Shown in pieces: positions 1 to 64,000 of a stretch of 64,000 bases of DNA. Both the position numbers and the translations under genes were made by a program. Source of the DNA: Haloferax litoreum (GTDB lineage Archaea > Halobacteriota > Halobacteria > Halobacteriales > Haloferacaceae); the NCBI RefSeq assembly GCF_009674605.1, contig NZ_WKJO01000001.1, forward strand, positions 2,108,001 through 2,172,000. The letters are read 5' to 3'. Under the pieces are notes generated by a model, which was not told where the DNA came from, ran no database searches, and saw nothing but the letters and a program-made list of their open reading frames with translations. Positions within the stretch are counted from its first letter, which is position 1, and every line of letters begins with the position of its first letter.

Positions 1-42
1 CGAACGAGTGTCAGAAAAGTCGGTTCGAAACGGTCGACCCGT

Positions 43-825
43 CTACAGTTCCGCCTCGAAGTCTTCGAGGGCGTAGACGGTGTCGGTGCCGCGGCGGTCG
101 AGCGTCTCGTTGGCGAGGAGCCAGTAGACGACCGACAGTGCGCGGCGACCCTTGTTGTTCGTCGGGACGACGAGGTCGACGTTGGACGTCTGGTTGTTGG
201 AGTCGCACATCGCGATGACGGGGATACCGACCGTGATGGCCTCCTTGACTGCCTGCGCGTCACCGATTGGGTCGGTGACGACGACCACGTCAGGTTCGAT
301 GTAGCCGGCGTAGTCCGGGTTCGTCAGCGTGCCGGGGATAAAGCGTCCCGTGCGGGCACGAGCGCCGACGGCGTCGGCGAACTTCTCGGCCGGGAACCGA
401 CCGTACTGACGGGAGGACGTCACCAGAATCTGCTCTGGGTCGTAGTTCGCGAGGAAGTCCGCAGCGGTGCGGATTCGCGAGTCCGTCTGGCTCACGTCGA
501 GCACGTACAGCCCATCGTCACGGACACGGTGGATGAACCGAACCATGTCGTTGGTCTTCTGCTGGGTACCGATGTGGACACCGGCGGCCAGGTAGTCTTC
601 GACCGGGATGAGCAGGTCGGCGTCTTCGTCGGGCATGACGTCCTCGTCGAAGGCCGGCTCTGGCTCTGCTTCTTCGGCCTCGGCAGCCTCGTCGGCCGCC
701 TCGGCGGTCTCTGCTGTCTCGTCTTCGGTGGCGGCCTCGTCGGTGCCCGTCTCGGTGACCGCTTCGGTCTCCGTCTCGGGTTCCTCGTCGGCGACCTCCA
801 CCGCGTCGTTTTCGTTGTCGCTCAT
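43..825 (-). CDS. rps2: 30S ribosomal protein S2
   Basis: Small-subunit ribosomal protein S2 (archaeal uS2), 260 aa. The conserved core starts around residue 75 ([14 protein letters not shown]) and runs through the [14 protein letters not shown] and [12 protein letters not shown] blocks typical of archaeal S2. Residues 1-70 are a very acidic Glu/Ala/Thr-rich extension, common in haloarchaeal S2 and probably disordered. The ATG overlaps the enolase stop by 4 nt (ATGA), so the two are translationally coupled as the distal genes of the r-protein/RNA polymerase operon. Confidence 0.97.
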
Positions 826-2021
826 ACTGCGTCGTCCGCGATGCGGATGAGTTCGTTCAGTTTGGCAGTTCGCTCGCCTTGCACCGTGCCGGTCTTGATG
901 AACGGCGCGTCGGTTGCGACGGCGAGGTGTGCGATGGTCGTGTCTTCCGTCTCACCGGAGCGGTGAGAGATGACAGCGTCCATCCCGTTTCGGGAGGCCA
1001 GTTCGACGGCGTCGAACGCGTCGGTCAGCGTCCCGATCTGGTTCGGTTTGATGAGGATGGAGTTCGCGGCACCCACGTCGATGCCATCTTGCAGGCGGTC
1101 GACGTTGGTGACGAAGAGGTCGTCACCACAGATGAGCGTGCGGTCTCCCACACGGTCGGTGAGTTCCGCGAAGCCCTCGTAGTCGTTCTCGTCGAGGGGG
1201 TCTTCGACGTAGACGAGGTCGTACTCGTCGACCATCTCGGCGACGTAGTCGATCTGCTCGTCTGTCGTCTTCGTCTCGTCGCCGTAGTGGTAGACACCAT
1301 CTTCGAACATCTCCGAAGCGGCGATGTCGAGACCGAAGCGAATCTCGAAGCCGAGTTCGTCCTCGACGTCGGAGACTGCTTCGTCCATAATCTCGAACGC
1401 CTCTGCGTCGGAGACTGCTGGTGCCCACGCACCCTCGTCGCCCTTCGCGGCAGGCACACCACGCTCGTCGAGAATCTCGGACGCGCGGGCGTGGACCTTC
1501 GCGTTGGCGAAGACGGCCTCGGAGACGCTCGGCGCACCGACTGGTGCGGCGAGGAACTCCTGAATGTTCGTGGCTTCCTTGGCGTGTTCACCGCCACCGA
1601 TGACGTTCCCGAGCGGCGTCGGGAAGTTGTCGCCGCGGAACGCACCGCCGAGGTGCTGGTACAGGGGTGCACCGAGCACGTCGGCACCGGCCTTCGCGGC
1701 CGCCATCGAGATGGCGACGGCGCTGTTGGCACCGATTTCCGAGAAGTTCTCGGTTCCGTCGGCACCACGCAGGGCACGGTCGACCTCACGCTGGTTGCCC
1801 GCGTGGACTTCGTCCACGAGACGGGGAACCGCGTGGCGGCGTGCTGCTGCGATAGCCTCGGTCGGCGGCAGTTCGATTGCCTCGTATTCCCCAGTGGACG
1901 CACCACTCGGGGCCGCAGCACGACCGAACCCACCGGACGCGGTGAGGACGTCGGCTTCGACCGTCGGGTTTCCACGGGAGTCGAGCACGCGGCGCAGGGA
2001 GATGGATGTGATTCGAGTCAT
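822..2021 (-). CDS. eno: enolase (phosphopyruvate hydratase)
   Basis: Enolase interconverts 2-phosphoglycerate and phosphoenolpyruvate in glycolysis and gluconeogenesis. The 399-aa length fits archaeal enolases. Visible motifs are the N-terminal [12 protein letters not shown] and GASTGEYEA loops, metal-ligand regions around FGLDIAASE and YVEDPLDE, and the C-terminal [10 protein letters not shown] and SHRSGETED catalytic loops. It lies between rpoK (4 nt upstream) and rps2 (4-nt overlap), the standard position for eno in this archaeal operon. All key segments appear intact. Confidence 0.97.
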
Positions 2022-2025
2022 GTTC

Positions 2026-2202
2026 TCACTTACCCTCTCGTTTCACGGTGAACGGAAGGACACCTGCATCGTACTCCTCGGCGGCGATAAGTATTGGTTC
2101 GGTCTGCTCGGTCTCTACGAGCACGGGTGCGCCGTAGGAGACCTGCAGTGCTCGCGCACCGAGGATGCGGGCTTTCTCGTATCGGTTGTACCGTTGTATC
2201 AT
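2026..2202 (-). CDS. rpoK: DNA-directed RNA polymerase subunit K
   Basis: A 58-aa protein beginning [20 protein letters not shown] and ending PFTVKREGK, matching archaeal RpoK (the omega/Rpb6 counterpart), a small assembly subunit of RNA polymerase. The [19 protein letters not shown] segment is the conserved Rpb6/omega core. The start ATG overlaps the rpoN stop by 4 nt, and the stop is 4 nt before eno, so this is a tightly coupled operon member. Confidence 0.95.
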
Positions 2203-2393
2203 TGGTAGGGAGACACGACGTCCACGAGGTCTTTGTGCGATACCATCATCCGCCGGCAGCAGGCACGAGTGACCCCGAGGTCGTCGAGGACATCTGCGGG
2301 GTCCTCGTCACCCTCGCGAGCACGGGCCTGGAATTCATCCCAGTGTTCGCCAATCACCTTGCCGCAGGTGAAACACCGGACGGGAATCATCAT
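2199..2393 (-). CDS. rpoN: DNA-directed RNA polymerase subunit N
   Basis: RpoN (Rpb10 homologue), a 64-aa zinc-bundle subunit of archaeal RNA polymerase that contacts the RpoD/RpoL platform. The N-terminal [12 protein letters not shown] supplies the atypical CxxC zinc half-site and the ACCRRMM pair completes it. A second in-frame ATG directly follows the first, so the start could be one codon later. It overlaps rpoK by 4 nt and follows rps9 after 12 nt. Confidence 0.96.
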
Positions 2394-2405
2394 GGCTAGA
2401 TCACC

Positions 2406-2804
2406 TCAGCGGTAGGACTTCTGGTAGCGAGCGCGTGCGCCCGGTCCGCCCCACTTCTTGGGTTCGGACTGGCGAACGTCGTTGACCAGCAGCGAGCGGT
2501 CGAACTCCATGTACGCGTCGCGAAGTTCCGCGTCGTTCAGGTGTTGCACCAGCCCACGAGCGAGCGCGGTGCGGACTGCGTCGGCCTGACCGGCCACGCC
2601 GCCCCCGTTGACGCGCACGTCGATGTCGACCTGCGAGCGGAGGTCCTCACCTGCGATGCGGAACGGTTCCAGCATCTTCAGGCGAGCCATCTCCGGCTCG
2701 ACCAGCTCGACCGGCTGGGAGTTGATACGGACTCGACCCTCGCCGTCGCGCACGGTCGCGCGGGCGATGGCGGTCTTCTTCTTACCGGACGTGTTCGTTA
2801 CCAT
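2406..2804 (-). CDS. rps9: 30S ribosomal protein S9
   Basis: Ribosomal protein S9 (uS9), 132 aa. The N-terminal [13 protein letters not shown] motif and the C-terminal tail [15 protein letters not shown], which reaches into the P site, are diagnostic. It overlaps the end of rpl13 by 7 nt, the usual L13-S9 pairing, and is followed by rpoN. Confidence 0.97.
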
Positions 2805-3235
2805 GTGACGTTAGCACCCAGCTTCTCGGAGACCTCTCCGAGCGAGATGAACTTGATGTTCGAAAGTCGGTCCAGCGAGGTACCGTCGAGCATCTCGCCG
2901 TCTTCGTCGAACGGGTTGCCGACGTAGACGCGGATGTTCGAGAACGCCTCGCGCCCGCGGGGCTTCTTGTACGGAACCATCCCACGGATGGCACGCTTGA
3001 AGATGCGGTCGGGACGCTTCGGGTAGTACGGACCCTGGTCCGAACCAACGTCGGCGCGCTTGCGGTAGACGCCCATGACGTCCTGTTCGGAGCCAGTGAT
3101 GACGGCGTCTTCCGCGTTGATGACGGCGACCTTCTCGCCTGCGAGGGCGCGCTGAGCGACCTCAGAGGCGACGCGGCCCATGATGCAGTTCTTGGCGTCG
3201 ACGACGACGTCGGCGTCGAATTCTGCGAGGCTCAT
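2798..3235 (-). CDS. rpl13: 50S ribosomal protein L13
   Basis: Large-subunit protein uL13, 145 aa. Motifs include [18 protein letters not shown] near the N-terminus and the [16 protein letters not shown] block. The start overlaps the rpl18e stop (ATGA), and the 3' end overlaps rps9, consistent with coupled translation. Confidence 0.97.
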
Positions 3236-3582
3236 CGGATCACCCGTACGTTGGACCCATCGGGGTTCTGTTCAGCAATCTGTTCGAGCGTCACGACGTC
3301 GCCAACCTGCTCGATCTTCTTTCGAGCGGTGGACGAGAAGTCCACAGCAGCGACTGTGACGTTTTTCTGCAGCACACCGCTACCCAGCACCTTGCCGGGC
3401 ACGACGACGGTTTCGTCTTCCCGAGCGTATCGTTCGATGCGACTCAGGTTGACTTCCGCGTGGGTGCGCCGTGGCTTTTCGAGACGGTCCGCGACATCCT
3501 GCCAGACGTTGGCACCGGACTCACGCGAGACCGCCTTCAGCTCGGCGATGAGACTGTTGAGTCTCGGGTTCGTCTTACTCAT
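3232..3582 (-). CDS. rpl18e: 50S ribosomal protein L18e
   Basis: Archaeal/eukaryotic-type ribosomal protein L18e, 116 aa, with the conserved [13 protein letters not shown] segment and the [15 protein letters not shown] block. It is the first protein gene downstream of the embedded tRNA-Leu and starts the L18e-L13-S9 triplet. The length matches haloarchaeal homologues. Confidence 0.96.
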
Positions 3583-3609
3583 TGTCTACCTCCAGAGAGA
3601 AAGCGGAGT

Positions 3610-3693
3610 GCAGGGAGCAGGATTTGAACCTGCGGACTCCTATGAGACAGCGCCCTGAACGCTGCGCCGTTGGCCAGACTTGGCTATCCCTGC
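3610..3693 (-). tRNA. tRNA-Leu(CAG)
   Basis: An 84-nt class II tRNA on the minus strand. The acceptor GCAGGGA pairs with TCCCTGC, the anticodon stem CAGCG/CGCTG encloses loop TTCAGGG (anticodon CAG, leucine), and a long variable arm precedes the T-arm GCAGG-TTCAAAT-CCTGC. It sits inside the operon between rpoD and rpl18e, so it may be processed from the polycistronic RNA. CCA is not encoded. Confidence 0.95.
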
Positions 3694-3842
3694 AAGCATT
3701 CCGCTGTACTTCATGCCCCGTAAAAACACCTTCGGTCCGACCGGCCACCGTGAGGCAGTCACACGCCACGCTGTCCGTGGGTTTGACTGCTCGCGGGGTG
3801 GGCGAACGTCGATGTTGTGTGTACGGGGCAGTAATCATTCGT

Positions 3843-4625
3843 TTACAGTGAGACCTTCTCTTCGAGCTCGGCCGCGCGGCCACCAAGAGAGGCGACGGCG
3901 CGAAGCACCAGCTCATCGACCGTGAAGGAACCGTCCGTCTCCACACTGAAGACGAACGCTTCCGGCACGTCGTGCACTTCGACCTCTTTACCGGGATACC
4001 GCTTCGTCAGGTCGTTGTCGAACTCGCTCGTGACTACGAGGTCACCGTCTTCGGCGTCCTCGTCGTCTGCGTGTTCGGCAGCGGCCTCTTCGATGACGCC
4101 GCGGAGAATGTTCGGTTCTTGTTCGTCGAACTCGCCGGCGTCGCCGGTGACCTCCACGCGCTGGAGGTGTCGGTAGCCGACTGCGACCCCGCCTTGATTC
4201 TTGGCGTGGTCTTTCCCGTAGCCGAGGACGGCGTCTGCCTCGAATTCGAGGCGCTGACCTTCCTTCAGCTCGATAATTGGGACGTTCTCGTCCGCGGGGA
4301 CGACCATGTCGTCCGCGGACTCGATGTCCCCGGAGTACGCAGTCGCCGGCCCGTCGACTTCGAGCGCGACGGTGACGGTGTCACCAGGCTCGAACTCGTC
4401 GAGGGGCGTGGTCAGCGGAACCAGACCGAGCCGAAGCCCGATCATCTCGTCGAACATGACCGACGTGTTCTCCACGAACCGGACGGTGTCGATGGAGAAC
4501 GTCGGCACGTCGGCGATCATCGCCCGACGAATGCCGTTGGCTAGCGCCGGGGTCAGACCGCGCGCGACGAATCGGGCGCGTCGGTCTTCGCGTTCGATGA
4601 ACTCGACCTCGAAGTCGTTTGCCAT
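3843..4625 (-). CDS. rpoD: DNA-directed RNA polymerase subunit D
   Basis: RpoD, the archaeal counterpart of Rpb3/alpha, 260 aa, scaffolding polymerase assembly with RpoL, RpoN and RpoP. The alpha-motif region is seen in [20 protein letters not shown], with [19 protein letters not shown] following. The protein contains no cysteine, so the 4Fe-4S cluster found in some archaeal RpoD proteins cannot be present. Residues 170-200 form an acidic insert. It lies 6 nt after rps11. Confidence 0.96.
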
Positions 4626-4631
4626 GGTTGG

Positions 4632-5024
4632 TTAGAGTCGGCTGTTTTTCGGCGCGCGAGTTCCGTCGTGCGGAATCGGCGTCACGTCCTCGATACGACC
4701 GATCTCGAGACCGGCACGCGCGAGGGCGCGAATCGTTGCCTGTGCACCGGGTCCGGGGCTCTTGTTCCGGTTGCCACCGGGGCCACGGACGCGGACGTGC
4801 AGACCCGAGATGCCGGCCGCCTTGATCTGGTCGGCGACGCTCTCGGCCATCTGCATGGCCGCGTACGGGGATGCCTCGTCACGGTTCTGCTTGACGACGG
4901 AGCCACCGGACGACTTGACGATCGTCTCGGCGCCCGTGATGTCAGTGACCGTGATGAGCGTGTTGTTGAACGATGCGTGGACGTGGGCGATGCCCCACTT
5001 GTCACCAGTTTCGGATTCGCTCAT
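4632..5024 (-). CDS. rps11: 30S ribosomal protein S11
   Basis: Small-subunit protein uS11, 130 aa. Diagnostic segments are [21 protein letters not shown], the VRVRGPGG-type loop and the C-terminal [13 protein letters not shown]. It overlaps rps4 by 4 nt upstream and precedes rpoD, the canonical archaeal S13-S4-S11-RpoD order. Confidence 0.97.
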
Positions 5025-5548
5025 TCTTGGGCCTCCGCGCGCTCAGGGTGCAGTTCGTCCGAGAGCGGCGACGTTTCGTCGAAGCTCACGGAGTCCTCTT
5101 CGTCGACCTCCACTTTGCGGGAGGGGACGGTCGTTCGAGCGCCGTCGATCGTCACGTGTCCGTGGACGATGAACTGACGTGCCTGCTGCGGAGTCTGTCC
5201 GATTCCGTTGCGGTAGGCAATCGTCTGGTAGCGTCGCTCGAGAATGTCCGTCACGTCGAGGCGCAGCGTCTGGGAGATGTCGTCCTCGGCGGACAGAATC
5301 CCGTAGCGGCGCAGGCGTGCCATAAACTCGGCTCCGAGCGCCTCTGCTTCCTCGGTGTCACCCTGGGCTTCACCGAGGAGGCGACGTGCCTCACGGCGGA
5401 TGTTGCGCAGTTCAGACTGCGCACGCCAGAGTTCCTCTTTGTTCTTGAGACCGTAGCGAGAGAGGAGGTCCGCTTCCTGAGCGATACGCTCGCCCTGGAA
5501 CGGGTGGTTCGGAGTCTCGTAGAACTTGGTGTTTTTACCAGTCGTCAT
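5021..5548 (-). CDS. rps4: 30S ribosomal protein S4
   Basis: Primary rRNA-binding protein uS4, 175 aa. The S4 RNA-binding domain is seen toward the C-terminus ([15 protein letters not shown] and the [13 protein letters not shown] segment). The tail from about residue 155 is acidic. It overlaps both rps13 and rps11 by 4 nt. Confidence 0.97.
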
Positions 5549-6048
5549 TCTTCTGCTTGCGCCTCCTTGATCTCCTCGACGTTGACACCGATGGTGCCTT
5601 CAGTACGTCCAGTGGACTTCGTCCGCTGGCCGCGAACCTTCTGGCCGCGCTGGTGTCGAACGCCTTTGTAGGAGCTGATCATCTTCATGCGGTTGATGTC
5701 ATGACGACGCTTTTCCTCGAGGTCCGAACCCGTGATGTGGGCGGTCTCACCGGAGAAGAAGTCCTTCTGTCGGTTGACCATCCACTCGGGAGAGTGGTCC
5801 TCGAAGTTCTCGACGACATCGACGACGGCGTCGATTTCGTCTTCGGGAAGCTTACCGAACAGCGCCGTTCGGTTGACTTCCGCGGCGTCGGCGATGATGC
5901 GCGCTGTGCGCTTGCCGATACCCTTCATGTCCGTCAGACTGCGCTCTACCGTCTTCGTTCCGTCAAGGTCGGTCTGACCAATTCGGATGAAGTAACGGAG
6001 GTCCTCTTCCTCCTCCGGAGAGCCGTCCTGTGGTTCTTCTGCACTCAT
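5545..6048 (-). CDS. rps13: 30S ribosomal protein S13
   Basis: uS13, 167 aa, with acidic N- and C-terminal extensions. The core has RYFIRIGQTDLDGTKTVE, the helix-hairpin-helix-like MKGIGKRTARIIADAA and the basic tail HQRGQKVRGQRTKSTGR. It is the first protein gene of the operon, 26 nt downstream of tRNA-Ser(GCT), so the tRNA may be co-transcribed. Confidence 0.97.
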   Translation of the reverse strand: MSAEEPQDGSPEEEEDLRYFIRIGQTDLDGTKTVERSLTDMKGIGKRTARIIADAAEVNRTALFGKLPEDEIDAVVDVVENFEDHSPEWMVNRQKDFFSGETAHITGSDLEEKRRHDINRMKMISSYKGVRHQRGQKVRGQRTKSTGRTEGTIGVNVEEIKEAQAEE

Positions 6049-6074
6049 GACTTGGAAAGTCTCGTGTTGTGAGC

Positions 6075-6158
6075 GTTGCGGCGGGGATTCGAACCCCGGG
6101 GGCTTGACGCCACTGAGTTAGCAACCCAGCGCCTTGGGCCAGGCTTGGCTACCGCAAC
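6075..6158 (-). tRNA. tRNA-Ser(GCT)
   Basis: An 84-nt class II tRNA on the minus strand. The acceptor GTTGCGG pairs with CCGCAAC, the anticodon loop TTGCTAA gives anticodon GCT (serine AGC/AGU), and the T-arm is CGGGG-TTCGAAT-CCCCG. It lies directly upstream of rps13. Confidence 0.95.
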
Positions 6159-6362
6159 ACTGCGTTCGTGTGTTATTTTCGCCCTGTCGGACTCGGGGTA
6201 TACACCCCTACAGCGATTGCATGCGATACGAGACGGGGGCGTTACTTAAACATCACGAAAGGGTTCCCCCGTGGTACGGCGGGACAGTGCCGCTGACGGG
6301 TATTGTGGTGTGTTGTGTCGTCTCACCAAAATCATAACTACCCCAGTTACGTATTCTGGACA

Positions 6363-6713
6363 ATGAGTTCGACAGATTCGGTCACCACGCCGACGAAACC
6401 GGTTCACATCGACACCAAAGACGAGTTAGACGACCTCGTGGCTGAACACGACCGCGTCCTCCTCGATATCTACACGAGCGGGTGTGCCATCTGTCAGAGC
6501 ATCGAACCAGTCCTCGGGACCGTCGCGAAAGTGACCGACGTGGTCGTCGCGATGCTCAACCCGAAGACCGACATGTCCGTCGCCGACGAGTACACCATCC
6601 GAAGCGTTCCGACGCTCCTCCTGTTCGAAGACGGCGAACAGGTCGGCCGACTCGACGACGGGTTCCAAGGGGCACAGGCTATCATCGACTTCGTCGAGAA
6701 CCCGGAACAGTAA
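6363..6713 (+). CDS. thioredoxin family protein
   Basis: A 116-aa single-domain thioredoxin-fold protein. The redox site is atypical: TSGCAICQSIEP near residues 40-50 has CxxC spacing but CAIC in place of the usual WCGPC. The cis-Pro region SVPTLLLFEDGEQVGRLDG-like segment follows. The ATG at 6363 is preferred over an in-frame upstream start because the thioredoxin sequence begins shortly after it. A thiol-disulfide reductase role is inferred from the fold and cysteines; no partner gene is adjacent. Confidence 0.85.
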   Translation: MSSTDSVTTPTKPVHIDTKDELDDLVAEHDRVLLDIYTSGCAICQSIEPVLGTVAKVTDVVVAMLNPKTDMSVADEYTIRSVPTLLLFEDGEQVGRLDDGFQGAQAIIDFVENPEQ

Positions 6714-6774
6714 GCGCGCAGCACGGGAGTGATTTTCGCGGCGCAGTGAGCAAAAACTGACGAACAGCGACCGG

Positions 6775-7452
6775 TCAGGCGTCGTAGTCGGTCTCTCGGG
6801 TGGCTACGTCGCCCGGTTGACCGCCTTTCGGCATCACGTTGTCTAGCAGGAAGTAGACCGACTCTCGCATCGCCTGTGCCGACTCAGGTCGCGTCCCAGT
6901 GACACGGACGTCGAGGCTCCGAAACAGAAACGCCATCAGGTTCTCGGCCATCATCTCGGCGTTCATCTCACGGTAGCGTCCGGCTTTTATCTCCCGCTGG
7001 ATGAGGGTCGCAAAGGTGTCTATCATGTACGATTCCATCTCGCGGAACTTCTGGCGGTAGTCCTCGTCGTGTATCGTCTGCGTCCGAAGTTCGAAGATGA
7101 CGCGCTGGAACTGTTCGAGTTCGTCGAGTCCCGGCGGAGTGGCGTGCTCACCGTTGCACTCGTCTGTCGGGAGGACGTACCCGACGAACTTCCGAATTTC
7201 CGCGTCGGCTTCGTCGGCGTCGGGGTCGATGGTGGCGATGTAGAGGTCGATGACGTAGTCGAGGAACGCCAACAGCAGTTCGTCCTTGTTTTCGTAGTGG
7301 TAGTACAGGAGCGACGTGCTCTTTTCGAACTCGGTGCCGATGTTCTTTATCGAGAGGTCGGCGTAGCCGTGTTTAGCGAGCGCTCTGAGCGTGGCGTCCA
7401 TGATTGCCTGCTCCGTCTCGCTTCGTCCAGTGTCGATTCGGTCGTTTTCCAT
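6775..7452 (-). CDS. TetR/AcrR family transcriptional regulator
   Basis: 225 aa. The N-terminal HTH is visible at about residues 15-60 (ALAKHGYADLSIKNIGTEF then TSLLYYHYENKDELL), the TetR signature. The remaining all-helical part would be the ligand-binding domain. It is the last gene of a minus-strand cluster holding a zinc-ribbon membrane protein, an MMPL exporter and a COG1361 protein. By analogy with TetR-exporter pairs it probably controls that exporter, but no operator was identified. Confidence 0.88.
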   Translation of the reverse strand: MENDRIDTGRSETEQAIMDATLRALAKHGYADLSIKNIGTEFEKSTSLLYYHYENKDELLLAFLDYVIDLYIATIDPDADEADAEIRKFVGYVLPTDECNGEHATPPGLDELEQFQRVIFELRTQTIHDEDYRQKFREMESYMIDTFATLIQREIKAGRYREMNAEMMAENLMAFLFRSLDVRVTGTRPESAQAMRESVYFLLDNVMPKGGQPGDVATRETDYDA

Positions 7453-7470
7453 GATGTCTCGCGTGATTTG

Positions 7471-7902
7471 TCAGTCGTCTCGTTGTTCGTCGAGTCGGGT
7501 CGTACACCAGTGACAGAAGTCGAGGTCAGGGTCGACGTCCCGACCACACTGTGGACACGACACGGCCTCGGACTCGTCGATGACTGCGGTTCCGCTCGGT
7601 TCAGACACCTGCTTCATGCCGAGCAAGAACGCGTCGAGGACGCTGACGAGACTCACAGCGAGGACGGGAAGCACGTCCACGAGCGGTGGTATCTCCCCGC
7701 CGGTCGCCAGTGATTCGACCGCTCCTGTGGGGACGAAGAAGACAGAGATGGCGAACGCGAGTGCGACCCAGAGGGCGGCACGACGCCATCGCCGCAGGTA
7801 GAGGTGGCCCAGTCCCGTGACGGCGAGGCCAAGTATCGCAGCGAGCCACGGACGAACCTTACTGAGTCCGGACATAGTTGAATTCGATTGGTTCTCGGTC
7901 AT
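7471..7902 (-). CDS. zinc-ribbon membrane protein
   Basis: A 143-aa protein of unknown function. About three hydrophobic segments lie between residues 18 and 95 (for example PWLAAILGLAVTGLGHLYL and LWVALAFAISVFFV), followed by a C-terminal zinc ribbon with CPQC and CHWC pairs. It is 18 nt upstream of the TetR gene. The layout suggests a membrane-anchored adaptor with a cytoplasmic zinc ribbon, which is inference only. Confidence 0.75.
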   Translation of the reverse strand: MTENQSNSTMSGLSKVRPWLAAILGLAVTGLGHLYLRRWRRAALWVALAFAISVFFVPTGAVESLATGGEIPPLVDVLPVLAVSLVSVLDAFLLGMKQVSEPSGTAVIDESEAVSCPQCGRDVDPDLDFCHWCTTRLDEQRDD

Positions 7903-8132
7903 GAGCGTTCCGTTCGAGGAGTTTCGTGCGGGTGTTCGATGGGTGTCGTTGCGTGTGACGCCACGGTGGAGTCGGCGTGTGAGTGGTACGGGTCGTGTGC
8001 GGACGATACTTCCTGTTGTTTCGCGTGCGTCGCGTGTGAGCGCGAACCGGCGGGCGATGCGTCCGAGTGGGCTGTTTTGCGGGCGGTTCGGGCGAAGGGG
8101 GACAGGGGCGATTGCATGCAGTTGAGGGTGCG
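7903..8132. other. non-coding spacer before the exporter operon's distal genes
   Basis: A 230-bp stretch between the MMPL exporter and the zinc-ribbon protein gene. Short frames here lack recognisable domains and overlap on both strands. I see no tRNA, repeat or clear terminator. Confidence 0.4.
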
Positions 8133-10607
8133 TCAGGGGGACGTGGTCGCCGCGGTGGTCGTCTCACGTTGTGTCAGCCGTTCCCAGACGACGAGCGCAG
8201 GCGGCGTGACGACGAGCGCGGTGAGGTACGAGTAGAAGATACTCAACGCAGTCACGATACCGAACTGTCCGAGGACGGGCGTGATGGCGATTGCGAGGAC
8301 GCCGAGACCGGTCGTCGTGGTGAGCATACTTCCGGTCAGTGCGCCACCGGTCCCGCCGACGGTCAAGTGGAGTGCCTCGTAGAGGTCGGAACCCTCGTTG
8401 TACTCGTCGGCGAATCGGTGGACGACGTGGGCGGAGTAGTCGATACCCAACCCGATGGCGATGGCGAGAATCGTCGCCGTCAGCGCGTTCAGCGGGATGC
8501 CGAAGTAGCGCATCGACCCCGCGAGGAGTGCGAGGGTGACGACGATGGGAACGAGGTTGACCACACCGAGGGTCCACTGGCCTTCGAGGAGTTGGTAGAT
8601 GAAGACCAAGAACACCGCCGTCGCGACGAGTGCGACGACGAGGCTCTGGATGGCGGACATGAAGATGGTGTCCGAGACGGCCTTGAACACGACGGTGTTC
8701 CCTGTCGCGACCCCGCTCATCCGGAGACGGTCGGCGACTTCCTGTCCGTCGGCGACGATGGCGTCTTGCTCGGCGTCGCCTTCGACGGTGTAGACGATTC
8801 GGGTCTTCCGGTAGTCCTCGGTGATGTACGAGGACGCCTGTCCGGAGACGGGCGACGACAGGAGTTCGTCGTATATCATGTCGAGGTTGTCGTCGGGGAC
8901 GCCGTTTCCGTTGGCGTCGTTGCGGGCGACGAGCGCCGCGAACTCGGGGTCCTGCGCGGCGTAACTCTGGATGACTGTGACGATACTCGTCGATTCGGCG
9001 CGGCGGTCCTCGGTGATGAACGTCTCCGGTGGGTCCTCACCGTTTCGGTGAATCATCTCCAGCGTCGAGTCTTCCCGTAATTGCCCTTCGATGTATATCG
9101 TCACGCTGTCACCCTGCGTCGTCTCGAAGTTGTCTTCGAGGTAGTTGAGGTCCTTTGTGACCGTGTAGACACCGGGCTTGAACGGTTCGGGAAGTTGCTG
9201 GAGGTAATCGGCCTGTTCTTCGGGTGGCAGGAAGTCCTCCTGCGAGAACGACGTGTCGACGCCCGTCCCGTAGGACCCCGCCACGACAGTCGTCACGAGG
9301 ACGAGGACGAGGAACGCACGCGGTGCTCGACGACCGATGAAGACACCGACCGAGAGGACGCGGGCGAGGAGGCCACCTTCGCTGCCGAGTGGTGCCGAGG
9401 CGAACTCGGGGACGTTGTACTTCTGGCGGAGTTGGTCCACGTACAGTTTCGCCGCGGGGAGGAACACCCCGAAGACGAGGAACGTAAACAGGATGCCGAC
9501 GGCGGCGACGAGACCGAAGTCCTGAATCGGGCCGAGGTCACTCGTGACGTTCGCGAGGAACCCGAGGACCGTCGTCCCGGTCACGATGAAGAACGCGACG
9601 GAGAGTTGTTTGACCGTCGTCCGCATCGAGGGCACGGGCGCAACGTCCTTGACACGCTCTTCGCGGTAGCGATTGACGGCGTGCAGGCCGAAGTCGATAC
9701 CGACCGCGAGTAAGAGCGGCGGCACCGCGATGAGCATCTGACTGAACGGGATGTCTGCGAGTCCCATGAACCCGAAGGTCCAGATAATCGCCAAGCCGAG
9801 CGAGATGACCCCGAGCAGCAGGTCGATGGGGTCGCGGTAGGCGATGACGAGGAACCCGAAGATGAGGAGCACCGCGGCGGGAACGACGAGCAACAGCGAG
9901 TCGGCGATGACGTTGCCCAACTCGCTGGAGATGATGCCGCTCCCGAAGACGGTGATATCGCTCTCTGCGACGGAGGTCATCGTCTGAATCTCGACTTGGA
10001 TGTCCGTCATCGGACTCGTCCCCGAGGTTCCGGCGCTCGACGAGATGCCGGGGACTTCGTGGCTGACGACGCCGATAGTCGAGGAGGCCTTGACCGACTC
10101 ACGGTTGAAGTCGTTACTCAGGAGCGAGGCGACGTTGGGGTTCGCCGTCGCCTGCTTCGCTGCGGCACGTACCTCGGCGGGCGACGAAGATTCGAGGACG
10201 GCAATCTGTTCTTCGAGTGTGGTCGCCGACGGGTCGAGCGTCTGGGCGACAGTCGAAGCGACGCTCGACGCCGACGTGGCGCGGAGACTCGGGCGGTCCA
10301 TGATGCGCTCTTGGAGGCGCAACATGTCGAGCATCGCCGGCTTCGAGAGGACGTTCGAATCTTGTTGGATGAGTTGGGTACTCCCGGAACTCGTCTCGAA
10401 CGCGGGGGAGAACTCGCGGTTGACGTCGTCGAGTGCCTCCTGTGCCGGCGAGCTATCGGTGAACTGTGAGGTACCGGCGTCGGTCGAGATGTTTCCGAGG
10501 CCGGCCCCGAAGACGAGCGTCGCCACGAAGAACAGGGCGATGACTCTGCCGGGGTGGGCAGTGATGTACCCACCGAGGCGGTCGACGTACACTTCGTAGT
10601 CAATCAT
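8133..10607 (-). CDS. RND/MMPL family exporter
   Basis: 824 aa, two-repeat RND-superfamily transporter of the MMPL type. The first TM is near residues 18-40, a large external loop follows, then a five-TM bundle at about 220-390 with GIDFGLHAVNRYREE after TM4. The second half repeats this (TM near 430, loop, TM bundle 640-810 with GLGIDYSAHVVHRFADE). The paired GIDF/GIDY motifs are the proton-relay segments of MMPL proteins. It follows the COG1361 gene by 21 nt, so the two are probably an exporter and its surface partner. The substrate is unknown. Confidence 0.88.
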   Translation of the reverse strand: MIDYEVYVDRLGGYITAHPGRVIALFFVATLVFGAGLGNISTDAGTSQFTDSSPAQEALDDVNREFSPAFETSSGSTQLIQQDSNVLSKPAMLDMLRLQERIMDRPSLRATSASSVASTVAQTLDPSATTLEEQIAVLESSSPAEVRAAAKQATANPNVASLLSNDFNRESVKASSTIGVVSHEVPGISSSAGTSGTSPMTDIQVEIQTMTSVAESDITVFGSGIISSELGNVIADSLLLVVPAAVLLIFGFLVIAYRDPIDLLLGVISLGLAIIWTFGFMGLADIPFSQMLIAVPPLLLAVGIDFGLHAVNRYREERVKDVAPVPSMRTTVKQLSVAFFIVTGTTVLGFLANVTSDLGPIQDFGLVAAVGILFTFLVFGVFLPAAKLYVDQLRQKYNVPEFASAPLGSEGGLLARVLSVGVFIGRRAPRAFLVLVLVTTVVAGSYGTGVDTSFSQEDFLPPEEQADYLQQLPEPFKPGVYTVTKDLNYLEDNFETTQGDSVTIYIEGQLREDSTLEMIHRNGEDPPETFITEDRRAESTSIVTVIQSYAAQDPEFAALVARNDANGNGVPDDNLDMIYDELLSSPVSGQASSYITEDYRKTRIVYTVEGDAEQDAIVADGQEVADRLRMSGVATGNTVVFKAVSDTIFMSAIQSLVVALVATAVFLVFIYQLLEGQWTLGVVNLVPIVVTLALLAGSMRYFGIPLNALTATILAIAIGLGIDYSAHVVHRFADEYNEGSDLYEALHLTVGGTGGALTGSMLTTTTGLGVLAIAITPVLGQFGIVTALSIFYSYLTALVVTPPALVVWERLTQRETTTAATTSP

Positions 10608-10628
10608 TGTGAGGGAGAGGTGGGGCGA

Positions 10629-12254
10629 TTACCGGCGGTACCAGAGGAAGCCAACGATGCCGAGGCCGACGACGAGGACGGCACCGACGAGTGGCATCGA
10701 GATACCACCGCCGCCCGTCGATTCAGTCACCTCGACTGCCACGGGGTACGAGTCGGAGAGTTTGCGCTCACCGTCCTCGTTTTCGTACTCGAAGTCGATA
10801 TCGAACGAGTAGGTCTTCGGACTCGCCGACGCACTGGCGGAGAGTTCGAGGGGAACCTCGGTGGACTCGCCGGGTTCGAGTTCTTGGATGAACGCGGTGT
10901 CGTCACCGAGGGCCAGTGGACTGTCGGCGAAGGCCTTCGCGTCGATGTTCCGGTACGTCTCGTCGCCATTGTTGGTCACGACGAGCGTGATGGTCTCGGG
11001 ACTTCCCGCTTCGAGCGACCCGTTTTTCGTCTCCACGCCGAAGAGGTTCTGTTTGGGCTTCACCTCGGCGTTCATCAGTAACGCCTTCGACTGCTGGGTG
11101 TCGCCGTCGGGGTTGCGGTACTCGACGGTGTAACTCAGTTGCCGCTGGCCGGCGTCTGCCGAGTCGGTCACTTCGACCGAGAACGCGAAGTCCGCGGACT
11201 CGCCCACGTCGAGCGTTCCGAGGGCGTACTCGGTCTCTTTGATGTTCGTGTTGGGGGACTTCGACGAGATGACGACGACGGCGTCACGGGCAGTCTGTGG
11301 GCCATCGTTCGTGATAGTGCCGCTGACCGTCGTCTCGCGTCCGACGCGGAGCGTCGAATCGGTCTCGTCGAGCGAGAACGACTGTTCCGCGAGCGGTGTC
11401 ACACCGGTCGCGCGGTTCTTGGACTGCTGGGGCACGCCGTCTTCGTCTTCGTAGTTCACGACTGCCGAGAGGGTGTACTGCTGGACTGCCGCCGAGGGAG
11501 CGACAACGGTCTCGTATTCGAGTTCGCGCGTCTCGTCGACGCCCCATTCACCGGCGTATCTGGTCGCACTCGCGGCCTGTCCGAACGTGACTTCGGAGTT
11601 CTGCGAGGTCAGCGCGACAGAGGAGTCGTAGGCCGTCTGGGACCCGACGTTCTGCATGGTGACTGTCGTCGTCCCGCTTCCGCCGACCTGTGCGGTGGTC
11701 TCGACGGAGACGATTTCGAAGCGCGGTGCTTCTTCGATGACGACGGTGACGGGAATCTTGACTGTCTTGTCTTCTTCGTTCTGCACGTCGCCGTTGTCAC
11801 GAACGGATTCGTCGTGTTCGAACGTGGCGGCGAGCGTCATGTCGTAGGTGCCGGGCGAGGCGTTCTCCTTGACTGACGTGGAGAACGTCGCTTCACGCTG
11901 TGTCGCGTGCGGGATGTCGCCGACCGGAAGCGTCGCGGTGTTCACCTCGACCGGTGCGTCACCGGACTTGAGGGTGAGTCGGACGTTCCGGGCGGACCGG
12001 ACCTGCGCTTCGAGTTTCGCGCGTTGCTGGTCCGAGAGCGACGCAGAACTCTCCGACGAGGTGAACTGTCGGTATTCGGTGTCGCCGCCGTAGTTCGTGA
12101 CGACGACGTTCAGGGGCGTCTCCTGCCCGGGGACGAGTTTGTTGCTCGGCGCGTATGCCTGAAGATTCGGTTCACCGACGATGCCGGCCATCGCTGGACT
12201 CGGGATAGCGACCAGGACGACCAGTAAGACGACGAGTGCTCGTGAGAATTTCAT
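10629..12254 (-). CDS. COG1361-type surface protein with C-terminal membrane anchor
   Basis: 541 aa. An N-terminal signal peptide (hydrophobic residues 7-23, ending AMA-G) is followed by three or more Ig-like NEW3/CARDB-type beta repeats with recurring N.G..T.R or T.TN.G motifs. A C-terminal GGGG linker, hydrophobic helix and WYRR stop-transfer end the protein. It is most likely an extracellular, membrane-tethered protein. It precedes the MMPL exporter by 21 nt, a pairing that suggests a joint transport role. Confidence 0.8.
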   Translation of the reverse strand: MKFSRALVVLLVVLVAIPSPAMAGIVGEPNLQAYAPSNKLVPGQETPLNVVVTNYGGDTEYRQFTSSESSASLSDQQRAKLEAQVRSARNVRLTLKSGDAPVEVNTATLPVGDIPHATQREATFSTSVKENASPGTYDMTLAATFEHDESVRDNGDVQNEEDKTVKIPVTVVIEEAPRFEIVSVETTAQVGGSGTTTVTMQNVGSQTAYDSSVALTSQNSEVTFGQAASATRYAGEWGVDETRELEYETVVAPSAAVQQYTLSAVVNYEDEDGVPQQSKNRATGVTPLAEQSFSLDETDSTLRVGRETTVSGTITNDGPQTARDAVVVISSKSPNTNIKETEYALGTLDVGESADFAFSVEVTDSADAGQRQLSYTVEYRNPDGDTQQSKALLMNAEVKPKQNLFGVETKNGSLEAGSPETITLVVTNNGDETYRNIDAKAFADSPLALGDDTAFIQELEPGESTEVPLELSASASASPKTYSFDIDFEYENEDGERKLSDSYPVAVEVTESTGGGGISMPLVGAVLVVGLGIVGFLWYRR

Positions 12255-12479
12255 GGAGTGGGAACGGTGGTGAGTTGAGTGGGGTGTTTGGAGGTGGTTG
12301 GTTGGCGTTCGGGTGAGATACGGGGTGGGGAGAGTGTGTTGGTTGTTGGGTGGGGTGGGGTGACTACCGACGCACGCTCACGCCGGGTCGCCCCGACTGA
12401 CTGAACGTACAATCAACATCGGGTTCTGAGGAGCGAACGAATATAAATTGAACGAAACTTCAAAAAACCCTCCAGAAAT
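12255..12479. other. non-coding region with clustered G-runs
   Basis: The region upstream of the COG1361 gene carries repeated GGGG/GGG runs on the plus strand (mainly 12322-12361), so the leader of the minus-strand transcript would be C-rich. An AT-richer patch with AAAT and TTCAAAAAA lies at 12440-12480. The operon promoter should be here, but no convincing TATA box was fixed. Confidence 0.4.
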
Positions 12480-13373
12480 TTATTCGTCGCTCTTTGTCCG
12501 CTCCACACCGGGGTGCCGCGTCACGGACCCCTTCGGGACGACGAGGACCGGGACAGGCGCACGGCGAACGACGCGCCGAGCGACGCTCGTCGCAGTGTGT
12601 CGGTCGAGTGAGCGAGATGCGTCGGTGGGGACCACGACGAGGTCAGCACCAACCTCGTCGACGAAGTCGAGCAACTCGGCTGCCGGGACGCCGGTTCGAA
12701 CGGTCGCAGCGGATTCGACTGCCGCGCGTGCGGCCTCGACGGCGATGTCCTTGACGAGGCCGCGTGCCTCGTCTTCGAGTGCGCGACGTAACCCGGGTGC
12801 GTCGCTGAAACGGTTGTCGACGATGGCGAGTGGGTCGAGTTTGGCACCGGTGGCGCTCGCGACGTCGATTGCCCGCGTCGCGGCGGCACGACCGACGGGC
12901 GAGTCGTCGACGAGGAGTGCAATCGTCTCGTACGACGGCGTCGCGTCTGCTTCTGCCGGGACGACTAACGTCACCGTCGGCGGGTCGTCGAGAACGCGTT
13001 CGGTGACGGACCCGACGAGGAACCGGCCGAGTCCGGTGCGTCCGTGTCGGCCGACGACGAGTACGTCTGCGTCGCGTCCGGCCTCGACGACGACTCTCGC
13101 TGGCGACCCGTCGACGACTGCCGTCGTCGTGGGAACGTCGGTCACGAGGGCTTTCCGCGTGACTGCTGCCACGGCCTCTTCGGCTTCGACGGCCGTTCTC
13201 GCGCGGACCGAGTCGGCGACTCTGGAGAGTGTCCCGTCGGGTGCACCGGCGGCAGAGACGACGTGCAGTCCGGCGTCGAAGGCGTCGGCGAGGTAGAGTG
13301 CGTGGTCCGCCGCGCGCACGGCGTTGTCGCTTCCGTCGGTGGCGAGGACCAGTCGCTCGACAGTCGGTGTCAT
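12480..13373 (-). CDS. tandem universal stress protein (UspA x2)
   Basis: 297 aa made of two UspA domains (about 1-140 and 145-290). The first carries the ATP-binding signature GRHGRTGLGRFLVGSVTE, with DGSDNA near the N-terminus. In the second, the equivalent loop (VVVPTDASRSLDRH) is degenerate, so only one half probably binds nucleotide. Tandem Usp proteins are common in haloarchaea; the specific role is unknown. Confidence 0.88.
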   Translation of the reverse strand: MTPTVERLVLATDGSDNAVRAADHALYLADAFDAGLHVVSAAGAPDGTLSRVADSVRARTAVEAEEAVAAVTRKALVTDVPTTTAVVDGSPARVVVEAGRDADVLVVGRHGRTGLGRFLVGSVTERVLDDPPTVTLVVPAEADATPSYETIALLVDDSPVGRAAATRAIDVASATGAKLDPLAIVDNRFSDAPGLRRALEDEARGLVKDIAVEAARAAVESAATVRTGVPAAELLDFVDEVGADLVVVPTDASRSLDRHTATSVARRVVRRAPVPVLVVPKGSVTRHPGVERTKSDE

Positions 13374-13415
13374 GAACGCTGATACGTCGCCCGCCGAGAA
13401 AAGTTCGCCCGCCGC

Positions 13416-14378
13416 TCAGACGCCGATGTACTCTTCGTTGATGACCCAGTCGCCGTCGCCGTCGCGGACGAGGTACTCGCCGTAGTAGGGCACGCGGTTT
13501 TCCACGACTGCTTCGAACGTCTCGCGAATCTCCTCGCGAGTCATCTCGCCCATCGGGCGCAGGTCGTCGTTGCGGTTCAGACAGCCCTTGAGGTATCCTT
13601 TGTGCGTCACGCGCACGCGATGACAGTTCGCACAGAACTCGGGGTTCTCGACGGGGTCCACGATTTCGACCATTCCTTTCCCGACGTAGTAGCGGCGGCG
13701 GTGGTGCATGTCGCGTACCTCCACGTCGTCGGCGAGGTCGGTCAACCACCGGTGGACGCGGTCGATGTCGATGTTCCAGTCCGGACGACCCGTGAGTTCG
13801 GGCATGTACTGGATGAGTTGGAGTTGGAGGCCCTCGTTCTCGGCGACGTACTCGACCATCTCTTCGACGTACCCGGCCGTCTTCGTGAACACGACCATGT
13901 TGAGTTTGACGGGGGTGAGACCGGCCTCGACGGCGGCTTTGACGCCTTCCATCACCTTGTCGTACGCGCCGGATTTGGTAATCTCGGCGAACGCTTCGGG
14001 GTCGAGGGCGTCCTGCGAGACGTTCACGCGGTCGAGGCCCGCCGCGACGAGGTCGTCTGCGCGGTCACCGAGGAACGTCCCGTTGGTCGTCAGCGACGTC
14101 TCCATCGAGTCCGGCGTCCGACGGATAATGTCTTCGAGGTCGGCGCGGAGCATCGGTTCGCCGCCGGTGAACTTCACCTTGCGGACGCCGTACTCCTCGA
14201 CGACTTCGAGGAACCGAACCACGTCGTCGGCACTCATCTCCTCGTCGGAGGGGTCCATCGGCCCGCGCGTGTCGCCCAACCCCTCGTTGTGGCAATAGAC
14301 GCAGTCGAAGTTACATCGGTCTGTCAGAGAGATACGGACTCCGGTTACCTCGCGCCCGAAGTCGTCGACCAGCACCAT
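13416..14378 (-). CDS. moaA: GTP 3',8-cyclase MoaA
   Basis: 320-aa radical SAM enzyme catalysing the first step of molybdopterin synthesis. The SAM cluster motif CNFDCVYC lies at residues 22-29, followed by KFTGGEP. The second 4Fe-4S site is near the C-terminus ([18 protein letters not shown]). Spacing and length agree with the family. It is alone on the minus strand; no other moa gene is in the window. Confidence 0.93.
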
Positions 14379-14559
14379 ACGTCGAACTCTGGCAGTGTAC
14401 GTTGATAAATTCGCTGTCGATTGGGACCACGACGTAAGTGGTATTGGTTACCATTCACCAGAATTCGGAAACGTTCGCGTCAACCGCGTGGAGGGTATCC
14501 GATACTGTGTGACCACACCTTACAAAACCCTTATCGGCCACACCGCCGGATGAACCGAC

Positions 14560-15603
14560 ATGAACGAATCCGACGTACGCGACCTCTTGCGTGCGGTCGA
14601 GGACCCCGACCTCGGAGACGACATCGTCTCGCTCGGACTGGTGAACGCCATCGACGTCGACGGCGACACCGCCCGCATCTCGCTCGCACTCGGTGCACCG
14701 TACTCCCCGACCGAGTCCGACATCGGCCGCCAGATTCGAGAGATTCTCGCCGACGAGGGCCTCGAAGCGGACCTCACGGCCAAGATTCCGAATGACCGCG
14801 CGCCCGACGAGGAAGAAGTCCTCCCGGGTGTCAAGAACATCATCGCCGTCGCCTCCGGGAAAGGCGGCGTCGGTAAGTCCACCGTCGCGGTCAACCTCGC
14901 CGCCGGCCTGTCGAAACTCGGCGCGCGCGTCGGCCTGTTCGACGCGGACATCTACGGGCCGAACGTGCCGCGGATGGTCGCCGCCGAAGAGGCACCGCAG
15001 GCGACGCAGGACCAGACCATCATCCCGCCCGAGAAGTACGGCATGAAGCTCATGTCGATGGCGTTCCTCGTCGGCGAGGACGACCCGGTCATCTGGCGCG
15101 GTCCGATGGTCCACCAACTGCTCACCCAACTCGTCGACGACGTGCAGTGGGGCAGCCTCGACTACCTCGTTCTCGACCTGCCACCGGGCACGGGCGACAC
15201 GCAACTGACTATCCTTCAGACGCTCCCGCTCACCGGTGCAGTCATCGTCACGACGCCGCAGAACGTCGCCCTCGACGACGCCAACAAGGGACTTCGCATG
15301 TTCGGGAAGCACGACACGAACGTCCTCGGCATCGTCGAGAACATGAGCACGTTCCGGTGTCCTGACTGTGGCAACAGCCACGATATCTTCGGCGCTGGTG
15401 GCGGGCGCGAGTTCGCCGCGTCGAACGACCTGCCGTTCCTCGGCGCACTCCCACTCGACCCGGCCGTCCGCGAAGGCGGCGACGGCGGAAAACCCATCGT
15501 CCTCGAAGACGACAGCGAGACGGCCGACGCCTTCCGCGTGATGACGGAGAACGTCGCGGACATGACCGGCATCATCCAGCGCCGGAGGGTCAGCGAGCAA
15601 TGA
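14560..15603 (+). CDS. Mrp/Nbp35-type ATP-binding iron-sulfur carrier
   Basis: 347 aa. An N-terminal DUF59/MIP18-like domain (residues 1-80) precedes a deviant P-loop ATPase with GKGGVGKST at about 104-112 and DADIYGPNVPR. The conserved FRCPDCG pair near residue 265 would hold the bridging Fe-S cluster. Such proteins act as scaffolds or carriers in cytosolic Fe-S maturation. The stop overlaps the next gene by 4 nt. Confidence 0.92.
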   Translation: MNESDVRDLLRAVEDPDLGDDIVSLGLVNAIDVDGDTARISLALGAPYSPTESDIGRQIREILADEGLEADLTAKIPNDRAPDEEEVLPGVKNIIAVASGKGGVGKSTVAVNLAAGLSKLGARVGLFDADIYGPNVPRMVAAEEAPQATQDQTIIPPEKYGMKLMSMAFLVGEDDPVIWRGPMVHQLLTQLVDDVQWGSLDYLVLDLPPGTGDTQLTILQTLPLTGAVIVTTPQNVALDDANKGLRMFGKHDTNVLGIVENMSTFRCPDCGNSHDIFGAGGGREFAASNDLPFLGALPLDPAVREGGDGGKPIVLEDDSETADAFRVMTENVADMTGIIQRRRVSEQ

Positions 15604-15905
15604 GCGACGGCGGACGACCGGCCACCGAACAGGACGCAGGCGAGGGTGAAGACCCGGGCGAGGTCGATTGGGAGATGGCCCCCGACTCGGACGCCGAGTT
15701 TCCCGCGGACCCCGAGAAGATGGCGTTCATCCGCGAAATCGCCGACGACGTGTACGGCGACTCGTCGGAGAGTCGGCAGGTGTCGGCCATCCTCTATCGC
15801 GTGAGCGACCTCTACGACCCAGACGGCGACACCTCGCCAGAGGAGATTTACCTCAACGTCCGCCACATCATGGACATCAAAGCTCAAGGCGGCCTCGACC
15901 GGTAA
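15600..15905 (+). CDS. conserved haloarchaeal protein coupled to Mrp
   Basis: 101-aa soluble acidic protein of unknown function. The first 40 residues are low-complexity Asp/Glu/Pro. The rest (FIREIADDVYGDSSESRQVS through YLNVRHIMDIK) looks like a compact helical domain. Its ATG overlaps the Mrp stop by 4 nt, so translation is coupled and it may assist Fe-S transfer; that role is inferred from context only. Confidence 0.75.
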   Translation: MSDGGRPATEQDAGEGEDPGEVDWEMAPDSDAEFPADPEKMAFIREIADDVYGDSSESRQVSAILYRVSDLYDPDGDTSPEEIYLNVRHIMDIKAQGGLDR

Positions 15906-16080
15906 GTCGCGTCTCTCTCCTTCGGATACTCCGTCCGCGTTCACTTTCACTCGCGCCAGACACTCTTTTCGCACGTCAACACACCACTCGGATTCTGAGC
16001 CGCCCCAACCCGACAATTTCACTTTCACTCTGCACCCATGGCTCGCACTTTACACGCCACACCACGACGTACGAACCGAG

Positions 16081-16773
16081 ATGGGAACTGACACGCCGTC
16101 GGCGTGTCCGCGACTCGAACCGGGGGTGATGCTCCTCAGGCGTCCCCGAGAGGGCCGCCACGCGCTCCACCGACTGGTGACCGCCGAACTCGCCCGGCGT
16201 GACGGGAGCGCCTACTGGGTCGATTCGCGGAACGACGCCGTCACGCACGCGCTCTACGAACACGCACAGTCCAGACGGACGCTCCGGGGCCTCCGAATCG
16301 CCCGTGCGTTCACCGCCTACCAGCACCACGAACTCGTCTCGTCGCTTCCGGGGCGTGTCTCGTCGCGGACGGCGCTCATCGTCGTCCCGCAACTGCCGGC
16401 GCTCTACCGCGACCCAGACGTCCCTGCGGGCGAGGCGCGGACGCTGTTCGACTCGGCGGTGACTATCCTCGATGCACTCGCCGAGTCGCTGTCTGTCCCG
16501 ATACTCGTGACCGCACGCGAGGGAACGGACGACCAGTTTAGCGACGTACTCGCCAACACTGCGGACCGGACCGTCGAGTGTCGCGACACCCGCGAGGGCG
16601 TGGCGTTCACCGGCGAGGACGTGCAGACGCTCGTGTATCACCACCGTGGCTACTGGCAGACGACGATTCCGTACTGGGTCGAACTGCTCGGTGTCGCGCC
16701 CGAGGGAGACCTCGCACACGTCGGTCCCACCACCGTTCCGACGCTCGACGCAGTCGCGGCGGAGGGATGGTGA
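16081..16773 (+). CDS. degenerate RecA/RadA-like protein
   Basis: 230-aa protein with a RecA-like layout but no functional nucleotide site visible. A strand-loop-helix sits where Walker A should be (LLRRPREGRHALHRL, residues 18-32) without a GK[ST]. The Walker B-like strand TALIVVPQLPALYRD (97-111) has Pro where Asp is expected, and ILVTARE follows. It overlaps the next small gene at TGATG and precedes the PolB-like gene, forming a three-gene unit. The RecA-fold assignment is from pattern and context; a structural comparison would settle it. Confidence 0.6.
   Translation: MGTDTPSACPRLEPGVMLLRRPREGRHALHRLVTAELARRDGSAYWVDSRNDAVTHALYEHAQSRRTLRGLRIARAFTAYQHHELVSSLPGRVSSRTALIVVPQLPALYRDPDVPAGEARTLFDSAVTILDALAESLSVPILVTAREGTDDQFSDVLANTADRTVECRDTREGVAFTGEDVQTLVYHHRGYWQTTIPYWVELLGVAPEGDLAHVGPTTVPTLDAVAAEGW
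16761..16765 (+). promoter_or_regulatory. ribosome-binding site deciding the start of the small middle gene
   Basis: GGAGG lies 7 nt before the ATG at 16773 but only 1 nt before the in-frame ATG at 16767. The spacing favours 16773, within the TGATG overlap with the upstream stop. Confidence 0.6.
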
Positions 16774-17072
16774 TGGGCCGGACGAATCCCACCTATCGGG
16801 ACGCACTCCGACGGTACCGCGAGTCGTGGTCGCCGTACCGCCGTGCGCTCCGTGCGGAGGCGAAGGCCGACTTCGACCGGTTGTTCGAGCGCGCGCACGA
16901 ACACGCTGCGGCGGCAGGTCACGCGAACCCCGCCGACCCGCATCGTGCAGTCGTCCTCTCGATGCTCCTCTCGCAGGAGCGCGAACTGCGACGCCTCCGT
17001 GAGCGCGTCGGTACAGAGATGGACACCACCCCAGAGACCATCACAGACGCCAGCGACGACACGGGCGAGTAA
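16773..17072 (+). CDS. small helical protein of the PolB-like cassette
   Basis: 99-aa protein without a recognised family. It is strongly helical and Arg-rich (YRDALRRYRESWSPYRRALR, then MLLSQERELRRLRERVG), suggesting a coiled-coil or DNA/protein-binding linker, with an acidic tail. It begins in the TGATG overlap with the RecA-like gene and ends 2 nt before the GTG of the polymerase-like gene. The tight packing argues for a function with both neighbours. Confidence 0.65.
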   Translation: MGRTNPTYRDALRRYRESWSPYRRALRAEAKADFDRLFERAHEHAAAAGHANPADPHRAVVLSMLLSQERELRRLRERVGTEMDTTPETITDASDDTGE

Positions 17073-17074
17073 CC

Positions 17075-19198
17075 GTGTTCGCGGTCGATTTCGACGGCGA
17101 CGATGTCGTCGAGTGGCACCTCACCGACGACGGTGCCCGCTCGCACCGCGTGACCGACTACACCCCAGAACTGTACGTCTCCGGGCCGGAGTCGGTGCTC
17201 ACCGACCTCTGTCGGCGTCTCCGCGCCGACCCCACCGTTGCATCGGTCGGCTACGAACGACTGTACCCCCGCCTCGACTCGCGCGAGCGAACCGAGGTGC
17301 TCCGCGTCGCTCTCGTGGCCCCGCGAGGTGTCCGCCGACTCGCTCGTCGCCTCCGCGACGACTTGCTCGGCCGGGTCTCGCCTGGTGCCGTCCGCTTCTA
17401 CAACGTGGACCTCTCGCCGGGGTTTCGGTACTGTGTGCAGACCGAGACACCCCCGGTCCCATCTCGTCGTCCCCGCACACTTCGGCTCTCCTTACCGCAG
17501 AAGTCACTCGCCGACGGCGACCTCTCGGTGCTGTCTGTCGCCGGTGACCCGGTCGCTGGCGACGAACGCGGCGTTGTGGAAGTAGTCGCCGAAACACTCG
17601 CCGAACAGGACCCGGACGTACTCGTCGTGAACTCGGCGCGCCTCTTGCCACTCCTTCGTGACCGCGCCGCGCAGTTCGAACTCGACTGTCCACTCAGTCG
17701 CGACCCGAACCGTGGTCTCGAACGACTCGCCCGCCAGAACACCGTCGTGAGTTACGGGACGGTCCGACACTCGCCGGCGAGATACGCCGTTCCGGGGCGG
17801 GCTATCGTCGATACCGGGAACAGTTTCCTGTGGGCGGAGTCACGCCTCGACGGCCTGTGCTACCTCGTCGAGCGCTCGTGGAAACCACTGCAAGAGGCGT
17901 CGTGGGCGAGCATCGGGAACGTGCTGACGGCGATGCAAGTGCGCGAAGCGATGGACCGCGACGTGCTCGTGCCGTGGAACAAGCGCCGGCCGGAGACGTT
18001 CAAATCCGTCGAGACGCTCCACGCGGCCGACCGCGGCGGGTTCACCTTCGACCCGGTTGTCGGCCTCCACGAGGATGTGGTCGAACTCGACTTCGCCTCG
18101 TTGTACCCCCGTATCATCTGTGAGTGGAATATCTCGCCGGATACGCTCGGATGCGACTGTCACGCCGGGCGCGCCGACATCCCGGAACTCGACTACGCCA
18201 TCTGTGACCGCCGCGGGTTCCTCCCCGACGTGCTCGAACCGCTTCTCGCCGACAGACGACGACTCAAACGCGAAGTCAGCGAAGCAACTGCAACGGGCGA
18301 CGAGTCTGCCGCCGCCTCTGCGCGGGCGAAGTCGGGTGCCATCAAGTGGGTTCTCGTCTCGTGTTTCGGGTATCAGGGCTACCGGAACGCGAAGTTCGGC
18401 CGCATCGAGTGCCACGAAGCCATCAACGCCGTCGCCCGCGACCTGCTCTTGCGGGCCAAAGAAGCGGCAGAAGACGCCGGGTGGCGTGTCGTCCACGGCA
18501 TCGTCGATAGCTTGTGGCTTGCGCAGGCTTACGAGGACCCGCAACCGCCTGCGGACCTCGCAGCGACGGTGACCGACGACTGTGGCATCCCGCTGGAAGT
18601 CGAAGCGACGTACGACTGGGTGTGTTTCGTCCCGACGCGTCAGATGGACCGCGGTGCGCTCACGCGTTACTTCGGCCGAACGAACGGCGGCGACTACGTC
18701 TACAAAGGCGTCGAGATTCGCCAGCGAAGCACGCCGACGTTCGTCGCCGACGCCCAACGTGACTTGATTTCGACGCTCGACAGACACCGCGGCCCGGCGG
18801 CGGTCTGTGACCGACTGGTCCGCCACCGCGCCCGTCTCCGACGGAGCGACGTTCCAACCGAGGAGTTACTCGTGACGAGTCGCCTCTCGCGGGCACCCGC
18901 GGACTACGACCGAAACACGCTCGTCGCCGCTGCCGGGAAGCGTTCCGTCGAACTCGGAGTGCCACGCGAACCGGGTCAGTCCGTCCGGTACGTCGTCGCC
19001 GACGAGGACGGGCGCGACACCGACAGAGTTCGACTCGACTTCGAGCGTCCCCGCGCGGACGACGTCGACGTCGACTACTACGACCGTCTCTTGATTCGGG
19101 CGGCCGAGAGCGTCGTCTCACCACTCGGGTGGAACCGACAGCGCATTCGCCGATATCTCTCTCCGGGGCGGGATGCGTCGCTGTCGGCGTTCGATTGA
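17075..19198 (+). CDS. family B DNA polymerase-like protein with altered catalytic motifs
   Basis: 707 aa, GTG start. Palm motif A is intact (DFASLYPRII, D339). Motif B is altered: K424 is kept, but the usual NSxYG reads VSCFG. In motif C (HGIVDS, 474-479) the first catalytic Asp of YxDTDS is Ile476 and only D478 remains. The exonuclease motifs are also lost: Exo I DxE reads LSLPQ near residue 150, and Exo II lacks its Asp. It thus resembles the inactivated archaeal PolB class. It is likely structural or accessory in DNA repair or lesion bypass with the two upstream genes, and udg follows. Confidence 0.82.
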   Translation: MFAVDFDGDDVVEWHLTDDGARSHRVTDYTPELYVSGPESVLTDLCRRLRADPTVASVGYERLYPRLDSRERTEVLRVALVAPRGVRRLARRLRDDLLGRVSPGAVRFYNVDLSPGFRYCVQTETPPVPSRRPRTLRLSLPQKSLADGDLSVLSVAGDPVAGDERGVVEVVAETLAEQDPDVLVVNSARLLPLLRDRAAQFELDCPLSRDPNRGLERLARQNTVVSYGTVRHSPARYAVPGRAIVDTGNSFLWAESRLDGLCYLVERSWKPLQEASWASIGNVLTAMQVREAMDRDVLVPWNKRRPETFKSVETLHAADRGGFTFDPVVGLHEDVVELDFASLYPRIICEWNISPDTLGCDCHAGRADIPELDYAICDRRGFLPDVLEPLLADRRRLKREVSEATATGDESAAASARAKSGAIKWVLVSCFGYQGYRNAKFGRIECHEAINAVARDLLLRAKEAAEDAGWRVVHGIVDSLWLAQAYEDPQPPADLAATVTDDCGIPLEVEATYDWVCFVPTRQMDRGALTRYFGRTNGGDYVYKGVEIRQRSTPTFVADAQRDLISTLDRHRGPAAVCDRLVRHRARLRRSDVPTEELLVTSRLSRAPADYDRNTLVAAAGKRSVELGVPREPGQSVRYVVADEDGRDTDRVRLDFERPRADDVDVDYYDRLLIRAAESVVSPLGWNRQRIRRYLSPGRDASLSAFD

Positions 19199-19265
19199 AC
19201 GTAGTGAAATCGAGCATGCCGAGCTGTGCTCGGCAGCGTTCGACTGAGCGAAGCGAACTCGATGC
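19189..19265 (+). repeat. imperfect direct repeats flanking a hairpin
   Basis: Two related copies, 19189-19219 and 19238-19265, both begin GTTCGA(T/C)TGA(A/G)CG(T/A)AG and end in a CGA..TGC block. Between them is a perfect 7-bp hairpin, GCCGAGC-TGT-GCTCGGC (19218-19234). The polymerase-like stop codon falls inside the first copy. The GAGCGAAGCGA core recalls the hairpins downstream of tRNA-Ser and tRNA-Glu in this window. Confidence 0.7.
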
Positions 19266-19323
19266 GTGCTGGGCCGACTGCACAGACCGCGTCGATTTTG
19301 GTTCCAGAGTCGAAAGGGAGCGT

Positions 19324-19959
19324 GTGGACGCACACCAACGCCAGTTCCGGAACCCCTTCTCGATGGACACCGACTGCACCAACTGCGAGGCCCTCTGTGC
19401 GGCCCGCGAGCAGGTCGTCCACGGGTACGGCGACGTGGGCGCGGAGTTCCTCTTCGTCGGCGAGGCACCGAGTGCCGACGCAGAGCGGACTGGTGTCCCC
19501 TTCACCGGCGACGAGGCGGGCGAACGAGTCCAGCGAATTCTCGGTGAACTCGGCTTCTCGCGGTCCGACCCCGACGCCGAAGAACCCGACGTGCAGAACG
19601 TGTTTCTCACGTACCTGACTCGCTGTCGTCACCCCGAGCGCGGGCCGACAGAACACGAGATTTCGACGTGTGAGCCGTTCTTGAATGCCGAGATACGGAT
19701 GATAAATCCGCACATCATCGTCCCCGTGGGACAGGCCGCGCTGGAAGCACTCGCGTTCGATTACACGACGCGCTCTGTGGACAGTTTCGATATCGAGGCT
19801 GAGCACGCGACGACCATCCGCGGGCGCGGGTTCGAACTCGTGCCGATGATGGACCCGGCCGAGCAGGCTGACGCGGACACCGAGGCGTTCGTCGAGCACG
19901 TCCGCGAGTCGGTCTTCGAGCGGGATTACCGCCAGACGAAGGGCCGCCGAAGTCGCTGA
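19324..19959 (+). CDS. family 4 uracil-DNA glycosylase
   Basis: 211 aa. It removes uracil from DNA by base excision. The Fe-S cysteines CTNCEALC near the N-terminus and a later pair (TRCRHPE and STCEPF), the active-site block FVGEAPSADAERTGVPFTG, and the substrate loop near the C-terminus mark family 4. The GTG at 19324 is chosen because it is preceded by GGGAG and gives an N-terminus VDAHQRQFRNPF that looks family-like; ATG 19363 is an alternative. It is separated from the PolB-like gene by a repeat element. Confidence 0.88.
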   Translation: MDAHQRQFRNPFSMDTDCTNCEALCAAREQVVHGYGDVGAEFLFVGEAPSADAERTGVPFTGDEAGERVQRILGELGFSRSDPDAEEPDVQNVFLTYLTRCRHPERGPTEHEISTCEPFLNAEIRMINPHIIVPVGQAALEALAFDYTTRSVDSFDIEAEHATTIRGRGFELVPMMDPAEQADADTEAFVEHVRESVFERDYRQTKGRRSR

Positions 19960-20012
19960 CACGGGCAACGACAAGCGGCGGGTTCAAGGGTTCGCCGGCG
20001 CGAGGAGAGAGT

Positions 20013-20768
20013 ATGACCGTCATCGCCGTCCTCGCCGAACCACCACGGCCCGGATTGGTTCTTCCAGACCTCGCAGCGACGAGTCCACTCACGGAAGACG
20101 ACGCCGCAGACCTCTACGCCGCGATGCTGAAAGACATCTGCATCGCCGTCCAGCGCTCGGGCGGCGACCTACTCGTCAACTACCGGACTGACAACGACAT
20201 CCCCGACGAATTCGTCGGTGAGCACTCGTCCGAAGCCGAGATTCGCAGCGTCGTCGCAGACGCACTCGGCGGAACCGACGACGTCAGATTCGAACCGCAG
20301 GTCGGGTCGTCGTTCTCTGCCCGCGCCGGAAACACCGTCACGCACCTCCTCGAAGAGGAAGACGTTCATTCGGTGGCAGTCGTCCGTCCAACCGTGCCAC
20401 AACTCGGTCGGACACACATCGACAGCGCGGCGATGAAACTCCGCAGTACGCCCGTGGTGCTCGGTCCGTCGACCGAAGGACGGGTCTACTTCGCTGGCTT
20501 CCGCGAACCGCTCGACTTCACCGACGTGTACGAGGCCCCTGCAGTCGAGACGCTGGCAGAACGCGCCGACGACGAGGAGTTGGGGCTGGACTACATCCCG
20601 ATGCTTTCGGTGGTCGAGACGGGTGCTGACCTCGCCACACTCGTCCCGATTCTCCGCTCGCGGGTCGAATCGGAGCGCGTCGTCCCCGAGCACACGACGA
20701 CGTTCGTCTTCGAGGAGGGCCTTCGCGTCGAATCGACCGACGGGGTCCTCGAACTCGCCCGCGACTAA
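20013..20768 (+). CDS. DUF2064-like protein
   Basis: 251 aa, soluble. The N-terminus MTVIAVLAEPPRPGL, the LYAAMLKDICIAVQRSGGDLLV helix and the VVRPTVPQLGRTHIDSAAMKL segment resemble the DUF2064/glycosyltransferase-A-like nucleotide-sugar fold, but a clear DxD metal site was not seen. Function is unknown. It stands alone upstream of tRNA-Ser. Confidence 0.65.
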   Translation: MTVIAVLAEPPRPGLVLPDLAATSPLTEDDAADLYAAMLKDICIAVQRSGGDLLVNYRTDNDIPDEFVGEHSSEAEIRSVVADALGGTDDVRFEPQVGSSFSARAGNTVTHLLEEEDVHSVAVVRPTVPQLGRTHIDSAAMKLRSTPVVLGPSTEGRVYFAGFREPLDFTDVYEAPAVETLAERADDEELGLDYIPMLSVVETGADLATLVPILRSRVESERVVPEHTTTFVFEEGLRVESTDGVLELARD

Positions 20769-20815
20769 TCGAGAGCGACAGGTCTTAGGTACCTGAATCG
20801 AAAGTGTCGGTCGAA

Positions 20816-20899
20816 GGTGGGATGGCGGAGCGGCCTAACGCGCCTGCCTTGAAAGCAGGTTTCCTCACGGAATCCTGGGTTCAAATCCCAGTCCCACCG
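20816..20899 (+). tRNA. tRNA-Ser(TGA)
   Basis: An 84-nt class II tRNA. The acceptor GGTGGGA pairs with TCCCACC. The anticodon stem CCTGC/GCAGG encloses CTTGAAA (anticodon TGA, serine UCA). The T-arm is CTGGG-TTCAAAT-CCCAG, with discriminator G. Its 3' end is repeated 113 nt downstream. Confidence 0.94.
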
Positions 20900-20905
20900 C
20901 ATTCT
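20884..20905 (+). repeat. 22-bp direct repeat copy 1 (tRNA-Ser 3' end)
   Basis: The last 16 nt of tRNA-Ser(TGA) plus 6 nt of 3' flank (through GCATTCT) are repeated perfectly at 21018-21039. Duplication of a tRNA 3' end including flank is how integrase att sites look. Confidence 0.75.
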
Positions 20906-20968
20906 CAGAGAACCGAGACGCGCAGGTTTAGCTGCGCGTCTCCGGTGAACGTGTGCATAGGAACCGGG

Positions 20969-21024
20969 CTGGGATTTGAATCAGCGAGCAACGCGAAGCG
21001 TTGCGAGTGAGGTTCACAATCCCA
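20969..21024 (+). repeat. long imperfect hairpin made from the tRNA T-arm sequence
   Basis: The left arm begins CTGGGATTTGAATCAGCGAG and runs to 20995, GAA forms the loop, and the right arm ends GGTTCACAATCCCAG. The inner 7 bp (GCAACGC/GCGTTGC) are perfect. The outer arms mirror the T-arm of tRNA-Ser with one inserted base. Confidence 0.7.
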
Positions 21025-21039
21025 GTCCCACCGCATTCT
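21018..21039 (+). repeat. 22-bp direct repeat copy 2 (att-like)
   Basis: A perfect copy of 20884-20905, lying 113 nt downstream, with no tRNA body in front of it. It may be the far attachment site of an excised or collapsed element. Confidence 0.7.
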
Positions 21040-21109
21040 GACGCGACCAACCCAGCGAGCATCGCGCACCGGGAGAAGACATTAGCCGTTCGAGAGTGCG
21101 ACAGTAGCT

Positions 21110-21550
21110 ATGAGCGACGAGCGTGTGACCCTCCACCCGGCCGAAAGCAACCTCTCGTACGTCGAAAGCCTGCTCGACGCCAACGATTTACCGTCGCGTG
21201 ACGTTCGGTCGAAGCCAGACTGTTTCTACGTCGGAGACGCTGGTGGGAAGCCAATCGGTGTCGGTGGCATCGAGCGATACGGTCCCGATGGACTGCTTCG
21301 GTCAGTCGTCGTCGAATCCGAGTCACGCGGGAAGGGACTCGGGACTGCCCTGTGTGACGCGCTCGAAACCGAGGCACAGTCCGAGGGTATCGATACGCTC
21401 TACCTACTCACGACGACGGCCCGCGAGTTCTTCGCCGACCGTGGCTACGAGGAAATCGAGCGAACCGACCCGCCCGCAACGATTCAGCAAACGACGGAGT
21501 TCGACGACCTCTGCCCTTCGACGGCCGTCTGTATGAAGAAATCCCTGTGA
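21110..21550 (+). CDS. GNAT N-acetyltransferase, ArsN2-like
   Basis: 146 aa. The acetyl-CoA loop region is VVVESESRGKGLGTALCDALE (R/Q-x2-G-x-G/A), followed by YLLTTTAREFFADRGYEEIER, which is typical of ArsN2-like GNAT proteins. No arsenic resistance gene is adjacent, so the substrate is not assigned. Confidence 0.82.
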   Translation: MSDERVTLHPAESNLSYVESLLDANDLPSRDVRSKPDCFYVGDAGGKPIGVGGIERYGPDGLLRSVVVESESRGKGLGTALCDALETEAQSEGIDTLYLLTTTAREFFADRGYEEIERTDPPATIQQTTEFDDLCPSTAVCMKKSL

Positions 21551-21574
21551 CGTGGGGTCGTGGCGAGCGTTCGC

Positions 21575-22456
21575 TCACGGCCCTCCATCCGCGGCCACCA
21601 TCGACGGCCCGGATTGCACGCCGAAGTCGTCCTGTCGGGCACCCGTGGCCCACCGTCGGTAGCCCCACACCGCGACGACGATGAGTGGGAGGACGAAGAG
21701 CATCACCTCGGTGACGGGTTCGCCACTGTCTCCCAGTACCAGAATCGGCTGGAAGTTGAACGTTCCGTGGAGGACGCCGGTGAAGACGACGTTCCGAGTG
21801 AGTTCGTATATCACGCCGAACAGGAGTCCGAATGCGACGAGGGCGGCGAGCGAGGGGACGAGGTCAGGGAGGGACAGTCCCTGGACGACGAGTCGTTGTG
21901 GGATGTGCCACAGGGCAAAGATGACCGTCGCAACGAGGATACTGACGACTTTTCGCGTTCGGTCCGTCCCGCCGTCGAAGAGCGCCACGAACTTGTTCTG
22001 GAAGTAGCCACGGAACGCGAACTCTTCGATTGGGCCGACGAAGATGAGTTGCGCAACGACCAGGCTGAGCCACTTCGCGGCGGTGAGCCCTGCGGGGATT
22101 CCACCCTCGACGTCACCTCCCACAGCGAGAGCGCCGAGGAGGGTTGCGACGGCCCATATCGCGGCGACGAGGACGACGCCCGGAACCACGTTCTGGAGCG
22201 AGAGTCCGACATTCGACGGTCGAAGCCCTTCGCGGCGAAGCGCACGCCACGCGACGAACCCGATGAGGCCGTACCCGAGTGCGAAATAGAGGACCGTCTC
22301 AAGTGGGGACATTGGCCCCGAACCGAAGAACCGGTTGGTGACGACGACGAGGACTGCTGCGAGCACTGTGGTGACGACGAGAAACGCACCGAGGGGTTTC
22401 AGTCCGCCCTCGAAACGCATCGACGCCGCCGAGCGTGAGGTTCCTGAAGTGGCCAT
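21575..22456 (-). CDS. CPBP family intramembrane metalloprotease
   Basis: 293 aa with about eight hydrophobic segments. The Abi/CPBP motifs are present: EEFAFRGYFQ (EExxxR), FALWHIPQ (FxxxH) and LHGTFN (HxxxN), which place a metal site within the membrane. Start ATG 22456 is chosen; a longer in-frame extension would run antisense through the neighbouring gene and looks non-coding. Family members process prenylated or membrane proteins; the target here is unknown. Confidence 0.85.
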   Translation of the reverse strand: MATSGTSRSAASMRFEGGLKPLGAFLVVTTVLAAVLVVVTNRFFGSGPMSPLETVLYFALGYGLIGFVAWRALRREGLRPSNVGLSLQNVVPGVVLVAAIWAVATLLGALAVGGDVEGGIPAGLTAAKWLSLVVAQLIFVGPIEEFAFRGYFQNKFVALFDGGTDRTRKVVSILVATVIFALWHIPQRLVVQGLSLPDLVPSLAALVAFGLLFGVIYELTRNVVFTGVLHGTFNFQPILVLGDSGEPVTEVMLFVLPLIVVAVWGYRRWATGARQDDFGVQSGPSMVAADGGP

Positions 22457-22606
22457 GCCTAGAGAGAGGACCCCTGCCAAAATGTAAACGCGACACCATT
22501 CTCTCGTGGTGAGAGCGACGACAGCGCCGGGCACCGACACTGAATTTTCCATGACAGATATCAACAAATGCGTAACGGCTTTGAATCGGCCTCCCAACAC
22601 TCGGGT

Positions 22607-22927
22607 ATGGATTGGCCACACGACCCGGACGGCGAAGAAGGGAGCGAAGGAGGCCGGAAGTACGGCCAGGCAGTCATCGCCAAGAAAATCGACGAAGACG
22701 AGGACTTCCCGCTGAACAAAGCGGCGTTCGTCGACGAATTCGGCGACGACCCGATTCGACTCGACTACGAACGTGTCGTCTCGCTCGCAGACATCTTCGA
22801 ACACGTCGAAGGCGAGGAGTTCGGCGACTTCGTCGAACTGCACAAGGCCGTCGGGAAAGCGATGCGCGAGAACGGCTTTTGGTTCTACGAAGGCGCGGAC
22901 AAGTTCGTCAAGGGCAAGAAGGCGTAA
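22607..22927 (+). CDS. DUF5785 family protein
   Basis: 106-aa acidic soluble protein of unknown function, beginning MDWPHDPDGEEGSEGGRKYG and ending with a Lys-rich tail. The FPLNKAAFVDEFGDDPIRL segment is characteristic of the haloarchaeal DUF5785 family. Start chosen at ATG 22607 because upstream codons look non-coding. Confidence 0.75.
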   Translation: MDWPHDPDGEEGSEGGRKYGQAVIAKKIDEDEDFPLNKAAFVDEFGDDPIRLDYERVVSLADIFEHVEGEEFGDFVELHKAVGKAMRENGFWFYEGADKFVKGKKA

Positions 22928-22963
22928 CGACCGAACAGCGATTTCTCGATTCTCTGCGGGCGA

Positions 22964-23659
22964 TTAGTTGGTCGGCCCGTCGAACGCGGTTCGTTCTTTG
23001 ACCTCTTGTTCGATAGCCTCGCGTTCCCACGTCCGCGTCTCGTCGCCTTCGACTTCGGCTTGAACCTTCTCTTCGAGGAGCGTCACGGCGACGCTGTTCG
23101 CGCCTTCCGGGATGATGAGGTCTGCGTGCTTCTTCGTCGGTTCGATGAACTGTTCGTGCATCGGTTTGACCGTCGAGAGGTACTGGTCCATGACGCCCTG
23201 TAGGTCGCGCCCGCGGTCGATGGCGTCGCGTTGGATGCGGCGGAGAATTCGAACGTCGGCGTCCGTCTCGACGTAGAGACGCAAGTCGAGCATCTCGTTG
23301 ACGTTCTCGTCGTAGAGTGCGAGAATCCCTTCGAGGATGATGACGTCGGTCGGTTCGACGGTCACTCGCTCGGGTTTGCGGTTGTGAACCTCGAAGTCGT
23401 ACTGCGGCATCTCGACGGGGCGGCCCTCTAGCAGTTCGGCGAGTTGGTCGCGCAGCAAGTCCCACTCGAACGCGGAGGGATGGTCGTAGTTCATCTGCTC
23501 GCGTTCGGCCATCTCGAGGTGGCTCTGGTCTTTGTAGTAGTTGTCAATCGGAATCCGCGTGACAGACTCACCGACGTTCTCGGTGATGAGTCGGGCCACG
23601 GTGGTCTTCCCGGCACCACTGCCCCCGGCGATGCCGATGACGAACGACGGGATGGTCAT
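22964..23659 (-). CDS. udk: uridine kinase
   Basis: 231 aa. It phosphorylates uridine (and probably cytidine) in pyrimidine salvage. The P-loop GIAGGSGAGKTT is at residues 8-19, and IPIDNYYKD and YDHPSAFEWDLL are Udk signatures. The C-terminal 35 residues are a charged extension. It is convergent with the DUF5785 gene. Confidence 0.93.
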   Translation of the reverse strand: MTIPSFVIGIAGGSGAGKTTVARLITENVGESVTRIPIDNYYKDQSHLEMAEREQMNYDHPSAFEWDLLRDQLAELLEGRPVEMPQYDFEVHNRKPERVTVEPTDVIILEGILALYDENVNEMLDLRLYVETDADVRILRRIQRDAIDRGRDLQGVMDQYLSTVKPMHEQFIEPTKKHADLIIPEGANSVAVTLLEEKVQAEVEGDETRTWEREAIEQEVKERTAFDGPTN

Positions 23660-23813
23660 CTACCAGAAGACACCCGGCAATCGGTTTGAACGCAGCGATT
23701 CACGGCGTTCTCACTCTTCTTATTTAATACACGGTGATTGACGATGACAATCAGTGCTGTCTCGTACCGCCGTCACCCGCAATTTCCAGAGACGCCGAAA
23801 CGTAGGGAGTAAA

Positions 23814-23820
23814 TTTTATA
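23814..23820 (+). promoter_or_regulatory. TATA box of the permuted binding-protein gene
   Basis: TTTTATA lies 26 nt before the ATG at 23846, the archaeal box A to start-site distance, predicting a leaderless mRNA. Confidence 0.7.
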
Positions 23821-23845
23821 AGGGGGAGTTGCCATTGCCTCACAC

Positions 23846-25159
23846 ATGGTACGTGATATCGTACGCCGCGACTTCCTCAAGGGAGTGGGAGCCGCGGGCG
23901 CGGCAGGATTGACTGGACTATCTGGATGTATCGGAGGCGGCGGCGGTGGCGGCGGCCCCGAAGGGCTCGTCGTCATCGGCTACCCGGAAAGTGGTATCCA
24001 GCTGTTCCGTGACTACTACAGCGCATCCGACGGGAGCGAAGAAATCCTCGTTCCTGACGGACTTCGCTCCGGGTCGATGCCCGGACAGGTCGGGAACGAC
24101 ATGGCGAACGTAACCGGGACGGCACCGGCGGCAGGCGGTCCGAATCAGGAGACGTTCAACCAACTGTTCCAAGACGAGTACGGTGCGGCACCCGGTGTCT
24201 TCACTTCCCAGTGTTACGACTCCGTCGCAGTTCAGCTCCTCGCGAACGCCGCGGCCGGTGAGAACTCCGGTCCGGCAATCAAAGAACAGATGCGTCGCGT
24301 CGCCAACCCCGGCGGCATGACCGTCGGCCCAGACAACCTCGTCGAAGGTGTCGAAGCGGCCGCAAACGGCGAAGACATCAGCTACGAGGGCGCGTCCTCG
24401 TCGGTCAACTTCGACGAGAAGGGTGACCCGGCAGAGGCAGCGTACTCCATCTGGGAGTTCGACGCCGCGAACAACGCGACCACGGACGTCGAAAAGCAGT
24501 CCTTCGAAGGCGAGAGCCCCGATGGTGCTGGTCCGGCGGCGGACAGCGGTCCCGGTGGCTCCGACCGCGAGATGACTGTCGGTATCCTGCTGCCGGAGAC
24601 CGGTGACCTTGCCGCAGTCGGTCAGCCGATGATTCAGGCCGCCCAGATTCCGGTGATGCAGGTCAACGACGCCAACCCGGCAGGCCTCTCGGTCAACGCC
24701 GAAATCGAAGACACGCAGACGTCCCCGGACGCTGGTGTCTCCGCTGCACAGTCGCTTGTCTCCGCAGGCGTGCCGTCTGTGTGTGGGTCCGCGTCGTCCG
24801 GTGTGAACGTCCCTGTCTCGCAGCAGGCGTTCATCCCGAACGAGATCGTCGGCTGTTCGCCGTCCTCGACGGCACTGTCGGTCTCGAACCTCGAAGACAA
24901 CGACTTCATCTTCCGGACTGCGCCGTCTGACTTCCTGCAGGGCCGCGTCATGGCGCAGGTCATGGCCGAACGCCTCGAAGTCAGCACCGTCTCGACGCTG
25001 TTCGTCAACAACGACTACGGTCAGCAGCTCTCCGAGCGCTTCTCGAACGTCTTCGCAGACCAGTTCGACGGCGAAGTGTACAACCAGGTCGCCTTCAACA
25101 TCGGCGAATCCTCGTACTCCTCGGTCATCGAGTCGGCGCTCTCCGGTCCGGAGAACTAA
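23846..25159 (+). CDS. branched-chain amino-acid-type binding lipoprotein, circularly permuted
   Basis: 437 aa. A Tat signal (RRDFLKG) and lipobox LSGC28 are followed by a Gly run. The next block (about 38-215: PEGLVVIGYPESG to NFDEKGDPAEAAYSIWEFD) corresponds to the C-terminal part of LivJ-type type I binding proteins. The following block (about 240-437: MTVGILLPETGDLAAVGQP to SYSSVIESALSGPEN) corresponds to their N-terminal part. GPE occurs at both new termini (37-39 and 434-436), as expected if a continuous SALSGPEGLVVIGYP was cut and the old ends fused through a Gly/Pro/Ser linker (216-240). The frame is intact, so it is probably functional; it likely serves the convergent liv operon. Confidence 0.85.
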   Translation: MVRDIVRRDFLKGVGAAGAAGLTGLSGCIGGGGGGGGPEGLVVIGYPESGIQLFRDYYSASDGSEEILVPDGLRSGSMPGQVGNDMANVTGTAPAAGGPNQETFNQLFQDEYGAAPGVFTSQCYDSVAVQLLANAAAGENSGPAIKEQMRRVANPGGMTVGPDNLVEGVEAAANGEDISYEGASSSVNFDEKGDPAEAAYSIWEFDAANNATTDVEKQSFEGESPDGAGPAADSGPGGSDREMTVGILLPETGDLAAVGQPMIQAAQIPVMQVNDANPAGLSVNAEIEDTQTSPDAGVSAAQSLVSAGVPSVCGSASSGVNVPVSQQAFIPNEIVGCSPSSTALSVSNLEDNDFIFRTAPSDFLQGRVMAQVMAERLEVSTVSTLFVNNDYGQQLSERFSNVFADQFDGEVYNQVAFNIGESSYSSVIESALSGPEN

Positions 25160-25274
25160 GCGCAAAACTCGGATTTTTCTTTCGACGCAAAGTGGTGAGA
25201 GCGGTAGCGCTCTCGTTCGGTTCCAGACCGTGACGGACAGTAGACATTTCACCGCACGTCGAGACGTGTAGACG

Positions 25275-26354
25275 ATGAATCGACGCCGTCTCCTCGGGGT
25301 TCTCTCTAGTTCAGTTCTGGTCGGCACCGGCGGCTGTCTCGGGACGACAACGACGACCCCGGAGGACACAACCGTGTCCGACGAGGCGACAGAGACATCC
25401 CCTGACGATGGCGTGGAGACACCGGGAGAACCGGTCGTTCGGTTCACTGTCGAAAGCCGCATCTATCGAGAGCGGTTCCTCTCGGTTTCCATCACCCGTG
25501 GCGGTGACCCGGTCATCACGCGGACGGTGAACACGCACGGAGTCGGCAAGCGAGGAATGGGCGGCGAACTCACCCCCGGTGAGACGTACCATATCGTCGC
25601 TGAACTCGACTCTGGCGACCGATTCGAGTCCGATTGGAAACTCTCGCCGAACGCCCAATTTCTCACCTTCGTCGTCACGGTTGACGAGACGATTTCAGTC
25701 GTCGAGGTGACGACCAGTGACCCCCTCGGTGCGGACTTTCCGTACACTATCGCCGGTGCGGAAGACATCTTCGTCCCACCGGGACTCGACGTGCGTAACG
25801 AGAGCGACGAGGATGTGACGCTCACCGTCGCACTCGAACACGACGGAGACCGATTTTTCGACCGGATACTCGAACTCGGGAGTGGACGGCAAACCACGAC
25901 CGACCCCATCGTGGACTCACATGGAACCTACGACGTGGTCGTTGAGACGGCAGACGGGCGGCAGACTATCGACGAGTGGCGCGTTCCCGAGTCGTGGGGG
26001 TGGCCAACGTTGGCGGTACTCGTCGCCGAAGACGGGACACTCGGCGTCGGCGGTGGGTGGCCACAGGAAGTCGTCTTTCCCGTCGAAAACGAGGACGAGG
26101 CGGCGTCCGAGGTGGTGGCGACGATTACGAACCGCGACGAGGTGGTCGCAGAGACGAGACAGACCGTCGCACCGGGAACTGACCGGTTGACGGCAACGCT
26201 GCCACTCGGTGACGAATACGAGGTCACTGTCGAGACAGACGCTGGGAGAGATACCGCCGCCTACGTCGCCTGTGAATGTTGGCACAGCGAGGCGACGATA
26301 CACATCGAAGACGGCGTCCCATCTGTCGAGACGGTCCAGTACTTCTGTAGCTGA
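25275..26354 (+). CDS. Tat lipoprotein with beta-rich repeats
   Basis: 359 aa. It starts MNRRRLLGVLSSSVLVGTGG with a Tat-like NRRRLL motif and lipobox GTGGC. A Thr/Glu-rich linker to about residue 55 follows, then three or so Ig-like beta modules with recurring TV.. and YDVVVET. motifs. Two cysteine-containing segments (ACECWH and YFCS) end the protein. No family recognised. It sits between the binding protein and livF, so a link to the transporter is possible but unproven. Confidence 0.75.
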   Translation: MNRRRLLGVLSSSVLVGTGGCLGTTTTTPEDTTVSDEATETSPDDGVETPGEPVVRFTVESRIYRERFLSVSITRGGDPVITRTVNTHGVGKRGMGGELTPGETYHIVAELDSGDRFESDWKLSPNAQFLTFVVTVDETISVVEVTTSDPLGADFPYTIAGAEDIFVPPGLDVRNESDEDVTLTVALEHDGDRFFDRILELGSGRQTTTDPIVDSHGTYDVVVETADGRQTIDEWRVPESWGWPTLAVLVAEDGTLGVGGGWPQEVVFPVENEDEAASEVVATITNRDEVVAETRQTVAPGTDRLTATLPLGDEYEVTVETDAGRDTAAYVACECWHSEATIHIEDGVPSVETVQYFCS

Positions 26355-26402
26355 GTGACGACTCTCCGCGTCGTCCAACTGCCAAAAAGGAATTGCCGAA
26401 GA

Positions 26403-27164
26403 TTACCCGCCGAGGAAGTCCTGTCGGACCTGTTCGTCTTCGAGGAGCGCCGACCCGCGGTCCATGTAGCGGTTCTGTCCGTTCGCGAGGACGTACCCGC
26501 GGTCACAGCGTCGCAGCGCTTCCTTCGCGTTCTGTTCGACCATCAAGATGGCCGTGCCGGCCTCGTTGATTTCGTCGATTTTGTCGAACATCTCTTCGAC
26601 GAGGTCGGGTGCGAGACCCGCAGACGGTTCGTCGAGGAGCAACAGGTCGGGGTCGAGCATGAGTGCGCGACCCATCGCGAGCATCTGCTGTTGCCCGCCG
26701 GACATGGTCCCTGCCTTCTGGTGTTTCCGCTCTTCGAGGATGGGGAAACGGTCGTAGACCGCCCGAATCGCGTCCTGCGGCACCTCGTCGAGGATGTACG
26801 CGCCCATCTCGAGATTCTCTTCGACCGTCAGCGTCGGGAAGACGTTGTCGTTCTGTGGGACGTACCCGATGCCGACGTGGATGATTTCTTCGGGTCGTCG
26901 GCCGGTGATGTCCTCGTCTTGGAACTGGACAGTCCCACCCATGAGGGCGGTGAGTCCGAAGACGGACTTCATCGTCGTCGACTTGCCGGCCCCGTTCGGC
27001 CCGACGATGGTGACGTATTCGCCGTCGAAGACGTCCATGTCGACGTCGGTGAGAATCTGCAGGTCGCCGTACCCCGCGTCGAGGTTGCGGACGCGCAGGA
27101 GGACGTCGCTGCGGTCCTCCACTCCTGCACCGCTGGTCGCGTCGGTGTTCGCGTCGACGCTCAT
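26403..27164 (-). CDS. livF: branched-chain amino-acid ABC transporter ATPase LivF
   Basis: 253 aa. Walker A GPNGAGKSTT (residues 57-66), signature MSGGQQQMLAMG, Walker B DLLLLDEPSAGL, and the H-loop replaced by the family Q (MVEQNAKEAL). The tail is short, as in LivF. The start overlaps livG's stop by 4 nt; it is the last gene of the operon. Confidence 0.93.
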   Translation of the reverse strand: MSVDANTDATSGAGVEDRSDVLLRVRNLDAGYGDLQILTDVDMDVFDGEYVTIVGPNGAGKSTTMKSVFGLTALMGGTVQFQDEDITGRRPEEIIHVGIGYVPQNDNVFPTLTVEENLEMGAYILDEVPQDAIRAVYDRFPILEERKHQKAGTMSGGQQQMLAMGRALMLDPDLLLLDEPSAGLAPDLVEEMFDKIDEINEAGTAILMVEQNAKEALRRCDRGYVLANGQNRYMDRGSALLEDEQVRQDFLGG

Positions 27165-28024
27165 ACGTTTCCTCCGAGGTAGGCCTCGATGACCTCTTCG
27201 TTGCTCCGGATGTCGTCGGGCGTCCCCTCAGTGAGAACCTTCCCCTGGTGGAGGACGATAACGTGTTCACAGTTGTTCATGATGAGGTCCATGTCGTGTT
27301 CGACGAGCAGGAACGTGTAGCCCTGTTCGCGAAGTTCGTGGATGTGCGTGAGGAGTTTCTTTTCGAGTGTCGGGTTGACCCCGGCGAACGGTTCGTCGAG
27401 GAGCAGCATGTCGGGGTCCGTGAGGAGTGCCCGTGCCATCTCCAGGAGTTTCCGCTGGCCACCGGAGAGGTTGCCCGCGTACTCGTGTGCGATGTGGTCG
27501 ATGTCGAAGAAGTCGAGGACTGCCCAGACACGTTCGAGGAGTTCTTCTTCTTGCTCGCGAACGTCGTCACGGACGACCGGTGCGACCGACCGCCACAGTT
27601 TCTCACCCCGCTGTTGTTTCGGCGCGAGCATCATGTTCTCGAGGACGGTCATATCACTCAGTTCCCGAGCGATTTGGAACGTCCGAACCATGCCACGGTT
27701 CGCGATTTCGTGGGGTTCGAGACCCGTGATGTTCTCGCCGTTGAACGTCACAGTCCCCGAGTCGGGTTTGAGCATCCCCGTGATGAGGTTGAACGTCGTG
27801 GACTTGCCGGCCCCGTTCGGGCCGATGAGACCGGTGAGCGTCCCCGCTTCGACTTCGAAGGACGCGCCGTCGACGGCGGTGATGCCGCCGAACGACTTGC
27901 GGAGTCCCTCGACCTGCAGGGGGAACTGCTCTGTCGTCTCGACGCCGGACGCGAACGCACCGAGTGCGCCATCGTCGGCGTCGTTCGCGACGTCGTCGGC
28001 CGGTGGGTTGGCAGCGTCACTCAT
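27161..28024 (-). CDS. livG: branched-chain amino-acid ABC transporter ATPase LivG
   Basis: 287 aa. An acidic 40-residue N-terminal extension precedes the ABC core with GPNGAGKSTTFN, LSGGQRKLLEMA and MLLLDEPFAGVNP. The extended helical region after Walker A (ENMMLAPKQQRGEKLW) is typical of LivG. Start ATG 28024 overlaps the livM stop; a longer in-frame start upstream lies inside livM and is rejected. Confidence 0.93.
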   Translation of the reverse strand: MSDAANPPADDVANDADDGALGAFASGVETTEQFPLQVEGLRKSFGGITAVDGASFEVEAGTLTGLIGPNGAGKSTTFNLITGMLKPDSGTVTFNGENITGLEPHEIANRGMVRTFQIARELSDMTVLENMMLAPKQQRGEKLWRSVAPVVRDDVREQEEELLERVWAVLDFFDIDHIAHEYAGNLSGGQRKLLEMARALLTDPDMLLLDEPFAGVNPTLEKKLLTHIHELREQGYTFLLVEHDMDLIMNNCEHVIVLHQGKVLTEGTPDDIRSNEEVIEAYLGGNV

Positions 28025-29402
28025 CAGAGACACCTCCTTCGACAGCGGCCGTGCTGTCGTCTTCGGTGACCCCACCGTCTGTCCGTACCTCTCCATCGGT
28101 ACCGCCATCGGCGGCGGTCATCGACTTCGGACGGTCGAGCGAGATGACAGAGGCCGTCTCCTTGCGGTGACCGAGGAGTCCCTCCGGCCGGTTGTGCATC
28201 AGCCAGATGAGGACGAGACCCATCACCACGAGTTGGAGTTGTCGGATACTGTCGACCGTGTAGAGCATGAGTGGCACGGGGTCGAACTGGGAGATGAGCG
28301 GTGAAATCGCCTGTCCGAACCCGGACGGCGAGTCGAGGTTGGGGAAGACGGTTCCCACGAGGTTCTGGAAGTACCGGGGCCCCTGGTAGAGCACCGCGGC
28401 GAACACAGCACCGCCGAGAACGCTCCCAGTGTTGGACCCTGCTCCACCGATGATGAGGGCAATCCAGACGAAGAACGTCACGCGCGGACGGAAGAAGTTC
28501 GGCGTCACAGCACCCTGTGGCATGAGCCAGAGGATGCCGGCGAGGCCCATGAGGGCACAGCCGAGCATGAACGACTTGATTTTGAAGCCGTCGGTGTTCT
28601 TCCCGAGTGCGTTGGCCACGTCTTCGTCTTCGCGAATCGCCTTGAGAACCCGGCCGAACGGCGACTCACCGGTCCGCTTGAGAAGCCAGTAGTACACGGC
28701 GACGAATCCGAGGAGCAACGCCCCGTAGATGAGACCGTCGACGACCGGTTTTGGATTCCGCGGAACGATAGTCTGGAACGCATCGACGAACCCGAGGTAG
28801 GCACCCCAGAGACCCACAGAGCGGAACAACGCTTCGAGCGGTGGAACGAAGTCGAGGATGAGCCCCGACCCGCCACCGAACCCGACTCTCGTTCCGAACA
28901 GGGTGAACTCCTGGAGGTTACCAGAGAGGAAACTGAAGCGGACAATCTCTGACATGGCAATGGTCACGATGGCGAGGTAGTCCGCCCGCAACCGAAGCGC
29001 TGGCAGTGCGACCACCAGCCCCAGTATCGCGGCGGCGAGCATGCCGGCGATGATACCGACCCACAGCGGTAGACCGAGTCCACCGACTTGTGCGGCGCCG
29101 CCGGCGACGAACACCGGTTTCGAGACGAAGGCCATCACGTACACACCGACGGCCATGAAGCCGACGATACCGATGTTGAACAGCCCCGTGTATCCCCAGT
29201 GGAGGTTGAGCGCGAGCGACAGCATCGCGAAGACGCCGATGTAGAACGTCAGCGTCGCGATAGAGTTGAGTTGCCCGCGGAGGTCGTACCCGAGTCCGAT
29301 ACCCGCCAAGATGTACAGCAGGTACGCAGACGCGAGTATCAGGACGATGAGACCCGCGTCGCCACCCGGAATACGGGCGGCGATGTCGTCTCTGACGCTC
29401 AT
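28017..29402 (-). CDS. livM: branched-chain amino-acid ABC transporter permease LivM
   Basis: 461 aa with about ten TM segments. Family marks are LSLALNLHWGYTGLFNIG near residue 60 and the cytoplasmic EAA-like loop GRVLKAIREDEDVANALGKNT. The C-terminal 50 residues are an acidic cytoplasmic tail longer than bacterial LivM. The start overlaps livH (ATGA) and the end overlaps livG by 8 nt. Confidence 0.92.
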   Translation of the reverse strand: MSVRDDIAARIPGGDAGLIVLILASAYLLYILAGIGLGYDLRGQLNSIATLTFYIGVFAMLSLALNLHWGYTGLFNIGIVGFMAVGVYVMAFVSKPVFVAGGAAQVGGLGLPLWVGIIAGMLAAAILGLVVALPALRLRADYLAIVTIAMSEIVRFSFLSGNLQEFTLFGTRVGFGGGSGLILDFVPPLEALFRSVGLWGAYLGFVDAFQTIVPRNPKPVVDGLIYGALLLGFVAVYYWLLKRTGESPFGRVLKAIREDEDVANALGKNTDGFKIKSFMLGCALMGLAGILWLMPQGAVTPNFFRPRVTFFVWIALIIGGAGSNTGSVLGGAVFAAVLYQGPRYFQNLVGTVFPNLDSPSGFGQAISPLISQFDPVPLMLYTVDSIRQLQLVVMGLVLIWLMHNRPEGLLGHRKETASVISLDRPKSMTAADGGTDGEVRTDGGVTEDDSTAAVEGGVSDE

Positions 29403-30505
29403 GCGGTCGACCTCCCACTGAAGAGACCGGACGGTTTCACGAGCAGGATGACAATCATCACGACGAAGGCTGCTGCCCGAGCGAACGCCGACGGAATCCA
29501 CAGAACCGCCATCGAGGCGGTGAGGCCGATGACGAGGCCGCCGGTAATCGCTCCGTAGATGGAACCGATACCGCCGAGGATGACCGCGGCGAAGATGAGA
29601 AGCAGCAAGAGCCACCCATCGTTGAAGCCGAGGGTTCCCTTCCAGAGGATGAACATGTAACCGGCGATTCCCGTGAGGCCCCCGCCGATAATCCACGTCG
29701 AGCGAACGACGCGCTCGGTCGGAATACCGGTGATGAGTGCGAGGTCCTGATTGTCGGCCATCGCACGCATGGCCTTCCCGAGTTTCGTCCGCTGCAAGAG
29801 CAGGTGGACGCCAATCATCAGACCGGAAGCGATGACGAGGAGCGTGATGTCGTGCGCGTCGATGAAGACTGTCCCGTCGATAAGGTACAGTCCGATAGAC
29901 GGCGGTTGCGCGGTCGTTCCGCGAACGTCCGACCCGAAGACGAACTGCATCAGGTAGCGGAGCGCGAACGCGACACCGATACTCGTGATGAGCAGCGTGA
30001 TGCCGTCCTCGTTCCGCACCGGTTTGAAGATGAACCGGTCGACACCGAGCGACAGCGCGATGGCGAACGCGCCCGCGACGACGATACCGGCGACGACAGC
30101 CAGCGGCGTCGAGAGCATCCCGATGCCGATGGTCCCACCGTAGACCGACCCACCAGCACCGACGAGGAGCAGCGCACCGATGTCTGCTCGGCCGAGGCCG
30201 GCGATGAGGTACGTGGTTGCCCACCCGGAGAACGCCCCGGCGGTGATGTAATCCCCGTGCGCGAAGTTAGCGAAGTTCAGAATACTGTACGTCATTGACA
30301 ACCCGATGCCCGCGAGGCCAATTACGAGCCCCCGCATCAGACCATCCCAGACGAGCGTGCCGATATCGGCAAACTGCGTCTGCCCAGTTGCAAGCCCGAG
30401 GAGAAGGTCACCGAGCAGTACTGCTGCGATGACTCCGAGTACGAGCGCGAACGGACGCTCGATAGCGAATTCCCTGCCCCGGGAGTAGGTTTCGGCGATA
30501 CCCAT
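29399..30505 (-). CDS. livH: branched-chain amino-acid ABC transporter permease LivH
   Basis: 368 aa, about eight TM segments. The GIGLSMTYSILNFANFAHGDYI block and the coupling loop TKLGKAMRAMADNQDLALITGI are LivH/BraD signatures. First gene of the minus-strand livH-M-G-F operon. No binding-protein gene is inside the operon; the permuted one is downstream on the opposite strand. Confidence 0.93.
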   Translation of the reverse strand: MGIAETYSRGREFAIERPFALVLGVIAAVLLGDLLLGLATGQTQFADIGTLVWDGLMRGLVIGLAGIGLSMTYSILNFANFAHGDYITAGAFSGWATTYLIAGLGRADIGALLLVGAGGSVYGGTIGIGMLSTPLAVVAGIVVAGAFAIALSLGVDRFIFKPVRNEDGITLLITSIGVAFALRYLMQFVFGSDVRGTTAQPPSIGLYLIDGTVFIDAHDITLLVIASGLMIGVHLLLQRTKLGKAMRAMADNQDLALITGIPTERVVRSTWIIGGGLTGIAGYMFILWKGTLGFNDGWLLLLLIFAAVILGGIGSIYGAITGGLVIGLTASMAVLWIPSAFARAAAFVVMIVILLVKPSGLFSGRSTA

Positions 30506-30543
30506 TGATAACTATCCTCATGGTATGTGGGGCCGATTAACGG

Positions 30544-30550
30544 ACATAAA
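30544..30550 (-). promoter_or_regulatory. TATA-like box of the liv operon
   Basis: On the minus strand TTTATGT lies about 39-45 nt upstream of the livH ATG, predicting a leader of roughly 15 nt. It overlaps the upstream region of the divergent GNAT gene. Confidence 0.45.
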
Positions 30551-30633
30551 TCTTTCTCATGCGATTGCAGGTCAATACCCCCATCTGACTGTCTGCGGCA
30601 TTGCGATTGGACCTGCCATCCGGGAAATAGCGA

Positions 30634-30642
30634 TACTTAAAA
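30634..30642 (+). promoter_or_regulatory. TATA box of the GNAT gene
   Basis: TACTTAAAA ends 26 nt before the ATG at 30669, predicting a leaderless transcript. Confidence 0.65.
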
Positions 30643-30668
30643 GCGCTCTCGGGGCCGATAGAGCGCAT

Positions 30669-31157
30669 ATGCGGGTCACTCCGGCCACGATGTCTGACCT
30701 CGAATCCCTCGCCGACCTGTGGGTCGAACTGGCCGCCGACCAGAGGGCGTTCGGGTCGCACCTCCGTGCCGAGGTGAACCGTCCCACGATTCGAGAATCG
30801 TTGGCCCGTCACATCACTATCGATGGCGTTCTCGTGGCCCGCGACGAGACAGACGACGGTATCCTCGGGTTCGTCATGTTCGAAGTCGAGGCGGGAACGT
30901 ACGAACAGGACGTGACACGCGGAACTGTCAGTAACTTGTTCGTCGTTCCAGAGAGACGCGGCGACGGACTGGGTGGTCGTCTCCTCGACGCTGCGGAGAC
31001 GGAACTCCGTGACGCCGGCGTCGACGTGGTCACACTGGACGTGATGGCGGACAACGAAGCGGCCCGCCGATTCTATCGCCGCCACGGGTATGGTCCACAC
31101 CGAATCGAACTGGAGAAATCGATACAAAACGATACACACTCAAAGGAGGACCGATAA
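30669..31157 (+). CDS. GNAT family N-acetyltransferase
   Basis: 162 aa. The acetyl-CoA motif is VVPERRGDGLGGRLLDAAE, followed by VDVVTLDVMADNEAARRFYRRHGYGPHRIELEK, a standard RimI-like C-terminal. The start is set by the TATA spacing and by the conserved N-terminus MRVTPATMSDLESLADLW. The substrate is unknown. Confidence 0.85.
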   Translation: MRVTPATMSDLESLADLWVELAADQRAFGSHLRAEVNRPTIRESLARHITIDGVLVARDETDDGILGFVMFEVEAGTYEQDVTRGTVSNLFVVPERRGDGLGGRLLDAAETELRDAGVDVVTLDVMADNEAARRFYRRHGYGPHRIELEKSIQNDTHSKEDR

Positions 31158-31168
31158 TCGGAAGACGC

Positions 31169-31242
31169 GCCAGGAGAGCATGGGCGGTTCATGCACTCGA
31201 CTTGTAATCGAGACTTCGTGGGTTCGAATCCCACTCCTGGCT
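31169..31242 (+). tRNA. tRNA-Thr(TGT)
   Basis: A 74-nt class I tRNA. The acceptor GCCAGGA pairs with TCCTGGC; the anticodon stem CTCGA/TCGAG encloses CTTGTAA (anticodon TGT, threonine ACA); the T-arm is GTGGG-TTCGAAT-CCCAC. It begins 11 nt after the GNAT stop, so read-through transcription is possible. Confidence 0.94.
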
Positions 31243-31332
31243 CTGTTCTGCGGACCGACGTGACGACCGAAGACGGGAGTCACGAGTCGAACTCGACCAG
31301 TCACAGACCGACCGAACCGGCCTGTGTGTCTC

Positions 31333-32346
31333 CTAGATGGTGACGACGAGTTTCCCGACGCTGTCGCGGTTCTGCATGGTCGCAAAGGCGGCACCAGTCT
31401 CTTCGAGTGGGTACGTCTCGTCGATTTCGGGGACCAGTGACCCGTCGGCGACGAGGTCAACGAGTGTTTCGAGTTCTGGTTGCGTCCCCATCGTACTCCC
31501 GACGAGTCGCTTGTGCTTGAGGAACATACCGGGAACGTCAATCTCAGAGAATCGACCGGCAGTGCCACCGCAGACGACCATCGTCCCACCACGGCGAAGG
31601 ACGTCGAGACCGACCCGTGTGAACTCACCACCGAGGTGATTCAAGACTGCGTCCGGAGCCCCAATTTCTCGAACCGCGGCGCGTATCTCGTCGGCGTCGG
31701 TCGAGTGAATCGCGTGGTCGAGGCCGAGGTGTTCCATTCGGTCGAGTTTCGCACGCGACGACGACGTTCCGATGGTCTCCGCACCGAGGGCGGTGGCGAG
31801 TTGGATGCCGGCGACGCCGACGCCGCCCGTCGCACCGGGGACGAAGACGAGGTCCGTCGGCCCGACTGACGCCCGGCGAAGCATGTGGTACGCGGTCATG
31901 TACGCTGTCGGAAGAGCGGCGGCGTGCGTCGTCGAGACACCGTCGGGGAGTGCGATGAGACGATTCGCGTCGACGAGGGCGGATTCCGCGAGGCCACCGT
32001 GGAAGAGCGAGAACGACTCACACAGATTCTCGGGGCCTTCGTAACAGAATCGGCAGGAACCGCAGGTCTGGTTCGGGCAGAGCACGACGCGGTCGCCGGG
32101 AGTGACTCCAGTCACGCCGTCACCGACGGCACTGACGGTGCCAGCGAGGTCGAGGCCGCTGACGAACGGAAGGTCGTCGTCGTCGAACCGCGTGTCTGCA
32201 CCCTCCAGAATCCAGAGGTCGTGGCGATTAATCGAGGCGGCCTCGACGTCGACGACGGCCTCTCCCGGCCCCGGTTGTGGAGTCGGTCGGTCGAGTATCG
32301 AGACACCGTCGGGACCGGTCATGTCGGTGAAGGCTGCAACGCGCAT
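31333..32346 (-). CDS. zinc-binding alcohol dehydrogenase / quinone oxidoreductase family
   Basis: 337-aa medium-chain dehydrogenase/reductase. GroES-like N-terminal domain with SINRHDLW and GLDLAGTVSAVGDGV; structural-zinc cysteines in CGSCRFCYEGPENLC; NAD(P) fold with GATGGVGVAGIQLA. The catalytic-zinc Cys position near residue 40 is Asn (SINRHD), as in zinc-independent quinone oxidoreductases, so the exact reaction is uncertain. Confidence 0.87.
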   Translation of the reverse strand: MRVAAFTDMTGPDGVSILDRPTPQPGPGEAVVDVEAASINRHDLWILEGADTRFDDDDLPFVSGLDLAGTVSAVGDGVTGVTPGDRVVLCPNQTCGSCRFCYEGPENLCESFSLFHGGLAESALVDANRLIALPDGVSTTHAAALPTAYMTAYHMLRRASVGPTDLVFVPGATGGVGVAGIQLATALGAETIGTSSSRAKLDRMEHLGLDHAIHSTDADEIRAAVREIGAPDAVLNHLGGEFTRVGLDVLRRGGTMVVCGGTAGRFSEIDVPGMFLKHKRLVGSTMGTQPELETLVDLVADGSLVPEIDETYPLEETGAAFATMQNRDSVGKLVVTI

Positions 32347-32410
32347 CGCATCGTGATTCGGGTGGACAGACTAAAAGAAGTGAGGCCACTGTAGCGGGGC
32401 GGTGTAGGCC

Positions 32411-32884
32411 TCAGTTCCGCCTCGACGGCGGGCGAACACGGATGAGCAAGAGCGACCCCGGGACACCGAGCACGAGCGCACGAAACGGATTATGTTTGAT
32501 GATAATATCGGGATTGAGTGGCTCTGACTGGAGGTCGGTGATTCGGATGCACGAGTAGTAGACGGTCACGTGCGTCAGGGTGTAGGCGAACGCCGCCGGA
32601 ACGACGATTGGATAGTGGATACCGACCAGTGCGAGTCCCTCGAACGCGAACGCAGTGAGTGCCGAGATAGAGAGCAGATTACCGAGTTGGAGCGTCACAC
32701 CGGTCACCGCGGTGATTGCGGTGTCGAACAGCGAGGCTCCGTACGGCGTGTACGTGAGTGCAGTCACGACTGCGATTGCTCCGAGAAGGAGGCCGACGAG
32801 CAACCCAGTCATCGCATACACATACTCCATTAGGCGCTGATACGGTGTCCACGGAGCCCTCGAATTTAGTTCTATCTCCGTCAT
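32411..32884 (-). CDS. haloarchaeal membrane protein
   Basis: 157 aa with about four hydrophobic segments (near residues 24-46, 58-78, 80-110 and 135-148). No family recognised. A short positively charged C-terminus (RVRPPSRRN) ends the protein. Stands alone between the oxidoreductase and a group of small genes. Confidence 0.65.
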   Translation of the reverse strand: MTEIELNSRAPWTPYQRLMEYVYAMTGLLVGLLLGAIAVVTALTYTPYGASLFDTAITAVTGVTLQLGNLLSISALTAFAFEGLALVGIHYPIVVPAAFAYTLTHVTVYYSCIRITDLQSEPLNPDIIIKHNPFRALVLGVPGSLLLIRVRPPSRRN

Positions 32885-32964
32885 TATCGATGGAGAAAAT
32901 CAGAACGACTCGAACACCCCTCGACGTGAGGACGATTTATTTCGACGGAGAACGTCACTCCACT

Positions 32965-33051
32965 ATGAACGCGACAGACCAGTTCATGCTCGCGGTGTCA
33001 CTGCTCATCTTCGCGCTCCTCGTCATCGGCGGCCTTCTCGCGTATTTGTAG
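32965..33051 (+). CDS. 28-aa single-pass membrane peptide
   Basis: The frame from ATG 32965 codes for MNATDQFMLAVSLLIFALLV followed by IGGLLAYL: a short polar N-terminus and one TM helix. A TATTTAT-rich patch (ATTTATTT near 32936) lies about 27 nt upstream, which would make it leaderless. Very short, so the call rests on the hydrophobic pattern and promoter spacing. Confidence 0.5.
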   Translation: MNATDQFMLAVSLLIFALLVIGGLLAYL

Positions 33052-33092
33052 GGAGAAAACTTATGTGACATTCATGATGGATATTAGATACC

Positions 33093-33251
33093 ATGCCGGA
33101 ATGTCAGAACTGTGAATCGTTCGTGACGCCCGCGTACGCTCGGGTCTTCGCACCCGACGGGATGGACAACCCGCGAGTGTGTCCGTACTGTGAGGACATG
33201 GTCCGTGACGGCGCGGACGTCCGGCCGGCGCGGTCTCCGCGCAGTCACTGA
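33093..33251 (+). CDS. small zinc-finger protein (DUF7563-like)
   Basis: 52 aa, starting MPECQNCESFVTPAYARVFA, with CxxC at residues 4-7 and a second CPYC pair at 30-33, forming a four-Cys zinc finger. Haloarchaea carry many proteins with this MPECQNC start; their function is unknown. Its 3' end overlaps the convergent wHTH gene by 7 nt. Confidence 0.75.
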   Translation: MPECQNCESFVTPAYARVFAPDGMDNPRVCPYCEDMVRDGADVRPARSPRSH

Positions 33252-33475
33252 GCGACGTGGTATCGCTCGGACTCCTGTCGAACGAGTTCACGCTTACAGA
33301 GCGTGCTGAGGATGCTGTAGAGTGAGATTTTCTTCATCTCGAGGCCGTCCTGTAGTTCGGTGATGGACGCCCCGTCGTGGGTTGTGAGATACAGATACAC
33401 GAGTTTCGCCGAGGGGGATTCGAGCTCGCCAGGGAGTTCGATGGTCGGAACCGTCTGTTGCATAGTCGTCGTCAT
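33245..33475 (-). CDS. small winged-helix DNA-binding protein
   Basis: 76 aa, essentially one wHTH domain: helix LESPSAKLVYLYLTTHDGAS, recognition region ITELQDGLEMKKISLYSILSTL, wing ELVRQESERYHVA. Likely a transcription regulator; target unknown. Convergent and overlapping with the zinc-finger gene. Confidence 0.72.
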   Translation of the reverse strand: MTTTMQQTVPTIELPGELESPSAKLVYLYLTTHDGASITELQDGLEMKKISLYSILSTLCKRELVRQESERYHVAQ

Positions 33476-33703
33476 CCTCTTTGCTTCGACGATAATAAAA
33501 CTCTCTTACAACAATCGTCGAACATCGAAGGACGCGACTGAGGCCACGAGGTACTCGGAATCGAGCGAATCGTTGTGTTCGTCACGAACGTACATGCGAG
33601 AAAACACGGCTTGCGACGGTCTCGACTTCGACTGTCGTCGAAGGTTCGAGTGACCGCTCACGTGGCGGCCACTCGGGAATCAGTCCGCACACGGCGAAGC
33701 GAC
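33476..33703. other. non-coding region upstream of the small wHTH gene
   Basis: About 230 bp with an AT-richer patch at 33485-33520, which probably holds the wHTH promoter. An 11-nt sequence, AGTGACCGCTC (33649-33659), is repeated in inverted orientation at 33759-33769 inside the tRNA-like sequence. Confidence 0.45.
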
Positions 33704-33801
33704 GGAAGGGGCGGGAGTCGAACCACGCGAAGCCATTGAAATCCACCGGATCGACCGCGAGCGGTCACTGCCGGTGTGCTCTACCACTGAGCCACCCTTC
33801 C
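33704..33801 (-). tRNA. tRNA-like sequence with atypical anticodon arm
   Basis: 98 nt on the minus strand. The acceptor GGAAGGG/CCCTTCC, D-arm GCTCAGTGGTAGAGC and a T-arm (GCGTGG-TTCGACT-CCCGC) are clear, but the T-stem pairs only if one T is bulged. The anticodon-stem position CACCGG/CCGGTG encloses 21 nt holding its own GACCG/CGGTC hairpin, and no U33-anticodon loop can be formed. Either an intron-bearing tRNA with an unusual splice motif or a decayed tRNA. Identity not assigned. Confidence 0.5.
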
Positions 33802-33966
33802 GGGCGAACGTAGGGCACCTCCGGCAAAATAGCCGTTGGTCACCCACCCGGTTCTGATGGGGGATTCAGCCGACGAGGCGAACGAAGAGGGCCACACAGC
33901 GCAGTCACTCGACAGGGTGGCGTCGAAAGAATTCGCAGTCGTGAGGCCCGACGGGCCGAAGAGCGC

Positions 33967-35814
33967 TTAGTAGCTCCGGACCTTCGGTTCGTACGTCTTG
34001 TTCTCGCCTTCGAGGATGACCGGCTTGTACCAGAGTTCGGGTTCGCCGTCGTTCCACGAGAGCAGCGTGTGCTTGAGCCACTCTTCGTCGCGGCGTTCCT
34101 GGTACTCCTTGCGCCAGTGGGCACCGCGGAACTCGTTGCGCGCGAGTGCACCGAGCGTGATGCCTTCGGCGATATCGAGGATGTTCCGCGTCTCCAGCGT
34201 CTGGAGGAGGTCCGTGTTGAACGTCCGAGACTTGTCGCCCACGTAGACGTCCTGATAGAGTTCGCGGGCCTCGCGGATGTCGCGGAGTGCGTCCTTGAGG
34301 GCCTCTTCTTCACGGAAGACGTTCACGTTGCGCGTCATCGACTTCTGGACGCGTTCGCGAATCTCGGCGTGCTGGATACCGTCTTCTTTCTCCAGCAGTG
34401 CGTCGACGGTCTCACGCTCGTCTTCGACGGTACGTTGGACGAGGTCGGCACCGGAGACGGAGGCACCGGAGTCGGCCGCTGCGCCGCCGTCGGCGACGAC
34501 GTCCTCGCCGATACCGACTTCACCGAGTTGGACCGGCGATTCGAGCTCGGCTTCCTCGTAGTCGCCGACCTTGCCGGTCGTAATCTTGGCTTCTTCCATG
34601 TCCTTGCCTGCGGCGTGGTGGCCGGCGCGCTTCCCGAAGACGATGAGTTCGGGGAGTGCGTTGCCGCCGAGGCGGTTGCCGCCGTGGACGGACGCACAGG
34701 CACACTCACCTGCGGCGTAGAGACCGGTGATACACGTCTCGCCGTTCTCGTCGGTTTCGACGCCACCCATCGCGTAGTGCTGGCCGGGTTTGACCGGCAT
34801 CGGTGCGTCGAGTGGGTTGACGCCCTCGAAGTCCTCTGAGAGGTGGATGATGTTCTCGAGACGGTCGATGATGCGCTCTTCGCCGAGGTGGCGCATGTCG
34901 AGGTGGACGTACTCGTCTTCGATACCGCGGCCTTCGTTGACTTCCGTCAGTTCGGCGCGGGAGACGACGTCACGGGAGGCGAGTTCGCCGAGGTTGTTGG
35001 CGTACCCGTACTCGAACATGAAGCGTTCGCCGTTCTCGTTGTAGAGGATACCGCCCTCACCGCGGACACCCTCGGTGATGAGGACACCAGTCGAGGGGAG
35101 CGTCGTCGGGTGGAACTGGATGAACTCCATATCCTCCATCGGGACGCCGGCGCGGTAGGCCATCGCGACACCGTCACCGGTGTTGGCGACAGCGTTGGTC
35201 GTGTGGTCGTACACCTGTCCGAGGCCACCGGTGGCGAGGATGACGCCGTTGCGGGCGCGGAAGCCTTCGATTTTTCCGGTCTGTACGTCGTAGGCAACGA
35301 TGCCGTGACAGGTCCGGTCTTCCGGCCGCTCTTCGTCGGAGACGGCGAGTCGCGTCACGTGCCACTCGTCGTAGACTTTGATGCCGCGCTTGACGAGTTG
35401 CTCGTACATCGTGTGGAGCAACTGGTGACCGGTCTCTGCGCCCGCGTAGGTCGTCCGCGGGAACGAGAGGCCACCGAACGGGCGCTGACTGACGCGTCCG
35501 TCGTCGTCACGGGAGAACGCCATCCCCCAGTGTTCGAGTTTGATGGTCTCTTTCGGACTGTCCTTACAGAGGGTCTCGGCCGCCGGTGCGTCGGCGAGAT
35601 AGTCCGAGCCCTTCATCGTGTCGTAGGCGTGGTCCTCCCACGAGTCGGCCTCGCGGAGTGCGGCGTTGATGCCGCCCTCGGCCGCGCCCGTGTGACTTCG
35701 GACCGGGTGAAGCTTCGACACGATGGCCACGTCGGCTCCTTCCTCGTGTGCCGCGATAGCCGCGCGCAGGCCTGCCCCGCCCGCGCCGACTACGATAACG
35801 TCGTGTTCGTACAT
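33967..35814 (-). CDS. sdhA: succinate dehydrogenase flavoprotein subunit
   Basis: 615 aa. It oxidises succinate to fumarate with covalently bound FAD. N-terminal VVGAGGAGLRAAIAAHE, the FAD-attachment block RSHTGAAEGGIN, the substrate segment QFHPTTLPSTGVLITEG-like region and HGGNRLGGNAL are present. A poly-Ala/Gly acidic insert near 440-460 is a haloarchaeal feature. Last gene of sdhC-sdhD-sdhB-sdhA, 55 nt after sdhB. Confidence 0.96.
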   Translation of the reverse strand: MYEHDVIVVGAGGAGLRAAIAAHEEGADVAIVSKLHPVRSHTGAAEGGINAALREADSWEDHAYDTMKGSDYLADAPAAETLCKDSPKETIKLEHWGMAFSRDDDGRVSQRPFGGLSFPRTTYAGAETGHQLLHTMYEQLVKRGIKVYDEWHVTRLAVSDEERPEDRTCHGIVAYDVQTGKIEGFRARNGVILATGGLGQVYDHTTNAVANTGDGVAMAYRAGVPMEDMEFIQFHPTTLPSTGVLITEGVRGEGGILYNENGERFMFEYGYANNLGELASRDVVSRAELTEVNEGRGIEDEYVHLDMRHLGEERIIDRLENIIHLSEDFEGVNPLDAPMPVKPGQHYAMGGVETDENGETCITGLYAAGECACASVHGGNRLGGNALPELIVFGKRAGHHAAGKDMEEAKITTGKVGDYEEAELESPVQLGEVGIGEDVVADGGAAADSGASVSGADLVQRTVEDERETVDALLEKEDGIQHAEIRERVQKSMTRNVNVFREEEALKDALRDIREARELYQDVYVGDKSRTFNTDLLQTLETRNILDIAEGITLGALARNEFRGAHWRKEYQERRDEEWLKHTLLSWNDGEPELWYKPVILEGENKTYEPKVRSY

Positions 35815-35869
35815 GGTGTGTTTGAGTGTGTCGTAGGGTTGTTCTGACTTCAGGGTTTCACCGAGAAGT

Positions 35870-36751
35870 TCACCAGAACTTCAGGTTGTTCTTGATTGCC
35901 TCACGCTTGAGTTCCTGGATGTGCTCGGTCAGGGGGATGTCCTTCGGGCACACCTCGGTACAGGAGAACTGCGTCTGGCAGCGCCAGACACCGTGTTCCT
36001 GCTCGAGAATCTCGAGGCGACGCTGCTTCATGTCCTCACCTTCGCGTTCGTCCATCGCGAAGCGGTAGGCCTTGTTGATGGCCGCCGGGCCGAGGTACTC
36101 GTTGTCGCCGGCCGCGATGTTACACGAGGACATACAGGCACTACACCAGATACAGCGCGTCGACATTTTGACCTTCTCGCGGTTCTCGCGCGTCTGGCGC
36201 TGTTCGTCGAGTTCGCCGTCGGGAAGCGAGTTCGTCTGGAAGTACGGTTCGACCGCTTCCATCTGGTCGTAGAAGTGCTCCATGTCGACGACGAGGTCCT
36301 TGACCACGTCGGCGTGCGGGAGCGGTTCGATGCGGACGGGTTCCGCGAGGTCCGACAACTGCGTCTTACAGCCGAGTCGCTGCGACCCGTTGACGAACAG
36401 TGCGTCGGACCCACAGATTGCCTGCCGGCAGGAGTGCCGGAAGGTGAGCGAGGAATCGTAGTGGTCGCGCGCCCACATGAGGGCGTCGAGGACCGTCATC
36501 CCCTGTTTGTACGGGACGTAGAAGTCGTCGAAGCGTGGTTCTTGCTTCTCTGGCACCTCGGGGTCGTACCGGAAGACCTTGAGGTGGTACGTGTCGTCCT
36601 CGGAGCGCGCTTTCTCGGCCGCTTCGGCCTCACGCTGCTCTTGGATTCGCTGCGCACGTTCGCGCTTCTTCTGGTCGCGCTTCTGTTTGCCGGGTGAGAC
36701 GGATTCAGCGGACGATTCGTCTTCGACGTGTTCGGGAACTTGCGTACTCAT
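35870..36751 (-). CDS. sdhB: succinate dehydrogenase iron-sulfur subunit
   Basis: 293 aa. The 2Fe-2S ligands lie in CRQAICGSDALFVNG...C, the 4Fe-4S in CIWCSACMSSC, and the 3Fe-4S ligands in the following CQTQFSCTEVCPKDIP region. A charged Lys/Glu-rich N-terminal extension of about 60 residues precedes the ferredoxin domain. The ATG at 36751 lies 2 nt after the sdhD stop. Confidence 0.96.
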   Translation of the reverse strand: MSTQVPEHVEDESSAESVSPGKQKRDQKKRERAQRIQEQREAEAAEKARSEDDTYHLKVFRYDPEVPEKQEPRFDDFYVPYKQGMTVLDALMWARDHYDSSLTFRHSCRQAICGSDALFVNGSQRLGCKTQLSDLAEPVRIEPLPHADVVKDLVVDMEHFYDQMEAVEPYFQTNSLPDGELDEQRQTRENREKVKMSTRCIWCSACMSSCNIAAGDNEYLGPAAINKAYRFAMDEREGEDMKQRRLEILEQEHGVWRCQTQFSCTEVCPKDIPLTEHIQELKREAIKNNLKFW

Positions 36752-36753
36752 GG

Positions 36754-37125
36754 TTAGATGGGGACACCTCCGGCCCACGCGAGTGCGGTGCGGACGCCCT
36801 GCACGATGAGGACGAGGCTCGCGACACCGAGAATCGCCTTAACCGCCGTCTTCCGGGAGCCCGACAGGCCCATGTTGACGAGGGCGTTGTAGACGCCGTT
36901 GACGCCGTGGAACGTCGCGGTGATGAGGAACAGAATCATCAGCGAGAAGTACGTCAACTGCTCCATCCGCGCCTGCGAGAGGGCGAACGTCACTTCGTCC
37001 GCGTGGTTCAGGAAGTGAAGCAGGAAGAAGTGGAACGCCAATACGACGACGAGGAACGCGGCGGTGAGGCGCTGCCACAGCCACCGGCGTCCGCCCGGTT
37101 CGAAGGACGTGTATCGTTCTGCCAT
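36754..37125 (-). CDS. sdhD: succinate dehydrogenase membrane anchor subunit D
   Basis: 123 aa, three TM helices (near 20-40, 55-78, 95-118). The ATFHGVNGVYNALVNMGL block is conserved in haloarchaeal SdhD, and the first helix carries a haem-ligand candidate FHFFLLHFLNHADE. Start ATG 37125 overlaps the sdhC stop by 1 nt (TAATG). Confidence 0.9.
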   Translation of the reverse strand: MAERYTSFEPGGRRWLWQRLTAAFLVVVLAFHFFLLHFLNHADEVTFALSQARMEQLTYFSLMILFLITATFHGVNGVYNALVNMGLSGSRKTAVKAILGVASLVLIVQGVRTALAWAGGVPI

Positions 37126-37520
37126 TAGATGCTCACCCCAGAGAGGAAGGTTGGAACGCTCGCGATGACGATGACACCCGTTAGGATGAGCGAGGCGTAG
37201 AAGCTCTGGTCCTGTGCTTCCAAGCCGACGCCCAGGTCGACGAACAGCAGTCGCAGCCCATTGAGGATGTGGAACACCGCCACAGCGAGCAGTCCAACTT
37301 CGAGGATGCGTACGACGAGAAGGCTCTCCAGTGCCTGAATCGTGTTCGTGTACGCCGCCGCGCCCGAGAGGGCCGTCGATAAGACGGCGATGTGGGTGAA
37401 TAAGTATCCCACAAGCACCCAGCCGGTGAACTTGTGGAAGATCCAGGCCCACATGCCGGCCGAGAACTCCCGCCATCGACTGAAGTCCTCGATGAGGCCC
37501 CGATTGTAAGACTGACTCAT
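37125..37520 (-). CDS. sdhC: succinate dehydrogenase cytochrome b subunit C
   Basis: 131 aa with three TM helices. The motif [20 protein letters not shown] and the second [14 protein letters not shown] supply histidines for haem b and the quinone site, as in SdhC. First gene of the operon, with a TATA-like TTCTATACC about 30 nt upstream. Confidence 0.92.
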
Positions 37521-37546
37521 GCTCTTGTGAGCGTCGGGACGGGGAG

Positions 37547-37555
37547 GGTATAGAA
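37547..37555 (-). promoter_or_regulatory. TATA box of the sdh operon, with adjacent inverted repeat
   Basis: TTCTATACC on the minus strand lies about 27-35 nt before the sdhC ATG, predicting a leaderless or nearly leaderless mRNA. An ATGAT-GT-ATCAT inverted repeat (37565-37576) sits just upstream and could be an operator. Confidence 0.5.
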
Positions 37556-37631
37556 CTTACGTGTATGATGTATCATCAAGGTTCGCAAAAATCGCCGGAC
37601 ACCGTATCGTCTCCTTTACCCCCCGCTTCGT

Positions 37632-38657
37632 TCACACGGGCGATTCGGGCGATGCGGACTGTTCACGCTCCACGACGCGCCGAACGTTGTCCTTCAGTTC
37701 GACGAGGTGGCACAGCGGATTTCCGGGGTACACGACGGGGTTTTCGAGGACACCGACGAGCAGTCCGGTGAACGGCGCGACGACGGTGACGTTGTCGTCT
37801 TTGAACGGGTTGGTGATGGTACAGATACGGTCGCCTCGGTGAACGAGTGCGCCGCGTTCGTGGTGCATGTCGACGATGCCTCCTGCGTCGGCGCGGAGCC
37901 ACGTCTTCTCGTTCTCGTCGGAGATGACGGTGCGCCACCCGGGCCAGTTGACTGTCGACGTTTCACGGAGGCCGTACTCCGCGAAGACGCTCTCGACGCC
38001 CGCGAGTGCCTCGTCGATGAGTTCGCGCTGGAACCGGTGTGCTTCGCCCATCTCGACGGTAATCGCCGGCGTGCCGCGGTTGGACGCTTCGGTACGGAGC
38101 ATCCCATCGCTCCCGGAACTGTCGATGATGACGTGCGACCCGAAGGCGTTGGCGAGGCGTGCCACTGCGGGGTCGGACATGTCGGCACGGACGTGCAACA
38201 TGTTCGTTCGCCCACGCGTGGACGTGTGAAAGTCGATACCGAGGTCACAGGGGGCGATGAAGTTCTGATAGATTCGGTGAGCCATTCGTTTCGCTCCCGT
38301 CGACGTCTCCGACCCGGGGAACGACCGGTTCAGGTCGCGGTCGTAGATAGGGAGGTATCGCTGCTGGGCGAGGAACGCGGGGACGTTCATCACCGGCATG
38401 CAGACGAGGGTCCCCGCGAGGTCCGCGAGGTCCCACTCGTAGGCCACCTCGCGGACGACTTCGATGCCGTTTAATTCGTCTCCGTGGGCGGCGGCGGAGA
38501 GGAAGACTGTCGGTCCCGGTCTCTCCCCGTTGATGATGGTGACGGGGATGCGGACCGGGTCACCGAGATACGTCTCCGAGATGCCGTACCGGATGTCTTG
38601 TGTCTCACCCGGCTCGACCTTCCCTCCGTTGTAGGTGAAGGCCTCGTTGTCGGCCAT
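37632..38657 (-). CDS. AstE/aspartoacylase-family zinc amidohydrolase
   Basis: 341 aa. Carboxypeptidase-like zinc motif AAHGDELNGIEVVREV (HxxE) and a downstream DFHTSTRG segment provide ligands, with a basket-like C-terminal domain (VHRGDRICTITNPF). Family members hydrolyse N-acyl amino acids; the substrate here is unknown. It is divergent from the RimK-type ligase gene (130 bp apart), and such ligase/peptidase/AstE sets recur in bacteria. Start ATG 38657; a GTG 6 nt upstream is less likely. Confidence 0.87.
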   Translation of the reverse strand: MADNEAFTYNGGKVEPGETQDIRYGISETYLGDPVRIPVTIINGERPGPTVFLSAAAHGDELNGIEVVREVAYEWDLADLAGTLVCMPVMNVPAFLAQQRYLPIYDRDLNRSFPGSETSTGAKRMAHRIYQNFIAPCDLGIDFHTSTRGRTNMLHVRADMSDPAVARLANAFGSHVIIDSSGSDGMLRTEASNRGTPAITVEMGEAHRFQRELIDEALAGVESVFAEYGLRETSTVNWPGWRTVISDENEKTWLRADAGGIVDMHHERGALVHRGDRICTITNPFKDDNVTVVAPFTGLLVGVLENPVVYPGNPLCHLVELKDNVRRVVEREQSASPESPV

Positions 38658-38787
38658 GCACACCGATGGGGCGGCCGGGCTTATAAACGGTCGCGCCGCG
38701 CCAAACTGGACGATTCTTCTACCTATTAGTCCCTAGACACGGGAATCGACCGTCATACCTTTGAAACCCGCCCGAGTTCGTTTGAGT

Positions 38788-40152
38788 ATGTCCACCAACA
38801 ACAGCGACGAAGTACGTGTTGGGGTTCTTTCACTCCACAACAGCAAGGAGACGAAAGCAATCCTGAACGCAGTTGAGGACCTCGGCCACGAACCGGTCTG
38901 GCTCCGACGTGAGAACGCGGCAGTCAGTATCGAGGACGGCGAGGTGACAGTCGAACCTGAGGTGGACATCATCGCGAATCGACTTCTCCTCTCGAACACC
39001 GAGGAACCGGCCGAACTGCTCGGCCTCGCGACGACGTTCAACCGCATCCGACCGATGCTCAACGAACCGGACGCGGTTCTCGCGGCGATTCACAAGTTCG
39101 CCACGGCCGCGACGCTCGCCAACTGGAACATCAAAGTCCCGGACGCGCTTCTCGCACTCTCGAACGACCGACTCAACAAGGGCCGAGAGCGATTCGGAGA
39201 AGTCGGCGTCTACAAGTCCGCCATCGGGACGCACGGCGGCGGCACGTGGAAGGTCGACCTGACCGAACCGGTCAATCCGAAGGTCGGCAACCGGCAGGCG
39301 TTCCTTCAGGAACTCATCGACCACGACGACCAGCGACACCGTGACCTGCGCGTCTACATCGTCGACGGCGAAATCGTCGGTGCGATGTACCGCTATGCGC
39401 CGGACGGCGACTGGCGAACGAACGTCGCCCTCGGTGGTGAGGTACTCAACGCGACGGACGAGATGCCCGAAGAAGCCCGCGAAACCGCGCTCTACACGGC
39501 CGAAGTCATGGAGATGGACTACGTCGGCGTCGACTTGGTCGAGAGCGACGACGGCTGGTTTGTCCTCGAAGCCAACCCGACTGCCGGGTTCAAAGGACTC
39601 TACGAAGCGACGGGCAAGAGTCCCGCGCCGTACATCGCCAAACTCGCTATCGAGCGCGCCGGCGGCGAAGTCGACGAGAAACGTGTCGAGGAACTCTCGG
39701 CCACGCTCGACGACTCCGTGCCGTCCTGCGCACCGGCCGAGTCCCCCATCTTCAACGGCGAAGCACCCCTCATCGGCTACATCGAGGAAGTCGTCGTCAA
39801 CGGGACCAAAGGCTCCCAGCAGACGCTCGCCAAATCAGACACGGGTGCGACCCGGACGAGCATCGACACGAGTCTCGCCGCCGAAATCGGTGCCGGCCCA
39901 ATCAAGAGCATGACGCGCGTGAAGTCCGGCAGTCTCAAGCGCGGGAAGGCCCGCCCTGTGGTGGACCTCGTCATCGGTATCGGCGGTACCCAGCACACGG
40001 TGACTGCGAGCGTCGAAGACCGCTCGCACATGGACTACCCGCTCCTCCTCGGCCGCGACATCCTCGAACACTACCGCGTGGACGTTCGCCGCCGCGCCAA
40101 CGCTGACCGCGACGACGAGAACGACGAAGAAGAAGAGATGCTCGAAGAGTAG
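38788..40152 (+). CDS. RimK-type ATP-grasp ligase fused to retropepsin-like protease domain
   Basis: 454 aa. Residues 1-300 are an ATP-grasp ligase of the RimK type (SAIGTHGGGTWKVDL, the metal-site FVLEANPTAGFKG). Residues about 330-430 form a retropepsin-like domain (PF05618 type) with D351TGATRTS and LLLGRDIL at 419-426. An acidic tail follows. RimK proteins join amino acids, often glutamate, to an acceptor; the fused protease suggests attachment and trimming of the same peptide. Start ATG 38788 is taken rather than the upstream in-frame ATG at 38761. Confidence 0.88.
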   Translation: MSTNNSDEVRVGVLSLHNSKETKAILNAVEDLGHEPVWLRRENAAVSIEDGEVTVEPEVDIIANRLLLSNTEEPAELLGLATTFNRIRPMLNEPDAVLAAIHKFATAATLANWNIKVPDALLALSNDRLNKGRERFGEVGVYKSAIGTHGGGTWKVDLTEPVNPKVGNRQAFLQELIDHDDQRHRDLRVYIVDGEIVGAMYRYAPDGDWRTNVALGGEVLNATDEMPEEARETALYTAEVMEMDYVGVDLVESDDGWFVLEANPTAGFKGLYEATGKSPAPYIAKLAIERAGGEVDEKRVEELSATLDDSVPSCAPAESPIFNGEAPLIGYIEEVVVNGTKGSQQTLAKSDTGATRTSIDTSLAAEIGAGPIKSMTRVKSGSLKRGKARPVVDLVIGIGGTQHTVTASVEDRSHMDYPLLLGRDILEHYRVDVRRRANADRDDENDEEEEMLEE

Positions 40153-40199
40153 GCGGGCGACGCACGACTTTTCTCTCCGACCGCCGTACCTCGAGCAGA

Positions 40200-40781
40200 A
40201 TGAGTGACGACGCCTATCAGGCACTCCGAACCGACCCACACCTCGGCAGTGTCGTCGAAGACCACGGCCCCGTGACACTCGACCCAGCGAACGACCCGTT
40301 CGAGCGACTGGTCGTCTCTATCGTCAACCAGCAACTCTCGACGACTGCCGCCGCGACGATTCGTGACCGCCTGTTCGACCGTGTCGAGGTCACACCCGCT
40401 GGCGTCCTCGCGGCAGACGAAGACGTGCTTCGGGACTGTGGTCTCTCCGGCCAGAAAGTGGGCTACGTCCGCAACGTGGCCGAAGCGTTTCAGGGCGACC
40501 TGTCCGCGGACGCACTCCACGTGATGAGCGACGACGAGGTAATCGACGCACTGACCGAGATTCGCGGCGTCGGCGTCTGGACGGCGAAGATGTTTCTCAT
40601 CTTCGTGCTCGCGCGTGAGGACGTGTTCCCCGTGGAGGACCTAGGGATTCGGCGCGGGATGGAACACGTCTTCGGCGTCGAAACCGACGCCCTCTCGCGA
40701 GGGGAGATGGCCGAACGCGCCGAGACGTGGACGCCGTACCGAAGTTACGCCAGTCTCTACCTCTGGCGGAGCGTTGACTGA
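40200..40781 (+). CDS. AlkA-like DNA-3-methyladenine glycosylase
   Basis: 193 aa HhH-GPD base-excision glycosylase. The helix-hairpin-helix LTEIRGVGVWTAKMFLI is at about residues 118-134, and the catalytic Asp is in PVEDLGIRRG. An N-terminal block DPFERLVVSIVNQQLST is conserved. It removes alkylated bases; exact specificity not deducible. Confidence 0.9.
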   Translation: MSDDAYQALRTDPHLGSVVEDHGPVTLDPANDPFERLVVSIVNQQLSTTAAATIRDRLFDRVEVTPAGVLAADEDVLRDCGLSGQKVGYVRNVAEAFQGDLSADALHVMSDDEVIDALTEIRGVGVWTAKMFLIFVLAREDVFPVEDLGIRRGMEHVFGVETDALSRGEMAERAETWTPYRSYASLYLWRSVD

Positions 40782-40892
40782 CCTCGGCAGTCTGCCCTCG
40801 AACCGTCGTCAAACGTCTCAATTAAACGAGGAATGAGTTTACATTTCACGTGATGGAAACGTTGAAACCAATGCACACTGTAACGTTTGTCC

Positions 40893-42869
40893 ATGAAGGT
40901 AGACGATATCAACACCATCACTGTTCTCGGAGCAGGCAACATGGGCCACGGCATCGCGGAAGTCGCCGCCCTCGCCGGGTACACCGTCGTCCTCCGAGAC
41001 ATCAAAGACGAGTTCGTCCAGAAAGGCTACGAGCAAATCGAGTGGTCGCTGAACAAACTCGCCGAGAAAGACCGACTCTCGCAGGAAGACGCTGACGCCG
41101 CGTTCGACCGCGTCACACCGGTCGTCGACCTCGAAGAGGCAGTTGCAGACGCCGACGTCGTCATCGAGGCCGTTCCCGAGAAGATGTCCATCAAGAAGGA
41201 CGTGTACACGGACCTCGAAGAGTACGCACCGGACCACACCGTCTTCGCGACGAACACGTCCAGTCTCTCTATCACCGAACTTTCGGAAGTCACCGAGCGA
41301 CCCGAGCGCTTCTGCGGGATGCACTTCTTCAACCCGCCGGTGCGCATGGACCTCGTCGAGGTCATCTCCGGCGCGCACACCGCCGACGAAACGCTCGTCC
41401 TCGTCGAGGACCTCGCAGAGAAGATGGGCAAGACGCCCGTCCGCGTCCGCAAGGACAGTCCCGGGTTCATCGTCAACCGCATCCTCGTCCCACTGATGAA
41501 CGAAGCAGCGTGGATTGTCCACTCCGGTGACGCGACGATGGCCGAAGTCGACGCCACGACGAAGTACGACATGGGCCTCCCGATGGGGAGTTTCGAACTC
41601 GCCGACTACGTCGGCATCGACGTGGGCTATCACGTCCTCGAGTACATGCACGAGGTGCTCGGTGACGCGTACAAGCCGTGCCCACTCCTCTCCGAGAAGG
41701 TCGAAGAGGGCAACCTCGGCCAGAAGACCGGGAAAGGGTTCTACGACTACGAAGACGGCGAGGGTGCGCAGGTTCCCCACGACGAAGGCAAGGAGTCCGT
41801 GAAGAACCGCCTGCTCGGCGTCATGGCGAACGAAGTCGCCGGCCTCGTCGGGAACGACGTCGCCCACGCCGAAGCAATCGACCGCGCCGTCAAACTCGGC
41901 GGACGCTTCCCCGACGGCCCAGCCAAGATGGCCGACAACGAGGGTATCGCCACGCTCGTCGGCACGCTCGACAAACTCCACGATGAGACGGGCGAGGACC
42001 GCTACGAGGCCGTCGAGTACCTCCGTGACCTCGCCAAATCTGGCGAGGGCTTCTACGGTGGCGAAGCAGAAGGTGAGGCGGAACTCGCCTTCGACGACAT
42101 CCGCGTCGACGTTCGCGAGGGCGTCGGCCACATCACGCTCGACCGACCACACCGCATGAACACCATCAGTACAGAACTGATGGACGAACTCTCGGAGGCG
42201 CTGGACGTCCTCGCGGACGACGACGACGTTCGCGCCGTCCTCCTCACCGGCGCAGGTGACCGCGCGTTCTCGGCAGGTGCCGACGTGACGAGCATCGCCG
42301 CAGGTGGTGCAGACCCCGTCAGCGGCGTCGAACTCTCGCGCAAGGGCCAGCAGACCTTCGGCAAACTCGAAGACCTCGACAAGCCGGTCGTCGCCGGCAT
42401 CGACGGCTTCTGTCTCGGCGGCGGGATGGAACTCTCGATGTGCGCTGACCTTCGTATCGCCACCGAGCGCTCCGAGTTCGGCCAACCCGAACACAACCTC
42501 GGCCTGCTCCCCGGATGGGGCGGCACTGTCCGCCTCCAGCGAATCGTCGGCACCGGCCGTGCGAAGGAGATTATCTTCACCGCCGAGCGCTACGACGCGG
42601 CGACGATGGCCGACTACGGCTTCGTGAACGAAGTCGTCGGCAACGACGACTTCGAAGACGCGGCGTTCGAGTACGCCAAGCAGTTCGCACAGGGGCCGCC
42701 AGTCGCACAGCGCTACACGAAGCGCGCGATGCACAACGGGTGGGAAGACACCGAGTCTGGCCTTGAAGTCGAGGCACAGGCGTTCGGCCTCCTGTTTACC
42801 ACCTCCGACCTGATGGAGGGTATCGCGGCGTTCACGAGCGACCGCGACCCTGAGTTCACGGGCGAGTAA
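40893..42869 (+). CDS. 3-hydroxyacyl-CoA dehydrogenase / enoyl-CoA hydratase fusion
   Basis: 658 aa. Residues 1-180 are the NAD-binding HADH domain (VLGAGNMGHGIAE, FFNPPVRMDLVEVI). Residues 190-390 hold the HADH C-terminal domains (YVGIDVGYHVLEYMH). Residues 400-658 are a crotonase domain, with the oxyanion and catalytic segments GFCLGGGMELSMCADLRIA and FGQPEHNLGLLPGWGG (catalytic Glu present). The order HADH-crotonase is the reverse of bacterial FadB. It performs two beta-oxidation steps. Start ATG 40893. Confidence 0.93.
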   Translation: MKVDDINTITVLGAGNMGHGIAEVAALAGYTVVLRDIKDEFVQKGYEQIEWSLNKLAEKDRLSQEDADAAFDRVTPVVDLEEAVADADVVIEAVPEKMSIKKDVYTDLEEYAPDHTVFATNTSSLSITELSEVTERPERFCGMHFFNPPVRMDLVEVISGAHTADETLVLVEDLAEKMGKTPVRVRKDSPGFIVNRILVPLMNEAAWIVHSGDATMAEVDATTKYDMGLPMGSFELADYVGIDVGYHVLEYMHEVLGDAYKPCPLLSEKVEEGNLGQKTGKGFYDYEDGEGAQVPHDEGKESVKNRLLGVMANEVAGLVGNDVAHAEAIDRAVKLGGRFPDGPAKMADNEGIATLVGTLDKLHDETGEDRYEAVEYLRDLAKSGEGFYGGEAEGEAELAFDDIRVDVREGVGHITLDRPHRMNTISTELMDELSEALDVLADDDDVRAVLLTGAGDRAFSAGADVTSIAAGGADPVSGVELSRKGQQTFGKLEDLDKPVVAGIDGFCLGGGMELSMCADLRIATERSEFGQPEHNLGLLPGWGGTVRLQRIVGTGRAKEIIFTAERYDAATMADYGFVNEVVGNDDFEDAAFEYAKQFAQGPPVAQRYTKRAMHNGWEDTESGLEVEAQAFGLLFTTSDLMEGIAAFTSDRDPEFTGE

Positions 42870-42920
42870 TCGCCCTCCGTGAGTGGGTTCCTCTCACTCA
42901 CCGGCGACGGAACGCAACTC

Positions 42921-42928
42921 TTAAAATA
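42921..42928 (+). promoter_or_regulatory. TATA box of tRNA-Glu
   Basis: TTAAAATA lies about 28-35 nt upstream of the tRNA-Glu 5' end, in a GC-rich context, consistent with an archaeal box A. Confidence 0.55.
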
Positions 42929-42955
42929 GTCCAACTACCACTCGTGAATGCAGAA

Positions 42956-43030
<75 letters not shown>

Positions 43031-43102
43031 CTTCTCTGCTGAACTACCTTCCAAGCGACCGCTGTGCGTGTCGCGCGGACTGTGAAGTCAGAAATGTGAG
43101 TC

Positions 43103-43153
43103 AGGGGATTTGAACTAGCGAGCAGCTTGCTTCGACTGAGGTTCAAATCCCCT
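43103..43153 (+). repeat. hairpin with T-arm of tRNA-Glu and its mirror image
   Basis: AGGGGATTTGAAC (43103-43115) is the exact reverse complement of GTTCAAATCCCCT (43141-43153). The right arm plus CCCGGACACT resembles the tRNA-Glu 3' end (GGTTCAAATCCCCT then ACCGAGCACT). The 25-nt spacer holds TAGCGAGCAGC, close to the spacer of the tRNA-Ser hairpin. Confidence 0.75.
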
Positions 43154-43268
43154 CCCGGACACTCTCAAAGACTCTAGCGCGTGCGTTCAGCCGTGAGGTG
43201 CTAAAACTGTGTGCTCCCCACAGGCCGATTCGATTCGTCGTACCAGCCACCCTGCCCCCGCAGAGTGA

Positions 43269-43661
43269 TTACGAACTCTGTTCCATGTTCCTCTGGATTT
43301 GATCCATCACTTCCCCGTGTTCGTGCTGAGGGCTGAACAGAACGAAATCCGTGTCTTCATCGGCCCGGACAGTATGTCCCGGTGGCCAGTAGAACAGGTC
43401 TCCGGTTTCGTCGGCTTCGTTGCTTCCATCGGAATATGTGACGGTGAGCGCCCCGCTCACCACGTATCCCCAGTGAGGGGCCTGGCAGAGGTCATCTTTC
43501 AGCCCCTTGAGAAGTGGTGTGATGTCGGTTCCCTGTGCGAGTGTGAAGTACTCTGCTCCGAGTGTCCCGTAACCAGTCGTGTCTCCGAAATCCGGTTGTT
43601 GGCGGGCGACGGCGACAGGGCTGTCGATTCTGGTCGGTACGGCGTCTTTTGCGACTTTCAT
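43269..43661 (-). CDS. cupin-domain protein
   Basis: 130 aa single-domain cupin: LTVTYSDGSNEADETGDLFYWPPGHTVRADED is the beta-barrel core, with HWGYVVSGALTV giving a metal-site His. No second His cluster is conclusive, so metal binding is uncertain. Function unknown. Confidence 0.75.
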   Translation of the reverse strand: MKVAKDAVPTRIDSPVAVARQQPDFGDTTGYGTLGAEYFTLAQGTDITPLLKGLKDDLCQAPHWGYVVSGALTVTYSDGSNEADETGDLFYWPPGHTVRADEDTDFVLFSPQHEHGEVMDQIQRNMEQSS

Positions 43662-44021
43662 GATGTTTGTTGGAGAATCCCTGAGAACGGCGTATTGGGT
43701 CGCTCAGAACGGTACCAAAGTGGACGTCTCCTCGGAGTCTCAATAGTATAGACGGCGGGACAGGGGTTAAGTATATGTATTTATTTTTATATATTTAATT
43801 TTGTATTAACTGCATTGTTTTTATCTCCAAAAACCCATGCTGTGAGGTTCCGGTTACTCCCAGCCCTTCGAAAAACCGATTCCCCAGCCCAGTAGGACGG
43901 CGTCGGACGACAATATAGCTCCTCTCGGATGTAGGGCCTCTACAATTTTCGGAGTCCCACTTTGATGAGCGCCTCTTGTGGCGAGTCTGTGGGAATGAAC
44001 CGACTCGTGACGAGGGAGGTG
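43662..44021. other. AT-rich intergenic region
   Basis: 360 bp without a recognisable gene. 43768-43815 is strikingly AT-rich (TATATGTATTTATTTTTATA and similar), unlike the rest of the window, and holds several potential TATA boxes, for instance for the cupin gene. Short frames here lack domain signals. Confidence 0.6.
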
Positions 44022-44354
44022 TCAACGGTGTATCAGGCCAAGTATCCGGCTTCGGACGTCATCGGCGGAGTCGTACGTTTGGTTATGTGTTGGTCCGAGC
44101 ACTTCTTCGAGGGATTCCGTCCCGCCCTGCGTTTCGATCTCGTAGTCGCCATAGGCCTCGACCAATTCATCGGTCGTGATTGGGTAGTCCTGGGCTTCGA
44201 GTACCGCATCAAGACCACCAAGCCGCCCACCAGGGTCGCCGCTCATCGCTCGGGGTTCACGAGCGCGGTCGCGTACCTCCTCTCGCTTCCGCTCTGGCTG
44301 TTGTCGCTGTTCGTCGTCTGGGTTCTCGTCTTGGCCCCGATTGTTGCCAGTCAT
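44022..44354 (-). CDS. DUF5789 family protein
   Basis: About 110 aa, acidic. The C-terminal DAVLEAQDYPITTDELVEAY block and the GGTESLEEVLGP and SADDVRSRILGL segments match the haloarchaeal DUF5789/DUF2795-like family. The N-terminal 40 residues are charged and low-complexity. An internal ATG (MTGNNRG) is preferred to one 25 codons upstream; the first base is certain only to about 1 nt. Confidence 0.65.
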   Translation of the reverse strand: MTGNNRGQDENPDDEQRQQPERKREEVRDRAREPRAMSGDPGGRLGGLDAVLEAQDYPITTDELVEAYGDYEIETQGGTESLEEVLGPTHNQTYDSADDVRSRILGLIHR

Positions 44355-44468
44355 CCTTCTATATAGGCGCCCGGTTCGCATAACTGTGTGGACACTTGTC
44401 GGTGTGAACGCCTCGGGTACATAGAGCATTGACGCGTACGATCATCCGAAAGTGGGTCTAACCGGGGG

Positions 44469-44927
44469 TTACTGCTGTGTTCGGCGGATGAACTCGTCGA
44501 GTTTTGCTTCGATGAGGGTCGCAACCCGTTCGCTATATCGCCAGAGCGCTGCATTGAGTCGCTCTTCGGTCTCGTCGTCAAGTTCGTCTCGCCCCCGAAG
44601 GACAGAGTCCTTAGTGATTTGTGGGTGATAGACACAGACTACACCAAGGGAGGTGTCAGAACTCGATGTCCCAGCCGTATGGATTCCGTACTGGTCAGTT
44701 CCCCAGACACCATCGCCGCCCTCTCGCTCCAGCTCGGAATCGAGCGCGTCGAGCAGACGGAGTTCCGCTTCGGTGAGGATTGGTCGGTCGCCTTCGAACA
44801 GTTCAGCGTATGCCTCCCTCCGGGCATCTCTCGTCCATTGATCTAACTGAGACCGCGCACGCAGTACGATCTGTCGCTCGTCAGGGAACTCTGCCATAGC
44901 TCTAGGGAGGGCGGCCAAGTCAATCAA
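44469..44927 (-). CDS. haloarchaeal protein of unknown function
   Basis: 152 aa. Largely helical (ERQIVLRARSQLDQWTRDAR; ALWRYSERVATLIEAKLDEF) with a central Gly/Ser linker. No domain recognised. The ATG at 44897 (MAEFPDERQ) is an alternative start. Confidence 0.6.
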   Translation of the reverse strand: MIDLAALPRAMAEFPDERQIVLRARSQLDQWTRDARREAYAELFEGDRPILTEAELRLLDALDSELEREGGDGVWGTDQYGIHTAGTSSSDTSLGVVCVYHPQITKDSVLRGRDELDDETEERLNAALWRYSERVATLIEAKLDEFIRRTQQ

Positions 44928-45112
44928 CGTTCGTACCGTGGCCCAGACTGACGGATATGCTGACGATGATACTGCGATAAGTAAGACGGGTCTTCGGTAG
45001 GGATACCGAGAACAATGGCTCCTCAGCAGACGTTCGGAACGCTCCTGTTCACGACCCTCTCTTAGTGAAGGTGGCCCTCCACGTTATGGACGTGGCCGTT
45101 CAACGCTAGGGC

Positions 45113-45295
45113 ATGGCAACAATTGTCTACCAAGGTGTGGACGACACTGTCTCGGAAGAGATCGACGACGAGCAACTGAACTACCGAGAGGACCACTGGC
45201 AAATTCATCACGGCGACGACGAGTACACGTACATCCCGAGAGAGCGTATCTATACGGTACAGATGAACGACCCACACGTCATAATGGACGAGTAA
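45113..45295 (+). CDS. small acidic protein of unknown function
   Basis: 60 aa, beginning MATIVYQGVDDTVSEEIDDE and ending DPHVIMDE. Beta-strand-rich pattern with alternating charged and hydrophobic residues. An acidic composition typical of real haloarchaeal proteins supports coding, but no homologue is recognised. Confidence 0.55.
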   Translation: MATIVYQGVDDTVSEEIDDEQLNYREDHWQIHHGDDEYTYIPRERIYTVQMNDPHVIMDE

Positions 45296-45352
45296 ACACG
45301 GTGAAGAGGACGCTCTGGGTCCTCATCTCACAGCGGAGTCAGAACACCCGTG

Positions 45353-47266
45353 TCACGCGCGGACGCCCCAGAAGAACGCAATTCCGAGGACAGTTACCAC
45401 CGACAACAACAACTGCAACGGCGCACCGACCCGTAGGAAGTCCGAGAACTTGTAGCCGCCGGGGCCGTACACGAAGAGGTTCGTCTGGTATCCCACCGGA
45501 GTCATGAACGCCGTTGAGGCGGCGAACGTCACGGCGAGGACGAACGCGAATGCATTCGCACCAATCGACTGGGCGGCGCTGGCAGCAACCGGAATCATCA
45601 ACACGACGCTCGCGTTGTTGCTGATGACGCTCGTCAGTAGACCGGTTGCGACGTAAAACACCCAGAGAACACCGATTGCTGGCAAGAACACCGCGGTCGA
45701 AGCGACGAGGTCTCCGAGAAGCGCCGCCGCACCCGTCTGCTGGAGGGCGATACCGAGCGGGATGACGCCAGCGAGGAGGAAAATCACGTTCCACTCGACG
45801 GACGAGTAGAGTTCGGTCGGCTTGAGGACGCCAGTGAAGACCATCGCCACGACCCCTGCTAACGCAGAGACGACGATTGGCAGAATGTTCAGTGCTGGGA
45901 GTGCGACGACGCCGGCGATGATTCCAACCGCGAAGGGAATCTTGTCGCTCCGATAGGTCACCTCGTCGAACTCGTGGGCGACGATGAAGTCCTCGTTCTC
46001 GACGAGGCGGGTGAGGCTATCCGGAGGTGCCTGCACCAAGAGCGTGTCACCAACCCGGATACGGATGTTCTCGAACCGGTCCCGGACGACGTCACCACGG
46101 GTTCTGAAGGCGAGGACGTTCGCGTCGTAGCGCTGTCTGAAGGTCGAACTCGCGAGGGTCTCACCGACGAGGAACGACCCCGACGGAATGACGACTTCGA
46201 CGAGCACGGGTTCTTCGTCGTCTGGATGCAGGTCGTCTTCAGTTCGGGGGCCACCTCTCAAGGTGAGGCCTTCTGTGTCCATGATGTGCTCGAGCGTCTC
46301 CCGGTTCGTCCTGAGTCGGAGTGTGTCACTCTCGCGGATCTCCTTGCGAGCGAGCGGTTCCGAATAGCGCTCGCCGTATCGAATCAACTGTAACACGTCG
46401 ATGTCGAGTTCGTCGTCTCCGAGTGCCTCCTCGACCGTCTTTCCGATCAACGACGAGTCCGCTGGAACGACGACGTCCGCGAGGTACTCCTGAAGGGCGT
46501 ACTCCTCGACGAGGTCCTCGTCAGCGGGAATCCGTTCGGGGAGCAGTCGAACGCCGACCGTCATCAGATAGAGCGAGCCAACCACGAACACGATGAGTCC
46601 GAGTTTGGTGAACTCGAACATGCCGAACGCGTGGAGGCCAAGTTCGGGGGACTCTGCTCCGAGTTGGGCTGCGATATCGCTCGCGAGGATGTTCGTCGAC
46701 GTCCCGATGAGCGTCAACGTGCCGCCGAGCATCGAAGCGAACGACAGCGGCATCAGCAATTTCGACGGAGAGGTGTTCCCGTTATGTGCGAGGTCGTTGA
46801 TAACCGGGACCAAGATAGCGACGACCGGCGTGTTGTTGATGAGTCCCGAGATAGGGCCGGTGATGCCAATCGTCGCCGCGAGCTGCTTGCGTCGGTTTGA
46901 CCCCGCGAACGCGGCCATCTTCCGACCGAGCAACTGGACGATGCCGGTTCGGTTGATTCCGGTACTCAGGATGAGCATGGCGAGGACGGTTATCGTGGCA
47001 GGATTCGCAAATCCCGAGATTCCCTCCCGAGCCGATATCTGCGTCCACGGTTGGAGTACAATCAATAGCACCATCACCAGAATCGCGGTGACGTCGATGG
47101 GAAACCACTCGGTCGCGAACAACACGAGCGCGAGCAGAATAATCGCAAAAACGACGAGCATCTCGGCCGTTACAGACGGGATGCCGAGACCCTGGACTGC
47201 CAACGAAACGATAGAGAAGTCCACACCAAATGGAGACGCTGACGCGGGAAAAGGACTGGTATGCAC
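45353..47266 (-). CDS. SLC13-type permease with two RCK_C domains
   Basis: 637 aa. Two TM blocks (about 30-215 and 430-635) of the divalent anion/Na+ symporter (ArsB/CitM) fold, with NNTPVVAILVPVINDLA and SNNASVVLMIPVAASAAQS hairpin motifs. Two TrkA_C regulatory domains lie between (about 230-410: SLIGKTVEEA and SFLVGETLASSTFRQRYDANVLAFRTRG). The substrate is probably an anion such as sulfate or dicarboxylate. Confidence 0.88.
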   Translation of the reverse strand: MHTSPFPASASPFGVDFSIVSLAVQGLGIPSVTAEMLVVFAIILLALVLFATEWFPIDVTAILVMVLLIVLQPWTQISAREGISGFANPATITVLAMLILSTGINRTGIVQLLGRKMAAFAGSNRRKQLAATIGITGPISGLINNTPVVAILVPVINDLAHNGNTSPSKLLMPLSFASMLGGTLTLIGTSTNILASDIAAQLGAESPELGLHAFGMFEFTKLGLIVFVVGSLYLMTVGVRLLPERIPADEDLVEEYALQEYLADVVVPADSSLIGKTVEEALGDDELDIDVLQLIRYGERYSEPLARKEIRESDTLRLRTNRETLEHIMDTEGLTLRGGPRTEDDLHPDDEEPVLVEVVIPSGSFLVGETLASSTFRQRYDANVLAFRTRGDVVRDRFENIRIRVGDTLLVQAPPDSLTRLVENEDFIVAHEFDEVTYRSDKIPFAVGIIAGVVALPALNILPIVVSALAGVVAMVFTGVLKPTELYSSVEWNVIFLLAGVIPLGIALQQTGAAALLGDLVASTAVFLPAIGVLWVFYVATGLLTSVISNNASVVLMIPVAASAAQSIGANAFAFVLAVTFAASTAFMTPVGYQTNLFVYGPGGYKFSDFLRVGAPLQLLLSVVTVLGIAFFWGVRA

Positions 47267-47420
47267 ACCAGCGAGTTGGGTAGCGAAACAGTCCGAAAAC
47301 TACCTCGGGACGATGTCCCGAGACACTCGCCTCGTTCTTCTGTCGAGATGGGCTGTTCGCTCAGATACCGACCATCCTACGAACGCTTATCGGCTTGTCG
47401 CTCACATGCTACCATAGAGG

Positions 47421-47600
47421 ATGGGATTTTTCAGACGCGCCGGGCGACAGGTCGAACAGTTCAAGCAGGCGGCTACCGAAACCGCTACCCAACGGTCAAA
47501 CTACCGGTGCGAAGCGTGTGAAGCACGCTTCGATACCCGGCACGAGCAGTGCCCGGAGTGCGGGGCAGGGCCTCTCGTTTCGGTAGACTCCGAGGAGTGA
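47421..47600 (+). CDS. 59-aa zinc-ribbon protein
   Basis: The frame starts MGFFRRAGRQVEQFKQAATE and has YRCEACEARF (CxxC at 30-33) and CPECGAG (CxxC at 44-47), a zinc ribbon, then an acidic end VDSEE. The N-terminus is basic and amphipathic, as in small haloarchaeal zinc-ribbon proteins. It is convergent with the CNNM gene. Function unknown. Confidence 0.68.
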   Translation: MGFFRRAGRQVEQFKQAATETATQRSNYRCEACEARFDTRHEQCPECGAGPLVSVDSEE

Positions 47601-47740
47601 AGTCCAGTTTCAATCGGTCCGAATGGAGGCGGTGTCGTAGAACCACTCTTTGTCTCGCTTTGCTCTCTACTTGGTAGTTGGTGACGCCCTTAGAACGTGC
47701 GCTACTACCACGCTTTTCGCTCGTGAGTGGCACTCAGACG

Positions 47741-49081
47741 CTACTCGTCGTCCGAGTCCTGAATTTCCTGTGCCTCTCGAATCACGAGTCGTTCGATTCG
47801 AGTATCGTCGACAGCCTCGACCTGAAGCGCGTACCCGTCCGCATCGACCTGGTCGCCCACTTCGGGGACTCTGCCGAGGCGACTGAAGACCAATCCACCG
47901 ATCGTCTCGACGTCGTCGCTCTCGAATCGAGAGTCGAGTTGGTCGTTCACGTCCTGAATGGAGACCCCTCCGTCGACAACGTACGCTCCGTCGTCCCTCT
48001 TCTGGATGGATGGCTCCTGTGCACCCGTATCGAATTCGTCTTGAATATCGCCCACAATCTCTTCGAGGATATCCTCGATGGTCACGATGCCCTCGAAGAC
48101 ACCCCACTCGTCGACGACGACGGCCATCTGGCCTTCTCCACGCGTCTGAAAGTCGGCGAGAATTGCGTCGATACGACGCGTCTCCGGTACCGTGAGGACC
48201 CTTCGTGCGAGCTCACGCGCTGTGGTCGTGCTGTCTTCTTCCGTCTCAGCTTCGGTCGCTCGCAGGATGTCCTTGGCGTGGACGAATCCAAGCGGTTGAT
48301 TCCCGTCCTCGTCGAGCACGAGGTAGCGCGTGTAGGTCCCGTTTGCGACGACCGACCGGAGTTCCGAGAGCGGCATCGAGGCAGTCACAGTTTCCACGTC
48401 TGGACGCGGAACCATGACCTCCCGAGCGACCGTGTCCCCGAGTTCGAAGACGCTCTCGATCATCTCGACTTCGTCGAGGTCGATGTGTCCCGTCTCCTCT
48501 GAACGGGTGAGAATCATACGAATCTCCGCTTCGGTGTGAGTTTCCTCACTCTCGGACGCCGGAGAGACACCCGCGAGGCGGGTGAAGTAGTTGGCCGTCC
48601 CGTTGAAGACGATGATGCCGGGCACGAACGCGTAGTAGAAGAACTTCATGAGTGGGGCGACGAGGAGCGCGATACGTGGGGCCTCCTGAATAGCGAACGT
48701 CTTCGGGGCGAGTTCGCCGAACACCACGTGGAGGAACGTGATGAAACCGAACCCGAGGACGAAAGCAACGAGATGAACGATTTCCGCAGGGAGCAACTGG
48801 CCCAAGACCGGTTCGATGAGCGCTGCGACAGCCGGTTCACCGATCCAGCCGAGGCCGAGTGACGAGAGCGTGATACCGAGTTGACTGACAGCCAGATAGT
48901 CGTCCAGATTCTGGATGACGTCCTGCACGAGTGCTGCCCCCGGTTTGCCTCGTTCGACGAGCGCATTCACCTGCGTGGGACGGACTTTGACGAACGCGAA
49001 CTCCGCAGCGACGAAGATTCCGTTCATGACGACGAGGAAAAAGGCGAGAAACAGTCCGCCGAGAGAAATCAGATCTACCAT
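47741..49081 (-). CDS. CNNM/CorC-type membrane protein with CBS pair
   Basis: 446 aa. N-terminal CNNM domain with TM segments (DLISLGGLFLAFFLVVMNGI, ALIEPVLGQLLPAEIVHLVAF), two CBS domains (about 215-330; MVPRPDVETV and GFVHAKDIL motifs), and a C-terminal CorC_HlyC domain (VEAVDDTRIERLVI). Homologues are linked to Mg2+/Co2+ efflux. Start ATG 49081 chosen over a TTG 6 nt upstream. Confidence 0.9.
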   Translation of the reverse strand: MVDLISLGGLFLAFFLVVMNGIFVAAEFAFVKVRPTQVNALVERGKPGAALVQDVIQNLDDYLAVSQLGITLSSLGLGWIGEPAVAALIEPVLGQLLPAEIVHLVAFVLGFGFITFLHVVFGELAPKTFAIQEAPRIALLVAPLMKFFYYAFVPGIIVFNGTANYFTRLAGVSPASESEETHTEAEIRMILTRSEETGHIDLDEVEMIESVFELGDTVAREVMVPRPDVETVTASMPLSELRSVVANGTYTRYLVLDEDGNQPLGFVHAKDILRATEAETEEDSTTTARELARRVLTVPETRRIDAILADFQTRGEGQMAVVVDEWGVFEGIVTIEDILEEIVGDIQDEFDTGAQEPSIQKRDDGAYVVDGGVSIQDVNDQLDSRFESDDVETIGGLVFSRLGRVPEVGDQVDADGYALQVEAVDDTRIERLVIREAQEIQDSDDE

Positions 49082-49419
49082 AGTCAATTACGGACACGTG
49101 GGCACTTGTAGGAATGGATAGTGAATCACTCCTCTGTACTCATTGATGCTTCGACAGCAGCGTCCGGGCCGGTGTCGCCTTCCGCGATGATTCGATGGGC
49201 GACATATGTGACTTTGGTCTATTTTGAGACGTCCGTTCACGAGAGCAGGAGCCGTCGCAATCCACCAGTTAGAAGTCAACTAGGGCAACCGAAAATCTAC
49301 CCGACGGCGAGACAGTAGGCTTGGCGCTGGTGCTCCGGGGTCTTGTTCCCATGTCCGTACCGAGTTTTTCGTAGAAAGTGGAAAGTTCGTCTCGAGGGAC
49401 AGACACCCGACAAGACCAG
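49082..49419. other. non-coding region
   Basis: 338 bp between the CNNM gene and a small hypothetical gene. Frames of 60-65 codons occur on both strands but overlap and show no domains. I see no tRNA or repeat; the CNNM promoter is expected near its right end. Confidence 0.45.
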
Positions 49420-49671
49420 TTAGTCGGTAGCGAGGGTATCGAATTCGGTGTCGTACTGCTCATAGGTAATCGTCAGTTTCCCTGTCGTTGGCTCCTTCGC
49501 AGCGTCTCGGAGTTCTTTGAACGCGGCTAACAGTTCATTCGCGTCTTCGGACCCTTCTCTGACACTTCGTGACTCCTCGCGGACGGTGTCGTATACCTCT
49601 TCCAGAATCCGGCGGGCAGCCTCTAAATCCGTCTTCGAGTCGATGGTGAACGAAGCTTCGTGCAGTGACAT
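49420..49671 (-). CDS. small acidic protein of unknown function
   Basis: 83 aa, mostly helical (DLEAARRILEEVYDTVREES) with a C-terminal beta-like end (TGKLTITYEQYDTEF). Acidic composition supports coding. No family recognised. Confidence 0.55.
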   Translation of the reverse strand: MSLHEASFTIDSKTDLEAARRILEEVYDTVREESRSVREGSEDANELLAAFKELRDAAKEPTTGKLTITYEQYDTEFDTLATD

Positions 49672-49936
49672 ACGGAGGGTCGGGTCCCCACACGGTTAAT
49701 CTTCCTCATACTGAAAGTACGATTGTCACTACCCGGGAATGTCGTCGATATGGGGTATCTCAGAACGATTCCAAAACTGGCGGCAGGTACTTCCCCGTGA
49801 AGACGCTATATAATAGCACGGACCAAACACACTGTGCGTTTGGCCCTCGACGTGAGGGCCGCTTGAAACGGGACGACCGTTTTCCAACATTCCACTTCTC
49901 TTCGCGTTACACCGCGCGGAACGCATCACTAGTGAG
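49672..49936. other. AT-richer non-coding region
   Basis: 265 bp between divergent genes, with a CTATATAATAG box at 49806-49816 that could serve as a TATA element for transcription rightwards. No gene is evident. Confidence 0.4.
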
Positions 49937-50305
49937 ATGTTCCGCAACAGAGACAATCAAAGAATGTCCGCACGAACACGCTCCGGAGGAACGATTTCAC
50001 TTAGTGATTTGTTCAACGCCATGAGCCACGAATACCGCCGTCGCATCCTGTGGACACTAGCCAACCAGGGTTCAGGAACTGACGGAGGAATCAGGCTGAA
50101 TCGGTTCGCAGGCGACGATAGTGAACCAGATATCCTCCACCTCGAACTCGTCCACAACCACTTCCCCAAGTTAGAACAGTACGGACTCATACACTGGAAT
50201 CCTCGGACAGAAACGGTGACACGAGGACCGCTGTTCGAGGATGTCAAACCGTTTCTCACGTTGATGGATTCTCATCAAGACAAGTTACCAGACGATTGGC
50301 CATAG
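49937..50305 (+). CDS. ArsR-like/DUF7344 winged-helix protein
   Basis: 122 aa. The segment SLSDLFNAMSHEYRRRILWTLANQ begins a winged-helix domain of the haloarchaeal DUF7344/ArsR type, followed by LELVHNHFPKLEQYGLIHW and a wing. The ATG at 49964 (MSARTRSGG) is an alternative start. Probably a transcription factor; target unknown. Confidence 0.72.
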   Translation: MFRNRDNQRMSARTRSGGTISLSDLFNAMSHEYRRRILWTLANQGSGTDGGIRLNRFAGDDSEPDILHLELVHNHFPKLEQYGLIHWNPRTETVTRGPLFEDVKPFLTLMDSHQDKLPDDWP

Positions 50306-50526
50306 TCATCCACAACGTTCTGCTATCACACCCTCGGAGTTTGGATTACTGTTGGGTGTCTTATCTCACATCAGTTGAGTATGGTTAGGCTCACATCTAT
50401 CATTCTTCGAGTTCGCCAATAACCGAGGCGTGACGAGGTTACACGTTTTTATCATTCCGAGATGAATGGATTATATAGGATGCTTCTCAGTCGCCCCCGA
50501 AGGAACGTGGCTACGGACGTGCTGTG

Positions 50527-51855
50527 ATGGTTCAAGAGGTGTTCGCGTCTGTCGACCCCATCGTCGCCCGGTTGTTCATCGCAGCGGCACTGGGGATGTT
50601 CCTTGGATTGGAACGCGAGCGGTCGGGAAAGACCGCTGGGATGCGGACGTTCACGCTGACGAGTCTCGTCGGAGGAATCGCGGTCGCAATCGACAGCGAG
50701 GTCATCCTCGCAGTGGGCGGGTTGCTCGTGGTCGTCCAAGCGGTCTTGCTCGGGAGCCGCGGAATCGCCAAACTACGGACTGGGCGCGACGATTCCGATG
50801 CAGATACGTCCGAGTTGGACCGGACCGACACGGTCGACGCTGGCGTGTCCGACAGCACAGTGAGCGCGAGTCTGTCACTGACCACGTCCACGTCGCTCCT
50901 CGTCGCGTACGCAGTCGGTGCCGCAGTCGTGGGGGGGTACGTCATCGAGGGGGTAATCGTCGCACTCACGACCTCACTCCTGTTAGTACTCCGCCGGGAA
51001 CTCCACGGGTTCGCCCACCGGCTGACCTCCGACGAAGTTCGGAGCGCAGTCGAATTAGCCATTATCGCGTTCGTCGTCTATCCATTGCTTCCGAACGAGG
51101 CGCTGGGTCCGTGGGGCGCGGTCAACCCGAGAACGGTCTGGCTCCTCGTCATCGCAGTGAGCGCCATCGGCTTCGTCAACTACGTCATCATCAGACGGTA
51201 CGGCGAACGCGGTATCGCCATCACGGGATTCTTCGGTGGCCTCGTCAACTCCACAGCCGTCATCGGTGAAATCGCGGGGCGTGCGGAGCGAAATCCCTCG
51301 ATTCGACCGCTCGCCGTCGGCGCGATTCTTATGGCCGACGCCGCGATGGCGGTCCGAAACCTCGCACTCATCGTCGTCTTCGTACCCGAAATCGCGTGGC
51401 AAGTGGGGATTCCACTCGCGCTCATCACACTCGTGGGTGTCGGCTACGCACTCGCCACGCGCGAATGGGGCGTCGACCTGGACGTGGCGTTCGAGTCTCC
51501 GTTCAGCCTCGAAGGTGCACTCAGATTCGGACTCTTCTTCCTCGTGGTCTTGCTCGTCTCTGCGGCGGCACAGGAGTACTTCGGAGCCACCGGATTCGTG
51601 GTGACGAGTTTCCTCGGGGGGTTGGTCTCCAGTGGGTCGGTCGTCACGACGACAGTCACACTCTACGGCGGTGGACACATCGAAAGCACGACCGCCATCG
51701 TGGGCGTGTTGGCGGGGACAGCAGCGAGTATCTTCGTCAAGATTTTCCTCGCTGCGAGCATCGACCGCGAACTCCTCGCACCCGTCGCTCGAAAGAGCGC
51801 GCTCCTCGTCACGAGTGGAATCGTCGGCGTCTTCCTCGTCGTGTCTCTGTCGTGA
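50527..51855 (+). CDS. MgtC/SapB and DUF4010 membrane protein
   Basis: 442 aa with about ten TM segments. The N-terminal MgtC-like block (LFIAAALGMFLGLERERSGKTAGMRTFTL) is followed by a DUF4010 region (GFVNYVIIRRYGERGIAITG, TSFLGGLVSSGSVVTTTV). Function in bacteria is associated with magnesium or envelope stress; in archaea unknown. A GGATTATATAGG element about 55 nt upstream could be its TATA box. Start ATG 50527, not the GTG 3 nt before. Confidence 0.85.
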   Translation: MVQEVFASVDPIVARLFIAAALGMFLGLERERSGKTAGMRTFTLTSLVGGIAVAIDSEVILAVGGLLVVVQAVLLGSRGIAKLRTGRDDSDADTSELDRTDTVDAGVSDSTVSASLSLTTSTSLLVAYAVGAAVVGGYVIEGVIVALTTSLLLVLRRELHGFAHRLTSDEVRSAVELAIIAFVVYPLLPNEALGPWGAVNPRTVWLLVIAVSAIGFVNYVIIRRYGERGIAITGFFGGLVNSTAVIGEIAGRAERNPSIRPLAVGAILMADAAMAVRNLALIVVFVPEIAWQVGIPLALITLVGVGYALATREWGVDLDVAFESPFSLEGALRFGLFFLVVLLVSAAAQEYFGATGFVVTSFLGGLVSSGSVVTTTVTLYGGGHIESTTAIVGVLAGTAASIFVKIFLAASIDRELLAPVARKSALLVTSGIVGVFLVVSLS

Positions 51856-52163
51856 ATTCGTCGCCGACACAAACTTCATAACCTATTGCCCCACCAGTCA
51901 AGACGCACTGGTTCGGTGCATACCGTTCCGTACGTGAGTCGACCCCCGAAGATTCGCCCGACTGGTCGTCCCCCGGTCGGGCGAGGGTCGCTCATAGACT
52001 CACCCATCTAGCCGATGGTTTCAGGTAGACTGCCTCGTATCGTGTGCCAGAGCAGCAGACAGCCAATGAGCCGTTACGTCACACACGACTGGAAGGTGGG
52101 GGCACTGCCAGCGAAGCGACAACGCGTACTCGGGGTGCGCGACACGACCGACGGAGGCCGACC
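51856..52163. other. non-coding region with a hairpin
   Basis: 308 bp between the MgtC-like gene and dsbB. It holds an 11-bp stem (one G-U pair) with 7-nt loop at 51955-51983, CGCCCGACTGG/CCGGTCGGGCG. It lacks a T-tract, so terminator status is doubtful. Frames reading through are not convincing. Confidence 0.5.
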
Positions 52164-52595
52164 GTGAACGATTCGATACGAGCGATGCTCGCCGTGGGCA
52201 CACTCGTCGCACTCGGCGCGACGGCGGGCAGTCTCTACTTCAGTCTCGGACTCGGACTCACGCCCTGTGACCTCTGTTGGTACCAACGCATCTTGATGTA
52301 CCCACTCGTCGTCGTCCTCGGAGTGGCCGCCGTCGAAGACCGAGGCGGTGTCTGGAAGACGGTGTTGCCACTCTCACTCGGCGGTGCTGCACTCGCGGGG
52401 TACCACACCTACCTGCAAATCACACCGGGCGCGACCTGCACGGTTGGCGGGCCGTGTACGAGCATCCAGTACCCGATGCTCGATGGACTGCTCACGATTC
52501 CGCGACTCTCGCTCGTCGCCTTCGTGCTCCTGACGCTCCTCTCGATTGTCGTCGGGTGGTACAACAAACCGAGCGACAACATGTGGGTCGCCTGA
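52164..52595 (+). CDS. dsbB: disulfide bond formation protein B
   Basis: 143 aa, four TM helices. The first periplasmic-type loop carries CDLCWYQR (CxxC) and the second holds two cysteines (GATCTVGGPC), the pairs used to relay electrons from DsbA to quinone. GTG start at 52164 is preceded by GGAGG with 6-nt spacing; the longer upstream frame lacks a signal and is rejected. No DsbA is adjacent. Confidence 0.9.
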   Translation: MNDSIRAMLAVGTLVALGATAGSLYFSLGLGLTPCDLCWYQRILMYPLVVVLGVAAVEDRGGVWKTVLPLSLGGAALAGYHTYLQITPGATCTVGGPCTSIQYPMLDGLLTIPRLSLVAFVLLTLLSIVVGWYNKPSDNMWVA

Positions 52596-52616
52596 GCACG
52601 CTTCAGATTCGCCGAC

Positions 52617-54077
52617 TTACCTGAGTTTCTCGTAAGATTTCTCGAGGTGTATCATCGGTTCGGGGTAGTCGTCACCCAGTTCGACGCCGTACTCGGCCTG
52701 TTCTGCGGGCGTCATCGTCCACGGTTCGTGGGCGTAGTTCGGCGGGAGGGCAGCGAGTTCCGGAATCCAGTGTTTCACGTACGCGGCGTCGCCGTCGTAC
52801 TGCCGCGCCTGTTTGACGAGGTTGAAATAGCGGTCCCGCGAGTCGTTGCCGACGCCCGCGATGTACGCCCAGTTGCCGTAGTTCGACGCGGGGTCGTAGT
52901 CGACGAGGTGCGTCTCGAAGTACGCCGCGCCGCGCCGCCAGTCGAGGCGGAGATTGTTCGCGAGGAACGACGCGACGTTCTGCCGACCACGGTTCGACAC
53001 GTACCCCGTCGCGTTCAACTCCCGCATGTTCGCGTCGACGAAGGGGATACCCGTCTGGCCGGACGCCCACCGCTCGAACTGTGCGTCGTCGACCCGCCAG
53101 TCGATGTCGGTTCGGTGCCTGATGCCGCCACGCTGGAAGAACTCCGACCCGTGTTTGGCGAATTGGAACTGGAAGAAGTCGCGCCACTGGAGTTCGAACG
53201 TGAGCCAGTACGTCGAGTCGTTCTTCACCCGCCGGACTTCGTAGCGGTCGACTTCGGACTGTACGTACCGAGGCGAGAGACACCCCTCGTTCAGCCACGG
53301 AGAGAACTTCGAGGAGTAGTCTGACCCGAGCATCCCGTTTCGCGTCTCTTTGTACGCCCGGAGGTGGTCACCCTCCCAGATGTACGACTCCACTCGGTCG
53401 AGTGCTGCTGTCTCACCGCCGTCGAATGGAAGGACGCCTCGGTCGTCGTGTGTCGGCGGCGAGAGTGTTGAATCGAGGTCGGAGACGGTCGGAATGTCAC
53501 CCGCGATGGGTGCATCCGCCGGCAACGGGGGCAACTCGGGAATCGGACTCGGTGTGCGAATCTTCGACTCCGCTTCGACTGCTTTCCGGAACGTCGTGTA
53601 GGTGTCCGGTACGTCGGCGAGGCCCATCGGCAGGTCGTCGACGTGGGTGAGCGTGTGGCCCCAGAACTGCCGTGACCCGACTCCTGCCTCGTCGAGCGTC
53701 TTCGTGACTGCTGCTTCGACCTGTCGCTCCTCGGCCGTCGGCCACGTGTGCATGGTGACGACGTCGGCGTCGACGGCGTCTGCGACCGAAGAGAGCACAG
53801 ATTCCGGGTGTCCCACGCGGACCACGAGTTCGCTCCCACGGTCACGCAGCGACGACCGGAGGTCGGCGACCGATTCGAGGCGGAAGCGGGCGCGGTGTGC
53901 ACCGGTCTTCCGGAACACGAAGGAGTCAGTGCCGCCAAAGTCGCAGGGGCCGTAGTCTCGTGGGTCGAAGCAGTAGACGGGAACGACGTGGTCTGCCTCG
54001 CACGCCGCGGCGAGGGCGTCGTTGTCGTGGAGGCGAAGGTCGCGTCGAAACCACACGAGCGCAGTCGAAGCAGGCAT
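52617..54077 (-). CDS. CRY-DASH type photolyase/cryptochrome
   Basis: 486 aa. The N-terminal photolyase fold begins ALVWFRRDLRLHDNDAL. The FAD domain has SSKFSPWLNEGCLSPRYVQ, ELQWRDFFQF and NMRELNATGYVSNRGRQNVAS, and these segments fit the DASH class, which repairs CPD lesions mainly in single-stranded DNA. The Trp electron chain appears present (NWAYIAGVGNDSR). Convergent with dsbB (22 nt). Confidence 0.9.
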   Translation of the reverse strand: MPASTALVWFRRDLRLHDNDALAAACEADHVVPVYCFDPRDYGPCDFGGTDSFVFRKTGAHRARFRLESVADLRSSLRDRGSELVVRVGHPESVLSSVADAVDADVVTMHTWPTAEERQVEAAVTKTLDEAGVGSRQFWGHTLTHVDDLPMGLADVPDTYTTFRKAVEAESKIRTPSPIPELPPLPADAPIAGDIPTVSDLDSTLSPPTHDDRGVLPFDGGETAALDRVESYIWEGDHLRAYKETRNGMLGSDYSSKFSPWLNEGCLSPRYVQSEVDRYEVRRVKNDSTYWLTFELQWRDFFQFQFAKHGSEFFQRGGIRHRTDIDWRVDDAQFERWASGQTGIPFVDANMRELNATGYVSNRGRQNVASFLANNLRLDWRRGAAYFETHLVDYDPASNYGNWAYIAGVGNDSRDRYFNLVKQARQYDGDAAYVKHWIPELAALPPNYAHEPWTMTPAEQAEYGVELGDDYPEPMIHLEKSYEKLR

Positions 54078-54132
54078 CTCAGCGGCGCTTAGGACGGTGA
54101 GAACTTGAGTCGAGCGGCCGTTTCACCGGGGG

Positions 54133-54654
54133 TTACATCCGACCTCGCGTCGCGAGGCCGAGTTCCGCCCCAGTGACCAGAGTGACGAGAACGAGGGCCA
54201 CGATAGCGACCAGTCTCGGGTCGACACGGTCGATGACTGGCATGCCCATCCAGCCTGCGAAGACGAGTGCGAGGCCAGCGAGACAGGTGGTGAACGTGAG
54301 CATCGCGAAGGGCGACTGGACGGTGTCGTCGACGAGGTACGGTTCGAGTTCGACGGCGCTCGTCCCGAGTGAGACGACTTTCGCCGACGAGTCGTAGGTG
54401 ACGATGTGGAGCGTGTCGAGTTTCGGGAGGTGCGTCTGGTGCAACGAGATGTAGACGCTCTGGCGAACCTTTCGCGGCGGCGGTGACTCACCGGACTCAA
54501 CTTCGGCGATGTGCTCGGCGAGGTCACCGACGGCCTGTTCGTCGTCAGTGTCCCGAAGTCGTTCGAGGACGAGTCGGCGTCGTTCGTTCCGGAGCACGTC
54601 GTGGATGACCGCCTCGTCGAGCGTCCCGTCGGCGTGGCGGTCAGCGAATCCCAT
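54133..54654 (-). CDS. HTH protein with two membrane helices
   Basis: 173 aa. N-terminal DUF7344-like winged-helix (LRNERRRLVLERLRDTDDEQ, YISLHQTHLPKLD) followed by two TM helices (near 118-136 and 145-165). It lies 8 nt after spoVR, at the end of the prkA operon. A membrane-linked regulator is plausible; target unknown. Confidence 0.78.
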   Translation of the reverse strand: MGFADRHADGTLDEAVIHDVLRNERRRLVLERLRDTDDEQAVGDLAEHIAEVESGESPPPRKVRQSVYISLHQTHLPKLDTLHIVTYDSSAKVVSLGTSAVELEPYLVDDTVQSPFAMLTFTTCLAGLALVFAGWMGMPVIDRVDPRLVAIVALVLVTLVTGAELGLATRGRM

Positions 54655-54662
54655 CTCCCTGT

Positions 54663-56672
54663 TCAGAGCCAGTCATCGGGCTTCGTGTCGTAGTCGATAT
54701 CGCTCGCGGCGATACGCGCTTCGAGTTCCGGGTCTAGGTCCCTGACGGTGAACTCGGTTCCGTCGTACCGGATGCGAATCGCGCGCTCTACCGGCGTCGG
54801 TTCGCGCCCGCGGCGACGGGCGACTTCTACTTCGTGTTCGTCGAACTCTTTGATGATGGTCATCAGGTTGACCGGGCGGCCCCACAGGTGGTAGACCCGT
54901 TCGATGACGCCGCGGGCTTGCTTCACGTCGAGGATGACGCCGTTGTACTGGTGGCCGAGCAGCAGTTCACCGCGGTTGTCGAAGTTGCCGTCGTAGACGG
55001 CGATAGTCGGCTTTCCGAAGTTCGTGAACTGGAACAGCAGTTTCTTCTTCACGTCTTCGTACTGCGTCGACGAGACGCGGAACTGCCGCGACGACTGGGA
55101 GAACTCGTACGCGAAGTAGTGGTTCACGCGGACGAACTCTTCGGTGAGGAAGGCGTCGAGGAACGTCACGTCGTTGTGACTCTCGCGAATCTCGCGCATG
55201 CGGTCCCACCCCGCGGCCTTGTCGACGTCCGCGATGGCGTCTTCGACAGTCTCGTACAGTTCGTCGTCGAACATGTAGCGCGACAACTGTTCGAGTTCGG
55301 ACCGGCGGATGCGCCGGAGGAATCCGCGGTTCTGTGGTTTGACGAGCGAGTAGTGTCGCGCTGCGAGGCCCTCGTACGAGAGGACTTTCCACGGATACGC
55401 GTCCACGTCGATGGACTCGTCACCCGAGAGCGCTCTGTCGAGCATCTCGTGGTCCACTCGCGGGTCGTCCGGACCGAGTGCGGCGAGTTCGTCCAGCGAG
55501 TCGGCGTCAACACCGTCGATGACGGGGTCGGTCCGAAGCGACGACTGCACCTCGTCGAAGTCGACGACTTCGTGGAAGTTGCGCCACGTGATTCCCTCGA
55601 CGCGGAGGAGTTTCTCGGCGACTTCGGCGCGGTTCGTCGTGTTCTCGATGTACTCCCAGAGTTCCTTGCCCAACTTGTACGGGTTGAGGCCGGGCGACCC
55701 GAGGACGCGCGACTGGTGGTCGGCGTACGTGATGAACTCGTCCGTGCCGGCGAACCGTTCGTCGCCCATCATGAGCGACTCCCAGTAGGCGGCCCACCCC
55801 TCGTTCATGACTTTCGTCATCTTCTGGGCGGCGAAGTAGTACGCCTCTTCGCGGAGCATGTCGAGGACGTCCTTCTGCCACGGTTCCATCTCCTCTGCCT
55901 TCCCCGTCTCTTCGTCGAAGCGCATGCCGTGTTCGCGGATGTACGCGAGCACGTCTTTCCGGGGGTCGGTGAGTTTCGCGGCCTCACGTTCGGCCTCCTC
56001 GATTCGGTCCATCCACGCGTCGTCGAACACCTCACGGCGCACGTCGTCAGAGATGTTGAGGCTCTTCAGTTGTGACCGGATGTCCTCGGGAATACGGCCG
56101 TCGTCGTCTTTGGCCGCCTCACGAATCGACCGATGTTGGTCGATGGTGTCTTCGAGACAGAGAATCGCGTCGATGAACTTCTCGACTTCGTCGCGACTGA
56201 TGTCCGGGTTCTGGACGTAGCGCTCTATCGATTGTGCGTGCCGTTCGAGCATCGCGGCGGCGTCGAACTGCCCCTCGTCGGAGAACAGGCCGAACCACTG
56301 GTTCTTGTTGAAGAAGTCCGAGTGGGCCTCGACGTGGGTGATGACGGCCTTCTGGTCGGCCAGCGAGTTCGACTCCTGTAAGAAGGCGTTCGCCGGTTCG
56401 TCGTTGTTGACGATTTCGAACGCCTTGCCCATGCCGAACTGGTCGGTCTTTCGTTGCCGGTCGTAGGCCATCCCCCATCGCCAGTGCGGATAGCGCTCTT
56501 GGAACCCGCCGTAGGCGATGAGTTGGTTCATCTCGTCGTAGTTGACCACCCAGTAGTTCACCGGGTACGGGTCCAACCCGAGTTTCCGGGCGAGTGCGCC
56601 CGCTTCACGAACCGGTTCGTCGAGGCGAGCGGCCTCTTTCTGTGCGTCTCTGCGGTGTCGTCTGAAACTCAT
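54663..56672 (-). CDS. SpoVR family protein
   Basis: 669 aa. SpoVR-like features: [50 protein letters not shown] and [20 protein letters not shown]. In E. coli and Bacillus the relatives (YcgB, SpoVR) are tied to stress or spore cortex, but the molecular activity is unknown. Overlaps the YeaH gene by 4 nt. Confidence 0.9.
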
Positions 56673-57988
56673 TCTACTGTCGCCTCCGTGCTGAGGATGC
56701 GGTATATCGCGTCGATGACGTCGTCGGGGTCGGAGACGTACGCGACGACGACGTTGCCCTCGTCGCCGAGGGTCCGTTCGACTTCCTCGGCGTGGGTCGC
56801 GTTGATGGCGGTGCCACCGGGTTGTGTCTCGACGTACGCGTGGAGGTTCGCGTCGATTTCCTGCATCATCGGGATGACGCGCTCTTTGGTGTCGTTCGAG
56901 GAGTTCTCGGAGTCACCAGCGGCGAAGACGTAGCGGTTCCACTCGCGCCACGGGTAGCGTTCTTCGAGCACCTCTTTGGCCAGTTCGTAGGCCGAGGAGA
57001 TGCGCGTCCCACCGCCCGAGCGGATGCCGAAGAACTCGTCGCGTTCGACTTCCCACGCCTCCGCGTCGTGGGCGATGTAGACGAACTCGGCGTGGTCGTA
57101 CTTGCCTGTGAGGTACCAGTCCAGTGGCGTGAAGGTGCGCTCGACGAGTTCGCGTTTCGTCTCGCGCATCGACCCGGACACGTCGCGGATGTTGACCACG
57201 ACGACGTTCGAACGCTTCTTCTCGATTATCTCGGGGTGACGGTAGCGTTCGTCCTCGCGGCGGAACGGAATCTCTTTGAGGCCGTCGCGGCGGATGCGCT
57301 GGACCGTCGTCGTTCGCTCGACGTTCGCTTCCATCTCCTCGAACGAGGCCCACGTGTCGCGTTCGTCGTCGGGGATGCGTGTCCACTCGTCGTCGACCCA
57401 TGCGAGCGAGACGAGGATGTTGTTCTCGCGGCACCAGCGGTAGACGTCGTCCGGTGTCGTGTCTGCGACTTTCATCGCCTCGCGGACGAAGTCTTCGTCG
57501 AAGTCCATCGCCAGTTTGCGCTTGAGACCCTCTTTGAACAGGCGTTCGAAGTCGAGGGTGCTGTGCGGGCCGCTTCGGGTGATGTCGGTGAAGTCGCCTT
57601 CGACTTCCTCGATGACCTCCTTTCCCTTCGGTTCGAGTTGCAAGCCGAGTTCTTCGTCGAGAGCCTCGGCGAACTGCTCGGGGTCCATCTCGTAGTACTC
57701 GTGTTCGGCCCCTTCTTCGCCGGGTTCGCCCTCGTCACCGTCGCCGGGTGCGGGTTGTGGTTGGCCGAGCGGTTGTCCCACGTCTGGCGTGCCACCCTTT
57801 CCTTGGCCGACGCCGCCCATGTCGAGGCGGTCGTAGCGGAACTCCGGGAGGTCTACGACCTTGATTGGTATCTTGATGTCTTTCGCGCCGGACGCGCCGA
57901 GGTCACCGTAGGAGATGAACTCCTTGAGGTCTTCGCGGCGTTGTTCGCCGACTTCGCGGAATCGTTCGAGGTCGTCTCTCAGTCCCAT
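56669..57988 (-). CDS. YeaH/YhbH family (DUF444) protein
   Basis: 439 aa. A charged N-terminal half ([20 protein letters not shown], Gly/Pro linker near 75-100) precedes a von Willebrand A-like domain with a MIDAS-type [15 protein letters not shown] near residue 250. YeaH relatives work with the PrkA kinase YeaG. Start ATG 57988 overlaps the end of prkA2 by 10 nt. Confidence 0.9.
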
Positions 57989-60252
57989 GTGTGGCTCACC
58001 TCCTTCATCACGACACGACTCGTGAGTTCGGCAGACGCGGCGGAGTAACCGCGGTGTCTCATCTCGTCGATGGTCCGTTCTTTGACGCGGGCCGTCTCGG
58101 TGTTCGCCGGCGGGTCGTCCCACTGCCGGGGGTCGAGGTCCGAGAAGAGACGGCGCACGTCCTCCCACGCGTGCGTCTCGAGAACCGTCCGAATGACGGG
58201 AATCTCGGTGAGGTCCACGTCGGAGACGGTGAATCCTTCGTCGCGGTTCTCCCACGCGTAGCGGTTGAGTGCGGTGATGACCTTCTCGTTGCGGAAGGCT
58301 TCGACCGCCGCAGACGGGTCGTTCCCCTCGTACTCGTTCTTCGAGAACCGACCGAGGTGTTCGGTCTCGAAGAGTTTCATCAGCAGGGGGTCGGGGTCGA
58401 TGGGACCGCGTTCGGTCTCGATTTGGCCGTCGGAGGCCCACGCGTAGACGTGTTCGACGTACTCTTCGACCGTCTCGCGTTGGACGCCCTTGTCGGCCAA
58501 CAACGCGTCGAGCACGTCGCGTTCCTGCTGGTCGAAGATGTACGACTTGACCATCGCGATGCGGCCTTCGTACTCGGACGACTCGGCGCGTGAGAACACC
58601 GGCGCGTCGGGCAACTCGTCGACCATCGCGTCGAGCACGTCTGCGGGCATGACCACGGCCGACACGTCGAGGTCGGGGTGGTGCCTGTCGACTCGGTCGT
58701 GGAGCAAGTCGGCGATGACGTCGCGGGTGAAGGTCACGGGAATCCCGTGTGTCCCCTCGGTGTCGCCGATGAACTCGAACGCGGATACGTCGCGGCGCTG
58801 GTCGCCGACCTGCAGGTAGCCACGGTCGAACAACAGCGCCTTGTCCACGAGGTTCAACTCCAGTTCGGGGTCGAGCGGAACGTCTTCCGCGTCGAGGCGG
58901 GTCACGACGCTGTAGAGCGCCGCCGCCTCGATGGTGTGGGGTGCGAGTTCGCGTGTGCGGACGGCACCCGGTCCTTCTCGAACGTCCAGCGCAATCGCTT
59001 CGGCGACGCGTTCGGCCATCACCTCGGGCGAATCGGTCCAGACGCTCGTCTCGTTCGCCAGTTCACGTCGGATGAGTTCAGCCTCCAGCGAGAGGTTCGT
59101 CAGGTAGCGGAACTCGTGTTTGTTCAGGCGACGCTTGAGCGCCTTCAACGGGTCGCGCCCGTTCCTGTCGGCGAACTTGTCGAGTTCGGCGTCGAGGTCC
59201 GGGTTCGAGATGATGACGAGTTGGGTATCGATATCCATCCCGATTCCCTTGTCCAGTTTGACGTGGCCTTCGTCGGGCACGTTCAGGAGTTTCTGAAGCA
59301 AGTCGGCGTGCTGGGTCGCGTCTTCGACGATTGTCAGGAGGCCGTTCCCCTGCGAGAGGACGCCGTCGTAACTGAACGCCTGTGGGTTCTTCCGGCCGCG
59401 GGAGTTCAGTTCACGGAGCATACTCGGCATCCACGACCCGACGAGTCGCTCTTTCGGCGACCCGTCGTCTTCGGAGTGGAGGACGCCGATGCCGCGCCCA
59501 ACGTCGACGACGTAGTTCTTCACGCGGAGGTGCTTGTCGTCGGTGGCGGCGCTGAAGAGGTCCTGTCTCCCGGCGCGTCGGTACTCCTCTTCGAGGTAGA
59601 CGTACGCCTCGCGGCAGAACGGGTCGAGAGCCTCGTCGACATCGACGGGAACGTGGTCGCCGTTCTCGCGGTTGAGGTCTTCGAGCAATCGCTTTCGCAC
59701 GTCGCTCGGGAAGACCGAGAGTGGATGTGACTGGACTGGACTCTCGTACCAGTCTTCGTCGTCTGACTCGACTTCGCCACCGTACGAAAGACCGCGAGTG
59801 TCTGCGGCGTTCGCGATGTTCCACTCGACGGTGTATCGTCGGCCGGCGTCGGTCTTCGAATACTCTCGGAGGCCGTTGATGAGACAGCGTTTCAACTCGG
59901 ACTTGCCCGTCGCCGTCGGCCCGTCGAACCAGACGATTTTCTCGGCTTTGCCGCGGTCGGCGGCGATGGTTCGCAGGTCGTCGACGAACGCGTTCAACAC
60001 GTCCGTGTTGCCGAGGACGGCGTGTTCACCGTCGTTGGCGGGGTCGTCGAAGAAGCGGTAACGCTCCTTCTGTTCTCCCTGTTCGACCACCGAGCGGGTC
60101 CCCATCGACTCGATTGCTTCGAGGAGGTACTTCGACGCGTGCGACGCGATAGATGGCGACTGGAAGGCCGCTTCGACGTACTCGCCGAGGCTCATGGGCT
60201 CCTCGTAGGTGCCGCGGAGGGCCTCGTCGGCGTCGCGAATGTAATCTCGCAT
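57979..60252 (-). CDS. PrkA-type serine protein kinase, second paralogue
   Basis: 757 aa. The AAA module has Walker [11 protein letters not shown] (about 109-118), and the later [20 protein letters not shown] segment is the AAA sensor region. The C-terminal part is the PrkA kinase-like region ([19 protein letters not shown]...). It is longer and more diverged than paralogue 1, with extra segments around 290-330. Start ATG 60252 is 2 nt after the stop of prkA1. Confidence 0.87.
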
Positions 60253-60254
60253 GG

Positions 60255-62327
60255 TCAGCCTTCGAGTTCGCTCTTCGCCACCTCCGCACCGGCGAACTCG
60301 AGCACCTCCCGGGCTCCGTCGCGCGAGTATCCTTGGTCGACGAGTGCGTCGACCCACGCGTTGCGTTCGTCGTCGTCGAGTTCGTTCGCACTCACGAGCG
60401 CCGAGAAGTTGATGTTGTGTTTCTTGTCTTCCCAGAGTTTGCGCTCGAGGGCGCGGCGGAGTCTGTCGTTATCTTGCGGGTTGAACGAGGTACCCTCGCG
60501 TGCGCGCCGCGAGACCCAGTTGGAGACTTCCTGCCGGAAGTCGTCCTTGCGGTCCTCGGGGATGTTGAGTTTCTCTTCGACCGCTCGGAGGAACTTCTCG
60601 TCTGGCTCTTGGTCGCGACCCGTCAGTTCGTCTTCGACCGTCGCGTCGTCGATGTAGGCCATGACGTGGTCCATGTACTTCTCGCCCTGCCGGCGAATCT
60701 CGTCGATGTCGTACGCGAGGGCGTGGCGAACGTCCTCGATGGCGCGTTCTTTGTACTCTTCGCGGACCATCTCGAGGTAGCGGTGGTACCGTTCGAGATT
60801 CTCTTCGGGAATCGACCCGTGGTTCTCGAGGTTTTCTTCGAGGTGGGTGAACGACGAGAGCGGTGAGAGGTACTTGCGACCACGGTGGGTCGCGTCCATG
60901 ATTGCCTCGGCAATCTCGTCGCCGATGAACCGGGCCGAGACACCGTCCATCCCCTCGGCGATATCGGCTTTCTTCTCACCCTCCTCGCGGAGTTTGCGCA
61001 CGTCGACGTCGTCACCGTCGTCTAACTCGCCGTTGTAGGCTTTCGCCTTCTGGACGAGCGTGATGGTGTCCGAATCGGGTTCGACGATACGGGTGAGGAC
61101 GCCGAAGAGGCCGGACATCTCCAGCGTGTGGGGTTCGACGTGGATGTCGGGAACGTCGGCGTTCCGGAGCATCTTGCGGTAAATCTCCGCTTCCTGCTCG
61201 TATTCGAGGACGTACGGGAAGTCGATGCGCTTCGTCCGGTCGTTGAACGCCTCCATCTTCTCGTCGCCTTTCTTCTCGCGGTACTCGGGCATGTTCGTCC
61301 GCCCGACGATGACCTGGTCGATGTCGATACGCGGGTTGTTCTTCGGCTTGATAGTCTGTTCCTGCGACGCGTGCAGGAAGTCGTAGAGGAACTCACGCTG
61401 GAGTTTCAGCAGTTCCTCGCCGGAGAAGATGCCGCGATTGGCGTTACAGAACGCCCCCGCGTAGTCGAACGCTCGCGGGTCGGACTCGCCGTAGACAGCG
61501 AGTTTCGAGTAGTTGACGTCACCGGTCAGTTCGGTCTCGTCTTGGTTCTTCTTGTCCTTCGGTTCGAACGTCTCGACGCACTGCCGTTTGTTCTCGGAGG
61601 CGACGAGGCGGATGATTTCGATGTGGTTCTCCACCACCGACTCCAGGTCGTCGTCGTAGTGGGCGAGCAGTCGGTCCATGTAGAACTCCGAGGCAGGGTC
61701 GAGTGCCTGGTCGTTCCTGATGGTGTACGGTGCGTCGAGATTCTCGTTGAGTTGCTCGATGACGATGTCACGCTGCTCTTGGGGGAGCAACACGAGTGGG
61801 TCTTGATTCATCGGCGACTGGACCACGGTGTCGGAGGGGTCCTGGTCGCGGATGACGTCGCCGAGGTTCGTCCACCGGAAGGTGTACATGCGGCCCTCGT
61901 CCCGCATCGTGTAGTCCTCGAAGTAGCGTCGGGAGAGCCAATCGAAGTGTGACTTCCCGGACCCGACGGGTCCCAAGAGGAGTTTGATGCGTTTTTCGGG
62001 GCCGAGGCCGCGGGCCCCTGATTTCACCTTGTTGACGAACTCGTGTATCGACTCGTGGACTTCGCGGCCGTAGAAGACGTTCTCTCCGTCGTGTAACGAG
62101 TCCTCGGAGGCCATGAGGTACTCCACGACACCCGCGTCTTCGTCGTAACGGGTGCCGTAGAAGTCGAACATGTCCGCCACGCGTTGGTGGGCGTTGCGAG
62201 CGATTTTCGGGTCTGCGTAGACCTCTTCGAGATACCACTCGAAACTCTTTGCCTCGCGCAGGTCTGCGGGCACGGAGTCTCTGTAGTGTTTGCTCAGGTC
62301 TGCGAGTGTTTCAATTTCGCCGGTCAT
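60255..62327 (-). CDS. prkA: PrkA-type serine protein kinase, first paralogue
   Basis: 690 aa, close in length to E. coli YeaG. Walker A LLGPVGSGKSHF (about 115-126), then SPMNQDPLVLLPQEQRD and NRGIFSGEELLKLQREFL, AAA core motifs of PrkA; the C-terminal region (AMDATHRGRKYLSPLSSFTH-like) is the kinase domain. First gene of the four-gene PrkA-YeaH-SpoVR operon. Confidence 0.92.
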   Translation of the reverse strand: MTGEIETLADLSKHYRDSVPADLREAKSFEWYLEEVYADPKIARNAHQRVADMFDFYGTRYDEDAGVVEYLMASEDSLHDGENVFYGREVHESIHEFVNKVKSGARGLGPEKRIKLLLGPVGSGKSHFDWLSRRYFEDYTMRDEGRMYTFRWTNLGDVIRDQDPSDTVVQSPMNQDPLVLLPQEQRDIVIEQLNENLDAPYTIRNDQALDPASEFYMDRLLAHYDDDLESVVENHIEIIRLVASENKRQCVETFEPKDKKNQDETELTGDVNYSKLAVYGESDPRAFDYAGAFCNANRGIFSGEELLKLQREFLYDFLHASQEQTIKPKNNPRIDIDQVIVGRTNMPEYREKKGDEKMEAFNDRTKRIDFPYVLEYEQEAEIYRKMLRNADVPDIHVEPHTLEMSGLFGVLTRIVEPDSDTITLVQKAKAYNGELDDGDDVDVRKLREEGEKKADIAEGMDGVSARFIGDEIAEAIMDATHRGRKYLSPLSSFTHLEENLENHGSIPEENLERYHRYLEMVREEYKERAIEDVRHALAYDIDEIRRQGEKYMDHVMAYIDDATVEDELTGRDQEPDEKFLRAVEEKLNIPEDRKDDFRQEVSNWVSRRAREGTSFNPQDNDRLRRALERKLWEDKKHNINFSALVSANELDDDERNAWVDALVDQGYSRDGAREVLEFAGAEVAKSELEG

Positions 62328-62829
62328 TGTTCGTGGAGCCTCGTCGGACCGGCCGTCCGGAGACGGTCGAAGGCGACGCGCCCGCGTCTGCGGGTCGCAG
62401 ACGACACCGACCGACCCGAACGTCGCGTAGCACAGGGCTACGAGCGACGGGGCGATGGGCACCGCCGTCGCTCCGCGCGAGCGACATGGACGGCGACTGG
62501 CGACAGAATCGGCGATTGGGACACGATGCGCGGGGCGACTCGCTCGGTCCAGTGACCGAGACTAATTCTCAATGAGAGACGTTAACATATAACGCTTTCT
62601 CTGTAAATAGTCAGGATATTGTCTAGACCGAGATTATTTCCGGATTCATACCACTCGTTGTGACCCTCCGGACGACCGACGTGTGTCGATTTAATCGCTG
62701 GTTCAGCGACGTGACGGAGTCGTTAATCGAGTCGTCTCGAAATCATGTCCTCCTTCATAGGACGTTTTATCGACGGTTTTCCGGCATACTCGGCAGGTAT
62801 TTGAGACTGTTCGACATCTCTCACGACGA
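62328..62829. other. intergenic region upstream of the prkA operon
   Basis: 502 bp. The left part is GC-rich; the rest has AT-rich patches (62570-62640, with AACATATAACG and GTAAATAG). The divergent promoters of prkA (left) and the methyltransferase gene (right) must lie here. No gene, tRNA or repeat is evident. Confidence 0.5.
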
Positions 62830-63912
62830 ATGGGGGATTCACCATCTCGGCGGGCCGAACTCGTCGAACGGATTACGGACGCGACGCTGGGGTCACTACT
62901 CCTCTACACGATATACATCGGCGACGAACTCGGCCTGTACGAGGTACTTGCGGAGGGCGACGCACTCACGTCAGTCACACTGGCCGAACGGACAGGAACC
63001 GACGAACGATACGTCCGTGAATGGCTCGAACAGCAAGCCGTCACGGGCGTTCTGGACGTCGACGACGAGCACGCAGCCGCGACGGAGCGACGATTCAGGC
63101 TCCCATCGGCACTCGAACCGGTTCTACTGGAGCAAGAGAGCGTTCACTACATGGCGCAGCAGGCACATCTCGTCGTCGGCGGTGCGCAACCCCTCGACGA
63201 CGTCGTCGCCGCATTCCGTACCGGTGGCGGAGTCCCGTACGACGCCTACGGGCCGCTACGAGAGGGGCAGGCACGAACCAATCGGGCCGAGATGCGGTAC
63301 CGACTCGGCACCGAGTGGGTGCCGTCGATTCCCGACGTCGATGATACGCTGAAATCGGGTGACTCCCCCGCAGTGGCCGACATCGGTTGTGGTGCGGGGT
63401 GGGCGTGTATCGGTATCGCCGAGGGCTACCCCGACGTCGCCGTCGACGGGTTCGATATCGACGGGCCGTCCGTGGAACGCGCCCGAGAGAACGTGACTGC
63501 CGCCGGCCTCGACGACAGGGTGACGATTCACGAACGGGACGCGGGGTCCCTCGCCGCCGAGCAATCGTACGACCTCGTGACGGCGATAGAAGTCCTCCAC
63601 GACCTCTCGGACCCCGTCGGTGTCCTGCGGACGATGCGGCGTCTCGTCCGCCCGGGTGGAAGTGCCCTCGTCGTCGACCAGCGCGTCGGAGAGACGTTCA
63701 GCACCGACGTCTCACTCGCTGAGGAGATGATGTACGGGTGGAGCGTGGTTCATTGTCTGCCGGTCGGAAGGGACGCCGACCACTCTGCCGCGACAGGGAC
63801 GATTATGCGAGAACGAACCGTCCGCGAGTACGCCGACGAGGCGGGATTCGAGGACGTCGAGGTACTCCCCATCGAGCACGACGGGTTCCGTTTCTACCGA
63901 CTCACTCCATAG
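62830..63912 (+). CDS. class I SAM-dependent methyltransferase
   Basis: 360 aa. An N-terminal winged-helix dimerisation region (TLAERTGTDERYVREWLEQQAVTG) precedes a Rossmann methyltransferase domain with ADIGCGAGWACIGIAE (SAM motif I), followed by GFDIDG and TAIEVLHDL. The architecture resembles O- or small-molecule methyltransferases (Rv2258c-like). Substrate unknown. Confidence 0.85.
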   Translation: MGDSPSRRAELVERITDATLGSLLLYTIYIGDELGLYEVLAEGDALTSVTLAERTGTDERYVREWLEQQAVTGVLDVDDEHAAATERRFRLPSALEPVLLEQESVHYMAQQAHLVVGGAQPLDDVVAAFRTGGGVPYDAYGPLREGQARTNRAEMRYRLGTEWVPSIPDVDDTLKSGDSPAVADIGCGAGWACIGIAEGYPDVAVDGFDIDGPSVERARENVTAAGLDDRVTIHERDAGSLAAEQSYDLVTAIEVLHDLSDPVGVLRTMRRLVRPGGSALVVDQRVGETFSTDVSLAEEMMYGWSVVHCLPVGRDADHSAATGTIMRERTVREYADEAGFEDVEVLPIEHDGFRFYRLTP

Positions 63913-64000
63913 GACCGAGGACCGCCAGACAGTGACGTACTGCGCGGCAGTCCGTCCCGCTCTCCGACCGAGAAGGCTTAGGAACCCGGGTCACTAGGCG

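Follow-up and report, generated by a model that had tools for sequence, protein, structure and literature searches.

A chromosomal operon of the PolB2 mutasome type behind a candidate UV box in Haloferax litoreum

The analysed stretch of Haloferax litoreum DNA (the window, 64,000 nucleotides), from contig 1 of a 3.56-Mb genome, contains three adjacent genes on the forward strand at 16081-19198. The first (16081..16773, ATG start) encodes a 230-aa iRadA, the second (16773..17072, ATG start) a 99-aa PPB2 of the arCOG07300 type, and the third (17075..19198, GTG start) a 707-aa PolB2 family B DNA polymerase. The reading frames of iRadA and PPB2 overlap by 1 nt (TGATG), and a 2-nt gap separates PPB2 from PolB2, so the ORF coordinates agreed with the tight packing described in the initial annotation. 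A fourth gene on the same strand, udg (19324..19959), follows the trio and encodes a family 4-like uracil-DNA glycosylase. Its probable GTG start at 19324 was placed from the conservation of the upstream reading frame, and the protein matched the Pfam UDG profile with 84 bits and the NCBIfam family 4 profile below its cut-off. An inverted-repeat-like sequence, TTCGATTGAACGTAGTGAAATCGAGCATGCCGAGCTGTGCTCGGCAGCG, lies in the gap between PolB2 and udg (19200-19320), and the corresponding gap of H. marinum has it too.

The first protein had been read as RecA-like, with the Walker A Lys and the Walker B Asp missing, and both points held up. In the PDB, a profile built from 12 iRadA proteins matched chains of RadA and Rad51 (E=1.5e-10 for the best of them), and the AlphaFold2 model (pLDDT 88) resembled RadA, Rad51 and DMC1 with a Foldseek probability of 1.00. 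The fold is that of the RadA/Rad51 ATPase domain, and the N-terminal helical domain is absent from the 230-aa model. No GxxGK(S/T) motif is present, and the Walker B Asp position is occupied by Pro103, which was invariant in 42/42 aligned sequences. The Walker A loss was judged from the absent motif and from the position of the strand-loop-helix in the model; the strand itself did not align in the mixed alignment with the RadA of the genome.

The 99-aa protein had been described as a novel helical partner. Its AlphaFold2 model was entirely helical (pLDDT 81), but the protein is not novel. Its size (the family has about 90 aa), its helical structure and its N-terminal MGRT are those of PPB2 (arCOG07300; PMC4104785), and the MGRT signature, published for this family (PMC11791011), rules out the novel-partner reading. 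The residues M, G, R, N, P and T at positions 1-3 and 5-7 were invariant in 13 relatives, which showed one T-to-S change within MGRTNPT; these relatives were gathered by position and similarity, with their starts placed at MGR where present. In a further 40-row PPB2 set MGR(T/S)N was the selection criterion, so the signature there adds nothing. Profile and fold searches for PDB relatives of PPB2 returned nothing significant, and a search of the genome for a second copy found only the one PPB2.

The polymerase matched NCBIfam NF004418 over its full length (823 bits, E=1.4e-247, above cut-off), and Pfam DNA_pol_B and archaeal PolB chains in the PDB were also matched. When compared with Thermococcales PolB structures, the palm and fingers aligned and the proofreading residues did not. 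The acidic residues of Exo II and Exo III are replaced in the alignment to Thermococcales and archaeal PolB sequences, and the exonuclease active site is lost, as had been reported. Two further residues were also as first described: the motif A Asp is D339, within DFASLYP, and Ile476 stands at the first Asp position of motif C, which reads HGIVDSLW and retains the second Asp, D478. An alignment of 12 haloarchaeal PolB2s showed D319, R320, D339, K424, H474, I476, V477 and D478 to be invariant. The motif C pattern HG(I/V)VDS(L/I/V/F)W was found in 76/77 PolB2 ORFs from named genomes; this set was chosen partly by ADRGG, and the presence of ADRGG in 77/77 is hence not independent evidence. Ile476 is the usual PolB2 state, the first Asp of motif C being absent from most members of the family. 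Motif B, which had been considered lacking, is recognisable (AIKWVLVSCFGYQGY) in altered form, with NSxYG reading VSCFG. Its K424, F431, G432 and Y433 were invariant in the 12 aligned proteins and the pattern K-W-x-L-V-x-x-F-G-Y occurred in 76/77, which rules out the loss of this motif. A PCNA-binding tail was also sought on PolB2; the C-terminal patterns found were loose and, set against the clear QTGLGSFV in the PolB3 of the genome, are no proof of one.

PolB2-type proteins were called inactivated by Makarova et al. 2014 (PMC4104785), and the polymerase in the window had likewise been taken for an inactivated one. However, Sulfolobus islandicus Dpo2, in which the same Asp is missing, is an active extender polymerase (PMC8764526). 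Since that enzyme is active and the other catalytic residues hardly vary among haloarchaeal PolB2s, the PolB2 here is probably not dead, with an activity predicted from its homologues. DNA synthesis by a PolB2 is known only for Sulfolobus Dpo2. The two proteins share the PolB2 family, the Ile in place of the first motif C Asp, the invariant His and the D(K/R) loop; they differ in that the activity of Dpo2, a Sulfolobus and not a haloarchaeal protein, is experimental and that of the Haloferax protein is predicted. For the lost Asp in Dpo2, either the invariant His or the D(K/R) Asp was suggested to compensate (PMC8764526), and the D(K/R) motif was later reassigned to PPB2 contact by Timinskas et al. 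2025 (PMC11791011).

The three genes adjoin likewise in relatives. Of 80 named haloarchaeal loci, 76 had a detected PPB2 and 71 a detected iRadA close to PolB2, so the neighbourhood check proposed at the outset found the linkage kept across Halobacteria, and the linkage of iRadA and PPB2 to PolB2 is more than chance. At four PolB2 loci of Haladaptatus, the PPB2 match was weak and the iRadA query had no match; iRadA may be absent there or too diverged. Among named organisms, Haloferax profundi (94%, partial) and H. marinum (87%) have the closest PolB2s. Of the 292 genomes sampled across the class, 191 had an NF004418 match at E<=1e-60. About one third of the sampled haloarchaeal genomes thus had no strong PolB2 match, implying that the function of PolB2 is dispensable.

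The iRadA-PPB2-PolB2 operon was described by Makarova et al. 2014 (PMC4104785), and Timinskas et al. 2025 modelled a Pol V-like "PolB2 mutasome", with models of a PolB2 : iRadA : 3 PPB2 complex for 40 other protein sets (PMC11791011). For PolB2 homologues, activity (PMC8764526) and induction have been published, as have structural models (PMC11791011). The locus in the window has all three genes in one published order, the MGRT start of PPB2, a motif C without its first Asp, a decayed exonuclease and an inactive RadA. It differs in having udg behind it, a UV box in front and no Orc1/Cdc6-like neighbour. The trio is therefore a known system, and the sequence-based regulatory evidence is the new part; we found no report, in the open-access literature searched, of a UV box linked to PolB2 mutasome operons. 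The initial annotation had likened the trio to the bacterial ImuA-ImuB set. Both that set and E. coli Pol V (UmuD'2C-RecA) resemble it in combining a lesion-bypass polymerase or polymerase-like subunit with a RecA-family protein. In contrast to ImuB, which belongs to the Y family, the Haloferax polymerase belongs to family B, and its small subunit is unrelated, which makes the likeness one of analogy and not of membership. The closest published analogue is Pol V rather than ImuA-ImuB. The broader proposal of a three-protein DNA-damage-tolerance complex with a RecA-family subunit fared better, and as a prediction it is supported by the RadA/Rad51 profile and fold and by the conserved operon.

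An alignment of four Haloferax species revealed two conserved islands upstream of iRadA. The first, GTTCACTTTCACTC (15939-15952), begins with a distal copy of the UV box, GTTCACTTTCA (15939..15949, forward strand), which has one mismatch to TTTCACTTTCA and was also matched in the one-mismatch genome scan. The second, ATTTCACTTTCACTCTGCAYCCATGGCTCGCACTTTAC, contains the exact haloarchaeal UV-B box TTTCACTTTCA (16017..16027, forward strand), 64 nt upstream of the iRadA ATG. Between this box and iRadA lies a candidate TATA-like element, TTTACA (16049..16054, forward strand), conserved in the aligned promoter. Boubriak et al. 2008 reported the 11-bp motif upstream of UV-B-induced Halobacterium genes, including radA1 and top6B (PMC2556686), and exact copies about 50 nt before the start codon mark that regulon. 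The Haloferax box is identical and lies at a similar upstream distance, and radA (exact) and top6B (one mismatch) also carry it here. The two cases differ in that the paper makes no mention of polB2 and that UV induction through the Haloferax box is a prediction.

The exact box occurs six times in the genome, versus once for the reversed pattern. Five copies lie upstream of radA, hef, a DUF5790 gene, iRadA and a short ORF, and the sixth lies about 200 nt before a gene for a PLP-dependent enzyme. When one mismatch was allowed, the box gave 32 matches and the reversed control 19, which makes any lone one-mismatch site weak evidence; the box matches include positions upstream of polY (DNA polymerase IV), top6B and an RPA gene. 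The functions of the genes were read after the motif matches had been listed, and some of the matches are not before repair genes. A shorter shared string, CACTTTCACTC, was found seven times in the genome, twice at the iRadA promoter and once upstream of mre11. The DUF5790 protein (147 aa; contig 1, 568258), with its box 55 nt upstream, could be a new damage-response gene product. The short ORF (59-68 aa; contig 1, 408468) had no Pfam match. An orphan site, CACTTTCACTCCGCACCCGTGGCTCG (contig 1, 1902231), matches more than 20 bases of the extended promoter element and is followed by no clear long ORF within 330 nt. A search of the open-access literature found no named regulator of the haloarchaeal UV regulon.

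The background for the box was taken from the reversed-pattern control and from random windows of related loci. Among 71 haloarchaeal iRadA upstream regions, a box with at most one mismatch was present in 11, versus about 0.23 expected from random windows of the same loci, and for 200 permuted motifs the mean was 0.135 and the highest value 6. All 11 boxes are oriented in the direction of the gene, at -44 to -76 by the first start estimate; the 11 loci are related and hence not eleven independent events. Most of the 71 PolB2 operons do not carry the TTTCACTTTCA box. At the trio in the window, the UV box suggests that DNA damage switches the operon on.

UDG was present in 15/15 sampled Haloferax genomes. 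The trio precedes udg in 4 of them, and in the other 11 a DUF gene and udg adjoin without the trio. The complete order Mrp-DUF-iRadA-PPB2-PolB2-UDG was found in two genomes of other genera, and the synteny of box, trio and udg is common to three genera at one chromosomal site, reflecting either ancestry with losses or repeated gain. Among the 80 named loci, those outside Haloferax gave no match to the udg of the window beside PolB2, which rules out udg as a general PolB2 partner. The link to udg noted earlier is thus real, with synteny in three genera, but local. In the alignment of the 11 Haloferax genomes without the trio, a ACTTTCAC element stands between the DUF gene and udg in 11/11, and a longer string, CACTTTCA, lies upstream of udg in 8/11. 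Given this element, udg itself may belong to the UV regulon, and where the trio is present udg is possibly co-transcribed with it.

The box-less PolB2 operons often carry GGAA-N4-6-GGAA upstream. With the spacer fixed at 5, the repeat was present in 28/71 upstream regions versus 0.8% of random windows, an excess inflated by selection, as the pattern, spacer range and distance window were set after viewing the same sequences. Most carriers have it at -57 to -61, a striking position. Under a wider definition, which assigned the box first, the 71 loci comprised 39 with the GGAA repeat (4 only further upstream), 14 with a box of at most two mismatches and 18 with neither; under the stricter count, box and repeat never occurred at one locus. 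An Orc1/Cdc6-like gene (TIGR02928 168.9 bits, just under the cut-off of 181.3; Pfam Cdc6_lid) neighbours 34 loci and 0/14 box loci, a distribution with P=2.5e-5 on the assumption of independent loci, which does not hold. On the PolB2 tree, the box label needed 6 changes, at least 3 of them forced by well-supported branches. Where the Orc1/Cdc6-like gene lies upstream on the same strand (n=27), 16 carry the repeat near their own 5' end, versus 2.4% of background windows. This suggests that the Orc1/Cdc6-like protein is a putative local regulator that controls itself through the GGAA repeat. In Sulfolobus, Orc1-2 binds ANTTTC in the promoter of its own gene and is a DNA-damage regulator, not an initiator (PMC9738581). 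Among the genes examined around the trio in the window, no Orc1/Cdc6-like neighbour was found; the trio is of the UV-box type. We tentatively consider that PolB2 operons might be wired to damage in two interchangeable ways, although we hold this at somewhat less than even odds. One would be the TTTCACTTTCA box shared with radA and hef, and the other GGAA-N4-6-GGAA bound by the adjacent self-controlling Orc1/Cdc6-like protein, in the manner of Sulfolobus Orc1-2 with a different sequence. A gene for SRAP, an abasic-site protein, neighbours 8 of the surveyed PolB2 loci, and SRAP was also seen beside polB2 in a published neighbourhood analysis.

Taken together, we read the locus, with a probability of about 0.8, as a chromosomal PolB2 mutasome operon in which a lesion-bypass polymerase, iRadA and PPB2 are induced through the UV box. 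In such an operon, PolB2, a family B enzyme, would be active and proofreading-deficient and would extend primers beyond lesions or mismatched ends. Judging from the published homologues, iRadA, in which the normal ATPase residues are absent, would dock on PolB2 in the way that neighbouring RadA subunits dock on each other, and one MGRT arm of a PPB2 trimer would reach in beside the PolB2 active site, so that iRadA and PPB2 together might hold and position the polymerase. The UV box would induce the trio after DNA damage alongside radA, hef and other genes of recombination and fork repair. The udg of this lineage might be co-induced, and abasic sites and bypass could then be handled together, which is speculation.

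The box might instead belong to the promoter of udg only, with the trio having landed behind it and not being functionally regulated by damage. The ACTTTCAC element between the DUF gene and udg in 11/11 trio-less Haloferax fits this account. However, the box and the TATA-like element stand at promoter distance from iRadA in four species whose flanking intergenic DNA has diverged, and 14/71 PolB2 operons have a box (at most two mismatches) 35-70 nt upstream in the same direction, mostly in other genomic contexts; we regard a udg-only box as improbable. Makarova et al. (PMC4104785) first proposed that PolB2 is catalytically dead and serves, with the inactive RadA, only as a replication regulator or scaffold; this would explain the missing first Asp of motif C and the loss of every exonuclease acid. 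A scaffold would not need the Asp of motif A, the Lys of motif B and the second Asp of motif C, yet these are nearly invariant, and the activity of S. islandicus Dpo2 (PMC8764526) also speaks against a dead enzyme, which we consider quite improbable.

The role of the operon could also lie in origin control or the initiation of replication, and not in lesion bypass, an option raised in PMC4104785 and in keeping with the Orc1/Cdc6-like genes that adjoin many haloarchaeal PolB2 operons. Such a role is very unlikely here, as this neighbour was found at none of the 14 box-type loci and the related Sulfolobus Orc1-2 acts in the damage response and not in initiation (PMC9738581). An induced PolB2 mutasome operon is the reading that we prefer over all three.

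The trio itself was already known, and this locus is mainly of value as a haloarchaeal example from a genus that is well suited to genetic work. The link to the Orc1/Cdc6-like genes, if confirmed, would tie PolB2 operons to the Orc1-2 response of Sulfolobus. If the box works, PolB2-dependent lesion bypass would be placed inside the haloarchaeal UV regulon, and the control of damage-induced mutagenesis in haloarchaea would become a directly testable question.
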